Assembly (NCBI GenBank): GCA_963855995.1
Contig: OY979717.1
Location: 21,551,906 to 21,615,905, forward strand
Length of the DNA stretch: 64,000 nucleotides
Reading direction: 5' to 3'
Source of the DNA: Muricea muricata
Taxonomy: Eukaryota > Cnidaria > Anthozoa > Malacalcyonacea > Plexauridae
This document shows, one piece after another, positions 1 to 64,000 of the stretch. Position 1 is the stretch's first letter. The number at the start of each line of letters is the position of its first letter. The notes below the pieces were generated by a model. It was not told where the DNA came from. It did no database searches and saw only the letters and a list, made by a program, of their open reading frames with translations. A program made the position numbers and the translations under genes.

Positions 1-176
1 TGTATACGAAGCATATCGACAGTATTCTTGTCCTTTTTGATAATTAAAATGTTTAATTTAAAACGTTTCTCCTACAGTCGAAAACTCGCAACTATAGTGG
101 AATTGCAACTCGCGAATGACAAACCTTCCTGAACCGTTCATGCTACAGAATTCGAAAATATACAGAACTTACTTAC

Positions 177-398
177 CACCCCATGAGATGTCTGAGTAGC
201 CTCCAAATATGTACGAGTTAACTCTAATGATAGTCACGGTTGGCCCTTTGCCATCGCAGCCAGCGTGGAATCTTCTGCTGTTCCAGCTGTATTCCGGAGC
301 TCGGTAGCACAATATCGAGCCATTGTTTGACGGCAACCAATCATTGAGTTGTTTAATGAAACTTGGCATTTCAAACAATATTGTACTGTGCTGTATAT
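177..398 (-). CDS. TLDc-domain protein, internal exon (gene continues past left edge)
   Basis: A 222-nt exon on the minus strand, bounded by a pyrimidine-rich acceptor (..ttggtgtag) just above 398 and a strong donor GTAAGT directly below 177. It encodes the central TLDc core: LCYRAPEYSWNSRRFHAGCD, then GKGPTVTIIRVNSYIFGGYS, then DISWGG. The FHxxCDGKGPTVTIIRV..YIFGGY pattern is the hallmark of TLDc domains. In many proteins that domain is linked to oxidative stress or V-ATPase, but cnidarian relatives also occur in modular extracellular proteins. The exon enters two bases into a codon and leaves after one base (GGT G|gt). The TLDc exon at 63533-63757 has the same exit phase and is 225 nt, so the two are paralogous exons. 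The C-terminal TLDc half should lie beyond base 1. Upstream exons are not certain; 8804-8935 is a candidate. The domain call is secure; the role of the protein is unknown. Confidence 0.85.
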
Positions 399-404
399 CT
401 ACAC

Positions 405-940
405 CAAGAGATGGGATAGACATCAAACAAAATGTTAGACATGAAATTTTGACGAGGCTATATGTGCAAAGTGTCAAGAATCTGCAATTTTGAAGACAAG
501 TATTCAAAAGTTACAAAAAACACCTGCAACATGTGCCATATATACCGGCGTGGGTGTCCACTTTGCCTAGGACCTAGACCTGTACATGCGTTTGTGTGTA
601 TGCAGTTTAGGACAGATAATCTCAACTGTTTTAGGCAAGTTGGCCATGATGTTCAACATGGCAAGACTAATCGAATACCATTCCGGAGTAAAACTTGCAA
701 AATTGATCACATTTAATTATAAAAATTACGGTTTTGCTATTTTGCTATATATCGAACAACCCATAAAACCTTTGGGCATTCCGAGTTGCTCATATGGTGC
801 GCTAAAGGGCGATCCTTTGGAAGTGATATATTTCTAGCACCAATATTTTACAAGAAAATGGCCATTGCATGCATAATCATGATTAAATGTCAATTTGCAA
901 CAATTTCAGTTCAACAGCGGTGGACCTACATTTAATAATA
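405..940. other. Intronic or intergenic stretch, nothing recognised
   Basis: Only short chance reading frames. I see no protein motif, RNA gene or repeat structure. Confidence 0.5.
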
Positions 941-943
941 TTT

Positions 944-1120
944 AAGGGGCTTATTGCCACGGCGATAAGAGTTTTTATTGCTTCCCGTAATAATTTGAGT
1001 ATAGTCATGTGATTTGAAGATCCGGTATTTATTAGTGGTGAAACGGGTCACCTTTCCTTTCCTATTCCACGAGGGCTGCAGTGCACATCAAGAAATTGGA
1101 CGAAAGAAATTTTATCTTTT
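944..1120 (+). repeat. Dispersed repeat 'unit B', copy 1
   Basis: About 177 bp beginning aaggggcttattgccacgg. It matches 6668-6893 nearly base for base, except that the second copy carries an extra segment of about 48 bp at 6722-6769. Both copies share the pieces gaagatccggtatttatt and acgagggctgcagtgcac. I see no coding sense, TIR or tRNA-like box, so the class is unknown. Confidence 0.7.
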
Positions 1121-1169
1121 GGATGTGTAAATATATCAGATAGTTCACAGTTTATGAACAATGTAGTAC

Positions 1170-1620
1170 ATTGGATACCAATGCAATTTTCATGTTACTT
1201 TCGACGTTGAAGTATGACTTAATTTTACTTACATATTCATGCCTATTCAGTCGCACTATGCCACTATATAGTTATATGGTCTTTGTGGTGGCAGTGGCGA
1301 CTACAGTAACCTTTGGGCGTTTACAAACAGCCCCTGGTATTCCAATTTATAAAATAGGAGCCAAATTGTTTGGGGTAACTCATCCTCAGACACATAATAA
1401 TATATTGGATTTGGTCATTTGGATACCAATAGCTGTCCATTTTACTTGCGACGTTGACGTGTGCGACTTTATTTACATATTCATGACTTTTCAATCACAC
1501 TATAGTCTATATAGTAGTCGCTATGGACGATTACAGTGACCTTTAGGTGTTTATAAGACAGCCCCTGGTATTCTGGTTTATACAAATTAGGGCTAAATTC
1601 TTAGGGGAATATCTTACGTT
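1170..1620 (+). repeat. Diverged tandem duplication of about 250 bp
   Basis: The stretch from about 1170 to 1390 is repeated from about 1422 to 1620. Shared blocks in order include ggataccaat, the pair ttcgacgttga / tgcgacgttga, ttacatattcatg, and acagcccctggtattc. The copies differ by many substitutions and small indels, so the duplication is old. No coding function is visible. Confidence 0.65.
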
Positions 1621-1629
1621 CAGATACAT

Positions 1630-2590
1630 CCTCAGTGTGCATGTGCTAAGCAGCTTCGCTCACACAGTTCACAAGGTCGTGATAGTACTCACGATATAAA
1701 CGATCTTGTACCACAATCTTTGCGACGCTATACCTTGAAAAGTAACATATCCCTAGGGCAATAGCTGAGTTTAATTTTATTGCTTTTGCGTCGTTGACTT
1801 GTGCAAGTGTTAGTATATTAACTAGGTTACCTGAAAGGTAGGATTGCTGCGGATATTTTAAGCATATGCTTGCTTCCTATCATGGTATTTTACAGTCTTT
1901 GTAGATAGCTTTTCTCAAAAGCATAAATATTCCCTGCCACCGCAGCAGGAGCTATGTGGGTCGTCTACAAATTTGTTCATTTGTTGGAATTCGACCTCAG
2001 TGGCGTTGGCAGCTGCTGAGTGGTCGATGGGTGGGGCGGACATGTTCGCATATTTGCGTTTTGCACACTCAATTTAATTTCATTGAAATCGAATCGATTT
2101 TCGATTCGGCAGAGCGCAAATATACATGTGGGTATGTCTCCCTCACTTGTCGGGGTGGCGACGCCACTGTTCGACCTGATCGACTATATAAACATATATG
2201 CTATGATATCAAGGTAATGTGATCGTAACCACATGTTGACTATATGCTAGGCACAATTACTTATTGATTTAAAATTTTTTTTTTCGCTAAATAAAGCAAA
2301 TTTGTCTAAAACAATTTACGATTCGAAAAAATTCGAAAGACCAAATCTTCTATAATCAGTTGATTAAAAAGGTCGAATCAAACGAACGAATTAGCGGCGC
2401 AAGTACGTCACGTCTCCTTTTACCGGACAGTCCTTTTCCGTAGCTCAGCAACGCGAGATAATCCCACTCAATCATTAGCGTTGCGGTCACATTGCAAAAA
2501 ATGTTCAATGCTTGTTGTTTGTTATTGACAGTTAACTTATCCCACAATCTAATTGTAAATTCTTGAGATTTTGCATTTGTTAGAGTTAGT
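1630..2590. other. Unassigned stretch
   Basis: No gene, RNA or clear repeat found. Reading frames are short and have no recognisable motif. Confidence 0.4.
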
Positions 2591-2599
2591 TAAGCCAAA

Positions 2600-2925
2600 A
2601 TGAAGAATAAGTCCCTGCTATTATTTTATTTCAAACACCAAAGGATGCGCCATGTAACCAGGCAAAAACCGCTTGCGCGAAGACGGAGACGCGTATATTT
2701 TATCCTTAAAAGGTCAATGGAAACACGAGGTATTTGCAATTCGTTCAAACCATTACATTTGTTATGTTGGTAATGGCTACAATTGTTAGTAGAATAAATC
2801 GGATACAATACTGGGAGACTCCACGACCGCGGCTTGGGTGGTTTGAGGTGATATTTGGAGACAACCGTCAATCGGCGTACTGGAAGGAACACTTTCGTAT
2901 GCGCAACGAAACATTTTACAAGTAG
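2600..2925 (+). pseudogene. PIF/Harbinger (HARBI1-like) transposase, N-terminal fragment
   Basis: Two overlapping plus-strand frames. The first starts at ATG 2600 and is very basic (RQKPLARRRRRVYF). The second, from about 2734, reads YWETPRPRLGWFEVIFGDNR and then YWKEHFRMRNETFYK before a stop. The pattern W..PR.R.GW ... W...FRM...TF is the usual N-terminal region of PIF/Harbinger nucleases just ahead of the DDE domain. The DDE catalytic region is absent downstream and the frame shifts inside, so this is a dead fragment. It is separate from the fuller Harbinger copy at 29430-30923. Confidence 0.5.
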
Positions 2926-3187
2926 CAATAGACTGACTGCGAAAGAATGGCTCGCGTGAAAATATTTCAAAATGCGCGCTAAGTTATCTCGATATTCATC
3001 TGAATGAAATGCATTGCCTGTCTATCTTTCTCATAAAATGATCAATTCTATTGGTTGACGCATTTAATCTACTTACGATCTGCATTCCAGCACGATCCAA
3101 ACACTCTCTGTAGTGTGTTTGGGACTTGCTGCGGCGTGTTTGAAGTTTTAAGCAAATTGTCTCAGATTTCAAGCGTGCTTAACTTTT

Positions 3188-3297
3188 GCGTTTTGCGTGG
3201 TCACACTAGCAAGCGTGCTTGGAAGGTGACGTGTTGACAGATTCAAGTGGATTTAGCTCAAGCAAGCACGATTCAAGCGCAAGTGTGACCGCGGCCT
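3188..3297. repeat. Short inverted repeat, possible Harbinger-type terminus
   Basis: The segment tggtcacactagcaagcgtg near 3200-3220 is roughly complementary to the segment around 3263-3294 ending aagcgcaagtgtgaccgcgg. Outward-reading ends of the form GGCCGCGGTCACAC resemble PIF/Harbinger termini, and the transposase fragment lies just upstream. No target duplication was found. Confidence 0.3.
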
Positions 3298-3479
3298 AGG
3301 TTAACAGGATATTGAATTCCTATCGCATGATTCACAGGTCTGGCGCGATCAATTAATTTTGCAGGTTTAGGATTTACATATCTTTGCATCAGCGCGAATA
3401 GCGATGTCATATGTTTTGGATGTGGTGCCATTTATCCTTCTTTATACGTTATATGAGTACTCGTATATATTATGGATGG

Positions 3480-3725
3480 GCTAGAGCATCAATGCTATGT
3501 TTCGCTCGTTCACTTAATTGAGTTAATTCTACTGCTGACAAATTCTGGACATGCATAATGATTGCATATGTTTAAGATGTTATTTAATGATTTTATCCTT
3601 ATCTATAGACCATATGTGTAAACTTGCATATTCTAAGCCAGAGCGACCACACTGGGATTCCAGCGTCAATATTAGGTCTCACTTGTTCGCTCAATTCTAA
3701 TGTTACACATTCTGGCCATGCTCCG
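3480..3725. repeat. Two diverged copies of a segment of about 80 bp
   Basis: 3480-3556 and 3637-3721 share agagc near the start, (t/g)ttcgctc, ctcaattctaatgtta-like sequence and ttctgg(a/c)catgc in the same order. They are probably outlying, older units related to the array at 4230-5450. Confidence 0.4.
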
Positions 3726-4229
3726 CGATTGAAAATCTTGTACATGCAAATGTTATTTATCCTTCTCTATACATTATACGTTGTACGCATGTGTAAACTT
3801 ATCTTAGAGTAAGATGTCGAGGCAGGTATCTGGGGGTGCATGCATGTCTGTTCTTTTTCACTATATTTATATGATGTAGTTGGTATTTGTGGTATTTTAT
3901 TTAACCATTTAGGGGCCAAAGCAAGTCCGTAGGTGGACAAATGCTTTGTTTACATTTCGAATTGTTATATTTGTAAAATATATGATATACTAACTGAATA
4001 TCTAACACTACTCTGGTTTGCTATGCTCGTAAATTAATATAAACCAGAGTTTCAATTCAGAAAAAGCTCGAAAGATGTGAAATTTCAAATTTGGGCAGTG
4101 TTTGTATCTGCGGGTTCCCCTTTGTTATGATTACAACCAAAGCGCAGAACAAGCTTGGCATGGCCTTCAAGGGTCGGACTCGGAGCAGTGTAATTTCACT
4201 GTTTTTATACGACCTTTCGGTATAATTTA

Positions 4230-5450
4230 ACATATTGTTTGGCTGGAGCATTTTTCTATGTTTTCAGATGGCCAACAATGGCGTTGCCCAATTGTACCGT
4301 CGCAGCTTTACGGGATTTTCAGTTTGCGGCTACGATGTTGTATGCCATGATTATCCTGCTGCATCTTATTGTGTTTTATGTACAGTGTATGTTACCATAA
4401 CTTTGGTTTTGTTTGCCTTGTGCTATTGCTATTCTGGTGCATTAGCTTATATTGGCAATTTACCCTCATTTTATGTTCATGAAGTCAATTCATGTTTTAT
4501 GGGCTAGAGCAACTTGACTGTTTTCAGATGCCCACGTTGAGATTTCAACATTGGGTTTTTCTACACAGAACTTTTCATGAATTGTGGCATTTATATATAT
4601 ACGATTGCTGTAACTCAGTTCGGTTTTGTGTATATGTGTGTCCGGATTGTGCTTATAATTTTACTAATTTTAGTGATTATGTGTATGTGACCGTATATAT
4701 ATTCTGCCTTTGTTCTTGTGTAATGAAAAATGCATGTCTAAGTGGGATAGAGCGTTTTATCGTTATCAGATGCCCACAGTTGGAATCAATATATTGTGGG
4801 ATGGAGCGGCTTGTTGTTTTCAGATTGCCCGAATATTAAATATTTTTGCAGCTGTGTATAATAAATGGAATCTTCAATTTGCGGCTACCTCCGATGTATG
4901 CCATTGTGATTATTCCGCTGCTTTGTGTTTTGTATGTCGTTTGACTCTTGTACAGTATGTTCTTGTTAAGTTTATGTATGTCGATGTTAATATGATAATA
5001 ATTTCCACAACACCATAATTACAGCTGTATATGTATATAGCTATTTACAAAAATGTGTATATAAATATACACTATACCCAGATTGGAAAGTTTGTAAAAT
5101 GCGCGGGCGAGATTGACGAAATTTAATACAAAATATATATAAGACATCAAAACTGCGTGGGGGATTTCTCGCCCGCGCACTGCAAACTTTCCAATCTGGC
5201 ACTATACAAATCTGTTATATAAAAATAACAATATCATATAATAATAATACAATAACAACAATAGTTAATGTGAAGAAAAATACACACTTACAGTATGTGG
5301 GTGGAGCGTTTTATCGTAATCAGATTCCCACAGTTGAAATCAATATATTGCCCGAATATTCATATAATGGCAGCATTGTAAAAATGAAATATTTCATTAG
5401 TGGCTACCTCCGATGTATGCCATGATTAATCCGCTGCCTTGTTTAATGTA
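4230..5450 (+). repeat. Diverged array whose units resemble splice acceptors followed by ATG
   Basis: At least five units contain a variant of gagc...ttttcagatgcccac: near 4245-4275, 4507-4535, 4747-4778, 4803-4830 and 5303-5335. A second module, gcggctac..cgatgtatgccatg, recurs at about 4326, 4879 and 5402. Spacing is irregular at 180-500 bp. The MITE at 5078-5199 interrupts the array. Open frames of 84-115 codons across it are low in complexity and match nothing I know. Confidence 0.6.
5078..5199. mobile_element. 122-bp MITE with perfect 8-bp target-site duplication
   Basis: The element starts ccagattggaaagtttg and ends caaactttccaatctgg, with GC-rich inner arms (gcgcgggcgaga / tctcgcccgcgc), giving TIRs of about 34 bp. 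It is flanked on both sides by CACTATAC (5070-5077 and 5200-5207). An 8-bp duplication fits hAT-type transposition; the terminus is not the common CAGGG form, so the superfamily is provisional. The inner 45 bp is AT-rich and non-coding. Confidence 0.9.
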
Positions 5451-5544
5451 TGTCGACGTTCACAGTCAAGCATATAGCTAATGTGATGTAACTCAAATTT
5501 TGCTTGTCTGCGGTTATTACGCACTTATTCGCCGCAAATGGTTA

Positions 5545-5845
5545 CATTCATGAACTGACACAGAAGTAAGGTTTACATTTCAGCGATGAAATTTAGTTCG
5601 CTGGAAACTGTGGGTATTTTGTCGCGCTTGGGACACTTACTTTATATTCGTCATCGTTTGGATATTGAACTGACACAGGGGTAAGGTTCACTATTCAGCT
5701 GATGATGTCGACGCTTTTGGTTGACTACAGGTAACTTATAGCACTGTTATTATACAAACCAGTAAAGGTGCATAGAATTCACTTAAAATTGGCAATGCAA
5801 TTAAACTGACATAGATTGAGGTTTTCGTAACCGGGCATTTGTACT
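5545..5845 (+). repeat. Short dispersed direct repeats (gaactgacacag..)
   Basis: The phrase aactgacaca/tag followed by aggtt and ttcag or ttcg occurs three times, near 5553, 5668 and 5803, about 115-135 bp apart. This suggests a decayed tandem repeat. Confidence 0.45.
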
Positions 5846-6425
5846 GCTTTATGTTTGGTTACTTCACCAATCAAATAATTAGATAATCCATGAATTTGGA
5901 GCTGGGATGGTCAGCTTTGTTTCTCGTGTTACCAACGCTCCAATCGAGAAGTTGTAATATAGAAGCTTTGTGGGGAAGCTGCTAGGTAATTGTCTCGGCC
6001 CCATTCAGGTTTCCTGTATTGCAGGTTTTTCCTGACCTCCCTGACTATCCAGCTGTAGTTTAAGCGATGGTAATACTCAAACACATGTCTTACTATCATC
6101 TGCATGGTCAATTAAGTCTGTCTTCCATATGATTACAGTTATTGTGAGAGTACGATTGTTCGTCTCTGGAGAATACTCATGCATTTAGTATATTTGGGGG
6201 GTCAAAGTGGTCCCAACTGTGAACTTAAGGCCTATCGATTCAGGTTATTTATTGCAAATATAATAATTGATCGAATCGTGGGAACTGAACTCAGGGTTTA
6301 TCAAATTTGGTCAGCTAAAGTTGAAGGAGATTATCACTTATCTGGCATAGCCCTACTCGGCACCGTCGGCAAGCAGCTTGTCGTGTTGGGGTGGGGTGTG
6401 TCTCCTTTATCCCAAGAAGACTTGT

Positions 6426-7205
6426 GGCGTTAGTAATACCCCATCTTTTCTGTGCTAAATGTTATATAGTTATTAATCAATAATTTTGCTTGTTAATTAT
6501 CAAAAATTGATTAAAACAATAAAGCGGCTATGTGCTAACAACTGGGCACATAGCCATAATTATGCCATAAAGGCTTTGACTGGTCTTGTATTACTCGGCA
6601 GCACAGAAAACCGAGCTCAACGCGACGAGCAGTTTGCCGACGATCGTTTAATATATGCAGGGAGGCGATAAAGGGGCTTATTGCCACGGCGATAAGAGTT
6701 TTTATTGCTTCCCGTAATAATTTATAATTCGAAGTAATTATGCGAAATAGTTTATTTGCGCGCGTAAGTTAATTTGAGTATAGTCATGTGATTTGAAGAT
6801 CCGGTATTTATTGGTGGTGAAACGGGTCACCTTTCCTTTCCTATTCCACGAGGGCTGCAGTGCACATCAAGAAATTGGACGAAAGAAATTTTACCCACCC
6901 TCCTCCCCGTTTTGAAAGCTTTATGTAGAACTTATATATAGATATATTATGCGTGGTGGGCGTTAGTAATACCCCACCTTTTCTGTGCTAAATGTTATAT
7001 AGTTATTAATTAATAATTTTGCTTGTTAATTATCAAAAATTGATTAAAACAATAAAGCGGCTATGTGCTAACAACTGGGCACATAGCCATAATTATGCCA
7101 TAAAGGCTTTGACTGGTCTTGTATTACTCGGCAGCACAGAAAACCGAGCTCAACGCGACGAGCAGTTTGCCGACGATCGTTTAATATATGCAGGGAGGCG
7201 ATAAA
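6426..7205 (+). repeat. Direct repeat A-B-A: two almost identical 247-bp copies flanking unit B
   Basis: Copy A1 (6426-6672) and copy A2 (6959-7205) start ggcgttagtaatacccca and end gcagggaggcgataaa. They are almost identical and lie 533 bp apart. Between them is unit B (see 944-1120) plus about 65 bp. The 61-codon frame found in both A copies is a by-product of the identity. Possible readings are a recent 533-bp tandem duplication or a very small terminal-repeat element with A as the long repeat. No primer-binding site, polypurine tract or flanking duplication was recognised. Confidence 0.8.
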
Positions 7206-7239
7206 ATACATTATCCCAGTGGCGTTGCCGCAAATTTTC

Positions 7240-7535
7240 AAACCGTAGACAATCAGTCGCATCATTGATGCTCAGTCGCATCATTGATCTCGTCCCTAGG
7301 CCTAGGTGTTTGGCAAAACTTAGATTTTGCGTTTTAAAATTTTAAATAATCGAATCCCTGACCTTAACCGTAAACCTATAACCCCAACTCAAATCGTATA
7401 AAAGTGAAACAAGTTAAGAAAAAAGGTTTGGCGAAATTTTAAAATAAACAAGGCACAACCAAGACGACCAGAGTAGTCTAAAAGCGAGATCAAATGCGAC
7501 TGAATATCAATGATGCGACTGACTGTCTACGGTTT
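7240..7535. mobile_element. Foldback/MITE with TIRs of about 52 bp
   Basis: The left arm starts aaaccgtagacaatcagtcg and the right arm ends cgactgactgtctacggttt. Inside each arm the word cagtcgcat(cattgat) occurs twice. The central 190 bp is AT-rich and non-coding. I found no convincing target duplication, only tca versus tcg beside the ends. Confidence 0.75.
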
Positions 7536-7799
7536 CGATATTAGCGACGTCGGCAGGTTGATAAAACTGATGAGACAAACGAGCGCAGGTGCGAAATTCG
7601 TAGGTGAGTTTTGGGGCATGCTACCCTGAGAAATATTTTATTTCTCCTCCCTGGCGACGCCTCTGCATTATACCTGCTTTAGTGTAAAATAATTTAAATT
7701 TTCTAACCGAAGTAATAATGATTTGAAAATGTTAATATTAATATGTTTCAGCTGACTAACATATTCGGAAATCTTCGACGAGTATGAATGGCGCAAGCA

Positions 7800-7980
7800 C
7801 GCTGTGGCGCAAGCGGTTAGCTATAGGGCATTGTACTCTCTCACCACTAAATAAGTGAAAGCAAGGCCGGTCACCGGTGTGCGCTTTCATGTGAGAGACT
7901 TCTCGTAGTTGATATCACTAATGTCTGGAGGGTTTTTCTCTGGGTAGTCCGGTTCTCCTCTCCTCTGTAAAACTCTACAC
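7800..7980 (+). mobile_element. tRNA-derived SINE, probable
   Basis: The segment cacgctgtggcgcaagcggttagc is an RNA polymerase III A box. Downstream is gggtttttctctgggtagtc then cggttctcctctcc, the same body motif seen in the minus-strand copy at 53376-53632. The B box is weak. The same SINE family also appears at 45170-45320 and as a scrap at 58756-58790. Confidence 0.55.
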
Positions 7981-8803
7981 ACTGTAAGTTACAACAAATT
8001 AAAAATTAATTAATGAACTTTTCAAGGACGTGACCTTTGCAAGGGACTCCATGTCCTATTGCTAGCCTGCTTTTGACAAGTTCATTCACAAATCTGTCAA
8101 AAAAGTTTAAGTGTTGACCACAAGTGCAAAATACTTGCTGCAAATATTGAATTCACCGAGAAAACCCGTCCTATTATAAGCTAAAAGAACCTGGCCTTAA
8201 TCATGGCCATTTTTTGCGCCACCTTTTTATTGTGGTCGTAGTGATCATTGTCATGTATCTTAAAGAAATCAGAAAGCAGAATTTGGACGAGCCGGTAACA
8301 AGGAACTATTCTATAATCTGGAGTTGTTGACACTTTCTTGAATGGGAGGCTCTAAAGTTAGGAGTTTTGACTCTTTTATAATGTTTACAATATAATCGAA
8401 ACCGCTATATTGTTGAATCAGCATTGCATAAATGTCCTCAAAACTCACAACTCTTGAAGTACATTTCCCATTCTAAAAATTAGCAGTCTATCTTAAAATA
8501 ATCTCTGTGGCAGATACATCCTGTCATTATTATAATGCTGTAAGTATAAGATTTTCTTCCCAATGATTATCCATTACTTACATAGCAAGTCGGTCATCAG
8601 TTTCAGTTTTGTTAAGGTTTCATTAATAGCTTGAAGCATGACCTAAATTTCATGGTAAACGTGTTAAATTATGTGTTAAATGTGTAAGCAATGTACATTA
8701 GTAATGTACATTTTTGCTTTAGCCTTGGGCAAGATATATACATTACACGTATGGATAAACCGGATTCGGAGCACTCGAAATAATAAATCGCTGTTAAAAA
8801 TAC

Positions 8804-8935
8804 CTCCTGCTCAGCTATCAACTTAAGTCTTTTATCCCCTTGAACATACAGCTTTTGAGTGTCCGTTCGATATATCATCATTCCTGTTAGCGAGGGAATC
8901 TTTGCAGCACTTTTATTATTAGGAACGACCAACGT
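8804..8935 (-). CDS. 44-codon phase-0 exon, extracellular GMMIYRTDTxxLYV module
   Basis: A 132-nt exon with acceptor aaattttag at 8936 and donor GTATTT at 8803, exactly 44 codons long and phase 0 at both ends. It reads IPSLTGMMIYRTDTQKLYVQ followed by GDKRLKLIAEQE. The G(M/L)(M/I)xYRTDxxxLYV.G pattern is familiar to me from animal extracellular matrix proteins of the collagen XV/XVIII type and from cnidarian modular proteins, where it forms a short beta-rich unit. It lies on the same strand as, and between, the FReD exons and the TLDc exon at 177-398, so it may be part of the same gene. The exon call is strong; the family name is moderate and the gene membership is inference. Confidence 0.6.
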
Positions 8936-9039
8936 CTAAAATTTAGGAAAAACTGAACCAATATGTAAAAGTAAATAAGTATTGATAAGTAACTTAAATA
9001 GGACATGGAAACTCTTTTTTACGAAGCAAAAATTTCTCA

Positions 9040-9366
9040 TCAGATGCCCAACATATTTTTAACGATTAGCTGAATGAGAATCATCAAGTTTCCACGATCA
9101 TCTTTAGGTTTATTTTTGGCAGTAAAGCTATAGCCTAGTTTCCACTCAAAATACTGGTTGTACCACAAAATATAATTTTGGCAAAAAATACGCCTTAAAT
9201 TGTCTCCAAAGATATTGATTGACCGACTCTCAGTGACTATATCCAAAATGCGATGTAACTGCATGGTAACATCTTGGGTTTTGTGAATGAAAAAACGTGA
9301 ACGAAAAAATGCGAAAAGTAAATAGCCTATAGTCACTGGATCCTGTGCCCCATCAAATAATTGCAT
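9040..9366 (-). CDS. Orphan reading frame rich in aromatic residues
   Basis: A minus-strand frame of 108 codons. The most protein-like part reads DVTMQLHRILDIVTESRSIN and, further on, LWYNQYFEWKLGYSFTAKNK. A possible acceptor (..acccaag) precedes DVTMQL, which would make this an exon just upstream of the one at 8804-8935. I do not recognise a domain and see no good donor, so it could be an exon of the same modular gene, a transposon remnant or chance. Confidence 0.25.
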   Translation of the reverse strand: MQLFDGAQDPVTIGYLLFAFFRSRFFIHKTQDVTMQLHRILDIVTESRSINIFGDNLRRIFCQNYILWYNQYFEWKLGYSFTAKNKPKDDRGNLMILIQLIVKNMLGI

Positions 9367-9379
9367 TCACTGTGAATGA

Positions 9380-10990
9380 TTTTGGGTAGAATTATTTTGT
9401 CACTGTATGTTCTTACAGCGTGCAAATTATAGCTAGACAATCCGCGCAGTTTACACTCACCCCCTCGTAAAAACGAGCTTTATTTTTCTCACAGCGCCCC
9501 TGTAAAGACAGATTACGTCATTTATGGCAGACAGTTTATGCCGCGCACGAGAATATTATATAATCAGGCCATCACTGCCGAAATTAGCGCTTTAATGGGG
9601 TGCATGAATGTTGAGAAATTCATGCTCCGTCGTACAAATTTTTTTCAATCATATTATTCTCTAGCTGGATTTCAAAAGAAATTAAAATATTATGTATGCA
9701 ATCCCCTCGCCGTCTCATGAAGAAATGAAAAGCTATTGATTGAGAGAAGTATTGAAAGTAGAATGCATGTATTTCATATCCCAATTGCACATCTCGAAAC
9801 CGAGGAAAATGTCTGGTTTATATGTAGTTGTACTGTTTGTACTGTTGTAGAATAGAAAAAAGGGATTCTGACGCGGTTGGTGCACTTAGCACCACCCATA
9901 ATGTCACCATTTCTTAATTTTTTTTGACCGTCTTAATTTATTGGATGTTCTCGAACGGTATACGCGTAACTACAGTTTTCATTTCTACCTGCTTCGGTTA
10001 TGCTGTTTGCTTATATACAGTTTTAATTTCTGGCTCACCTTTCAACACTCACCTGAATTGGTACCTCACTGTCACCTATAAGCCTGTACCAAACAATTTT
10101 TCCACTTTCTTTAATCTTGTAGTCCATGCATTTACTCCAAAGTCTTTTCGGGAGGGATGATCTTACCCAAAACCATGTATACACCTTGTTTTTGTGAATA
10201 ATTCCCCTATTCTTTGATCCACATTCTTTTGAACAATATTCCTTCCTGCCTTCTTTTGGACCGTAGCAACTGCAGCACTACAATATTTAAATAACAAGTT
10301 GTATATTATTGTTGCGTGGTTATTAGTTTAATTACAAGTTGTAATCAAGAATTGTTAACGAGCGAAACAATAAGGTTTTGTGCGATTTAGGGATGATCTC
10401 ATTCCGCATCAGTGCTAACGAAACTACCAGACAGAGTGCTTTACAGACGCTAGATACAAATAATTGTTGAGTCGTTATTCTCATTTTAGATCTGCATATG
10501 CTAGGTATCGTTAAATAATAAATATAAGTAGAATCATACTAGCATACTAATGCAAATGCTGCAATTTGAATAGCTACCGTACTCGCAATCTATGGCTCGA
10601 TAGATAGCGAGTAGCAAAACAATAATTTTTCTGGTGCATTTTTTTAATTCAATCTACGTTTGCAATAATTTATTTCTTATAAATATAACAAAATAATGCA
10701 AATAAACGGTATTTAAAAATATTTTCCAGTTTCTACATTGTTCATCAACTTGGATCGTTTGACCTTGCAAAATGTTCCATCATCGATTAGCAGAAGCTTA
10801 CGGTTTTGTCCCTTGTATTCTACTGGCTAACATCAAACACTTTAAGCGCACTTCGTTTCTTCTTCCAACGCAACAACAGAACTTCGTCGTAGTCTAGCAC
10901 GCCATCTCAATCTCCATGTTGATAAATATCGTGCCATCGTCCAGTCTTGCCCATAGTGTTCGATATAACCGAGTGCAAAAATTATGTACG
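9380..10990. other. Unassigned AT-rich stretch
   Basis: No gene, TIR pair or tandem repeat was recognised. Reading frames are short and lack motifs. Confidence 0.4.
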
Positions 10991-11019
10991 TCGGACCAAG
11001 AGTTCACTCTGCCAGGCGT

Positions 11020-11310
11020 ACCTTGGCACGGAGCCGGCTTAAGATGGGCTCGTAGCAGAGCTCCTTGGGCCGGAGCCGGATGAAAAGAGGCTCGCAGTCA
11101 AGCGTCCTGGATCGGAGCCGAGCGTCCTGGATCGGAGCCGAGCGTCCTGCATCGGAGCCGGCTTGAAATAAGCTTAAAGCCGAGCTTCTTGGCTCGAAGC
11201 CGGCTCGAAATCAACTAAGTAGCACAGTTTCGAGCCTATTTCGAGCCAGCTCTGAGACAAGGAGCTCGGTTTCGGAGCCAAGGAGCTCGACCGACCATTT
11301 TTGTGGAGCC
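11020..11310. repeat. GC-rich repeat island with a 20-bp tandem unit
   Basis: The unit agcgtcctggatcggagccg occurs three times in tandem at about 11100-11160. Flanking sequence repeats gagccgg, gctcgaa and gctccttgg in both orientations. The outer part (cggagccggcttaagatggg) and the inner part (gagccagctctgagacaagg) are partly complementary, so the island can fold. It is far more GC-rich than its surroundings. I see no long frame. Confidence 0.55.
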
Positions 11311-11770
11311 TCCACAAGTACCAATAAGGGAATGTCGCCTTACAAACACATACAAAATTTGTTAGAGGTAACTCTTAGTTCGACGTGCACATTTATTGCA
11401 ATCGGTTAACACTATGGCAAAAAAAACTTTTTTTTTAAAACTGGATGATGGCACGGTTAAGTTGGGGAGTATTTAGAAGAAAATAAAAAGCAGCTGATGG
11501 GGATGTGTAAAATTATTAGTAATATCTAAAACGAAGTTATCGCAAACCAGAAAGAATTTTACCGGCGTATGTAAGATAGTACAACACGGATGATGTGCTA
11601 GACAACGACGAAGTACCGTTGTTGACTTCAAGTTGGAGAAACGAAGTGGTCTTAAAGTATTGGATATCATTGGAACACAAGGGACGAAACCGTAAGCTCA
11701 TGCTAACGGAGGATTCTCCCCGCAGATAAAGTTCTAAATTAAAGTACATTTCTATTCCGTCCAAGATAAT

Positions 11771-12146
11771 AGGGACCTTAAGATTTACGACGCGGCAGCT
11801 CGACGACGCGGTGTCAATATATAAGTACAGAAAGAAGCTTTTTGGAATTTGATCTTTTTAATAACCACTTGAAGCTTGTCTTAGTAACTTACAAATATTT
11901 TTGTTGGCCAAAAGGATATGCTTTCTGCTATAAGTTGGACTTCCAAAACGCTTCTTACGTCGTAGCATGCTTTTGCGTTGCCCAAGGGACGTGATAATTC
12001 TCAGTTTGATGTTCTATTAGGCATGGCTACGCACTTGAGAATACCCCTGGGACCACAAATTATTCATGGCTGTTGTCTTTTATAAAAATATCTTTTGTTA
12101 TGAAGCCGCGTCGTCGAGCTGCCGCGTCGTAAATCTTAAGGTCCCT
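11771..12146. mobile_element. 376-bp TIR element, 3-bp TSD (AAT), family 1 copy 1
   Basis: It starts agggaccttaagatttacga and ends tcgtaaatcttaaggtccct. Inner arms cgacgcggcagctcgacgacgcgg are also complementary, giving TIRs of about 40 bp. AAT flanks both ends. The partner at 14524-14901 has related ends, nearly equal length and a 3-bp duplication. Three-base TSDs fit PIF/Harbinger or CACTA relatives. The interior is non-coding. Confidence 0.85.
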
Positions 12147-12609
12147 AATGATAAAAACTGACTGCATTGCACTTGATACCGCAAACGGTTTAATCTTTCG
12201 CTAGTCGACATCGGCAACGTCAATAATAATTACAACCAATTACAACATTAGGTATAAACAAACTATCTATACGGCAAAATTTATTACTTGTAGGTAAATT
12301 ATATATCTGGGGCTGGTTGCACGGAAGGTAGATGGTGCTATTCACTGGATAGCGAATTTTAAACCCGTCTTAAAAATGCTTTCAAACTCAATAAACTAAG
12401 CATATTTTAGCTAAATTGAATGAAAAATGCGAGAAAGCTTAAAAAGTATAGAGCTTTGTACCTATACTATAGCCACTGGCACAACTGACGTTTATTGCTC
12501 GCCCGTCAGTCATAAATATTTCCTTTATCATCTGTTTAAATAACTTTCAGAAGTTTTGTAGAACCAAGTAATTCTGAAATACTTTAAAAATCGTCGACAA
12601 ACGTACTAA

Positions 12610-12774
<165 letters not shown>

Positions 12775-12822
12775 CGCATTTTAAATTATCAAATCTATTC
12801 AACAGTGTAAACAGCTCTAATA

Positions 12823-13230
12823 AGGTCGGCGTTAGATCATATAGAGTTAACGTATACCATGATGTCACGGTTTTTGCAATACCTGAATTTAAGAGTCTAG
12901 AGGTGCTTGAAAAAAATATTTTTGCATTAATATTATTGTCAATCAACCCCAAAACTAACCCTAACCCTACCCCAGACCCTACCCCAGACCCTAACTATCA
13001 AGAAAAAAACTTAGAAAAAAAACTTTGGCTCAAAAGTATAAAATAGTCACCGCCGGGTTCGCACCTCAAACTACGGCGTGGAAGACCTGTACCTAAACCA
13101 CTAAGACACAGCACAAAAACGAAGAAATTGTGTTTGAAAACGGTATTTATAGTACTACTGGAACGTGTTTAATAAATATAAGAATTAATGACGTCATGGT
13201 ACATTAAGTCTATATGATCTAACGCCGACC
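12823..13230. mobile_element. 408-bp TIR element with perfect 8-bp TSD, carrying a tRNA-like insert
   Basis: CTCTAATA stands on both sides (12815-12822 and 13231-13238). The left arm starts aggtcggcgttagatcatat and the right arm ends atatgatctaacgccgacc; TIRs are about 50 bp with a few mismatches and one unpaired terminal base. The 8-bp duplication fits hAT-type insertion. The interior has telomere-like aaccctaaccc / ccccagaccct words (12948-12996) and, on the minus strand, a tRNA-like segment (13041-13115). No transposase. Confidence 0.88.
13041..13115 (-). other. tRNA-like segment inside the 408-bp element
   Basis: On the minus strand the segment has an A-box-like part (gtcttagtggtttaggtaca) and a B-box-like part (gaggtgcgaacccggcg) at a spacing usual for tRNA. 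It could be a degenerate tRNA or the head of a SINE captured by the MITE. I could not fold a full acceptor stem, so I do not call a functional tRNA. Confidence 0.45.
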
Positions 13231-13503
13231 CTCTAATACTGTACGCTGATTGGACCCAGTGGATCTCAGTCCTCTAATTATTAATTCAGTTAGGCGCGAG
13301 GCATCACTTGGAAAAGAAAAAAACCCCAAAATCACGAAATTAAGACACGGACTCACGTGACCCGTGTAAAAAAGGACAAGCCAGAAATGAGCGAAGACTG
13401 GTCAAATGAAATTGTGGTGAAAATTGCATTTCTCATGTCAGTGAACTGAATGTCAATACACCTATGTAAAAAAAACTTGCTGGACTGCGAAGTTTTCACA
13501 TAC

Positions 13504-13661
13504 CTGGCCATTGTCACAACCAACAAACGCAGTTGCTCCAAAGTTGATCCCAGAAATGTTACTTGAAACGCTATAGCTGTAATTTTGAAAGATTTTATAA
13601 TTTATGCCATCGGTAGACAGACTAATCATTTTGGAGCAGATCTCCTTCGAGACACAGATAT
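13504..13661 (-). CDS. FReD-family exon 4 (C-terminal lobe, ..ATAFVGCDNGQ)
   Basis: A 158-nt exon with acceptor atatttag and donor GTATGT. It reads ICVSKEICSKMISLSTDGIN and ends SGINFGATAFVGCDNGQ. It aligns by memory with the part of cnidarian 'skeletal organic matrix protein 5-like' FReD proteins that reads YC..KPC..GF...... SYS.VS..SG....ATAFVGCDNG. It enters two bases into a codon, so the donor GTATTC at 15982, which leaves one base, closes the frame as Y-I-C. The WGFAF part of relatives is replaced here by SKMISLS. The next expected Cys-rich exon was not found downstream. Confidence 0.65.
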
Positions 13662-14523
13662 CTAAATATTACAAATAGAAATCAACATTGCAGTTTGGAT
13701 ATGTAAACAGCACAGTACCTGAATGCGCCAGAAAAGTCTGTTTGATACTTTAATTGTTTTATCAGGGGGTGATAGGCGAAGCCATTTTCACAAGGTTTTT
13801 GCAAGCAGGAATTCATCATGTACTTTTAAAGGGAAAACGTGATAAATAGAAATGCATTATGAAATTAGAAAGAATACGACAAATTTATTGATGCAGGTCG
13901 TGTTTTCATTAATCGTAAAAGAGTATCTAAAACTATGTATGATAACAGCACTGCTACTGTCGTTGCGACAGAGCTGTTGATAAAGTATTGTATCAATTCG
14001 TTTCTCAAGTAAACTCCATCGCAATCTGCATTTCCTGTCGTTTTAACTCCCTCAACCACCGACTGCTGACTCGAGGAGCAGATTCCTTTCCAAACCATTG
14101 ACTTTCGTTGATGGTAAGAAAATGATGGCGGATTTGACGAGTGTTTTAAATGAGTTCTGCTCTGTTTTCAATTAAGTTTAATAAGTTAAATATACACAAA
14201 CAAAAAGCAATTGAGTTCTTTATGAATGGAAAAAAGAATATGACAAAATTTTGCGTTTGAATATACGCTCCCTCTACAATACAGTCTGTGGTCGGAGCGA
14301 GAATCGCACATATTTACATTCCACTCTTTCTTATTTTTATTTCATATATACTCTATTATATATTTGGCGAAATTCTAAGATAATTGCTTAATATTTACAC
14401 TAAAGACTTCGACTTAAATAACGCGCTATGTTTCTAACTGTTGTGAGTAATATTGAATCATTGAAATGTCCTAGAAGACATTTTAGAAGACAAGTCGACA
14501 AAAGTCGCCTTGATAAAGACATA

Positions 14524-14901
14524 AGAGACCTTAAAATGTAGGACGGGAACACGCGCGACGACGACGGCAAATGCAAACTAACTCAAATAAATTGTTCTAC
14601 AATTTTAAAAGCATATCGTTTGTTATCGATTTTACAAAATAGCGTTTGAGATAATAAAATTGATGTTTTACTGTTAAGAAAAGTTCCAGCGTAGCTTTGC
14701 TCATAGCCTTCTTGCGGTTTGGAATGCTGACGTTGTAGACACAGCTTAAAACTGCGTGTTCTAGCATTGTAGCTTGAGCAAAGACTACATCTTTATCTCC
14801 CCTGGGACTTTCATTATTTTTATCTTTGGTTGAATAATTTTAAGTTCATTGTATTGCTAGCCGTCGTCGTCGCGTTGCCCTCCTTGCATCTTAAGGTCCC
14901 T
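14524..14901. mobile_element. 378-bp TIR element, 3-bp TSD (ATA), family 1 copy 2
   Basis: It starts agagaccttaaaatgtagga and ends catcttaaggtccct; further inside, cgcgacgacgacgg pairs with ccgtcgtcgtcgcg. ATA flanks both ends (14521-14523 and 14902-14904). The ends match the element at 11771-12146 (AGGGACCTTAAGAT). The interiors show no obvious similarity. Non-coding. Confidence 0.8.
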
Positions 14902-15479
14902 ATAGCGATGACAGCGCTAAAAAGCTTAGCTAGAGAGATAAAGCTTAACGCAATTTTAAACGCAATTACTATGCATAAATACCCAGTATAAAAACAAAAG
15001 TTAAATATCAAAAACCAACAAGCATATAAAAAGAAGTTTTGATGTTTTAACGTGTTAATCTGTTATTTTGTACCGTAGAGGAGGTTACGTACCTATATTC
15101 AAGTGATCATTTTAATACACGCCACCCATGCGTAAGGGGGAGATGATTTCGACTGTCCCGACAACCTTCTTCGGAGTTTCTGGTATTTCACTATCCATGT
15201 TTGTAAAGACGTTCACTTTTAGCCACCACGCAATCCAACGATAGACATAAAGCAAATCTATTATTATACTGCATAAGTGATCGAGTTTGAGCTGAGTTGA
15301 ATAATATTTTAATAGGGATATTCTATTCAGTAAAATGGCGGTTTAAAAGGAGCCCTGCATTGACGAAATTTACAAACTCTAAATAAACTATGTGAACGAA
15401 ACATTCTACTATATCCAAGCAATATTTAGTACAAGTTAGATGGAATAGTTAATTACTGTCCTTTCATGTGATTCTTAAG

Positions 15480-15730
15480 ACTTCTCTTGAAAGTTAAAAT
15501 GTTTTGTTCATCATTCTAAAATTTTTTGGGAGAGTATTCCATGTTCTTATGCCATTTATACTAAAGGAACCTTTGGTATTTAGATATTCTTGCAGCAGGA
15601 TGGCGAAATAAATCTCTGGCTCTTGTGCTATACGAATGTAATTCACCTGAACGATGGTGATCAAATTAGTGCGAATTCATAGTGGATTTGGTCCATGGCG
15701 TGTTCGTACGGAAATTTCTGGCGAATAAAA
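15480..15730 (-). pseudogene. LINE reverse-transcriptase ORF, C-terminal scrap
   Basis: On the minus strand, after one or two frameshifts, the pieces LHSYSTRARDLFRHPAARIS and SFSINGIRTWNTLPKNFRMM can be read. These match the very common C-terminal end of CR1/jockey-type LINE ORF2 proteins (..Y.TR....L..P..R......SF...G...WN.LP..). Only about 80 codons remain. It lies in the intron between the FReD exons at 15983 and 13661. Confidence 0.5.
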
Positions 15731-15982
15731 TGATACTTGATTCATTTCTTAAGGGCTAACACAGGTATAGAAAATTATATTTTAGTGGCGTGATTTCACT
15801 TTACAACCGACCGGAAAAAGTAATTGAAATATGAATTGATACAATATTTTATGAACACTTCCATTGCAACGACAGTAATTTCAATGAGTTACACTGTTAA
15901 ATCCAATTAAATTATGATAGGCTGAAAATAACTCCATGTGGCACTAAATCCACACCTTGTAATTAACAGTGAATACGAATAC

Positions 15983-16181
15983 AAACCCATCCAAATTTAG
16001 TGCGAGGATGATGAGCCAACCCAAACTTAGAGCATCTGAAGTTTCTTGTCACTATAGTGTCTGATAGCAAATTCTTCACGTACGCAACATCCCCTATTCC
16101 AGGAGATTGTTCGTCGCACCCTCCCTTATTAATAATCATTAAGTTTTTCAACTTTCGAGGGGTCTTTAATCTGTATAGAAC
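15983..16181 (-). CDS. FReD-family exon 3, possible one-base phase break at its start
   Basis: The frame reads [20 protein letters not shown], then [19 protein letters not shown] and [18 protein letters not shown]. It aligns with the FReD family segment [58 protein letters not shown] as I remember it. The only nearby acceptor (tttcaag, 16183-16182) joined to the previous exon (..KAHTG|) gives W-F-Y-T-D-stop. The protein frame would need one more base at the junction. This is a true frameshift, an assembly indel in or near the following C run, or an unrecognised splice. Downstream, the donor GTATTC after TTT closes the frame with the exon at 13661. The preceding intron contains a (TA)n tract. 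Confidence 0.75.
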
Positions 16182-16223
16182 CTTGAAATAAATTACGAAA
16201 TATCTTGAGTATCGAATTATGGA

Positions 16224-16396
<173 letters not shown>

Positions 16397-16549
16397 AGAC
16401 GACATCACTTACCAGCTTCTACAATGCCATGACTTTATATATACACTCCGCAAATTTTGCCTAATCAGGCTCGCATATAATTGATCTGAAGCTTAGTCGA
16501 TAGTGAGTCTCTCAAGTATAACGAATTAGAATTTCTTTGGTGACCTTAC

Positions 16550-16758
16550 CAATGAGCTTTGGTGGCCATAAAATTTTCTGCAGTTGCTATTTGCACCCTG
16601 AAGTCAACAATTGGCATATCCTCCAAGTTACTTGACCAGTGAGGCTCACCATATGGTGTTACAGTCTTGTTGTTGGAGGGAACAGACCATGTCTCGGATG
16701 TATTCTTACGGCCAATGAGTATAAAACCGCCGCCATCCGTTGTCATATCGCAATAGAC
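16550..16758 (-). CDS. FReD-family exon 2 (VYCDMTTDGGGF core)
   Basis: A 209-nt exon with acceptor gcttgctag and donor GTAAGG. It begins VYCDMTTDGGGFILIGRKN, the signature of fibrinogen-related domains (VYCDM.TDGGG(F/W)). It continues ETWSVPSNNKTVTPYGEPHW, SSNLEDMPIVDFRVQIATAE and ends KAHW split TG|G. The combination of IGRKN.....VPSN..TV.PYG.PHWSS and DFRVQ.AT...F..TKAHW is specific to the cnidarian FReD subfamily annotated, as I recall, as 'uncharacterized skeletal organic matrix protein 5-like'. Such proteins are secreted. The product is likely extracellular, possibly matrix or lectin-like; ligand unknown. Confidence 0.85.
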
Positions 16759-17854
16759 CTAGCAAGCACAGAGAAAAACACAGGATATTTTTTAAGATTG
16801 CCTTAATCCAGTAAAAAATGTGAGCACGCGATTCAAAAGATAAAAGCATGTTTGTACATTTATAACACTATGAGATGATGATTATACTTTGATATACATT
16901 GATATTGCTCCAGTAGTTATATCACTCTTGGAAGTTTTGTTTGCTACCATCTAGTACAAAAATTTGCATAAGCTTGTTTTGCTTCTGGAGTTTTTCATTT
17001 ATGATGGAATGCTCCTCAAAAATATTAAAAAGTTTTTTTTTGAAATGGAAAAAATCAAGCTTTTAGAATTGTCTTGACAATATGCATGACTTTGAACCAA
17101 AAATACCAAGTTCTAAGAAATATTACTCATGCTATAACATCTTTTAAAACCACATTTTCCCCCAAGGCAAATAGCCTTGACTAATGAATACACAGAATGC
17201 TATCTAATTATACTCCAATAGAGACGATTCCTAGTTGAGAACAATTATTTGTTGAAGTTCATAAAATATAGCTGTCGTAATAATTTAGATAATTTCACTG
17301 TTTTTTTCGCTTTCCATTTAAAAGGGTTTTTCCTGGGTGATCCGCCAATGAACGCTGTAGGTAAAACTGTTACTACAAACATTATACCAAATTTTTACAG
17401 CTTTTTCCGCGGCGTTTTCTTAATGTATAAATTCGTTGCACTTGCGCTTAGAAATTGCATGCTGCTTGAATTCCTGCGTTAAACTTATCATAACGACTGC
17501 GTTAAAATAAGTAGACATTAATCTCTTTAGTTAAAGCTTAAGCAAACCACTTGTTTAAATAACAAATATAGTTCTGCGACCATTTCATAGAAAATTTACG
17601 ATTATATAGGATTGCTGTTATTTCACGTCAAATTTAATCAACTAGTTTTCAAACCAGATATGTAAGGTATAAATCAGACCGTAACACATGACCAATAAGT
17701 GAATATGTGCTGATCTGATATTTGTGAGTTTGTGTATTTTTCAAGCCTCATAAACCTCTAAATTAAATTGCTAATACACGATAATCAAGGAGAAATCAAA
17801 TGATACAAATAAATCAAAATGCGGTAACAGTATTAATGTGTGCGACTCACGTAC

Positions 17855-18002
17855 CGTCCAGGGTTCGCCAACCAAAGACACCTTTGTTGTTGGTGCAAAT
17901 AAACAGTCTATACTTGTTTTGCCGATTACGAATTGATAATGTTTGACCATCGTTTTTCTTTGTGCGCGGACCAGGATTAGTTCCTTTTAACACTTTAATT
18001 TT
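17855..18002 (-). CDS. FReD-family exon 1 (leads into VYCDM), in-frame stop near its start
   Basis: A donor GTACGTGAGT lies at 17854. In the frame joining phase 0 to VYCDM, the exon ends CLFAPTTKVSLVGEPWT, where relatives have C.....P......P..VYCDM. The acceptor ctatatacag lies at 18003, but this frame meets TAA about 20 nt inside. Either translation starts at the in-frame ATG 17950 (MVKHYQFVIG.., no visible signal peptide), the acceptor is elsewhere, or the exon is damaged. Another frame across the whole exon is open but gives no family similarity. The exon is well supported by junction phase; its intactness is doubtful. Confidence 0.55.
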
Positions 18003-18221
18003 CTGTATATAGATAAATAAATGATTATTTTAATAAGAGATTATTGATCAAACTCTATTATAATAGATTAATAGCTACTTCACTATATATAGAAAACTCG
18101 GAATGATTCTGCAAGCAAGGTTTAAAAGCTTTGGCGTCTTTTTGATTTTCCAACTATTTTTCAAGTTTAATTTTGTATAGTCTATTTTCAATCAATGTAA
18201 ATGCCATAACTATTAGTATAG

Positions 18222-18380
18222 GTAATAGTATAATTTCGAGTGCAATTACGGATAAACAAGCACGAGTGAGTTTTTAAAAACTGCAAAATAGCACGAGTCC
18301 GAAGGACGAGTGCTATTTGCGGTTTTTAAAAACTCACGAGTGCTTGTTTTCCGTAATTGCACGAGAAATTATACTATTAC
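18222..18380. repeat. 159-bp near-perfect palindrome (foldback) with GC-rich apex
   Basis: The left arm starts gtaatagtataatttcgagt and the right arm ends gaaattatactattac. Arms of about 70 bp pair almost throughout. The apex is gcacgagtccgaaggacgag, itself a small dyad. It lies upstream of the FReD exon at 17855-18002, where it may be intronic or 5'. A single strand would form a very stable hairpin. Confidence 0.9.
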
Positions 18381-18679
18381 TTATTAATAATATAAAAAGG
18401 AAATGTCCAAACAAACATTTTGTACCTACAACTTCGCATTATGCAAGTGCACTCATTCTCGAATTTCTTCGCTTAAAAAATTCATGTTTACAAAAGCCAT
18501 GGCTAAAAGTTTTATGTACAAAGTTCCAGTATACTTTAGAGTTTGTTTTGTGATCATAATTGTCAGAGAAGAATCCCAAGTTGTGTTGAAATTTCGACGA
18601 AATCTTTAAGCAAACGTGAAAATTCGGCCGCCATATTTTTGGTTTTTCAGCGAGTAAATCCCATCGCTCAAAGAGCTTA

Positions 18680-18804
18680 TTACAGATTTTTGCACTGTTG
18701 TTACAGATTTTTGCACTGTTGTTACAGATTTTTGCACTGTTGTTACAGATTTTTGCACTGTTGTTACAGATTTTTGCACTGTGTTACAGATTTTTGCACT
18801 GTTC
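18680..18804 (+). repeat. Six tandem copies of a 21-bp unit
   Basis: The unit ttacagatttttgcactgttg repeats at 18680, 18701, 18722, 18743, 18764 and 18784; the fifth unit is 20 bp. Copies are otherwise identical, so the expansion is recent. No spacers are present, so it is not a CRISPR. Confidence 0.95.
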
Positions 18805-18899
18805 TGGGTGATAATTGGGATTAACTGCACTCGAATCAACCAATCACAGCCCAGAAACATTTCCTTGTATATTATTATACGTGTAATACTTCACCAAAA

Positions 18900-21070
18900 T
18901 TAAAGGTTATTATTTTGATAATTGCATGCAAAAGGGTACAAAGTGTTGTTAGTACTATAGTATTTTAGGCGGTAGTTTAATAAAATATCAAGTCATATGT
19001 GTAATATATGATATACTTTAGTCGAGGATGCCCTGCAGAAATTATTCTCAACAGCAAAAAGTTCATAAATTGTGTAAATTAGCTGGATTTAGCTACTATT
19101 ATAAATTAAATTAATGAAACAAGTGATTCGAAATAACGTAATATATAATTATGTGGTTCGAAAAGCACATTAATCAACGAGTTTGTACAGTGTAATTCCT
19201 TAAATTTTTCAATATGCGAATTCACGTAGAAACCGCAATTACGGACAGCAATACACTGTGTTTTGCCATTCCTTACATAAACACGTACTGAACATTTTTC
19301 GTGCTTTGAGGTCGCTGTTTTGGACTTAAGAAATCTCCATATGTGTTGGACTGTAGTAAACCCTATACTCGAACATAAAACCCTATGAAAACCAATTGAC
19401 TGAAAAATAACAGCAAAACATTAAGCAGCAGAATTATATATACATGAAGCTATAAGTATAGCATTCGCGGCACCACCTGTATGTATATTTTGAAGTACAC
19501 CGGTCTCTCCTGTCGTTTTTTGAAACTTATATTGCTCCGTGCATACCTAATTGAAGAAAATTGGCGGATTTATAAGAGCACTTACGTATATTGGATTTTA
19601 ATAGAAACTATAGAGTCACTGGTTGTCATAACTCAGATTCAGATGCCCAGCCGGATCAGCTATTTTGCATTTAAAATTTACTTTTCTTGCTATTTTCATA
19701 TGTCATTTTGTGCCATTTTGCTAAAAACAGTTCATTAACGTTTAACAAATAAATTTGGGCACGAAAGTGGTTTTTCGACTTCAAACAGTGGTATAGTGCC
19801 AAAATTTAAATAAATTCAGACATACAGTGTGTCCAAAAAAGGCGGTGGAATGAATTGATGACAAGCAGCTACACATTGATATGTATATTTATAGAAGTAC
19901 TTCGTACATCGTATTTTCTTAATGCAACTACCACATGAAACTCTTTATTTGCTGAACGTTTAACGAATTCACTAGCCAACCATGCATGACTGGCATCTTG
20001 TTTGCATACAATACTGATGAAATTATTATCATCACAGATTTTGTAAAACTTTTTAAGTTTTAACTGGATTCACTCAGTTAAAACTGAAGGCAAATTATTA
20101 ATTATACCCGCATCAGGATTCCACTGTTGTTTTCCATCGACCGATTTTAAAGACTTACACATCTTTAAATACCGCTATACAATATGTGTACATTACCCTT
20201 GCAATCATACATTGCAAGACATACATTGAGAGCAAATAATAAAATCGGCAAAAAAATCAAATATATGTCACAGATAATAAAAGTCTGCGCAACACTCGTA
20301 ACTGTATATAGTCTCGTTAGTACTCTGCTACAAAATTGCCTTGCCAAGAATTTTAACAAACATGGTAACATATAGCATTACGAAAGAGGAAATTTCGCAA
20401 CATATAGTTTGCGAGGGGCGGGACTTTATTGTAGTAGAAGATAATCTTATCTGAAAACAGAAATTTTCCGAGTCTGCGACATATTTACCAATTAACCACT
20501 CAGGTCTGAAATGATAATTAATGGATAAATCGTCCACCTTTCAGTTAGACATAAAACTAGAGTCTACGTACAGAGGCTTGTAGGGTTGATTTTATCAAGA
20601 ACAAGACGCCTGCTAAGGCGTTCACTCCGCCTGCCAAACGAAAATGGGCACAAGGCCAGGCAGGGCTGTAACTAGAGCGTTCATTGGCGGTGGGGTATAT
20701 TCACTTATTTCTGTTCTGCCCAACTAATTCCTTTTTAAATCAATTATTATTAGGGTACCTTCCAAGGCATTTTAAGACATTGCTAGCACATCTTATGTAA
20801 TCACTAAGATAACCAAAAATCAATGTCTGAGTGACCTGCCAGGCACTCTGTCCAGAGTCCTAGTAGGATTGCAGTTTTTAGAATTTAATTTAAATTAAAG
20901 ACTTTCATAGTACATATGTTAAACAAGATTCTTTTGCCATAATACCACCAACATATAGCTGTTTTATTTTGCAAGTAAAGAAAATTTTACTATAAGTGTA
21001 TACAATACATCAATCTATTAAATCCATCAATTTATTAAATGTATTTTGTAGCACACTGCCTGAAGTCTCC
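18900..21070. other. Unassigned AT-rich stretch
   Basis: No exon of the FReD family, TIR pair or RNA gene was recognised. The frames at about 20165-20540 are hydrophobic or motif-free and look accidental. Confidence 0.4.
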
Positions 21071-21079
21071 ATGATATAA

Positions 21080-21600
21080 CTTGTTGGGAAAATGTTGGCT
21101 AGCCTTTTGATATATTGACAAGCTTTGAATTAAATATTTGATGTGTTGATAAGGTGTCAGGTAAATGTTTGGCATGTTTATAAAATGTTGGTAAGGATTT
21201 TGACTAGTTGACAAGTTTTCGACCAGACTTTTGACATGTTGATAAGATCTGAGTTAGTCTTTTGATATGTGGACAAGCTTTGAAATGGACTTTTGACATG
21301 TTGATATGCTCCTAGTTAGACTTTTGGCATGTTGACAAGATGTCAGTTAGGCTTTTTGCTTGTTGACAAGATGTCGGTTAGGCTTTTGGCTTGGTGACAA
21401 GATGTCGGTCAGGTTTTTGGCTTGTTGACAAGATGTCGGTAAGGCTTTTGGCTTGTTGACAAGATGTCGGTTAGACTTTGACCTGTACATGCCCACAAGT
21501 TGTCAGTTAGACTTTCGACATGCTGACAAAGTATTTACTTCCAGAAAGCTTCAGGTGTCAGTTAAAACATTGGTATATAGGCAGGGTGTCTGATAAAGTT
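21080..21600 (+). repeat. Minisatellite, unit about 31 bp, roughly 16 diverged copies
   Basis: The unit is ttaggcttttggcttgttga then caagatgtcgg. The best-conserved copies start at about 21315, 21346, 21377 and 21408 (31-bp steps). The outer copies vary (gacttttgacatgttgac..). Divergence rising toward both edges is typical of an expanding array. No long frame. Confidence 0.9.
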
Positions 21601-21609
21601 TTGGCAAAT

Positions 21610-23330
21610 TGAGAAAGTGCCAGTTGAAATTTTACTAAATTTAAGTTAGAATTTAAGTTAAATTTTGTTCCTTTTTTTATTTTGCATTTTTGAGTTTTTT
21701 TCTTGCTATATTAATAATTATAGCAACAGTCGTTACAGTAATCGACTTAAAAGTATTTCTGTGATCTGTATTTTCTGTCATATCCAATTTGAAATCCTTT
21801 CTCTGAGTCAACTATTCAACAACAAACATGTCAATTTTTTATAAAGAAAGTTATAAATACTATAGATAAAGACTAAAATGCCGCACTCAGCTATGACTGT
21901 TGACGTTCTGACAAAGCAAGCATTAAAATCGCTCATAAAAACAACAAAAATTAAAAAAATTACTAAGCTATTCTTAAGCTATTAAGTTTGAAGTCTGAAG
22001 TATCCACGATATAATTTGTTGGGAACTTTAGACTAACATAATATTATGTATTTCTGGAATTGGAATGTAAAATGTCTCTTACCTTTTATAATTACATGAG
22101 ATCCCACAAGCAAATAAATCATTTTGCACGAAATATTAGCATCTCAACATAGGTAGAAATAGAAAACCAAGGAAAGCAATCACAACGTGTTTAGAATTAG
22201 GAACACATTACACATTTCCTAGACTCATTCCTTAATCATGGAATGATGGAGTCTATCAGAATTTGCCGTTTTAAAACATTTCTGGAGCAATGTTTTGATA
22301 AAGAACCCTCCTGTCCCTTTTTGTTAACTATTACATGTTAAAAAAGTGCTTTGTATATAGATATTTCAGTAGAATTTGCGTTTGATTCTTGTGTAGAAAT
22401 TTCTAAATTTCCTTAAAAGTAGGAATAAACCAGAAAATGACGGAAACACGCTCTCAAAACTTCACCGCGACACATCGCTGGAATTTGTCGTTTTAAAACA
22501 TTTTGCATGAGAATCTTTGCACGTAAAACCTTCTTGGGGTTTAGATGTTCTAGCATACATGTTAAAATGCGTGTTTTGTTGACACATTTCGCTAGAAATT
22601 GAGTTTAAACGCCGTGTTTAGGTCGGCTCACGCGGTTTGTGCCAGCGGTATCACCCATGAGCGCTGCACCGACTTCTGACACCGAAAAAAAATAAAAAAA
22701 AAAAAAAACAGAAACGGGGCGAATTTAAAACTCCGCCTCGCCTACGGCAGGCGGAGTAATAAAAATGTTACAGAAACTTTAATTACAAGGCATACTTTTA
22801 GATTGATCTAGAATTTGAGAAACAATACCTAAATGACAGCCTAATTTTCTTTGTCTGTGGAGAATTATAACTATTTCTGGACTGACTCGCGGCAAATCGT
22901 TGTGATCCTTATTTATTCAAATCGGGCCTAATTTAGTGTGACAGCATGCCTTCCCCTATTGCGCCTTTGCGGCAATTGCTCATGTATTTGAAAAGTTTTA
23001 AAAACATTCATTCCTTATTATAATAGAAATATATCTTTGATATTCTAGCAATCAATGAATCTAAAATAGTATATCCGATGGTAAAAATCATGTAATAGGA
23101 CATGTTTTAATTCGAAATGATCGTAACAGATTTGTGGGTGCGGTTCTATGCGTTCGTCATGACATATTTGTCATTGTCGTTAAGAAACTGTTAGCCGCCA
23201 GACAAAGTCTAAATATTTTTGCGACAAAATTCAAAATTGTTCACACTCTAAAGATGTTGCATGGTCTTTAATAAATACAAATTTGGCTGAAAACAAAAAC
23301 TGAGTAATTTAACTTACTATATCTATGATA
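21610..23330. other. Unassigned stretch with an A-rich run
   Basis: No coding motif found. An A-rich run at about 22684-22709 follows GC-richer sequence (22620-22680), and a palindrome ccgcctcgcctacggcaggcgg lies at about 22734-22756. This may be the 3' end of an old SINE or LINE but is not assignable. Confidence 0.35.
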
Positions 23331-23344
23331 CTATAATTTCAGAT

Positions 23345-23512
23345 AAATAACTTATCGCTGAATCCTTTAATGAGTACTATATCAATGTTGGAATAAACAT
23401 TGGAACTGAGCCAGAACAATTTCATGAAATCTCTAGAGAAGATCAAATGCCTGATCCAGGGCTAGATCACTGCCTAGACATACGATTTAAATTTGCCGAT
23501 ACAGCAAAATAA
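23345..23512 (+). pseudogene. LINE ORF2 fragment (linker before RT)
   Basis: The plus frame reads LIAESFNEYYINVGINIGTE then REDQMPDPGLDHCLD. The I(A)E.FN.YY.N.G.N phrase is typical of the linker between endonuclease and reverse transcriptase in CR1/jockey-like LINEs. It ends at a stop and is followed 110 bp later by a different RT frame, so it is a separate or rearranged scrap. Confidence 0.45.
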
Positions 23513-23619
23513 ATTTGAGTAGTTTAAAATTTTCAACGGCAACAGCAATGGATCGATAATATATAACTGCTAAATCTAATTTAATCGTACCTAATTCAGC
23601 TATCACTCATTGCCATTTT

Positions 23620-25015
23620 GATATGTCCCTCAACATATATATCCCGTCGAAAGTATACAAGGCGGCTGGCCCAGCTCTCATTGAGAAACTGCATGTCTTC
23701 TCTACGCGAATCTGGAACGAGGGAGTAATTTCCGACGATCTCCGCGAGGCTCTGATTGTCACCAGTTGTAAGAGGCTCAGATTGTCAGGTGGTAAGTCTA
23801 ATTGTGAAAACTATATATAGAGGTATATCCCTGCTTTCTACTGCTGGGAAGATCATTGCTCAAATCCTTGCGTTGCATCTCTTCCCCATTGCTAGAGAGG
23901 CCCTTCCTGAATCTCAGTGTGGTTTTAGACATAATATTCTCAGCACGACGGATTGAGGAAAAGTGCAGGGAACAGCATAAAGACTTTTACATTGCTTTCA
24001 TTGATCCTACTGAAGCATTTGACTCCGTACATCGGCCAACACTGTGCAAAATGCTCTCTGAAATCGGATGTCTGGACAAACATATAGGAATTTTACGACT
24101 GTTGCGCAAGAGCATGTGTGCATCGGTACTTATTGATGGCGAGTCTACTGAAAGTTTTGAAGAGAAGACTGGAGCAAATGCATCATAGCCCCAACACTCT
24201 TCTTGATTTTCATCTCTGGTATTTCACCTCGTAGCATAAATACAGAGTTTAGGATAGAGGGCAAGCTGTTCATCTTACGGTGATTAATAAAGGCAAAGAC
24301 GTTAACCACTCACATGGCTATACTCGAGTTGCAAGAGCTTGATGACAATGCCCTAGTTACCTACAGAGGAAGACCTTCAAGCAGCTGCTTTTAAAAGGCT
24401 TCAGTTATGCCTATGATGCGCTATGCCTCACACTAAATGCTCGGAAGACACAAGTTCTTTTCCAACCATCACCTGATTACACACACGAGCGAAAACAGCC
24501 GGATATCACAGTTGGAGACCAATTCCGTAGCTCTGTAGATGATTTACATAATTTTGGAACTTGCCTGTCAAGCAAGGCATACCTGCATAGATATTGAAAT
24601 TCAAGCCCGTCTAAAAGCAGTGGAAGAACAGAAACATCCACACTAACACCAAGATAGAGGAATAAAACCCATAATATTACGAACCCTGCTGTATGTCTCA
24701 GAAGCTTGGACAACCTACAGCCGCCATCTATAAAGTCTTGAGAGGTATCATCAGCGCTGTCTTTCTGTATTCTCCACATCAAGCAAGACAGGCGAACGAA
24801 CAGCAGTGTTTTAGAAGAGGCTAATGTCACTAGTATAGAGTCTTATATTACCATGAATCAGCTCCATCGGGCCGCCATCTCGTCCGTATGCCTTCATCGA
24901 GACTCCCAAAAAAGATCCTGTATGGCGAACTGACCAATGCGAGTCGTAAACGAGGTGACCAGTGAAAACGCTTAAAAAAAGCCTTACGCACAGCCTAAAG
25001 CAGTGCTGTATCAAC
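23620..25015 (+). pseudogene. LINE reverse transcriptase, degenerate, RT to C-terminus
   Basis: The reading moves through several frames. 23755-23955: CENYIRGISLLSTAGKIIAQ (RT motif, with a stop at its centre), then LPESQCGFRHN. 23940-24185: EKCREQHKDFYIAFIDPTEAFDSVHRP, the catalytic palm region with F(I/V)D...AFD (first aspartate present). 24650-24990: LRTLLYVSEAWTTYSRHL, LERYHQRCLSVF and LYGELTNASRKRGDQ, the usual C-terminal part. At least four stops or shifts make it dead. The YADD box region (about 24300) is too decayed to read. The order and motifs fit a jockey/CR1-clade or related LINE. It meets the minus-strand LINE at about 25015. Confidence 0.75.
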
Positions 25016-26300
25016 TCTGCTTCCGTGTTAGGTTGGTCTCTGCTGAAGATTGACGTGAAGTAGGAGTTGAAGAAAGATGCGACGGCTTCTAGCGATTCTG
25101 CGCAGATTTCAATTTGAACAAAAACCAAAAACGCTTCGGGTTACTACTGCAATCTACACAAGCATTACACAGACTGTCGCACAACATTTTTTTGATGGCA
25201 AATCTGCGTTCTTTGATTTTCGTTGCAAGGTGTTCTTTTGGTGATTTGGATTTTTTAAGCTTACGACGTACAAAACTTTTCTTTTTGATGTGTTTATCCA
25301 AGGCACATAATTTCGAATTCGTACGTTTGTAGATGGAATGTTGCGTAACAATGTGTCTAGAAAATATTTTTCCAATTTGACCGATCGTTTTTTATGTCAC
25401 CCTCAGTAGAGATACTCCCAGGAAGGTTGAAGATTCTAGAGCTGATCGTAGAGCAGTAAAGTCTTCTCGGCGGTAGTCGTATACAGTTTTCTGCATGTTT
25501 AGTAGACGCTTGGGATGATGTACGGGGCTGAAGTTGATGACGTTGTGGTCGGAGACCAAACTTCGCATATATAAACCAGGTTCAGGGGGACCAGACTTCG
25601 AATATTTAAACTGGGTCCGGGGTGTTCGTAATAACGAGGTCGAGGATATCGTCTTTTCTGGGCGCTGTGTTGATAAATTGAACGAAAATAGTCATGGAGA
25701 AGTTCGATGAAGCTAGTATCAATGACCCCTTAGCCGTTTCCGGCAAGTTCCATGGAATCTGTGGTAGATTAAAATCGCCTGCGAGTATATATTTGCTTTG
25801 TTCGAGCAAACACTCCTGAGAACGTTACTGAATCTTTCCAGCCATGTCTAATCATTATTTGGTGGACGATAACATGAAGCAACAAGTCGTTAGTTTAGCT
25901 CACGAAGAAGATGACTTTACGGCCAACTTGGCGGGCCAACAGTTCTTCGCCGCCCCGAGATTTCCTGTCTTTCCTGAATATAGAGTGCAAGATTTCAATG
26001 TCACCCCCTCAACTAGGTTTCGTTAACACAGACAATGTCACTGTTCTTAGTGTAAACTAAATTTTAAAAGCGCTCCAAATTACTACAATTTCCTTCGCAG
26101 TTGTTTATACCGTGTACGCTTAATAAACTTCTAGCAATAAGTGCAAGACATTTCACTGTTCGGTGTTTTGATGAAGAAAAAACAGGACCTGGATTTGTCG
26201 TCACATCGCCAGCCAGTAGAATACATAAAGTAACATGAAGTCGCGTACGATTTGTTTGCCGATTAAGTCCGTAACGATGAATGCGTGGGCAGTTCACTTT
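25015..26300 (-). pseudogene. CR1-like LINE, 5' half (endonuclease and linker), truncated
   Basis: Minus strand. 26297-26064 reads TLCILLAGDVTTNPGP and CLALIARSLLSVHGIN, the conserved start of CR1-like ORF2 (LLL.GDV..NPGP....L..NARS). 25809-25606 reads KYILAGDFNLPQIPW ... LDLVITNTP, from the apurinic endonuclease domain with GDFN. 25375-25030 reads CNACVDCSSNPKRFWFLFKL then VASFFNSYFTSIFSRDQPNT, the linker before RT. Frameshifts separate these parts. The RT is absent: at about 25015 the sequence changes to the end of the plus-strand LINE. Confidence 0.75.
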
Positions 26301-26814
26301 TCGTTGCCTGAAACCCCAAGTAGAGGTCCAGACATAGCATACATTTTCTGGAAGGCATACAAGTTCACAGTTTACAACAAAGCCATTTAAACTGCTTTTT
26401 ATGAGAAAGATTATGTCTTGGCTTTTAAGGTTTAAACACAGCCAGAGAATGTCACGATTAGCATAAAACTTTTCAATCCATTTGTTGTTAAGTCAAAAAT
26501 CCCGTAATCTTGAAAAAGGTTCCAGGCGAATTTCTTGCGCTTCCTTCAATGAATTAGCGTCTTTTTTTAAAGTATTTTTGTTATTGGATATGTCAATTAG
26601 CTGTGAAGATACGGGCAAGCGAAAGCTTTGTATGATTGTCCTTGTGTCTTTGAAGATTGCGACTGAACCGGTCAACAACTTTTTGAGGAATAAACTGAAA
26701 CCTATTTTGTTTTGAGGTGACGTTTGTCACAGTTTTCGGAAAAGTCACGACAATAGGGCAGAAAATGCATTGTATTTGACATTACAGAGGCTCAATGCTT
26801 TTTAATGTTTGCAG

Positions 26815-27244
26815 AATATCGCAACCAATGATCTGGCAACCTCGGAGATCGAGCAGTCATTGTCAAATGCACTCAGTTTCGGTCAATCGCAACTAGGCGA
26901 GTTTGTTAAAGATATACTTGTTCGCAATCCGGAAAGATAGCCCAAAAACAATGTTCCGTTCTAAGAACAGGCCCTTTACGTTTGCAAGCCTCTACGAAGT
27001 TAGTAGAGGAAATTCATCAACGGAAAAAAATAAAATTTGACTGCTGATAGAAATGTTATCTACCGACTGATTACCGCGTATGTAGCAGGTCGCGAAGTTA
27101 ATATGCAGGATATCCTGAAGCACGGGCTCATGTCTGTTCCAGTTTCTATTGCTGAAACCGATCAAACATTACGATCTGGAAACAACTCTCATGTGCATGC
27201 AGAAGCCCTGTACCTTTATCTTTCGCAGTACATAATAACTACAT
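26815..27244 (+). pseudogene. Cnidarian multicopy family protein, N-terminal exon, broken
   Basis: The acceptor atgtttgcag lies at 26814. The exon reads NIATNDLATSEIEQSLSNAL, GEFVKDILVRNPER then a stop; after a shift come SKNRPFTFASLYEV and DRNVIYRLITAYVAGREVNM. The donor is acat|GTAAGTAG at 27245, leaving one base. From memory this matches a protein family present in many copies in coral and anemone genomes (..GQ..L..FV..RL.......F..L...K....F..L......DR.LF.RLL......R.......L..EL..VP). In family members it is followed by DG.AL.....KP, and the next matching exon is at 31172. Function unknown; copy number suggests a mobile or host-adopted element. Confidence 0.55.
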
Positions 27245-27360
27245 GTAAGTAGGTTTTTTGTAGTAGAGTCTTAAAACAACAAACGTAAAGGCTTTCGTAT
27301 TTATAACATGGCTGCCATAAGTGTACTTTGAATATTGACATTTTCCTGTGTTTAAAATAG

Positions 27361-27852
27361 CCCGGTCTGTGGCAAATGTTTAATACATCCCTTGTTCGTT
27401 TTGTACCTATTTTGTTCAACTCCAGCCACTGTAGTGCATATAGTTAACAGTCAATAGTCTTCAAGAAGGTATCCACCGAATAGGATAGATATTCAGCGAT
27501 AAAAACGACGTCTAAGATGAAAAAAGTAGTGTAATACACAACTTCATGTTGCCAACTGATGTCAGTGGCGTCACGAAGAATTACAAATTGGTGCTTCAAT
27601 ATCGACATTTTATGTATTAAATAACGTACGTATTTCGCTTAAATCGATATGGGTGTAACTTTGAAGATCTTTTCCCTCGATAAGCTTAATAAACCATGTA
27701 TTAATTGTGGTAGAGTCGAAAAATATTGTTATAAATAGACACAAGTGTTACTCGTTCACTTTGTCGTTCTTGTTTCTTTGTCGATTTCAGAACTCGTAAA
27801 ATTGACCAATCACAGCGAAGCACAAAAGTTCTAAACATTTGCCACAGACCAG
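27361..27852. mobile_element. 492-bp TIR element with 5-bp TSD (AATAG)
   Basis: The left end is cccggtctgtggcaaatgtt and the right end aacatttgccacagaccag; TIRs are about 21 bp with one mismatch. AATAG stands at 27356-27360 and 27853-27857. The interior is AT-rich and non-coding. It lies in the same large intron as the Harbinger element. Confidence 0.65.
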
Positions 27853-28031
27853 AATAGCATAGATAATGCTTTTAAGAGCTGAAAATAGCATAATAATTAG
27901 ATTTGCTTTTAAAATTGCACAACACTGTGCAACACTGTAAAACTTTAAAATCAGTTGCAATTTAAGCATTTTTTTGTTTGTCTATTTTTTTCTGATCTTA
28001 TTCTTCTGTTCGTATATTTCATTAGGTCACT

Positions 28032-29343
28032 ATGTTTCCTGTCGTGCAAAACGATATCAATTTGGCCAAAGAGGTCGTAGCAAATAACCCTGAATAGCCG
28101 TGTGATAGGTGTGCCATTGCGATTGGTCTTCAAAGCTTGTTTTCTAGAACAGTTGGCAAGCCAGTGGAGATAAAGTGGAGGATCGAGCTGTCGAGAGCGT
28201 ATGGAAAGATTACTGAAGTGTATAAGGATGATGATGCTGCGGCTTTGAAACAGTGAAACGGTATGAATAGTACTTTTATGCCCAACTACTGCCATTGAAA
28301 TTACTGCCACTTACATTTAAGCATGATGCATGATCTATCTCAAATGAGACAAACTTGATTTTGTTGCGATATCACTAAAATGTAGCTACTTGGATATTTC
28401 TTTTGTGCATTAAAAATCTGGACATGTCATTCTTATATTTTATCTGAAAGCTCTGGCACTGAAGAAGAGTATACAGAGCTTCATAGGCTTCTTGAAGACA
28501 TTTTAACATATTGGAGAGATGTAGCAGAAATGAGAGAATAGAAAAAGAGGCAAAGAGGTTGAAAGAAGAGCAAGATAAGAAAATAGAGGAGCAGATGAGG
28601 CTACAAGGAATGAATAGTTAATGTATAATGTATGTATTAAAATATACTCAATGCCCCCAAGCAATTTATATATTAATAAATTCCATCACAGCTTAAATGA
28701 TAACTTGATGTGTTAGTTTAATGAGTCAGATTTATTTGTGCCACACAGAGTTAAAGAATTCTTGTTTATTTTTCATTTCTTGCTTTATTGAAGAGCAAAG
28801 TTCAGATGAACCAAAAAGCTCATCAAGTAGTGATGGAAATTGTGATGTTGTACAGCATACGAAAAGCGAAGTTAAAATGTTCTACTCGATTAAGCTTCAT
28901 ATGAATATTTTTTAGTTGATATCCTCCCTTAGAGATTATAGTTTTTATATGTTTCCCTAAACCAGGAGTATGCCTGTGAACCTATTTTGAGTATTCTCAT
29001 ACATAAAATTTTTGAATTGGCCGGGCACTCCTCCATAACTGTGACAAGAGCTCACATGGGTAAAACACTAGTGTGGCTCTAAACTAGGCCATTTCTTTGA
29101 ATTAATTTGCTCAGGAAAAAAGGCAAGAAAAAGGGCAAGCAAATTGTCTGCAGTGGAAATGTTAAATCAAAAATATGAAAGAAAAATTGAGTTGAAGGAT
29201 AAAGAGTTGGAAATCAAAAAAATGGAAATAGAATTACAGAAAAGAAAATTTGAAGAAGAATCAGAGGAAAGAAAATTCGATTTAAAATGGAAATGGATGA
29301 AAGAAAACTCAAACTGCGAAATAAGATGCAAAACTAAGAAGTA
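28032..29343 (+). pseudogene. Harbinger Myb/SANT-like DNA-binding protein
   Basis: Exon-like blocks in order: 28032-28250 (FPVVQNDINLAKEVVANNPE, stop where a Trp-rich motif usually follows, then AIAIGLQSLFSRTVGKPVEI); 28445-28622 (SGTEEEYTELHRLLEDILTY, one frameshift, ERIEKEAKRLKEEQDKKIEE); 28795-28905 (acidic and Ser-rich, SSDEPKSSSSSD); 29117-29343 (basic RKRASKLSAVEMLNQKYERK, then a Lys/Glu coiled coil ending in a stop). A helical Myb/SANT-like domain, then KR.G.EEEY.EL..LL.D, then basic and coiled-coil parts is the known layout of the Harbinger accessory protein, which escorts the transposase to the nucleus and binds the ends. The convergent transposase neighbour supports this. It carries a stop and a shift. 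Confidence 0.7.
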
Positions 29344-29429
29344 GTTTATTAACTCGACTATTTGAACAATTTCAGAATTTTACTTATATTCTTTTCAAAT
29401 GCTCTTACAAACAATATAAGTTAAGAGTT

Positions 29430-30923
29430 TCACTCGTTCATTAAACATGTTTCAAGAGATGGTGGATCCACTTCAAAAAATGTGCTTGTAAGGGATCCAT
29501 ACAAACATGTGTGGCAATTGGTCATCAGAGCTCCAACTGCATAGTATTTAGCTACAGGTTGTAAGAGAACTTTCAAAATTTTTTTGAAATCTAAAAAAGC
29601 AAAATATTGGCAAATTTTGCCAAAGCCCCACTCCACACTGACACGAACTTTTCTCATCGCTCTATTGAATCTCTTCTCATCTTCTGTCAAATCAGTTCCT
29701 CGAAAAAGGAGCCAGAATATTTCTGTTGAGGCCATAGGCAGAGTGGAACACAACGAAAACATCACCATTTACATCTTCTAGTTGTTGAAATTTTTCGCAA
29801 ATACCACTTACAGCGTGCATGAAACACCATACCTTCTTCCCTCGATAAGGCGGTACAAATGGGCGATAAGTCTATTAGGTGCATGGATTGACTATAAAGA
29901 AACAAAGGTTTATTACATACTACAATGTACCACAAAGTGCAATTTAATTGTAGCATGGACCACATGGAATTTTATGCAGTGCAGTCTTTTATAGCCACTG
30001 TACATTATCCTTTGTTGGTCTCACAGTCCCATCAATAAAACCCCAACATCTGTCGAGAGGAGCACTTTTGGCGTAAATTACATCCGCAAAACGGTCAAGA
30101 TGTAGCCAGACTAAGTTTAAAGATTCTAGTAAATGTTTGTACTGATCATAAATATCATTTACAATTAAAAAATAGAATATAAGTGGATATTTTCCGACTA
30201 TTCAAATGATTGATGAAAAAAGGAAGTGAAGCAAAGGAAACTAACTAACCATGTTGAAAATGAGACTTACTTCAGACTCATTTCTCCCGAAAAATGAAAC
30301 TACATCCCACCACCAGTTAGGATGCGCCAACCATTTAACATTATCATCAGTGTTTCAGGCCCGTCGCTAGTGTTCCTTGTATACATGTGTACTTGTCAGG
30401 TAAACACAACCCCCTACTAAGGCGTTCTAGGTCATTTTTTCGAAACTTGCAAAATTAAAGGCATTCTTTACGCATTAACGAACCAATATCTTTTAGATAA
30501 AGAAAGAAAACTATGTGACTCCTGTTTAAAAAAAATTCGTTTCCTGAAAAAAGCGTTTAGTATATTCTAAAAACGTAAGTTCTAAGGTTACAATAAAGAA
30601 TTTCAGATGCCGTTCTGAGAGTAAAAAAACACATACAATTGTTTTGACAATTTAAGTATTCCAGAATTTACTCGGATGAAATTTTTCACAAACTCTGTGT
30701 TGTTTAGAGTACGAAAATCGATTCTACCTTGAGTTTCTTGCATGGTACAAAAAAGTGAATCCAAAAGTAAGAAATCAAGATAATCTTCATCTTCGCAACT
30801 TGAACTGCTTGAGCTGCTATCAGAACTATACATCATTATGACCAATATCTCATTAAAACCATATTTATAAAAGTCATTTATTTGTGTTATGTCCTTGTCG
30901 ACAAATACTAGTACTCGTTCCAA
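29430..30923 (-). pseudogene. Harbinger DDE transposase (HARBI1-like)
   Basis: Minus strand, two blocks. N-terminal, 30923-30603: acidic and Ser-rich (SSDSSSSSSSCEDEDYLDFL) then RIDFRTLNNTEFVKNF. DDE block, 30340-29430: CWGFIDGTVRPTKDNVQWL (the first catalytic Asp in FIDGT.RP), then GDVFVVFHSAYGLNRNI, then LTEDEKRFNRAMRKVRVSVEWGFGKI (the last catalytic Glu in VEW.FG) and FAFLDFKKILKVLLQPVAKY, YAVGALMTNCHTCLYG. These are diagnostic for PIF/Harbinger nucleases. Several in-frame stops and shifts in the middle block make it a pseudogene. It converges with its Myb-like partner, with about 90 bp between the two stops. Confidence 0.8.
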
Positions 30924-31171
30924 AAAAAGAATAAAACAAAAAAACTAGCTTGGAAACTAACCATTTTGCACTCGCCATATTAATTTCATATACTAAACAA
31001 ACTTTCTAATTATGGCAAGCTATTACAACTGCAAGTCGCGGTTCGCGGGAGAATTCGTGCAAAACTAAAAGCAATTATTTACTAAACCGCCAGCCGCAAA
31101 CGGCAAGCGGCAAACCGCAGTTTGCGGTTCGCGGGAAAATTCGTTAAGTGAAATCTAAAAGTCTCTAATAG

Positions 31172-31599
31172 ACGGATTCGCCTTGTTAGCAGCAATAAGC
31201 AAACCGGAGAAGGCAAAAACATTTAGTGACTTTTCAGATGTTTTTCTCAGCGCTGGTTTGAATAAAGGCGCGGCGTACAGACGCGTGGACATTGTGTTTG
31301 ATAAATACCGAGAGAAGTCTATCTTAACCTTAACTAAAACTCGACGGTCACAGGATGTGCGTACCATTCGAAAAGTAATCGAAAGCCGATTTATCCTAAT
31401 ATCCTTTTACCATCAAACTGAAAGATATTTCTTACACTTGTCGATAACAAAGCGGACTTATCTCGTTTCCTGTCAGAAGAGATGATCATGATGGCACCTC
31501 AAGACAAGGTTATTATTGTTTTTCGTGGATTCAAGGAAGAAGAGGAGGTACGTTGCTCGGATATGACTGTTGATGTTGATGCGCCGAAATCTAACTACG
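31172..31599 (+). pseudogene. Same cnidarian multicopy family, second exon, one frameshift
   Basis: Acceptor gtctctaatag at 31171; the exon enters with two bases, exactly completing the one-base exit of the exon ending at 27244, so the 3.9-kb intron is phase-consistent. It reads GFALLAAISKPEKAKTFSDF, GLNKGAAYRRVDIVFDKYRE and KTRRSQDVRTIRKVIESR, then after one shift DNKADLSRFLSEEMIMMAPQ and VIIVFRGFKEEEEVRCSDMT. The donor GTAAGT lies at 31600. The block G.YKR.DVVFD.Y...S.K....RR......R.I and NK..L..FL is shared by family members as I recall them. Function unknown. Confidence 0.6.
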
Positions 31600-31692
31600 A
31601 GTAAGTGAAGAAATTTAAAAACGAGCAGAAACATACTGTAGACTCTACAAGACGAACGTATCGTCTGTCGATTTAGCAAAAATTTTGCTCTC

Positions 31693-31878
31693 CTAAAGTT
31701 GGTACTCTAGAGAAACTCCTAACAAGCGACACCTTGAAGTATCACACGATGAGGGCCCACTATCAGGCAAATGGTGTGGCCAAAGCGCAAAATTGTGGGA
31801 AACTTATAGATGATAAGCTAGTGCCAGTCGTCATGACACTTGATGCTATCCCAAGGGCATGTGTGGAGATGATTACAT
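31693..31878 (+). pseudogene. Same family, third exon (..MRAHYQ.. ..ACVEMITC)
   Basis: It reads VGTLEKLLTSDTLKYHTMRA, then KLVPVVMTLDAIPRACVEMI and TC split before donor GTAAGTAC at 31879. Family relatives have LH.MRA.YQ...W and a P.AC.E...C.C stretch leading to a Cys-rich tail. The HEEADTR...(S)DTDV region usual between exon 2 and this one is missing (only about 90 bp separate them), so the copy has an internal deletion. Confidence 0.5.
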
Positions 31879-32059
31879 GTAAGTACCTACTGGTTCTGCA
31901 ACTCAGCTTCAGCGATATAACGTGGATCAGCTCTGTTGACATTATACAGACTTCTGTTCTAATCATGTGATTGATCACGTGACACTAACATCATTTGATA
32001 TAAATTCTAACTGGTTTATTTTGTTTTTATTTTAAAAATGCTAGATGCGTAACCAGGAT

Positions 32060-32165
32060 TAAGCATAATGAATCTATAGACGTTCTCTGGTTTAGATATT
32101 GTTTATTAACAAGCTTTCGGCTGGCAGTCTGCAGCTTTCAACGGGTTATATTAAAATGGATATGA
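32060..32165 (+). other. Penelope-like element 5' leader-like motif
   Basis: The phrase ttaacaagctttcggctggc, then agtctgcagctttcaacggg, resembles the conserved leader of Penelope-like elements (..AACAAGCTTTCG....C..ACTTCATCAGGG). It lies 60 bp before the inverted GIY-YIG pair. Recognition is from memory. Confidence 0.4.
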
Positions 32166-32221
32166 ATAGACGCCTAAAGATACTATTACATATATATATA
32201 TATACGGTGTAAAATTACATA

Positions 32222-32454
32222 TAGAAGGGAAAAAATCGTCGCTAAGTTACGTCTATATCAACTACAGAAATATCCGAAAATATAATTATTGTAACAAGAA
32301 TCTGTATTGTTCTGGCAAATGTTTGGCATTGTACGTTATCTGCAGTGATGGTAATAGCAGTGTGCCATGATTCCAATGTTCCTCTGTGTCGAAAATTTGC
32401 CCGGTCAATGATTTTGCAATTGGCAAAATCATTGACGGGGCAATCTACGGACAC
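32222..32454 (-). pseudogene. Penelope-like element, GIY-YIG C-terminus, minus-strand copy
   Basis: It reads CPVNDFANCKIIDRANFRHR then GTLESWHTAITITAD and decays. The ....FDN..IID.(A/G)NFR.RKTLESWHTA phrase is the usual C-terminal end of Penelope-like elements after the GIY-YIG nuclease. 32222-32385 is the inverse of 32628-32787, so the two copies are head to head. Confidence 0.7.
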
Positions 32455-32462
32455 TCAACTAA

Positions 32463-32787
32463 ATGCTTCCGTCACCCAAAGACCGACCATCCGAAGAAAA
32501 ACAAACGAACGTTGTTTATCAAATTAATTGTGCTGATTGCTCATGGAAGTACATTGGAGAAACAGGCAGATCTTTACAAACAAGGAAGAAAGAACATATT
32601 AGAGACGTAAAAAAATGCAAAGTTGGACACAGAAGAACATTGGAATCATGGCACACTGCTATTACCATCAATGCAGATAATAATGCCAAACATTTGCCTG
32701 AACAATACAGATTCTTGTTACAATGATTACTGTCGGATATTTCTGTAGTTGACATAGACGTAACTTAGCGATGATTTTTCCCTTCTA
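32463..32787 (+). pseudogene. Penelope-like element, GIY-YIG endonuclease, plus-strand copy
   Basis: It reads RPSEEKQTNVVYQINCADCS, then WKYIGETGRSLQTRKKEHIR and HRRTLESWHTAITINADNNA. YIGETGRSL..R..EH is the GIY-YIG nuclease core of Penelope-like retroelements, with a preceding CxxC. Compared with the family, a block of about 25 residues between KKCK and TLESWHT is deleted; the minus copy still has it. No RT remains in this window. Confidence 0.8.
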
Positions 32788-34377
32788 CACTGCCACTCAC
32801 GATATTACTTGTATATATCAGATATTTATGCCGTACGTATTCAAAATGAGCATTGCTATTCATTAAAACTTACGAACATCAAAACAAAGTTGTAAGAAGA
32901 TCTTTACGATGTTGATATTTGATGTTAGTCACATGACTGAAGAAATATGGCGTTGTTCCATATTTCAGGCGGACCACGCTATTATTTTTAAAAATATGAT
33001 AATACGACAGGACGTCGTTTTTAACTTAACTGGAAGTGGGAACGACATTCTTTAACCAAAAACAGCATAGGTAACAACTAGAGAATGTTTTAGCTAGAAA
33101 ATAAACAAACTTGGTGTCATAGTTGAAGGATTTTTCAAAGATTACGTGGAACGGTGGAAAAGAGGGATTCTGGATTTCTAAAATGGATAAGAGTGGGAAA
33201 TATTAGGCGTTTGAAGGAGAACTGTTCCTAAATTATCATGATCAATGTCTATCAACATTTTGAGAAAGTTTGCTTTGCCATATATCTTCAAAACTAGCAA
33301 TGATGGATTCCTGGTAAGCAATAATAATTCTAAAAGTACCTCCACTGGTGTGGTGGAATAAACGTTTGGCACTGGATTGAAGCAAAAAAATGCTTGAGAG
33401 CACAACAGAAGTTAGTCCTTTTGACGGGCAGACGAAATCAGCATGATAAAGCTTGGAAAATGTATACATGGGTTAGATTATTGATATTCAATGATGGTAT
33501 GTGACAAGCGAGGCTAAGGAGTTAACAAAAAAGTGGCAAAGTAAACGAGTTCTGCTGGTAACAGCGGAAATAGGGATCAGAGGTCTCTTTTGCACATTTA
33601 GGCACATATGAAGACATGTTGGTTGCTAATAATACAGATCTAAATGATCGTTCTACTACTTCTTTGGCAGGTACCTAAAACCTTTCATCAGAGGTTCCTT
33701 TTCCCAGCATTAGGGCATTATCATGTTGATCTCGACCTGGTCGTCTTGTCTTTCTCGACCTGTTCTGCTCTCAAGCATATTTTTTTCCTCAATCCAGTTC
33801 CAAACGTTTATTCCACGACACCAGTGGAGGTACTTTTAGAATTATTATTGCTTACCAGGAATCTATCATTGCTAGTTTTGAAGATATATGGCAAAGCAAA
33901 CATTCTCAAGATGTTGATAGAGGTTGATCGTGATAATTTACGAACAGTTCTCCTTCAAACGCCTAATACCTCCCATTCTTATCCATTTCAGAAATCCAGA
34001 ATCCCTCTTTTCCACCGTTCCACGTAATCTTTGAAAAATCCTTCAACTATGACACCAAGTTCGTTTATTTTCTAGCTAAAACATTCTCTTGTTGTTAGCT
34101 ATGCTGTTTTTGGTTAAAGAATCTCGTTTCCACTTCCAATTAAGTTAAAAACGACGTCCTGTCGTGTTATCATATTTTTAGAGCTAGTGGCGTGGTCCAC
34201 CCCAAAAATGGAACAACGCCATATTTGTTCAGTCATGTGACTAACTTTAAATATCAACATCGTAAAGATCTTCTCACAACTTTGTTTTGATGTTCGTAAG
34301 TTTCAATGAATAGCAATGCTCATTTTGAATACGTACGGCATAAATATCTCAAAAAGTAATATCGTGAGTCGCACTGT
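32788..34377. mobile_element. 1.6-kb palindromic element, arms about 670 bp
   Basis: Arm 1 (32788-33455) and arm 2 (33705-34377) are inverse copies with a spacer of about 250 bp. Examples: gccgtacgtattcaaaatga near 32830 and its inverse near 34320; aaaaacgacgtcctgtcgt near 34147 with its inverse near 33010. The outer ends read cactgccactcacgatatta and taatatcgtgagtcgcactg. The arms differ by scattered substitutions. Frames in the arms (PVEVLLELLLLTRN..) occur in both only because of the identity. Left of arm 1 is the edge of the Penelope-like pair. No TSD seen. Long-TIR DNA transposon derivative or foldback. Confidence 0.85.
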
Positions 34378-34379
34378 AT

Positions 34380-36160
34380 TGTCGAAACTTTGCTTCCTTT
34401 TTCTTTCAAAGAAATTGTAACAATTCTGCCTATAATCTAAGAATATATATTTAATTTTAGTTCTACAAATGCAAAAAGAGTCGGGGTAGCGGCAGAAAAA
34501 AAACGAGAGTGTCCATGTCGAAACGAAGGTTTGCGTTGCGTGGATTTTGGTTCCTGCGTTATTAAAAAAAGCTGCGCGCAAAAACAAGGAAACGTCAGCT
34601 ACTACTAAAACATCGTCTACAAATTTCGCTCATACAGTGTTTGAAAGATACAACATAGCCGTAGGGGCATCACAGTGTTCTTTATTGTGCGATGTTTCGT
34701 TTTATACGCCATTTTGGGAGCATGCAATACTAGTGTTATTTTTGCTGAATGCATGATTTGCATATATGCGCGTATTATTTGCATGATTATGTACTATTAT
34801 TCTTGATTATGCCACGTTGGTTTTTTCCTACTTGCTCTATAACTGTCATCATTGCCATATTTTATGTGTACATGTTTTGGTCTATGCATTAGATTTGACA
34901 GCATTATCAAACACCTATCGTCGTTGTTCTGTGGTTCTGGAAGTGTACGTATACATCCACATAAATAGCTAATGATTGTTGTAATTTATTGGGCGTTTGA
35001 CCAAAAGCCAAAAGGACGACATTCTTCTAGAGCTGTTGCCAACTGGTAAAGGAATTTTAGATTATGCTAAAAGTGTTGCTAATTTTGAAGGAATTGCGTC
35101 CTGCTGATCCAACAGCAAACCGGAGCGGTGTATTATTTTAGGTTTATTTATTCATATTTCCAGTTAGGAAAGCATTCAACTAATACTAAGCATACAGCTA
35201 AACAATAGTGAACTGAATTTTTTTAGCATTATCATGGTTGTCTGAATTTTTTGTCTAGGTTGTGCTAGTGAGCATGACGTTAAGCAGGGTTGTATGAAAA
35301 CTAACCACCCTGATCAGCAAATAATCTAGCAACCATACTTTCACAAGGAAATATCATCTAATGAGTTTCATTAACTGGCCTGCACATAATTCACAGGGGA
35401 AACTAATAAAAGGGGCGCCACTTGTAGCGCTTTTGGTGAGCAATAGTTATATATAAAATTGGGTGCGTCTTGCGAATTACTTCAGCCTGTATTGCGGCAT
35501 TAAATATATGAACAAAATAAACTTTTTGCGTTTCGCTTATTGCCGAAACCGCTTCATCAAAAATAAATAAAAATGGATAAAAAACAGTAAAACGTCACTA
35601 TCGTACCTCATAACAAGGCTAAACAAGCATTTGACAAACGTTCGTACACGACAAACACATTTGTTAGAGATGAAGTGTTGAGGGAGTACTTGAAGAGGAT
35701 TTTGTGGCAGCATGCAAGACGCTTCTTATAGTTTCCTTGTCCACGACTATTCTGCTTTCCTTGTCGCTTCAATTTTTCTCGTGTTTTCTTACTTTTATCA
35801 ATTACTTTCTGTACATGGCTGTTTAAAGGTACAGAAGATGAAGAAAGTTGAATCAGCCTCTTGGAAGCACACCAACGTTCCCAAGGAAAACCTGCACCCC
35901 TCCTGGCTGGTAGATAAGAATTGATCCATCTCTGTGACCACTCATTAATTAGCTGGTTTAAATGCTAACATGATATACTAAACACTAATTATTTTTTAAT
36001 TTCACAAGTTCTAGCATTACTTGCATTTCAAAATTAGGTTCTTTTAATTTGTCTCATTAACAACACCACATGATGCTGATTTGTCTTCATATGTTATTGA
36101 CTCTGGCCTTGAAAAACGGGAGAGAAACCTTTCCACAAGCTCAGTTGTTTTTGGATGGGT
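34380..36160. other. Unassigned stretch
   Basis: No recognised gene. The frames at 34547-34756 (KKAARKNKETSATTKTSSTN) and 35712-35924 are unconvincing. AT-rich. Confidence 0.35.
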
Positions 36161-36167
36161 TTCATTG

Positions 36168-36659
36168 CTATAAAGGGCGAGATATGCTTTGGATGTCTTT
36201 CTGTTGTTTTGATTTTGCGTAAAACAGTTTTTCATCATCGATTTTTCTTTGCAGTATGCTTGACAATAGAGTAGGCCAGAAAGGGTACGTTTTGTTTTCC
36301 ATAACCACCAGTGGCGGATCCAGGGTAAGTCAAAATAAATATAGCAGCTCAATTTTAAATTCAAAATAACTTTATAACACTGCCATAGGTTATGAATTTC
36401 AAAAGAATCTAGCCATGTAGTTGCTTTGAAGATATTTTAAAATGTAAGTATATCCTACAATGAGCTGTGGTAATTTATTTTGACTTACGCTAGATCTGCC
36501 ACTGATAACCACACCAACTCTCCAATTGCTCGATCGCTTACTGAAAACTTTCTTGTGTTTCAAATCTGTTCCTTTCAGATCTGGATGCCGGTAGAGGTGG
36601 TCGCTGTGATCTATTGCATTAAGAAATGTTCTGGCATGGAAAGACTCTTCCCTATACAA
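36168..36659 (-). pseudogene. Unknown reading frame split by a hAT MITE
   Basis: Minus strand. It begins MYREESFHARTFLNAIDHSD and continues LKHKKVFSKRSSNWRVGV up to 36513, where the MITE (36309-36504) enters. Leaving out the MITE and one copy of its TSD, the frame continues with no stop for 44 more codons (..MENKTYPFWPTLLSSILQ..) to TAG at 36168. No domain recognised. The frame could be an exon, a remnant of another transposon or chance. Confidence 0.3.
36309..36504. mobile_element. 196-bp hAT MITE with perfect 8-bp TSD
   Basis: It starts cagtggcggatccagggtaa and ends ttacgctagatctgccactg. The flanking duplication is ATAACCAC (36301-36308 and 36505-36512). CAGTGGCGGATC is a well-known hAT-type terminus and 8 bp is the hAT duplication length. 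TIRs are about 36 bp. Non-coding. Confidence 0.93.
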
Positions 36660-37453
36660 AGCAATTGATTAAAATTGCACTATGCCAAACCGGCAAGAGT
36701 ATTTTGATTTGTGTCAAATTGCGTATCTTTGCACATCTTGTTCACTAAGATAAACTCTTCCAATACTTCGTAGAAATCTACACGATTTGGGGTATATTTA
36801 GCAACATTGAGTAAAGTTCTCTGACTTACTTTTGTGTCCAGATTAAAAAAATGTAAATGAGTTAGTTCTATGCTAGAATATAGTTTTGTGTATTATATTT
36901 TGACATTTCAACCATTGGTCTTCTAAGCCCTGTATAGGCTCTTACTCTGTCTAATACCAGATATTTTACTTGTTCAAATCTAGCAATACCCAACTGAAGT
37001 GTATACCTAACCAAATTAAACTTCAATTCTCCATTTGGTTAAGCTTTCATACCTAAAGGTAACATATTGGTTTTAGGAATCGAAGATCAATCACCATTCT
37101 TCTTAGTGCTTCTAATGCCTTCGAATTTTTATCTAGCACAGGCTTGTCTCTTTCATTCTCCACAAGAGGACATTGCCATCTTAAATAAGTATCGTTTCTT
37201 TTCACACAGCACAGTGGAAGAATTCCATGATCTAGCATGATCATTACTACATGTCCACAATATCTTCAGCCTTCAGTTTTCTTCAGTCTGCCCGCATATT
37301 GGCTTGAACATGTGTCATTCTGACAAACTTAGAGAGATGATAGTACCATATAGACGTCAACAACAGCACGTTCCTTATTGATACTCCATCTCAAAAGAGC
37401 GCTGTTCTTTCCAACACTTTTTATGACATCAAACATTAAAACACCTTCTCGAC

Positions 37454-38008
37454 ATGCCTTACGAAAATCGGTCACCGGTGATGTATGACATATACATCAC
37501 AAGATACATCAAAGGAACAATCGATTATGGTATCACATTCGATGGAAATAAAGAAACCGATGTCGAGTTAAAAGGCTATGTTGATGATGATTGGGAAAGT
37601 AATCCAAATGGTCGTAAATCACATTCAGAATATTTGTTCACAGTATGCGGAGGAGTGATCACTTGGGCAAGTAAGAAACAAAGTGTTGTCCCACTTTCGT
37701 CAACTGAAGCACAATATGTAGCTGCATCGTTAGCAAGTGAAGACGTAATTTAGCTACGAGCGTTAATCGGAGATATAAGTTTTGTTGAAAAGAAACCAAC
37801 GGTGATTAACGAAGATAATCTAGGAACTATTGCATTATCAAAAATCCAAAGTATCATCCATAAGAACGAAACATCTGAATATCACTTTATCCGTGACAAG
37901 TAGCAAAGAAAGAACTTATTCCGGACTATTGTCCCGCGGAACAAATGTTAGCAGACCTACTGACAAACCATTTAGGTGACAAAACCATACTGACAAAACC
38001 AATCTGGT
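37454..38008 (+). pseudogene. Ty1/copia RNase H remnant
   Basis: It reads YIKGTIDYGITFDGNKETDV, GYVDDDWESNPNGRKSHSEY and SKKQSVVPLSSTEAQYVAAS, then a stop where a Trp is normally found, then LRALIGDISFVEKKPTVINEDN, IHKNETSEYHFIRDK and, after one shift, EQMLADLLTNHL. These are the C-terminal RNase H motifs of Ty1/copia Pol in the right order. No LTR or RT part was recognised nearby. The end touches the palindromic complex that starts at 38003. Confidence 0.85.
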
Positions 38009-38044
38009 TTTTGCCCTAGATAAAGCACAAGTATGTGATAAATA

Positions 38045-38197
38045 GGTTATCACATTCGAGACTCGGTAATATCAGTTTTATCGCTCTCGTTACGATATCA
38101 GATTTTGTCCCTCGTTCGCTGCGCTCACTCGAGAGAAAATATGATATCGTCTCTCGAGCGATAAAACTGATATCACCTCGCCTCTCATATGATAACC
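38045..38197. mobile_element. 153-bp palindromic MITE, TA target, copy 1
   Basis: It begins ggttatcacattcgagac and ends catatgataacc with TA on both sides. Arms pair almost end to end (cagttttatcgct / gcgataaaactga; gatatca). The apex cctcgttcgctgcgctcact is GC-rich. TA duplication fits Tc1/mariner-type insertion. Confidence 0.85.
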
Positions 38198-38378
38198 TAT
38201 ACATGAGAAAAACACAAAGGAAATCATAGCCGTGACTAGAGTCTATATACGAGATAAGACACATGTCGATTTTCACAAATCTTTTACTTCGATTTTCTCG
38301 GCTTATACAACATCTATATTGAAAATTCTTTTATGAACAAACAGACAAGATGGGTATAAAATGAATCGATTTAGAAGT

Positions 38379-38477
38379 CATTTAAAACACTCGCAATTCG
38401 CGCTTTATCAGATATACAACGCTCGGCTTCGCCTCGCGTTGTATGTGTGATAAAGCACTCCTGCGCGTGTTTTAAAT
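38379..38477. mobile_element. 99-bp palindrome between the two inverted copies
   Basis: Ends atttaaaacactcgc and gcgtgttttaaat; inner pairs gctttatca / tgataaagc and acaacgc / gcgttgt; apex tcggcttcgcctcg. Same design as the neighbouring palindromes but different sequence. Flanked by at-rich sequence; TSD unclear. Confidence 0.75.
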
Positions 38478-38479
38478 AT

Positions 38480-38762
<283 letters not shown>

Positions 38763-38999
38763 TATTTATCACATACTTGTGCCTTTATCTAGAGCAAAAA
38801 CCAGATTACATTTTCAAATTATTTATACTTCGAGTACATTTTAAAATGAACTCAAAATTATTGTTTAAAATACGGTAAACAGGTAGAAATTACAAAAACA
38901 AACAAAAAATAACTTATCTTTTAATAGCTGCAAATTTCTTTGTGTTATTTTCCTTGTATTATTTTATATTTTTATTGTTATCTCTCTATCGATCCTTCA

Positions 39000-39500
39000 A
39001 TCGGACGCCATCTTTGTTTTGAGCGGGACAAAAAACGATATCGCGGGACAAAAAACGATATCACGGGACATATCGTTTTTATGTCACCGTTTTATCGCCC
39101 GGATAAAGGCACAAGTATGTGATAAATATATATATCAAGATTCAGAACATATATCAAGAGTCAAATATATATTTACCAAGATTCAAATATATATATCAAA
39201 ATTCAAATATATGTATCGCGATCACATCAATAACAAAATGGTAAAAAGTGAAAACATCAACAAATAGCTCACATCTAAAGCAATTCGCTCTCAACATTAA
39301 CAATTTGGTCACAGCATTTTAAAATAGATTGTTCACAGCATTAACAAATAGCTCACATCAATAACAAAATGATCACAGCATCAACAAATATATTTCAGAT
39401 CAAAAGCAAATCGCTCACAACATTAAGAAAAAGTTTACATCAACTGAAACAAGTGGGTCACAACATTAACAAGTATAGCCACAGCACCACCAACTCGTAA
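39000..39500. repeat. Mixed tandem words (atatatcaagattcaa; tcacatcaataacaaaat)
   Basis: 39025-39080 has gcgggacaaaaaacgatatc about three times in direct and inverse form. 39130-39250 repeats atatatcaagattcaaatat. 39230-39490 repeats (c/t)tcac(a/g)(a/g)catcaa(t/c)aaca about every 25-30 bp. The middle part recurs in inverse form at 40100-40205. Confidence 0.7.
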
Positions 39501-39728
39501 TATTGTAATCTGTCTTCAATTGATTTGTAATCAACTTTTTATCAATGAACATATTTGCCCTTATTAAAGATGGCTAATAATTATGAAATAGAACTTTACT
39601 ATGTATCAGTAAAGTCTTTCAGTGTGATATTTACGCCTTTGAAGGTATTTTAAAGCAGTTTTCAGTGATATTCCTCGGCCACGTGTGTTGTGTGTTGTTG
39701 TCCTACACAAGTAAATGGAGACTCGCAC

Positions 39729-40092
39729 GAAACATGCCCAAGTTGAAACGGTCGTATCTTGCCTTAAATCCGTTCTTTTTCGAAATGAATGACATCACAG
39801 TAGTAGATTGTTTTACACAAGCAATGTGATTTTTTGTCCAACTAAATTTGTCATGCGCAATACAGAGCGATTTGAAACAGTTTTAACGTCCAAATTCGGG
39901 CAGGAATGCATGCGGGAAATTAAACATCGTTAAAACTGTTTCAAATCGCTCTTTATAACGCAGGAAAATTCGGCTGGACAAAGAAAACACATTGCTTTTG
40001 TGGAGCAATCCTTCTACTTTCTTGTGATGTCATTAGTGATGAGAAAGAACGGATTTAAAACGAGATACATGACTGTTTGAACGTGGGTATGT
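39729..40092. mobile_element. 364-bp palindromic element
   Basis: The outer parts acatgcccaagttgaaac and its inverse near 40075, cttaaatccgttctttttcg and its inverse near 40045, and gagcgatttgaaacagtttt at 39868 with its inverse at about 39935 show arms pairing over about 160 bp. It sits inside a wider inverted repeat (39130-39260 with 40100-40205). Non-coding. Confidence 0.8.
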
Positions 40093-41261
40093 TTGATGTT
40101 GGGATCATTTTGTTATTGATGTGTTTTGTTATTGATGTGATCTTGATACATATGTTTAAATCTTGATATATATATTTGAATCTTGATACATATGTACTTG
40201 AAACTTGATGTTTTGTCCCTTTTTATCAAGCATAGGTTTGTTGTGACAAAAAGACTTTAGACTTTACAGTTCTGATATACCACACGCGCAGACGCACCAT
40301 AGAAAATTGTAAATTTGTGTTTGATCAATGATGGCGCGTGTCAAATGCAGATAACAAGTATTTAATTTTTGTTGATCCTGAGTTTTCCGGGAACTCCGGT
40401 TTCAGGGAAGGTTGACGGGGTAAGTTAGCTAATCCTGGCCCGTGCGCACATTAATTGGCTCGCGCTGTTGAGCCTTCTCTCATGTGAAACATTGGTTTTC
40501 GGTGGGGTGCGGTCATTGGGTGGCTCATGCCTCTGGAAGCATATACCCGTAGAACTGCTTCCTCTCGAATCTGCCCTCCCCCCCCCTCTTTTTGACGATA
40601 GATTGTCGTCCTATGGTTTCAACTCTTCATCAAAATTTTAAAACACTCAAATTCATCAGAATCTTTCACCAACAAAACAACCTAGTTGCTCTCCAGATTC
40701 TGAGACTTGGGATTGTATTCAGGATAGAGTCAAAGATGACAACGCTCACTAAATCAAAGCCGTGTGTAATCATGTTTCGAATTGTTTAGCTATGTTTAGC
40801 AATCTTTTATGGCAAGACCTTTGCAAGAAGGAAAATCGAAGTTTGCAAGATTAATAACTGTTGTCTTTTTTGACTTTCTGTGGGCCGTTTCCTTCTTGAT
40901 TAAGCTTGATTGATATGCCATTACGTTCAGTGTCCTTGATATAGGAGTCAATTATATACGGCCTTGGGTTTAATTCCCAAACACTGAATGGCAGTCTTTA
41001 GTTCTTTCAAGTAACGAGATAACATTGCCACTAGATGGTACTGGGTTATCGATAATTTTGCCTAAACTGCAGACAAACACATAATATATTCTGTAAGCCT
41101 TGGCTCTGAACTCCGCGATTTAGTTTGTGTCAACGAGAAAGCTTGACCTTCAAAGTTTGTATATAACCGTGCATTTTGAACATCACAAGTAAACTAAGTG
41201 CCTCGCAGTTGTTTTAAAAGCTGTTAAGGCTTACAGCATACACTGTGTTTGTCAAATTGGT

Positions 41262-41490
41262 TACAGGCGTGACATAGTGTCGATTAGGCAGTGATAGAGC
41301 AGTGCCATTCGTGTTGTAATTACCCTGTTAGCTGTTCTAAGTTACCTCTGCAATTCAGTTTGTATAAAGTATGAACATTGTGTTTCTCTGTCGTTGTTTA
41401 GCGTGTTGAGAAGATGGTTACTGGCGTGACATAGCGCAAAGTCATAACGCAGTGCCACCTTGTTGCAATGTAATCTCATTAGTTGAAAGA
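41262..41490 (+). repeat. Direct repeat, spacing 152 bp
   Basis: The phrase ggttac(a/t)ggcgtgacatag then (a)gcagtgccac/att.gtg/ttg.aatgtaat occurs at 41262 and 41414. It is inside the interval with long inverted arms. Confidence 0.6.
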
Positions 41491-41860
41491 GCTAAAGACT
41501 TTTATTTATTTATGTATTTATTTAACTTTGCCATTAACACAAACAGAAAAACTGCCATAAAGATAATTACACTATATACACATATACAATGGCTTAGGAA
41601 AACTACCACAGCATGGGCCGATTACGTTAGTCCTCTTTGACAGTAATTAAAAATGAACAAGTAGAATAACACTGTAGAATAAGTCTAAAAAGATAAAAAA
41701 GATAAATTCCAACATAGTTCATTTCTTAAGGGTAAATTAGTTGAAGTAATAGAAAGTTTAAGTGAGTTATATAATAACTAGTAGTCTAACATGCGATAAT
41801 AACATTGGGCTATTTAGACAACAGCTACCCATCTAATGAATGAACTATATATGGCTGTAG

Positions 41861-42621
41861 CTAGAAACAGCAGATATTCCTGCTGTTAAGTTGCCTAACA
41901 CTGTGACACTTGAGACAGATTGTCTTCCACGTCTGTGGAACTTCTACATCGAACATTGTCAGTGTTGCAGAAAGATGATATTTAAACAGAGCAGATTTGA
42001 AAGTCATGAAGGAAATATCTGGATTGCGAAGTTCGTCCGAGACAGAATTCCATATGCGTGGCACACGAACCATGTAGCTGTTTTGATGACACAGCGTTCT
42101 TACTTTTGGGATTTTGTAAGAGGCAAGTGTGTTGTTTGTTGATCTCAGATTTATGGCTTGATTTGCAACTTGTTCAGGCACTATGTCTGTTTTAATTAAT
42201 CCATGGGCGCACTTGAACAAGAAGAGGATGTCGAGGTATTCGTGCCAGTAACAAAGGGGCAGCATCGTCGGAGAAGCAAGTCTTGTTTCGTACGGAGTGC
42301 CCGTTTTAAAAGGTAAACCAAGTATGAATTTAGTTGCTCTGCGTTGTATTCGTTCGAGTTCCATACACATGGTGATGGTTTCTGGACTTGTAAGGCGTAC
42401 GCAGGATGAGATCGCACTAGTGTGAGGTAAAGCGAACGTCTGGTGTTCGAGTTTTTCACGTGAATAGTGGAGCGTTTAATCATTCCCAACATACGGTTAT
42501 CCTTGCTGACTTGCTCGTATGTCTGTTTGTTCCATTTAAGGTCTGAAGAAATTATAACACAAAGATCTTTCTGGGAATTGACGTGCTCTAAAGTTTTACC
42601 GTTGATGACATTGTCAGCCAC
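41861..42621 (-). pseudogene. CR1-like LINE, 3' end of ORF2
   Basis: Minus strand. 42621-42380: GKTLEHVNSQKDLCVIISSD then LKWNKQTYEQVSKDNRMLGM, the segment after the RT palm in CR1-like LINEs (..E..DLGV.I..DL.W..H......K.N..LG.IKR). After one frameshift, 42370-41861: LERIQRRATKFILGLPFKTG, YLDILFLFKCAHGLIKTDI and MVRVPRIWNSVSDELRNPDI, the usual C-terminus (E.IQRRATK.I; R..R.WN.L...). Stop at 41861. 5'-truncated, as usual for LINEs. It lies wholly inside the long inverted arms. Confidence 0.85.
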
Positions 42622-43319
42622 TAAAGGATGGTGTTTTCTTGTAATACTTTATACTTTGCATTTCGAGGCGTTGAATTTTAATCTCCATTCAGTGTTCTGC
42701 CATTCAGTGTTTGGGAATTAAACCCAAGGCCATATATAAATTAAATGACTCCTATATCAAGGGCACTGAACGTAATGGCATATCAAGCTCGATCACGAAG
42801 AAAACGGCCGACGGAAAGTCAACAAAGACAGCAGCTATTAATTTTGCGCATTTTTCCGACTTTCCTTCTCGCAAAGAATTCACCATAAATATCGTTAAAC
42901 ATAGCTATACAACTTAAAACATGACCAGAAAGCGTTGATTTAGTTAGCGTCGTCTTCATTCCCGAAAGAAAACGCTTGTTTTAAGGCTTTAAAGTGTTTG
43001 CGCAACTTTGCCATCCATGCTTGTACCGTAAGCTTTGGGAAGACGTCCGCCCCATATATTTGGCACTGTAGTTTTATAGTGTGGTGGTTTAATGGTGCCT
43101 TGAAGTCTTCTTGTCGTTAATTCTCATCGAAGACAACTTGTCCTCTCGAACGAAGGGAAATAACGGCGAGAAGTCTTCAATACACCAACCCCACAGGTCT
43201 GTCCCCAACAGTCAAGAGAAAGAAATTTGCTTAAATATTAGTTAAAACGCCAGGCAAATAACGTTTGCCTCCTGGGCTTCGCGGTACTGCCTACTGTTTT
43301 CCTGCACTCCACGCCCAGC

Positions 43320-43405
43320 TTTGATTTCAGTTTTGGGTGGATCGAGGACCGATCAAGCCCAACCCCTGTTGAGCTTGAACGGTTCCCGATCCGCCCAAAA
43401 TCAAA
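43320..43405. mobile_element. 86-bp palindrome
   Basis: tttgatttcagttttgggtg pairs with cgcccaaaatcaaa; ggatcg with cgatcc; tcaagcccaac with ttgagcttga. The apex is about cccctg. Probably the core of a MITE. No TSD found. Confidence 0.7.
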
Positions 43406-43929
43406 GTCAAACGACACGTGCAATTCGGAAGACAGTTACCTTTACCTCTTGGCCACGGAAGGAAAGATGTTTGCCAACGACATCACAAAGGGGTCTTTTC
43501 TTGCTCATGAGCACGCAAATAAAAAAAATTAACAAAAACGTCCCTACAGGCGTTTTTAGGCGAAATAACTAAGTAAACTAAAGTAAAGAAGTAGAAGAAA
43601 GACCTGAGTTAGAAATAATGGCAAAAACACCTCATTCGGGTAATAAAAACTTATTTTCACCTTTGTACATAGATGATCAAACATTGTACATACGGGTATT
43701 TTCTGGCATACAATGGTCATCTGACGTCATTTGTTGCTAGTTCCTCTAACACGAAGCTTCACTAAAAATCTCTCCTCTTGCACCAAATATTTAGACACCA
43801 AAAGTCTTCAAAGTTCCACAGAAATGGCGCGGGATTCCACATAAATGGCGACGAAGACACAAAGAAGACATCTTGGGCAAATTTGAGCTAAAATGTCGAA
43901 GAAATGGGGAAAAAATTGAGGACGAACAT

Positions 43930-44452
43930 ATGCCGTCGTCGAGAAAATTTAAAATCAAAATGGCGTCGGTCTTCTTCTCCGAACTAAAGACGCAACGAAA
44001 ATTGCTTCAGTGTAGTTGGACATCAACAATATTGAAATTTTATTACACATGTAAGTATTCTGTAACTAATCTGCGTATGTATTAGTTGTTAAATGTTCTC
44101 TTGTTTGGCGAAAATTCGGTTTGCTCACCAGGTCGAAATTTTAATTCATAATTTCATAAATTTCAGTCTAATGCACTGGTATATAAGATTGTGCTTCTAT
44201 TTCTCTCTCTAGCTAAGCCGTCAGGGAATTGTTCGAAATGGAACAACGATGACTTGATTAAAACAGGACCTTTTCAAGGTAAAATAATTTTATCTAAATT
44301 CTGGGTCATTTACCTCCACAACTGATTCAGTCTAAAATGTTCAGATATCAATTTTGTTTGAGGTTTTTATTCCTAACCGACATATTTTGTTTTACATTTT
44401 AGATATTCCAGAGGTATCGCGAGACTACCACGTGACAAATTCGATGCAATGA
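43930..44452 (+). CDS. Unknown small protein, three in-phase exons (78 residues)
   Basis: Exon 1 43930-44050 (MPSSRKFKIKMASVFFSELK.., donor GTAAGTAT), exon 2 44213-44278 (acceptor ttctctctctag; KPSGNCSKWNNDDLIKTGPF; donor GTAAAA), exon 3 from 44403 (acceptor ttacattttag; DIPEVSRDYHVTNSMQ, stop at 44450-44452; donor GTAAGA after 44471). Exit and entry phases fit at both joints (one base + two bases, twice) and no stop occurs. The second ATG at 43960 has a better context (aaaATGG). I recognise no domain and see no signal peptide or membrane segment. Exon-like blocks continue at 45949-46082 and 46225-46327, which would be 3' UTR, or the transcript may be non-coding. Only transcript data can decide. 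Confidence 0.4.
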
Positions 44453-45169
44453 CGTTCAAGAGGATTTAGTGGTAAGAAAACCAAATATTAGAATACACTT
44501 ACTGTCATTAATTGTAAATTCTCTATTCTAACCCCTATCCGTTAAAACTTCTTTCTGCTTAAATATCTTTTCATGTACGATCAAAATTATTTTGGCAACA
44601 CAAGTAATGAAGTAATCGTGCTCTCGTCTCAAACCTTTCTGCCCAGCAAGACCACACCCACTGTATGGGGATCAATAGAGCATTTATGATGATGATTATT
44701 ATTATGTATCGAGCGTTGTATCGATAGTTTCTTCATTATTTCTTCATAAACTTATTGTAACTTACTTTTCCTCTTCTGTCGTTGTTATTTTTCTTCAAAC
44801 CCTCTTCTGTCCACTGATACACTGCAATCTGTACAAGAAACAGGAAACTCAGATTTTTAGCTCTAATTCAAAGGGAATTCCGAGTTAGGGTCAAGTGAGA
44901 ACTCGTTACGTGCGAATATTGTTAACAACTAGTTTTAATTCCTGCCTTCATTCCAATTACATCCTTTACTTCCTTCCTTCCTTCCTCCTTTGTGGTTACT
45001 GGAATTATCCATTCAGTTTGACAATAATATTTATATGATAACTACACTGAAATACTTAGTTTTATTCATTTATTTTACCACCTCATCGTCATCTAGCTAT
45101 AACAGCCTTGACTAGTTGCCCGAGTCCGGTTGAATACCGATATTTTACAATTCTAACCACCCTTTTCCT

Positions 45170-45320
45170 AAGACCCTAACCGGTGTACCATAGCCCTACG
45201 ACTGTCGACAGAGCGTTGACTAACTTCTCGCATAAGTGCCACGAATCTCAAGTGGGGATTGAGCTCACGATCCCAGAGGCGGCAGGCGCTTGCTTTGGCG
45301 ATTGCGCCACTTGGTGATTA
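45170..45320 (-). mobile_element. tRNA-derived SINE fragment
   Basis: The minus strand has an A-box region aagtggcgcaatcgccaaag and a B-box region gatcgtgagctcaatcccca, followed by gttagtcaacgctctgtcga, the body motif of the SINE at 53376-53632 (..aaagtcaaggctctgccgaa). Confidence 0.6.
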
Positions 45321-45948
45321 CTGCGTATGATCAAACAATCCTGGACGAGAAATTTAAATTCTATCGCGCTGTATTGTGTTTCACTGTAATTTCTTTATAA
45401 AACAGTTACGAAATAGTTTTCTGCCAGGAAAGCGTTATTCGTGTATTTGGAATTGGGATTGCCCACGCGCTTGGATGTCGTTATTCTGAGCAGAAAACCA
45501 TTTGATATTTTATTAATTTCTTAAGGTATAAAAAATGTAACCCAAATTGCGGGCATTCCTAGGCGTTCGTCTTCTAACGTCCGCTGTCAAATACCTTTTA
45601 AATCTTTTTACATATATCCAGTGTTTTAATAAATCTTATAAATAAAATTATACTCTTCGACGACTGTTTATTTCAAAATTTTCGTCCAGCTTTTCTTCAA
45701 AATAAAAAACAAAAAATGAAATCCGTAAGTAAGAGATAATGACACCAAATAATTCATTCCAATTCCGCTATTTTGTTTTGCGCTAGGTTTTGTCCCAGTA
45801 TCTCGAAGTTTTGTCCATTAACTATCCTCTGTGACATGCAACACCTATTACATAATTACTTAATCCTCCTCAATGCTTGTTAACGTAGTTTTCTTTGCTT
45901 ATCCTAGAACGAATTTTTCAAACACCGTAATTATTTATTTTATCAAAG

Positions 45949-46327
45949 GACATCAAGTGAAAGAGCGAATATAATACACCAGTCAATTCATTAAACAAGA
46001 TGAGAAGAACTAATATTGATCCAAGACGTGAATCGCTAGCCGTGTCCATCAGAAAATGTCAAGTTGAAAATACCATCGCAATGTACGGTTTGTCAAAGTG
46101 ATTTACAATCATATTTCCGCAGTTTCGTTTTCAACATTCAAAAATATTCTGTAACATTACGAATTTTCTCCTTATTTTATGATGGTTGACTGGATTTGAG
46201 AGAGCTTGTTAACCAACTACACAGGCGTGATGTTCTTTGAAGAGAGAATGCCAACCAGATGAAACCATGAACAGCATATGATGAACTAGACCAATCGAAG
46301 CCACGACGATCCAAGGATAGAGTAAAA
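45949..46327 (+). other. Two exon-like blocks, possibly 3' part of the transcript at 43930
   Basis: 45949-46082 (acceptor tttatcaaag, donor GTACGG, weak) and 46225-46327 (acceptor accaactacacag, donor GTAAGTG, strong). No long frame crosses them. The first also reads SIRKCQVENTIA in one frame. Confidence 0.3.
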
Positions 46328-46482
46328 GTAAGTGATTACATTTTGCCCGTCTCGTACCCAGGCACTTTTTAGTTCAATTAAAATGTCATGAGTTAATCCA
46401 GTGCCATACATGCAGATCAGTAACCCCATAATTCCTTGCGTCGTCGTTATATCTTGCATATATCAAATTACTTAATTACTAT

Positions 46483-47456
46483 CAACCTGATTCTCAGGGT
46501 CTTCACCTCCGCTACCCGCGCTACGGGGAAGACCCTGACACAGGCTGGTCACGTGGCACCCAGATTTTGGGTGCTTGGCATTCGTACTTAGCAGGCGTAG
46601 GTAAAAACGCGTTATCACAATTTATTATTGTCAAACAACAATGGCTCTAAAGCTCGTTTTCCACTTCATCCGTATCGTAGCAAATTGTAGCGTATTTCAT
46701 TGTTTCGTGAACACTCAGGCAAAACTAATGATATGGACACAATATAATACGTTTTCTAAAGGCCGGACAACGAATGACCCTTTGATACACACATTATCGT
46801 AATATAAATATTTCCTTTCTCAAATACCGTATTTCTTAAAGAATAATTTACATGTAGCAACCTTTATAATAACATTGAAATACTGCGCTTATTTTTGCAG
46901 CGTACACATGTAGCAATATTGCTGGCTATAAATTGCTAAATGACAAAAACATAATAAGCGCGATAGGAAACAAATGTATTTTACTTTTGGACTCTGGTCA
47001 GGTGAAATGAAAGATAACCCACCAAAAAATGTTTCATATTAAGGGCTTTGTCTTGCAGCGATATGGCGTGTTTTTTGTTGAGGTTGCCCCCGAAAAAGGA
47101 GAAACGTTAATGCATCGCTTCGCTCTAGTTTTCTTTGCAAGCGAGTCCTGAGTTTGGGAAAGTCGTTGTTTAATGCTCGAAGCATTCTTAACTTTACGTC
47201 CACATGGACGAAAAGCGAGTGAAGTATTATAAATGTAAATATTTATTTCCGAACTGTTCCAACTTTGAATGCATTATGACCGCTTTTGACATACAACTCA
47301 TAATTAACGCATTTATAAACAAAAGATCCTTTCCCACCCCTCCCACGATTAGCCGCTTCACGTGGCACCCAAAATCTGGGTGCCACGTCACCAGCCTGTG
47401 TCAGGGTCTTCGCCGTAGCGCGGGTAGCGGAGGTGAAGACCCTGAGAATCAGGTTG
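46483..47456. mobile_element. 974-bp Mutator-like element, TIRs about 105 bp, 9-bp TSD
   Basis: The left end is caacctgattctcagggtct and the right end agaccctgagaatcaggttg; arms pair for about 105 bp (cctccgctacccgcgctacg, acacaggctggt). AATTACTAT stands on both sides (46474-46482 and 47457-47465). Long TIRs with a 9-bp duplication are typical of Mutator-like elements. An inner hairpin (gtggcacccaaaatctgggt) lies in the right arm. The interior has no transposase; the frame at 47204-47674 runs across the right arm into flanking DNA and is not convincing. Confidence 0.92.
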
Positions 47457-47469
47457 AATTACTATGTGC

Positions 47470-50400
47470 TCTTTTACTTTGCACTAAGAGACGCCCGGGT
47501 ACGAGGCTGACATTTTGCTGCTTTCAGTTCTTTGATTCGCAAACCTATCGCAAATTTGCCATTAAAGGGAGGGATATGGCAATAGGCATAAAAATCTCGA
47601 AGACTCGAACTAATGTTTCCAGCCTCGGTCGTGCAATCAAAACACACAAAATGCTCGGTTCTTCGATTATCTGAAACAATATTAACAGAATTCGACGTTT
47701 CAAGCGAAGGTTCTCATCGAGAAGTCAGTAGTCACCACTATGTATTGTTTGTCTCATTTTCACATAAATTTAAATTTGACTTATCGATAGGAACCTTAAA
47801 CTTTTGATAACGTGGTCAAGTTCAGAAATATTGAAAGGCAAAGACACTAGTCATCCGCCATCTTGGATATTCGAACAGGGTAAAAAAAAAATAGCAAACA
47901 TGTTTAACATCTATATTTGTATGTATATAATTCTTTCTTAAATTGCGAATGGTCAACAAAGTTTCATTAAGATTTAACTCATTGACGGTAAGTTTTATAA
48001 AGTCTACGCTGTAGTGACGTCCTTCAAATAGAGATAATTATAAAACAAAACGGCGGAGGGTGTGTTTCTCTTTCAATATTTCAGAGACTAAGCAGTGTTG
48101 TAGTCCAGTAACTACAAGTCTCGTGCATTTAAGTCCGAATCCAAGGCCTGCATTATCTAGTATAGTATTCATTTTCAAGTCAAGTATAAACTAGGCTACG
48201 TGCACACGATGTCGTTTCTGAGGGTTTTCATTCCGAATTATTTCAAAAATCTCCTGACTTGTTGACATAATTTAACGAAAACCAGCATAAACTTCGTCTA
48301 AGGACAAAAACTAAAAACTTCATACAACGAATACTCTTATAGTTCATATCGTTTTCATTTTGACTGCTGTGAAAACGTCCGGAAACGTTAACTAGTGTGC
48401 ACATTGTCTAAGTAGGTATTCCATCCTAGGTACCCCCACATACCCACAAGTGACACCCTACAATACACGCTCTTGACCATGAAGGGCGCAGCTATTTGTA
48501 CCAATGTTCACTTCCTAAAGCGTTTTCGCCGTAGACATTCGAAAACGGAGACTATTAAAATTCTCGTACTCTTCTTAGAAAATTCCTTCAAAATTGTATT
48601 TGCTAAAAGTCTAATTCATTTTTTTCCAAGAAAAGGAATTTTCCTTCATTATATTGTATTGCGAGTTCTTTAATATCGAGTCAACTCCGATTTGTTAAAG
48701 TAAGAATATTGGGAAAAAATTAACACGGGATATTCCAATTGCTGTAAGAAATATATTGCCATATCCTTTTAAAAAATTATACCTCTCTTGCACATTTTTA
48801 CGTCGCTTATTTCCTAAAATATTTTGTGAATAAGTTGAGCTAGCCGCCATCCATGAACTACTCATTAATTAACGTTGATTTTGGTGATGTCACAACCAGA
48901 GCTAGCCAAGTAAAACTACTATTAAAAAACGTACAATAAGTATAGACTTCTCAAATGTTGCCAATAAACTAGTCACGAACCACTTTTTGTCGCGTAAAAT
49001 ATCACACTACCTTCATCATACAGCAAAAATCACGGCCTGTTTGTAAATTTTATTTGGAAATGATTGCGTCATGGCGAAAAGTTAACACGAATACTTCAAA
49101 AATTGTTACCAGGAAATTTTGTTACGTCTCGTTTGGTGCAAAATCAGTCACATTTAGAACTTCGTATTTCTTTTTTGCAATAAAGTGATTTACAATTTAA
49201 TTGTAATAAATTAACGGATACGATTCTTTGATTTCGAAAGGTGATGGGGTGTGAAAAAACGCAAGAGAAAAAGACCAGAATAAACGATACTGGATGAGAT
49301 GAACCCACAAATCAACAGCAATCCAAAAGACAGAGAAGACACTACATTGTAATACAAAGTAGTGGTAATTTACAAGTTAGTGGAAACAAGATACTAATTA
49401 TTTAGAGATCAAAGAGGATTCAAGTAAATTTTATTTTTTCTTGTCGAATAAAATCACTGATTCTCATTGTGAAAAAAGCAAGGAATTTAGGATTGAATTA
49501 ACACTTAAAAAAAATCGCACGAAATTTCGAAGTTTTGAAGTAATGTCACTTTCTTTTGTTTCATATTTCGAGTTCAAAACTGTAAAAAAATAACATTTGG
49601 GTTGTGGCTATTTCTAAAAGCAAAACGAAATAACGCATGTCACTTGATATGTAAGATTGAACACAAAAATCTGTTTCAACTTTCAAGAAATAATACTATG
49701 TTGGCTTAGGGGCTGATTATATGATCCCGCTTACCCAGGATTACGTGAAGCGTAACATGATTTTGAGGTATTGAAATTGAGTCATAGTTTACGTAGGATT
49801 TATTATTTTTTGCCTATTTTTAATTCCCAAGGGAACAGAGCAAGCTTTGTTTTCATGGTGATCTGTCGATTCATGGCAGAAACGTGACTGTATAATGAGA
49901 ATCCTCTTTGATTATAAATATAATAAGTATCTTTGTTCCTTGGAAAGATTTTGGCAAGCATAAACAATCGAACAATAAATCGATTGATTGTGTGCACCAA
50001 AGCAAATTACGGAAGAGAGCAGCTGCGACGTACCATGCAAATGAAGGCGTTTCGGTTAAATAAGTATGAGAATTCAGTAAAGTTTTAAAATGTTCCGATC
50101 CATTAATTTGAACTATATAGAGTAACGGTACCAGCTATAGGGAGATTAAATGCATGGTAACTACGGTGCAGGATTTAAATTTCTAATCGAGTCTTAAAGG
50201 AAAAAAAGATTCGTACTCTTTGCATTCTCATGCTTATTTGAGCCAGCCTTAGACTTTGGTAAGTATCAGGTTTATATTTTCTTCGGACTAGTTTAACATA
50301 ACGAAAAGCCCATGCCCTTTCAGCTAAGGTTTTACGTTTGAAAACTCAATCAAATACTCAGTCTAAGTGGGTTTAAGTAGCTAGAGATAACGTAATTTAT

Positions 50401-51105
50401 CTTTTTATTTTGCTTTTTTCTTTTATAACGTAATTTATTAGCTAAATGTATGGACTGCGAGGGTGTAAGCCGTGCGTAAGTTGCATGGGGTTAGGTTTAT
50501 TAAAGGAATTAAAATTTTTGAAAGTATGCCTAAACCAAAATCTACCATTACTTCTCACAAACAGTTTGGAGAAAGTTGTCAACATCAACTAAATTAGTCT
50601 AGAATTATTATTTAAACTTTTATTTGGGTCAAGTTTTGCATGATTTGCAAGGTAAATTTAAGTACAAAGTCAACTTACCTGTTTATATATTCGAGCTTTG
50701 GTATTTTATATTCGACGTTTTGGCCTAAAACAACAAATTAAACCAAAATAAGCCGGCATTCTTTACTAAAATTTTAATTCTTTTAATTTTCGGATTTGGG
50801 TGGCAGTCGGGGTGGTGGCGGTGCATGCAGGCTTATCAGCTGTGAGTGACTGTGCGATGGTGAGGAAAGTGAGGGTAACGAATGGAATGCAGGAGCTTAG
50901 CACCGAGGAAGACAGCTTAGAACTTAGGCAGGTAGGCAGCTGGTAGGATCAGAGGGGGGCACTTGTCATTTGGCTTCGGGAATCAAATTTGCATGCTAAG
51001 TCACTAACATTTGTTGTTTTAATTTGTCAGGTATGCGCGGCTGCTCTTCAGAGAAAATCAACTTAGCAATTTGTATTAGCATTTGCAAGGTTGGTTTTCT
51101 CTTTG
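47470..51105. other. Long unassigned AT-rich stretch
   Basis: No coding motif, RNA gene, TIR pair or tandem array recognised in about 3.6 kb. Frames are below 80 codons and lack motifs. Confidence 0.4.
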
Positions 51106-51113
51106 CCTCGCTA

Positions 51114-51223
51114 CCCTGGCCAGCTTTCCAAGCGCTATCTGCCGTAAATAAGTAGAAGTACTTGTACTATATGTATGAGTACATCTACTTAGGTGGAAGT
51201 AGCACTTGGAGAGCTGGCCAGGG
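51114..51223. mobile_element. 110-bp palindromic MITE, TA target
   Basis: ccctggccagctttccaagc pairs with cacttggagagctggccagg(g); inner part acttgtact / tgagtaca. TA at 51112-51113 and 51224-51225. Very GC-rich ends in AT-rich DNA. Confidence 0.8.
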
Positions 51224-51249
51224 TAGGGGGATTTTTTTATTCAATTTCT

Positions 51250-53370
51250 CAATTCCCATGGGAATTGAATTTTTAATTAAAAGGGGTCACATGTAAATTT
51301 TGTAAACAATTTATTGAAAAGAATTTGTAAAGATTACAATTTAAATAACAATAAAAAAAGATTAACTACCACAAACTTGTACGTATTTAATTAACAATAG
51401 AAGAAAACAGAGCATGGCAAAAAAATTAACCTTGCATTTAACACAAGTGAATAAATACAAGTGAAAAGGCAATTTTAGATGAAATTGGTCTTTTGAAGAT
51501 AAAATGTTTATACTCCAAGATAAATTAATTACAAAACAACTAGTAACGGGATCGAGTTTAACATAGAAATGCAAAACGTAACTCCAAGTTGTTTCATAAT
51601 AATACTAAGAAATATATGGCTCAAAGATTTAAAGAACTAAATAAAAATACTGGTTGCTTTTTTGTTTCGGATAGAAATACGAAGACTGGTTTGTTTTTCT
51701 CACGAAATAGAGTCCTTTATACAAATGGTCTATTTTATAAAAATTATGGTAGTTATTGCTCAAGTACCGAAAGCAATGGACTAGTTGAAATACAACGATA
51801 TACCAAGTCTTTTGAGGTGAGTTAGAAATGGCCTGAAATAATCTCTAAATTGCCTTAACATTTTGCTAATGTATTCTTTAGTGTACTTCAGAAAACGTAT
51901 CGAAAAATTGTATAATAAAAATCTCATGAGAAACATCCCTGTTTTGGTCTATAGTTGTGAAAGAGTTTTGAAAGAAATCATTTCCGTCTTACAAGCCATA
52001 TATCTCACATTACTTTTTTTAACCTGACAAGAAGTAACGTCTCGAATGCTTCTTTACATCTTTTTTGATATCTTCTTTAAATTTTATAAACTTAAATGAA
52101 AGTCTATGTATTTTCCAACACAATTTCAATGTACCTGTTTCGCTCACAAAAATTTTCTTTCAGATGCTAAACATAAAGAACCATTTCAGCAGAAAGGAAA
52201 TGTTCTACAATTTTAATTTCAGAATTCTGATTTGTCAAAAAACAAACGTAGGCAAAGGTAGAAAAAATTACTCAATTGATTTATATATCACTTAGTGTGC
52301 AACACTTAATTCTTAGAATTTCCTTTTAATTCTCTGAATTTTGCAAACTAAAACTGCAGTTTGATCACTTTGGAGTAGCCAAAACAAATTACAAACACAG
52401 TTTAGATATAGCATTTGTGTCAAGCAGGAACGTCAAAAAAACTAAATTTTGTCAATGTTCTTGTCAGGTTAAAAAGCAGATCTCTTTGAAGTATATAATC
52501 TTATCTTTACTTACTTGTTGAAAAGACCATGTTCAAAAGCCATGTAAACCTGTTTTCTTATATTATTATTATAATCACAAAGTGGAACTGCTTGAATATA
52601 GAATTGAACTGAAGCCAAGAAAATTAAACACACAAACATTAAAAAGTTAATTTCCATCGCCAAACAAGAATGAACAAGCCAAAAAAATAATGAAAAATTG
52701 ACAAAAGAACACTTTGTAACTGTTGTTGCATTTAATGAGATTCTGTAACAACCTGTTTTTCAAGTCTAAGAGAATTGCCCGAGTGGTTTAGAGAAGTAAA
52801 TAACTGAAATGTCAAAAATTTGATTCAAACTTAAAAGTTTTGAAGAAAACACTTTCCCATGCCACAACAAAAACAAACTCTACAGAGATTTTGTTATAAA
52901 CTTTTGTTTCAGCACAGTTATCATCAAAATTTGGAACAATTTCCTTACTTCATTGTTCATTTCTAAACCTTTTATTTAGCATAAATTTCAGAAATGCCAC
53001 ATGCAAGTATGCAACATATATTAATTCACTGAACAATTCATTACATTTTTGAGGGCTTTCTTGTAGTCTCATTACGAACAACCTTGTGGTTGGTGTTCTG
53101 TTTATATTATACTTTAACAAAAATTGCACCAGTTCATTTGATTCAAACCAGCTCCACTTTGCAATCCAGCAAAGTTTAGTTTATAAAATATGTTACAAGC
53201 TTATTTGACCATAATTGTTTGTTCTAAAGTTGAATACAATACCATTGAAAATCACAACCACTGAAAAGTGCTTGCAAAATCATCTGCACGACTAAAAATT
53301 TGTGTTAGGCAACTAAAATCTCCTGACTAATCACCACATTTTGTGTTTTGATTACTCATCATGCACTGGT
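51250..53370. other. Unassigned AT-rich stretch
   Basis: No gene recognised. A weak tRNA-like segment at 52775-52840 is treated under rejected items. Confidence 0.35.
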
Positions 53371-53375
53371 TTTGC

Positions 53376-53632
53376 TTTTTTTTTATTTAGCTTTGCCACA
53401 AGGGCAGGGTCATCACAACAGCGTGAGCCAATTACTGTGGGCCCGTAGTACCTATCCCACCCTGTCAACTTTCCCTGTGGGAGGAAACCGAAGTACCCGG
53501 AGAAAACCCACAACTTTCGGCAGAGCCTTGACTTTACTCTTTTCACATGAGGATTGGGTTCGAGTCCATCTTACTGGTGATCGGACTTGGAACCTTAAAG
53601 GTGAAAGGCGAGTGGTCTGACCACTTTATTAG
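53376..53632 (-). mobile_element. tRNA-derived SINE, nearly complete
   Basis: Minus strand. A-box-like gtggtcagaccactcgcc, B-box-like atggactcgaacccaatcc, body gccgaaagttgtgggttttc then tccgggtacttcggtttcct, and an A-rich tail (gctaaataaaaaaaaagc at 53376-53393). This body is common in coral genomes in my memory. It gives the reading for the three other partial copies in the window. Confidence 0.75.
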
Positions 53633-53639
53633 TTAATTC

Positions 53640-55320
53640 ATTTATATTATACAATATTAATATAAATTTGCCTGTTAAATGTTGGTTTAAGTGAGGAATA
53701 ACCTCAGGCAACCAAACTGTCAGTGTTGCCTGCCCCAAAGGGCAACCATTTTTCAAAATTATGCAACAGCTGAGGTTTTGTACAGGTAATGGGAATTAAA
53801 GTCCCATAATAGATGGCTAGATTCTAACATTATGGTATTTACATTTGTAAAAAATAACTAACAATCGGCCATAGTCAATTTTGTTGGGGGGTTTTTTATG
53901 GCAAATACATTGGATAGCCTACGACTAGAATTCATGAACTTTGGGTTCTCAAGGAATTGATCCACTAACACGTAACTGCCATTCATGAGTAAAGTCAATC
54001 ATGGTGTTGGGTTTGCCAAAAATAAGAAATAAATAAGATAAGAAATAGATATGAAATAAATTTTAAAAGCACTGGAGCTTGCATAACCATCTTTGTGATT
54101 TTCAAATGAACATTTCAAACTTTTAAACAAACATTTAAAGTCAATTTCAGCACAAGAAGTTTGAGACTTTCTCCATACTTTCCATTCAAGAGAACGTACA
54201 TTTTTGGTGATCACGAGGATGTCAGTTGAGAATTCAAATAAAGCATTATTGGAACTTGTAACAGATGTCTAGGAAAATATGAAAAAAGTAAATGTTAACA
54301 ATATTTATTAGACCATGCTAAGAGAAATTAATTATCCATCTAGATTGAAAGATGACAAATTATAACTTAACTTTTTATAGTCTGTCAGTTACTGAGAGGT
54401 AGGCACTTTGTCAATCTGTAAACAAATTTCAGAGAATTCTTTAATTGAGCTATAATATGAATAACTAAAATGGTAAACAAAATACAAAAGATAAATAAGC
54501 AAGTGGTTGTGTGAACTAAATAATATGTCACTTAAAAATATATAAAAAAACTTCCATGTCTCCACACAGTCTTAATAAGGGGAGGAGTTTGGTATGCTCC
54601 TGGATAATAACCCTAACACCCCCTTTGAACTAGGGCTGTGACCCACAACTCATTGTACACAGAATGTACCCTATATTGCAGTTGTAATCTTCTTTAAATG
54701 GCCTTGCCTTCCTTTCGCTTATAGAAGCACAAGGAATTTTCACACTAGTAGGGTTACTATTCTTCAATCATGTCCTGTACTGAAACTGCATCACCTTCCC
54801 CACCCTTCCCCACCCTTCCCCACCCCACCCCCAATCAATCACAGATCATTTCAACAAATATTTTGAAAAAAAGTTTATTCCCATCCCATATATTGCTTCC
54901 ATTACAGAACAAGTCCTCAATTGACTGATGAAATCTATTTGTCAAAAGCCATATTTGGTAGTTTTGCTAGGCTAATAAACCCTCCTCGGAACACTGTTAA
55001 TGGGCATTTTTGTGAGCCATGATTGGCTAATATTTTTTTGTAGGAAATGCCTGATTTTGGTGCCATAAAATGTGACTTGCTCCAAAATCAAGAGCCATTA
55101 TTCTTAATGAAGTTATGGAATAGTTATGTAATACTTGGCCAGCTTATAATCCTAACCCAAACTCTAAACCAAACCCTAACACTTACCCTAACTCAATGTG
55201 ACATGGTATGGTAACTATCAATAACTGTACTGAGAATGTTCCATGAAATTAGAATAGATTTTATCCTGGCAAACTGTGACTCAATTGTTTGAATAAAGTA
55301 AATATCTTTGGGGCCTTTAA
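53640..55320. other. Unassigned stretch with small low-complexity tracts
   Basis: 54791-54833 repeats cccttcccca about three times. 55148-55200 is telomere-like (cctaaccc, aaccctaac) but degenerate. No gene recognised. Confidence 0.45.
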
Positions 55321-55327
55321 GACTCTG

Positions 55328-55679
55328 TTACACTACGCAACTTGTCTTACAACTTGAAATTTTGTTGAGACACAAGTCACTAGACACATACCTAACAATC
55401 ATTAAGTCATGCAACTTTTTTATTGCACGAAGGATTGCATGAAGTAGAACTAAAACAATTTCTACTTTTCGCAATGATTTGCTGCAACACATTTTTGAGC
55501 AATTTGCCACGCAATTTTTCTGTTGAGAAGCTGACATAACTTCTTTATTTAAAAAAAGATCCCAGCATCTGCCGAGATTGTGAGACAAGTTGCAAGAAAC
55601 ATTACATAGTGTAACATCTCTGATCATACAACTTTAATTCTTAAAATAAAGTTGCAGCAAGACAAGTTGCATAGTGTAG
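55328..55679. mobile_element. 352-bp TIR element
   Basis: The left end is tacactacgcaacttgtctt and the right end aagacaagttgcatagtgta; the inner word gttgcaagaaacattacata near 55590 is a further inverted copy of the terminus. No convincing TSD. The 99-codon minus frame inside is rich in Cys and Leu without motif. Confidence 0.65.
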
Positions 55680-56035
55680 CAGCGGCTGTAGGAGGCTGCC
55701 AGTTGGTCATTCTTACTGACTCAAATATTAATAATCTAGAAACAACATTTTCCCCCTTTACCATATGCACCCATGAATGGGCAGTAAATCTGTTTGAAAA
55801 GTTGCTAAAATAAATGTAAAAAACCTCTTGAAAAATCCTGTTTTAAAACAAAGTTAAACCACAGTATAGAGAATAGACAGTACAGCCACTCAATTGAAGT
55901 TTGTGCTACCATTATGCCAGCCAGTCAATTGCATTTTCTGGCCAATGAGAATGCTAAACTGGCTGCTGGCAGCCAGTAAACTGCATGATGATAGGGTACC
56001 CTGTTGCACTCCTGAATGGCCCTACTGTCCATTCC

Positions 56036-57328
56036 ATACAGTAGGCCCTAGATAGTCAAAGCATACCTGGCGCAGGCATCGCATGTGTTGAATCTAAGAT
56101 AGCATCGTCAACCGAACAAAAAACTAGGGAGTTCCACTACAAGAAGCAGGTTTTTGGACATTTTAGACGGTTTAACTGCTGCTGTTCAAATGGGCTTTTT
56201 TTTTAAATAGATCACCATCGCAGAGGTTTTGAGCGTAAAATGAGAACAGCGGGCTTGACTCTAATAAAATTATAGTCCGATAAATATTTCAAGAAGTAGA
56301 CGTTTTGACCGGTTTCATATGTTTGCGTGGATTCGAGATTGATCGCATATATTTAGCAAAGGATGTTTGTCACAGATGTTTTAGATGTAAACTGGAGAGC
56401 AGTTGCCAATTTGAGCTTTATTTAGATTTTTGCCTAGCATGAAATGTTATAATGAATATCTGCACAAAATTTGTCCTTAAGTACATGTCACTACAAGTTT
56501 CCCAGGATACATCATGATCGACTTTGATTTGAGATAAGCCCAATAATGGGCATGCAGCAGTTCTGTTGTGCTTGCAGGAATGTCACATTAATTACAAACA
56601 AAAATTGACACCTAGTAAAAGTTAATTTTACAAGTTATATACTTAAGCATCGCTGTAGCAGGCCTGTAGCATACCTGATTTTATAATATATTGTCTTATC
56701 AAAACTGTATTTACATTCTAACACATTTACAAGCATTCATATAAGTAATGTCTGGTTAACAAGCTTGCAGGAGCTTCATAAAATTACAGTATTTCACAAT
56801 TAAGTTGTTTTCATCTTTGCAACACATTTGTCACAGGCACGACAGGTTGACAAATTGTGAGATTTTCTTATGTAAATTACAATATTGTAATTAGAATCAG
56901 AATCAGAATTGCTTTGGCAACCATCACTTTGAATTTTCAACTCTACCAAGCTGTCCATCTATTTTTCGAACTTTGATGACACAAAACCTGATTTTGATGG
57001 AGTTACCTGCTCAGCTGATATAAATTATCATAAATAAAAAGCAACCCATGAAAACATAGGTTTCTGTAATACATGTACTTATTTCATTTGTTGTTATATT
57101 TGCAATACTTTGTCAGCAGATTTTACACAATCACCTATTTTATTTAATAGTGATCAAAAAGTCTAGTTCAACGGCATTCTCAGCAGTTAAACTGTCAAAA
57201 ATGTCTAAAAACCTGCTTTTCATAATAGAACTCCCTAGTTTTTTGCTGGTTGACAATTCCATCTTGGATTCATCATAGATGTGACACCTGCGCTAGGTAT
57301 TTGTATGCTATCTAGGGCCTACTATATC
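56036..57328. mobile_element. 1.3-kb TIR element, arms about 155 bp
   Basis: The left arm begins gtaggccctagatagtcaaa and the right arm ends tgctatctagggcctac. Inside, aactagggagttcc pairs with gaactccctagtt, and aagcaggtttttggacattt with aaatgtctaaaaacctgctt. The interior (56200-57160) has no long frame. No clear TSD, though sequence similarity continues a few bases outward (ata(c/t)a). Confidence 0.8.
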
Positions 57329-57334
57329 CATGGC

Positions 57335-58225
57335 CCATTTCCAGTAGGTACTGTGATTACACCACATAAATTGCGGAAACACCACATAAATTTATCATCA
57401 CAAAGCTTACAAGCTTACAGATCGAAAGCTTTGCTGTAATAAATTTATGTTGTGTTTCAGAATTTTATATTTTCACCTGATATTCACCATGCAAATGTAC
57501 AAGGAACTTAAAATTAAACTACATATATAATAAAATTTGAAGGTCACTTTTTAGGATCCAAATCTATAGAACTGTCTGAGCCTACTTTTTCAAACAATCT
57601 TGACAATTAAGATCCGACCATGTATTTGCAACGCATTTCACGGCATTATTATCAGCAAACTATAAATTTCAACCAAAAACTGTAGCCTTTATTTTGAAAA
57701 GCGACCAGTCATTGTTGCAAGCATGGACAGGACAAACTTTATACTCAAATATTGTAGTTAATTCTCGCCCGAGTTTGCAAAAATCTATTTGTATGAGCAC
57801 GCTAAGTACTTCAGTACAAGCACTAACACAAAGTAAACCATATTACCTTAAAACAAATCTAGGATTGATGAAAATTCGAGGTGAAGTTTTGTAAGGAACT
57901 CAGGAACTTGTTTTTTGAATTCGAAAATTTAAAAAAAGCTCGGGAACTGTTCGAGCAGCGTGGAAAGCCGAACAATACCGAAGTATTTTCCGACGTGCAC
58001 CGAGCAAGTTTTGGCACATAGCAGCAGTCATAGTAACCTCGTTTCTAGGGTTCTAGGTTGCAGTCATAGTATAAATTCGTGTTTAGCAAAAAATTATATT
58101 ATATAAATTATTTACGGCAATCATGGAGTTATCTGATCATCTGAGATACATAACACTCTCATGACTTCGAGTGGAACAGGAATCTAACCTGAAGACCGCA
58201 GATCACTAAAACTCATATCCTCACC
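57335..58225. other. Unassigned stretch
   Basis: No gene, TIR pair or tandem repeat recognised. Confidence 0.35.
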
Positions 58226-58233
58226 TGTTCCTA

Positions 58234-58472
58234 CAATCATTTTCAAAAGTACTTGGGACACTAGCAACGTACACCGTTGATATATCTATAAAATCCATAT
58301 TTTCCCCTCCCCGCCTCCCCAATCAATCTTGGTTTCCCAACCTCAACACCGTAACGCATAACATGTTATATGCTAGGTGGGTCACAACATTGAGAAGGGG
58401 GCGCGGGGGAACGAATTATTTGTAAAAAATGAGAAATCTCCTCAAGTGTCCCAACACTTTTGAAAATGATTG
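58234..58472. mobile_element. 239-bp MITE, TA target; second copy at 63880
   Basis: The left end is caatcattttcaaaagtact and the right end cacttttgaaaatgattg, with TA on both sides (58232-58233 and 58473-58474). The first 100 bp match 63880-64000 in direct orientation (aacgtacaccgttgatatat, tccatattttcccctccccg). TIRs are about 28 bp. TA duplication fits Tc1/mariner-type insertion. Confidence 0.85.
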
Positions 58473-58739
58473 TAGCTATAGCGAGCATAAGAACTTCTCA
58501 TAAATCAATATCTTTCATTAACCAAAGTAAAAAACGAAAACGATTGTTTTTGCTAAAGACAGACATTGTAATTGCTAATTTAAAGAATTGGGTACAAGTT
58601 TCTAGTCTGACAACTGATATAGATGCATTCTCAGTTATTGAGACCTTTTATGTGGGGAGAGGGAGGGGCTTATATGCTCACGCATGAAACGAGAATGCAT
58701 GAGAATTATAATCTAGAATGGGCCCAAACATAGCCGCTC

Positions 58740-58920
58740 TTTTTTTATTTTTTAAGGGAAACCGGAGGACCCGGAAGAAAACCCTCTTCTTTCTCTTCTA
58801 CTCTTTTTGTCTTTTTTTCTCTTCTCTGTACTAAAAAAGAAAAAAGAAAATAAGAAATAAAAAAGAAAATAGGAAAGAGAGAAACAGAAAAAAAGGAGAA
58901 CAGAAAAAGAATACCTTCTT
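58740..58920. repeat. Low-complexity T/C-rich then A/G-rich tract with a SINE scrap
   Basis: 58756-58790 carries gggaaaccggaggacccgga, the body of the SINE at 53376-53632. Next come a pyrimidine tract (58785-58830) and a purine tract (58835-58912). All frames across it are artefacts. Confidence 0.7.
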
Positions 58921-58929
58921 TCTATTGTC

Positions 58930-60110
58930 AACAAGCCTCATTTTGGGGGGGTTTTTTGGCACCGCCATTCCTAATTCAGGCAACGCCATTTTGTGTTTAC
59001 GACAATCGAACACGGTTAGTTTCTTATTTTCGGCTATGCGACAGCGCAATTTGCTGTGTGCGTTTTTTTAATCGAATAATTCCTATTGTCTGATGGTCTG
59101 TATATCTAGATCTGTTTCAGACGATGAACTCCCTTATTCTAACTTATCTAGCTACATTAAGTTTGCACATAGGAAGTTCGACGTTTGAAATCGTTTGCGT
59201 TGTCCCCATTTACTCATAACTGTCTTGAACAAATGTAATTAACCATAACGAACACGCACAAAACGAGATATCTTCAGATTAGTTTAGATAAAAAGGTGCT
59301 CATGACTGTTAAGACTAAATGAAAATAAGCTTAACAAATCTAAATTCCTACATTTTATAGTGATCTTATAGTAGTTCTACTGAATCACCTGACGATGAAC
59401 TGTCGTTGACGACACCTGAAACTGAAGCAACGTTTGTAACCGACCGATTTGGAACTTAAGGGTTGCGGCCCCCAACCCTGGAGCCCCTGCCCAAATGTTA
59501 CGAACAAAAGACGTCCACCAATCCTTCTGTGTCCAACACTCGCGGAACCTGAAACTTACTCCTATAGGTACCATTTGTAACGCTTAGGATTATATTTTAC
59601 TTCATGCACTGAAATTTCAAAATATTAGAAGTTAAAGCTGAATAAAGTAAATTAGTCTTCAAGAAACTTTGAATTTAAGTAAATATCGCACTTTCAAGTG
59701 TAATCAATAACTTTTTGGGTTTTTTATAAAAATTAAAAGTTATAGCTAGATCAGTACAGATGTTGAACTTATTCAGCTAACTCTCACCAACGAGATTCTT
59801 TAATAAGAAAGCTGTACACTAAAAGATATACAACTACCAGTACTGACGTCCAGACGAAGGACCTCTTCTTCCAACCTTGGCTTTTAAAATATTGGTAATT
59901 CCTCGCAGATTTTTTTAAACTTTTTAAACCTTTCCCTTTGAACCCTCTATACATAATCTTTCTTTACTTTGTGCACTCATGTACTTCATTTTCGTTTCAT
60001 TTCGGTAATTGGTTTAAAAGACAACGGGTATACAAACCCAGACTCACATGCAAGACCATGCAATAAAGATATTATCTTCGTATTTCACTGTTTTTCATAT
60101 TCCGTTTCTT
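58930..60110. other. Unassigned stretch
   Basis: A minus frame at 59377-59574 (FRECWTQKDWWTSFVRNIW) is Trp-rich but unrecognised. Nothing else noted. Confidence 0.35.
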
Positions 60111-60120
60111 TGTGGGTTGG

Positions 60121-60246
60121 AATAAAACGCCGAAACTGAATGGCGGAAACTGAAAACGAAAACTGAAAGGGGGGTAAAACGCTGAAATCGGGATAAAATA
60201 CTGAAATGGGGATAAAACGCTGAAATATGGATAAAACGCTGAAATG
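60121..60246 (+). repeat. Minisatellite, unit about 19 bp
   Basis: The unit gataaaacgctgaaatggg occurs about four times at 60173-60246, with a more diverged stretch (cgaaactgaatggcggaaac) before it. Confidence 0.85.
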
Positions 60247-60529
60247 GCAAGTTCGCGAAAGAGTTTTTGTGCTGTTTTAAAAACGAGTTTGTTGTTTGAT
60301 CCAGATTGAGCGGAATTAAATACGACTACATGCAATATTGTTCAAGCCAAAAATATTTGTAAACTTTACACTCTATATTTTTAACCATTAAAAACTTTAC
60401 AACATCATGAGCGTACACATAATGACGAACACAAAAGCATCATAACTACCGTTACAAAAAATTCAATCATGTTGAAAAGACACAACTTGACGATATGATT
60501 TGATTTTAATAATATTGATATTTAAATGT

Positions 60530-61075
60530 TTTTTAAGAGAAGTTTCTTATAATGTCTGCTAGTTTGTTTCGTTTGTTTAGAGTAGCCATCGTTGATTTAC
60601 ATATGATATAGCATTTCTCCCACAAGCATAGGTTACATCTATCTGAAGCTGGGTTATAAGATCTAGCTCGTTTAAGTATTTTCCAGACAGTTAATTTTAT
60701 AGTCAATATTATTGTTCTTCAACTCCCAGACATACTTGCATACCTCAGTGAAATTATGTTGCAGGAATTAAACGACGCTTTGTGGTTCGCGTATCTTGTT
60801 TTAAAATAATTTTCTGTGAGTCCAATATATGTTTGAGCAGGCTTGTCGAAGTTTTTTGGTGGTTGTTACTGTGGTTTGATATATGACTTGACCTTACACT
60901 TGTTCGACAGAGGGCATTCAGTTTTCTTTTGGCAATTGCACGCAGTTTCGTTCAGTTGAAGATGATTTGGATAATTTGGACTTGTTGTGTCTGTCAATAT
61001 TTGCTTAATATTTGGCATACAACTGTAGCTAACCTTCACTGCGTTGCGGTTGAATATGAGTATATACCTCATCAA
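60530..61075 (-). pseudogene. GIY-YIG retroelement (Penelope-like), C-terminal part, minus copy
   Basis: Minus strand. 61060-60870 reads NRNAVKVSYSCMPNIKQILT then ACNCQKKTECPLSNKCKV, a Cys-rich knuckle. After a shift at about 60850 it reads AQTYIGLTENYFKTRYANHK and ASFNS, the GIY-YIG nuclease core. Further on come ARSYNPASDRCNLCLWEKCY and NKRNKLADIIRNF. The order FNRN.VKVSYSCM, C.C....CPL...C, YIGLTE..FK.RY..H..SF and C.LCL.EK is a family common in cnidarian genomes. Joined head to head with the copy at 61080. Confidence 0.75.
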
Positions 61076-61079
61076 CTTT

Positions 61080-61950
61080 CACCGCATAGAATTTATATAT
61101 GGAATTACATCAAAAAAAGCATCCGTGCATCGAAAAACGTTTATGTATTTGCGGATAAATCAACCAATATTTATGCGACTTCTGTCGATAATTACAACAA
61201 ATTGTCACGAAAATGTCACTAAAACGTATAAAATCGCAAAAGAAACTGTAACGGAGAGCCTTAACGAAGAATTAAAAACAATTACGAATATAAACTTGGG
61301 ATGAGTAGTAAGATCGATATCATAGCACAAAGAAATTCCTACATAACGCTACAAGACCACAAAGGAAACTTCCGAGCAAATCCAAAATTCCGTCTTATCA
61401 ACCCTGCAAAAACAGAACTGGGCAAAGTCAGCAAAGTTGTTTTAGATGATATCAACAACAGAATCCGCAATATATAGCATCAATGTAAATCAATGGAAAA
61501 ATTCGTACTCCGCAATTGAATGGCTTAACTCGCTCAAAAACAAATTGAACTGCAGATTCCTCTCCGTCGACATCATCGAGTTTTACCTGGGCGAAAAAGA
61601 ACAATGACTCCATGTTTGACGTCACGATGGGCAGTTTTGATGTTGCGGAGATCTGCGATCTTGTAAGCCTTTTCTTGCCAAAAACATCAAATCAGCTATC
61701 TCCAATCCATCCATGAGCTCCTGTCAAATTATATCATAAGAATGACGTCAAACACATTCAAGGAACGATTTCGTAACCATGTAAAGTCTTTTAAATCACT
61801 ACCCCTCTTTTCAGAAACTGAACTACCAAAACATGTGTGGAATTTGAAGAATAATTGTAAGGATTTTGATCTTAAATGGTCAATTGTTAAGCGTGCGAAA
61901 GCTTCAAATCGATCCTTAAGTCAAAGTCAGAGAACCTCCTGAACAAGCAA
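61080..61950 (+). pseudogene. GIY-YIG retroelement (Penelope-like), RT part joined to C-terminus, plus copy
   Basis: 61085-61210 reads YIWNYIKKSIRASKNVYVFA then DKSTNIYATSVDNYNKL. 61305-61475 reads IAQRNSYITLQDHKGNFRAN and FRLINPAKTELGKVSK (RT finger with L.DHK....P..RLI.P.K). 61495-61610 reads NQWKNSYSAIEWLNSLKNKL and [12 protein letters not shown] (catalytic D in DI.EFY). 61615-61665 has [18 protein letters not shown], where active copies have a (Y/S)DGAE-type site. Then a deletion leads to 61740-61940, TFKERFRNHVKSFKSLPLFS and HVWNLKNNCKDFDLKWSIVK, the end of the GIY-YIG domain. Several stops and shifts. Confidence 0.75.
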
Positions 61951-61959
61951 AGCGAACTG

Positions 61960-62925
61960 TTCTCAAGGTGTTGTCATCGAAACAAATTTAGCGTGTGGAA
62001 TTTTAAGCGCAAGAGGATCATCTCAGTAAGCAAAACGCAAATCAAACGAACCCGTTAGAATATTAGCAGTTGACAATCGCTTGCCAATCGCATTAGCGTG
62101 TAACTACGAGTAGTGATCATTTGCACAAATTAATAACATTATATTAAATGAATAAATAAATAAATAGTTTGGCGCTGTTACTTCACTATCATTGAGCACT
62201 CTTTGTACATAAAACATCTTCCTTCATTCATTACGAAAAGCAGTTATAAGTTAAAACGATAAGAGTAAGGGATATGTTGAACAAACCCTCAAAATTCTTA
62301 ACAAATGCGAACTTTCCGCTATTTTTGCTCATTTTGTTACGCATGATTGAGTTTATGTCTCATCATTAATTAATTTTGTGCATGATTATACCTATATGAA
62401 TAAATTAAAGTACCAACATATTAGCGTAGAAAGCAGTTTTTGAATTTTCACTGGTTGATTGTGCGAGCATCAAAATATCTATAAAACATTGAAATCTTAT
62501 AATGTGTGCTCCACATTTTAACACTATGCGCTCAAAACCCGTTTTAAACAAGAAATGTATGTTTGCGCGTAATTAAGTTTTTAAAAAGTGGCCTTTTATA
62601 ACCAACCACCTTAAGACAAATAAATTAGTTTTGTAAAAACATATAGCTAGATGTTTCAGATGAAGCTGTAATACTGCTTCAGATCATAAAAACATTAAGC
62701 ACTCTCTACATTAGCGGAATTTTTCCAACTGTAAACTTTTTTTGATACACCCTGTATAGCAGAAACTTCATATAAAATATCTTTACAAATACAAAGACGA
62801 GTGTTTCATATTTTTACAACATAAAAAAGAGATTAATACTTAATTAGAGATTACTAATTATGCATACAGCTATATAGTAGTTTGTCATCTTTACAAATTA
62901 TATAAAAAAAACACATTAGACAGGA
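61960..62925. other. Unassigned stretch downstream of the TLDc gene
   Basis: AT-rich, no recognised gene. It lies between the retroelement and the polyadenylation signal of the TLDc gene. Confidence 0.4.
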
Positions 62926-62929
62926 GTAA

Positions 62930-62935
62930 TTTATT
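62930..62935 (-). promoter_or_regulatory. Polyadenylation signal AATAAA of the TLDc gene
   Basis: On the minus strand AATAAA lies 18 nt after the stop codon at 62956-62954, in a short AT-rich 3' UTR. Short distance, but plausible. Confidence 0.5.
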
Positions 62936-62953
62936 GTGGTTCTGTAGGTGGGT

Positions 62954-63757
62954 TTATGAAAAGTAATAAACTTCGATTTCAGAAGGATAAAATTGATAAC
63001 GTCCGGCCAATAATTCTCTGGTATTACTGCTACCATAGCTGTAGTCCGATGATGGAGGAAGGTATGTGCGACCAAAGTTTGTTTGTGACGTACTCCGTTT
63101 GGCATTGTACTGAATATAGATATCATGCCCACGACCAAATGTTGGTCCATAAGTGTCGGCAGTGTAAATAGCGTTGCCGCTGTATTGATAGACAGTAGAT
63201 TTGAACGGACTGAGGTTATCTTTGTTACGAAATGAGAAGATGAAGTTGTACGAACTGGACCTGTATTCACTGCTGTCACCTAAACCTAAAGAAAAACAGG
63301 TGATAATTGAAAAATTTTGTTTATCAGTTACTAGTCCTCACTGTACTATCGACACGACACCCCGAGTGACATGTCTTCTGCATGATTTGTTTTTTTTTCC
63401 TATTCAGTCTGATGCATGTAATGAATTAAAAAAAGCGTGTATATGTATATATTTATATACATTGTCGCAGAAAAAAAAACTTTGCCGGGTCATATGGCAA
63501 TAAAAAAAATCGAAAATATACATGTTACTTACGACCCCACGACACACTGGAATACGCGCCAAAGATGTATTCTTGAACTTTTATTAGGGTTATAGATTGA
63601 CCAGTGTTACCACATCGAAGATGAAAAACTGTCGACAGCCATCCATCTGCTGTAGCACGATAACAAAGATTCAGAGTATTGAATGATATCCATTGCTTAA
63701 GTTGTACAAGGAATTCTGCTGGTTCATCTTTCAGTATCAGCGAACCTGAAATATCTC
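62954..63757 (-). CDS. TLDc-domain protein, last two coding exons
   Basis: Exon a 63757-63533 (225 nt; acceptor ctattcttttcag, donor GTAAGT): FLVQLKQWISFNTLNLCYRA, TADGWLSTVFHLRCGNTGQS, EYIFGAYSSVSWG. Exon b 63279-62954 (326 nt; acceptor tttag): DSSEYRSSSYNFIFSFRNKD, YGPTFGRGHDIYIQ, TNFGRTYLPPSSDYSY, LLAGRYQFYPSEIEVYYF, stop TAA. The joint C|GT gives SWGRDSSEY in frame. Together they form a complete TLDc domain: FH..C...G.(S/T)(I/V)T(L/I)I(K/R)V..YIFG.Y...SW; FIFSFRN; GPTFG.G.DI; NFG.TY; F...EIEV(Y/F). The second motif is CGNTGQSIT instead of the usual CDGKGPTVT. Intact as seen. Upstream exons lie beyond the right edge. Paralogue of the exon at 177-398. Probably a modular secreted or intracellular TLDc protein; role unknown. 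Confidence 0.9.
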
Positions 63758-63879
63758 CTGAAAAGAATAGATAAGATAATTAAGAATTATTGGATGAGGC
63801 TGAGCAGGATGTTCAATAATCCTTTTATTATTCATTCCCACGAAAAAATGGCGATGCGAATACAAGTAAAAAACAAATA

Positions 63880-64000
63880 CAGTCATTTTCAAAAGTACTT
63901 GGGGTACTAGCATTTTTTCATGAAAAATCAACGTACACCGTTGATATATCTATAAAATCCATATTTTCCCCTCCCCGCCTCCCCAATCAATGTTGGTTTC
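63880..64000. mobile_element. Second copy of the 239-bp TA-target MITE, cut by window edge
   Basis: Starts cagtcattttcaaaagtact after TA (63878-63879) and follows 58234-58345 closely to the end of the window. It lies in the intron upstream of the TLDc exon at 63757. Confidence 0.8.

Follow-up and report, generated by a model that had tools for sequence, protein, structure and literature searches.

What do the three protein-like blocks between positions 26815 and 31878 of the window represent: a broken host gene, or the debris of a mobile element? The window is the whole stretch of 64,000 nucleotides that was analysed here, from Muricea muricata (contig OY979717.1, positions 21,551,906 to 21,615,905). 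An earlier, sequence-only reading had proposed a damaged member of a multicopy cnidarian protein family, with exons at 26815-27244, 31172-31599 and 31693-31878 and a complete two-gene Harbinger plus a MITE in its first intron, and had suggested that the family could be an undescribed mobile or domesticated element. We find that the blocks are very probably a decayed fragment, its ends no longer recognisable, of a long TIR DNA transposon, for which the AcademX lineage of the Academ superfamily is the most likely home. The window copy is, in other words, most likely an ordinary transposon fossil of a known kind.

One repeated family behind the three blocks

The proposal that a single family underlies the three blocks holds: they are collinear and on the plus strand, both by tblastn with the protein of the best-preserved relative (L012) and by tblastx with 11 relatives. 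Searched against the 64-kb window, the 1608-residue L012 protein matched at 26809-27195 (E 5.5e-9), 31162-31601 (E 9.8e-11) and 31722-31880 (E 0.002), the aligned L012 residues being ~1047-1172, 1198-1270 and 1498-1568, and the tblastx comparisons agree with these blocks and refine them. Similarity to the family is detectable in the window from 26809 on. The family is also multicopy, as had been supposed. The peptide of block 2 gave at least 27 matches (E ≤ 1e-3, among 60 scored candidates) in the window's own genome of 453 Mb and 74 contigs, a lower bound that includes the window and its duplicate, and several of the matches lie in long open frames.

We took 20 stretches around matches and used the block-2 peptide to fix their orientation, which succeeded for 18. 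L012 encodes one intronless protein of ~1600 residues (1608 codons); the open frames of L011, L014, L016, L015 and L017 span 1499, 875, 829, 694 and 659 codons respectively, and that of L013 runs into unread bases. Compared with the other relatives the L012 protein is collinear, with frame changes, stops and gaps splitting the alignments into pieces. No relatives were found in the phages scanned, nor in scans of viral contigs and prokaryote genomes that reach close relatives only (two prokaryote matches, of 24 and 13 residues, were taken as chance). In the window the three blocks were read in every plus-strand frame, and Pfam gave no family above its cut-offs for blocks 2 and 3.

Relatives read through the proposed introns

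The exon/intron structure proposed for this locus does not survive comparison with the relatives. Single L012 tblastn pieces cross the position of the first 'intron' in 16 of the 18 listed loci and that of the second in 8 of the 18, the rest breaking or stopping nearby, and the second 'intron' itself contains sequence with coding similarity, CRLYKTNVSSVDLAKILL (31637-31690) aligning with CKMYKLDLASVDEARVVL by tblastx. The argument from splice phase fails as well. If exon 2 started at 31172, as proposed, the boundary would fall within the codon for the D of LIDG (31165-31176), a conserved residue. Without the insert, the linker from GN to (L/I)IDG would measure 82 nt (~27 codons), beside 27 residues in L021 and L024. 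The two-intron gene model was rejected on these three grounds, namely the read-through in relatives, the coding sequence in the second 'intron' and the linker length without the insert.

In place of the supposed first intron there is an insert of ~3.9 kb, running from about 27246 to about 31147, and TAA(GT) is found on either edge of it (27246-27250 and 31145-31149). The agreement of the 82-nt linker with that of L021 and L024, together with the repeated TAAGT, makes it most likely that the Harbinger/MITE material interrupts coding sequence; it may represent one insertion or several. The description of this material as a complete two-gene Harbinger was right in that the insert is real and carries a Harbinger transposase fragment, but two complete genes find no support in Pfam or in the reading frames. 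The fragment (29433-29768, minus strand) matches DDE_Tnp_4 with 24.5 bits (E 2.3e-5), just under the cut-off of 24.8, and the frames beside it are broken and contain stops. Pfam matched neither a second frame nor three further pieces, and the piece of the presumed partner gene likewise had no Pfam match; the candidate Harbinger ends at 27904 and 31073, flanked by ATT, form a weak pair (11/14). The insert also holds a MITE-like unit at 27364-27850 whose inverted ends (27364-27403 and 27811-27850) are 75% complementary.

Copies with termini and target site duplications

Four relatives (L011, L012, L016 and L025) share an element of 7.2-7.8 kb at ~98-99% identity (single pieces range over 97.8-99.3%) and have different flanks; an inner stretch of L025 diverges from the other three, and L014 and L015 are ~94-96% like L011. 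Similarity between copies begins at TAGAC in L011, L016 and L025 and within a few bases of it in L012 and L014, and its right-hand edge falls at GTCTA or within a few bases. TIRs of the form TAGAC...GTCTA (at least 12 of 16 matches) with a perfect 3-bp TSD flank 12 of 17 relatives (L011, L012, L014, L016, L019, L020, L021, L022, L023, L024, L025 and L028), with 4.7-7.8 kb between the TIRs, and no such pair was found in L013, L015, L017, L018 and L029. This set was defined without L026 and L030, which have no block-2 peptide match, and without L027, the window's own duplicate. When the threshold was relaxed to 8 or more of 16 matches, single-base shuffles of the flanks gave an expectation of 1.41 positives in 17. 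When the ends were sought free of the TAGAC condition, non-TAGAC pairs of similar or better score appeared in several loci; we take TAGAC as the true terminus on the grounds that it recurs across divergent copies and fits the edges of similarity.

The TSDs vary by copy (e.g. ATA, AAA, AAG, TAG, CAA, ACA and CTT), as they must if the elements inserted at different sites. L014 and L015 have nearly the same right flank past the TIR, so that one of them probably arose when the locus was duplicated and not by a second insertion. The suspected mobility is borne out for the relatives, which have TIRs, TSDs and copies on several contigs, and domestication is unsupported, given that copies on several contigs have their own TIRs and TSDs. 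Recent copies diverge in a near-neutral manner (L022/L019, dN 0.025 and dS 0.023; L012/L011, dN 0.007 and dS 0.012), as would be expected of transposon copies; such values give no sign of current function.

A transposase-like and a nuclease-like half

The transposase-side region of the relatives has conserved D, D and E motifs, and we regard this half of the L012 frame as a putative transposase. Pfam found neither XPG nor a named transposase family in L012; its matches were DUF6589 (E 1e-4, under its cut-off) and two weaker ones at chance level. The weak DUF6589 match, to a family listed in Pfam as of 'unknown function', lies on the transposase side (L012:1085-5911). Our guess is that DUF6589 may be a (fungal) Academ-type transposase family. 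Literature searches on EEADTR, on DUF6589 and on an XPG nuclease with transposon and transposase found nothing.

The other half of the relatives is predicted to adopt a PIN-like 5'-nuclease (FEN/XPG/XRN) fold, and the sequence-only suggestion of a PIN/nuclease-like fold is upheld for them by predicted structure. The 5'-nuclease rows among the first 13 Foldseek rows had low TM-scores (0.31-0.41 by query length), with unrelated folds mixed in at E > 0.02, and a single-sequence AlphaFold model (pLDDT 38.5) was of no use. In our alignment of the family (A2), (I/V)DG and (V/L)FD are present in every row with letters there (11/11 and 13/13), EEAD in 11 of 13 rows (the exceptions being L030 and the window's deletion edge), DTD in 10 of 12 (exceptions L023, with DTE, and L030) and GCD in 8 of 11 (exceptions L019, with GCE, L023 and L029). 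Between lineages the nuclease region appears constrained (dN 0.41, dS 2.66).

Profiles of the nuclease region, which were shallow (Neff about 2), matched no PDB chain at E ≤ 10, and neither did those of the transposase region. An hhalign comparison with five archaeal FEN1 proteins (run without L029 and L030) scored 0.84, beside 40 column shuffles of which the best reached 125 and the next 12, so that this control is unreliable. For the C-terminal half (run without L011, L028, L029, L030 and the window rows) the score against FEN1 was 11.9 versus 19.5 for the best of 100 shuffles, with the motifs in register nonetheless. In both comparisons several shuffles outscored the real alignment.

The window copy, remnant by remnant

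All remnants in the window lie on the plus strand. The first (26809-27195) belongs to the linker between transposase and nuclease and matches L021, L023, L024, L012 and others by tblastx; its frame changes near 26922-26927 and near 27019-27037, and it has an in-frame stop within 27019-27195. The first half of the nuclease-like domain follows beyond the insert (31162-31389), recognisable from tblastn, alignment A2 and the motif columns, with the motifs SLIDGFAL and RVDIVFDKYREKSI. After a frame change near 31395 the domain continues at 31398-31601, where A2 and tblastx (43-53% identity to L018-L023 and L028) support it and one in-frame stop occurs. This piece stops at the position of HEEADTR, leaving only 'YE' of the motif. 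At the deletion junction (31602-31636) the EEADTR, RDTDV and GCDTTS of the relatives, which lie there between the same flanking blocks, are gone, and EADTR, DTDV and GCDT were found in none of the six frames of the window. The motif HEEADTR..DTDV that had been ascribed to the family is absent from the window and present in the relatives.

Past the junction, the coding remnant CRLYKTNVSSVDLAKILL (31637-31690) is collinear with L019, L022 and L028 by tblastx (44% over 18 aa), and a C-terminal remnant runs to ...EMITC (31722-31880; tblastn and tblastx), with a further frame change between these last pieces. Beyond 31880 we saw nothing of the cysteine-rich tail that the relatives carry. No transposase part was found in the window by tblastn with L012, scattered upstream tblastx pieces being taken as noise, and no termini were found either, the sole TAGAC/GTCTA pair with matching flanks being 13.8 kb apart with 7/16 matches. 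The history of the copy is one of frame changes, stops, deletion of most of the acidic nuclease motifs and splitting by Harbinger/MITE material.

The fossil lies in a segmental duplication: a second copy of much of window 19394-38606 is found on the same contig, ~107 kb downstream. Its blocks have the same strand and are 92-99% identical to the window, and its block-2 peptide is 100% identical. Window ~20600-22760 and ~530 bp at 28196-28725 are missing from the second copy and one small piece has changed its place in the order; this copy also holds ~5.9 kb extra at window ~31796-31808, with inverted sequence near both ends, which points to a further insertion into the second copy of the fossil.

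Other features lie nearby. Upstream, window 23808-24185 has a weak RVT_1 match (E 0.0044, under the cut-off) that is consistent with LINE debris, and a minus-strand frame at 26067-26492 contains ...LLAGDVTTNPGP, has no Pfam match and looks to us like the 2A-type peptide of some non-LTR retrotransposons. Downstream, a long inverted repeat at 32228-32782, its arms 91-96% complementary, surrounds a GIY-YIG frame (Pfam E 8.1e-5) and is perhaps, at a guess, a Penelope-like piece; a frame at 37427-37750 matches only DUF7039 in Pfam (E 0.21) and has what we take to be the look of a Copia RNase H end.

Classification and alternative explanations

We take the AcademX nuclease to be of the XPG type. The AcademX filing is the most likely one; its basis is the TIRs, the TSD of 3 bp and a fused nuclease with a predicted FEN/XPG fold, and it was made by description, not by sequence comparison. 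Excerpts from the literature give the setting: the Academ superfamily received its name in 2010 (reference list of PMC4455052); AcademX duplications are of 3 or 4 bp and those of AcademH of 9 or 10 bp, a difference tied to the encoded helicase and nuclease (PMC10045372); bivalve Academ elements average 5565 bp (PMC10294476); Academ-1_NV is listed as a family (PMC9004415); and a row for Academ-1 in a coral genome table reads 4,662, 2,578 and 1,886, taken here as copy numbers in three corals (PMC12005156). Given the AcademX transposons with a nuclease and the Academ-1 of corals in these excerpts, the earlier suggestion that the family is undescribed is doubtful.

That the elements belong to another, perhaps unnamed superfamily of TIR DNA transposons with a transposase-nuclease fusion and a 3-bp TSD strikes us as quite unlikely. 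Neither half is named by Pfam or PDB, the termini read TAGAC, and the family, termini included, was set beside Academ by description, all of which would suit such a superfamily; on the other side, a nuclease with a 3- or 4-bp TSD is the AcademX description as excerpted, and the listings of Academ-1 and Academ-1_NV tell against it too. It is very improbable, and largely refuted, that the window holds a broken member of an intron-bearing family of host (domesticated) nuclease genes: GTAAGT does follow blocks 1, 2 and 3, and the apparent constraint on the nuclease region would suit a host gene, but in relatives the coding sequence continues across the supposed introns, TIRs and TSDs bound 12 of the 17 relatives tested, coding similarity runs within the second 'intron', and near-identical copies have different flanks.

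The role of the nuclease half can be weighed in the same way. It might have a PIN/FEN-like fold and no flap nuclease activity, its sole task being to bind DNA ends or to mediate dimerisation; similarity to catalytic FENs is lacking at the sequence level and a fold alone shows no function, yet acidic residues are kept at five FEN-type motif positions in most covering rows and the region appears constrained, and we consider a non-catalytic role unlikely. A bolder proposal, to which we also give a low probability, is that the TAGAC family is a separate cut-and-paste lineage, in which a fused FEN/XRN-type 5'-nuclease sets the 3-bp stagger by 5'-end trimming during excision or integration, and that the window holds an old, independently evolved branch of it. 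Were this so, the lineage would bring its own enzyme for end processing, where other DDE transposons borrow one from their host.

Returning to the Academ-type transposon as the preferred reading, we can sketch how such an element might work. The DDE-type transposase half would recognise the TAGAC...GTCTA ends, excise the element and reinsert it where the target is cut with a 3-bp stagger; the FEN/XPG-like 5'-nuclease fused to it would trim 5' flaps or strand ends arising from excision or integration. We infer this catalysis, the division of labour between the halves and the Academ name itself from the features described above.

The locus is hereby removed as a candidate for an unknown cnidarian gene family: repeated frames of this kind are most likely transposon proteins, to be masked and not annotated as genes. 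The analysis identifies an apparently unknown repeated protein and adds fold evidence for a nuclease half that Pfam leaves unnamed; together with near-identical copies that have clean ends, this opens the way to testing what a 5'-nuclease does within a transposase.

Comparison with known systems

To FEN1, XPG, EXO1 and XRN the family is alike in its predicted fold and in the order of its motifs, D - FD - EEAD - DTD - GCD beside the D - FD - ExE - DxD - GTD of FEN1, and it differs from them in that the nuclease is fused with a transposase-like region and has a cysteine-rich tail; similarity in sequence is undetectable. PIF/Harbinger is represented by the DDE_Tnp_4-like fragment that the insert carries, but this is a broken intruder in the window and separate from the nuclease family under study. 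AcademH belongs to the same superfamily by name, and L012 has the weak DUF6589 match, whereas AcademH has a helicase and 9- or 10-bp duplications (PMC10045372, in excerpt) and the family here a nuclease and 3 bp. With AcademX the relatives share a predicted nuclease encoded with a putative transposase, the 3-bp TSD, TIRs and a long element (4.7-7.8 kb between TIRs), features from which the window copy has departed in having no detectable transposase part or termini and in lacking most of the acidic motifs.
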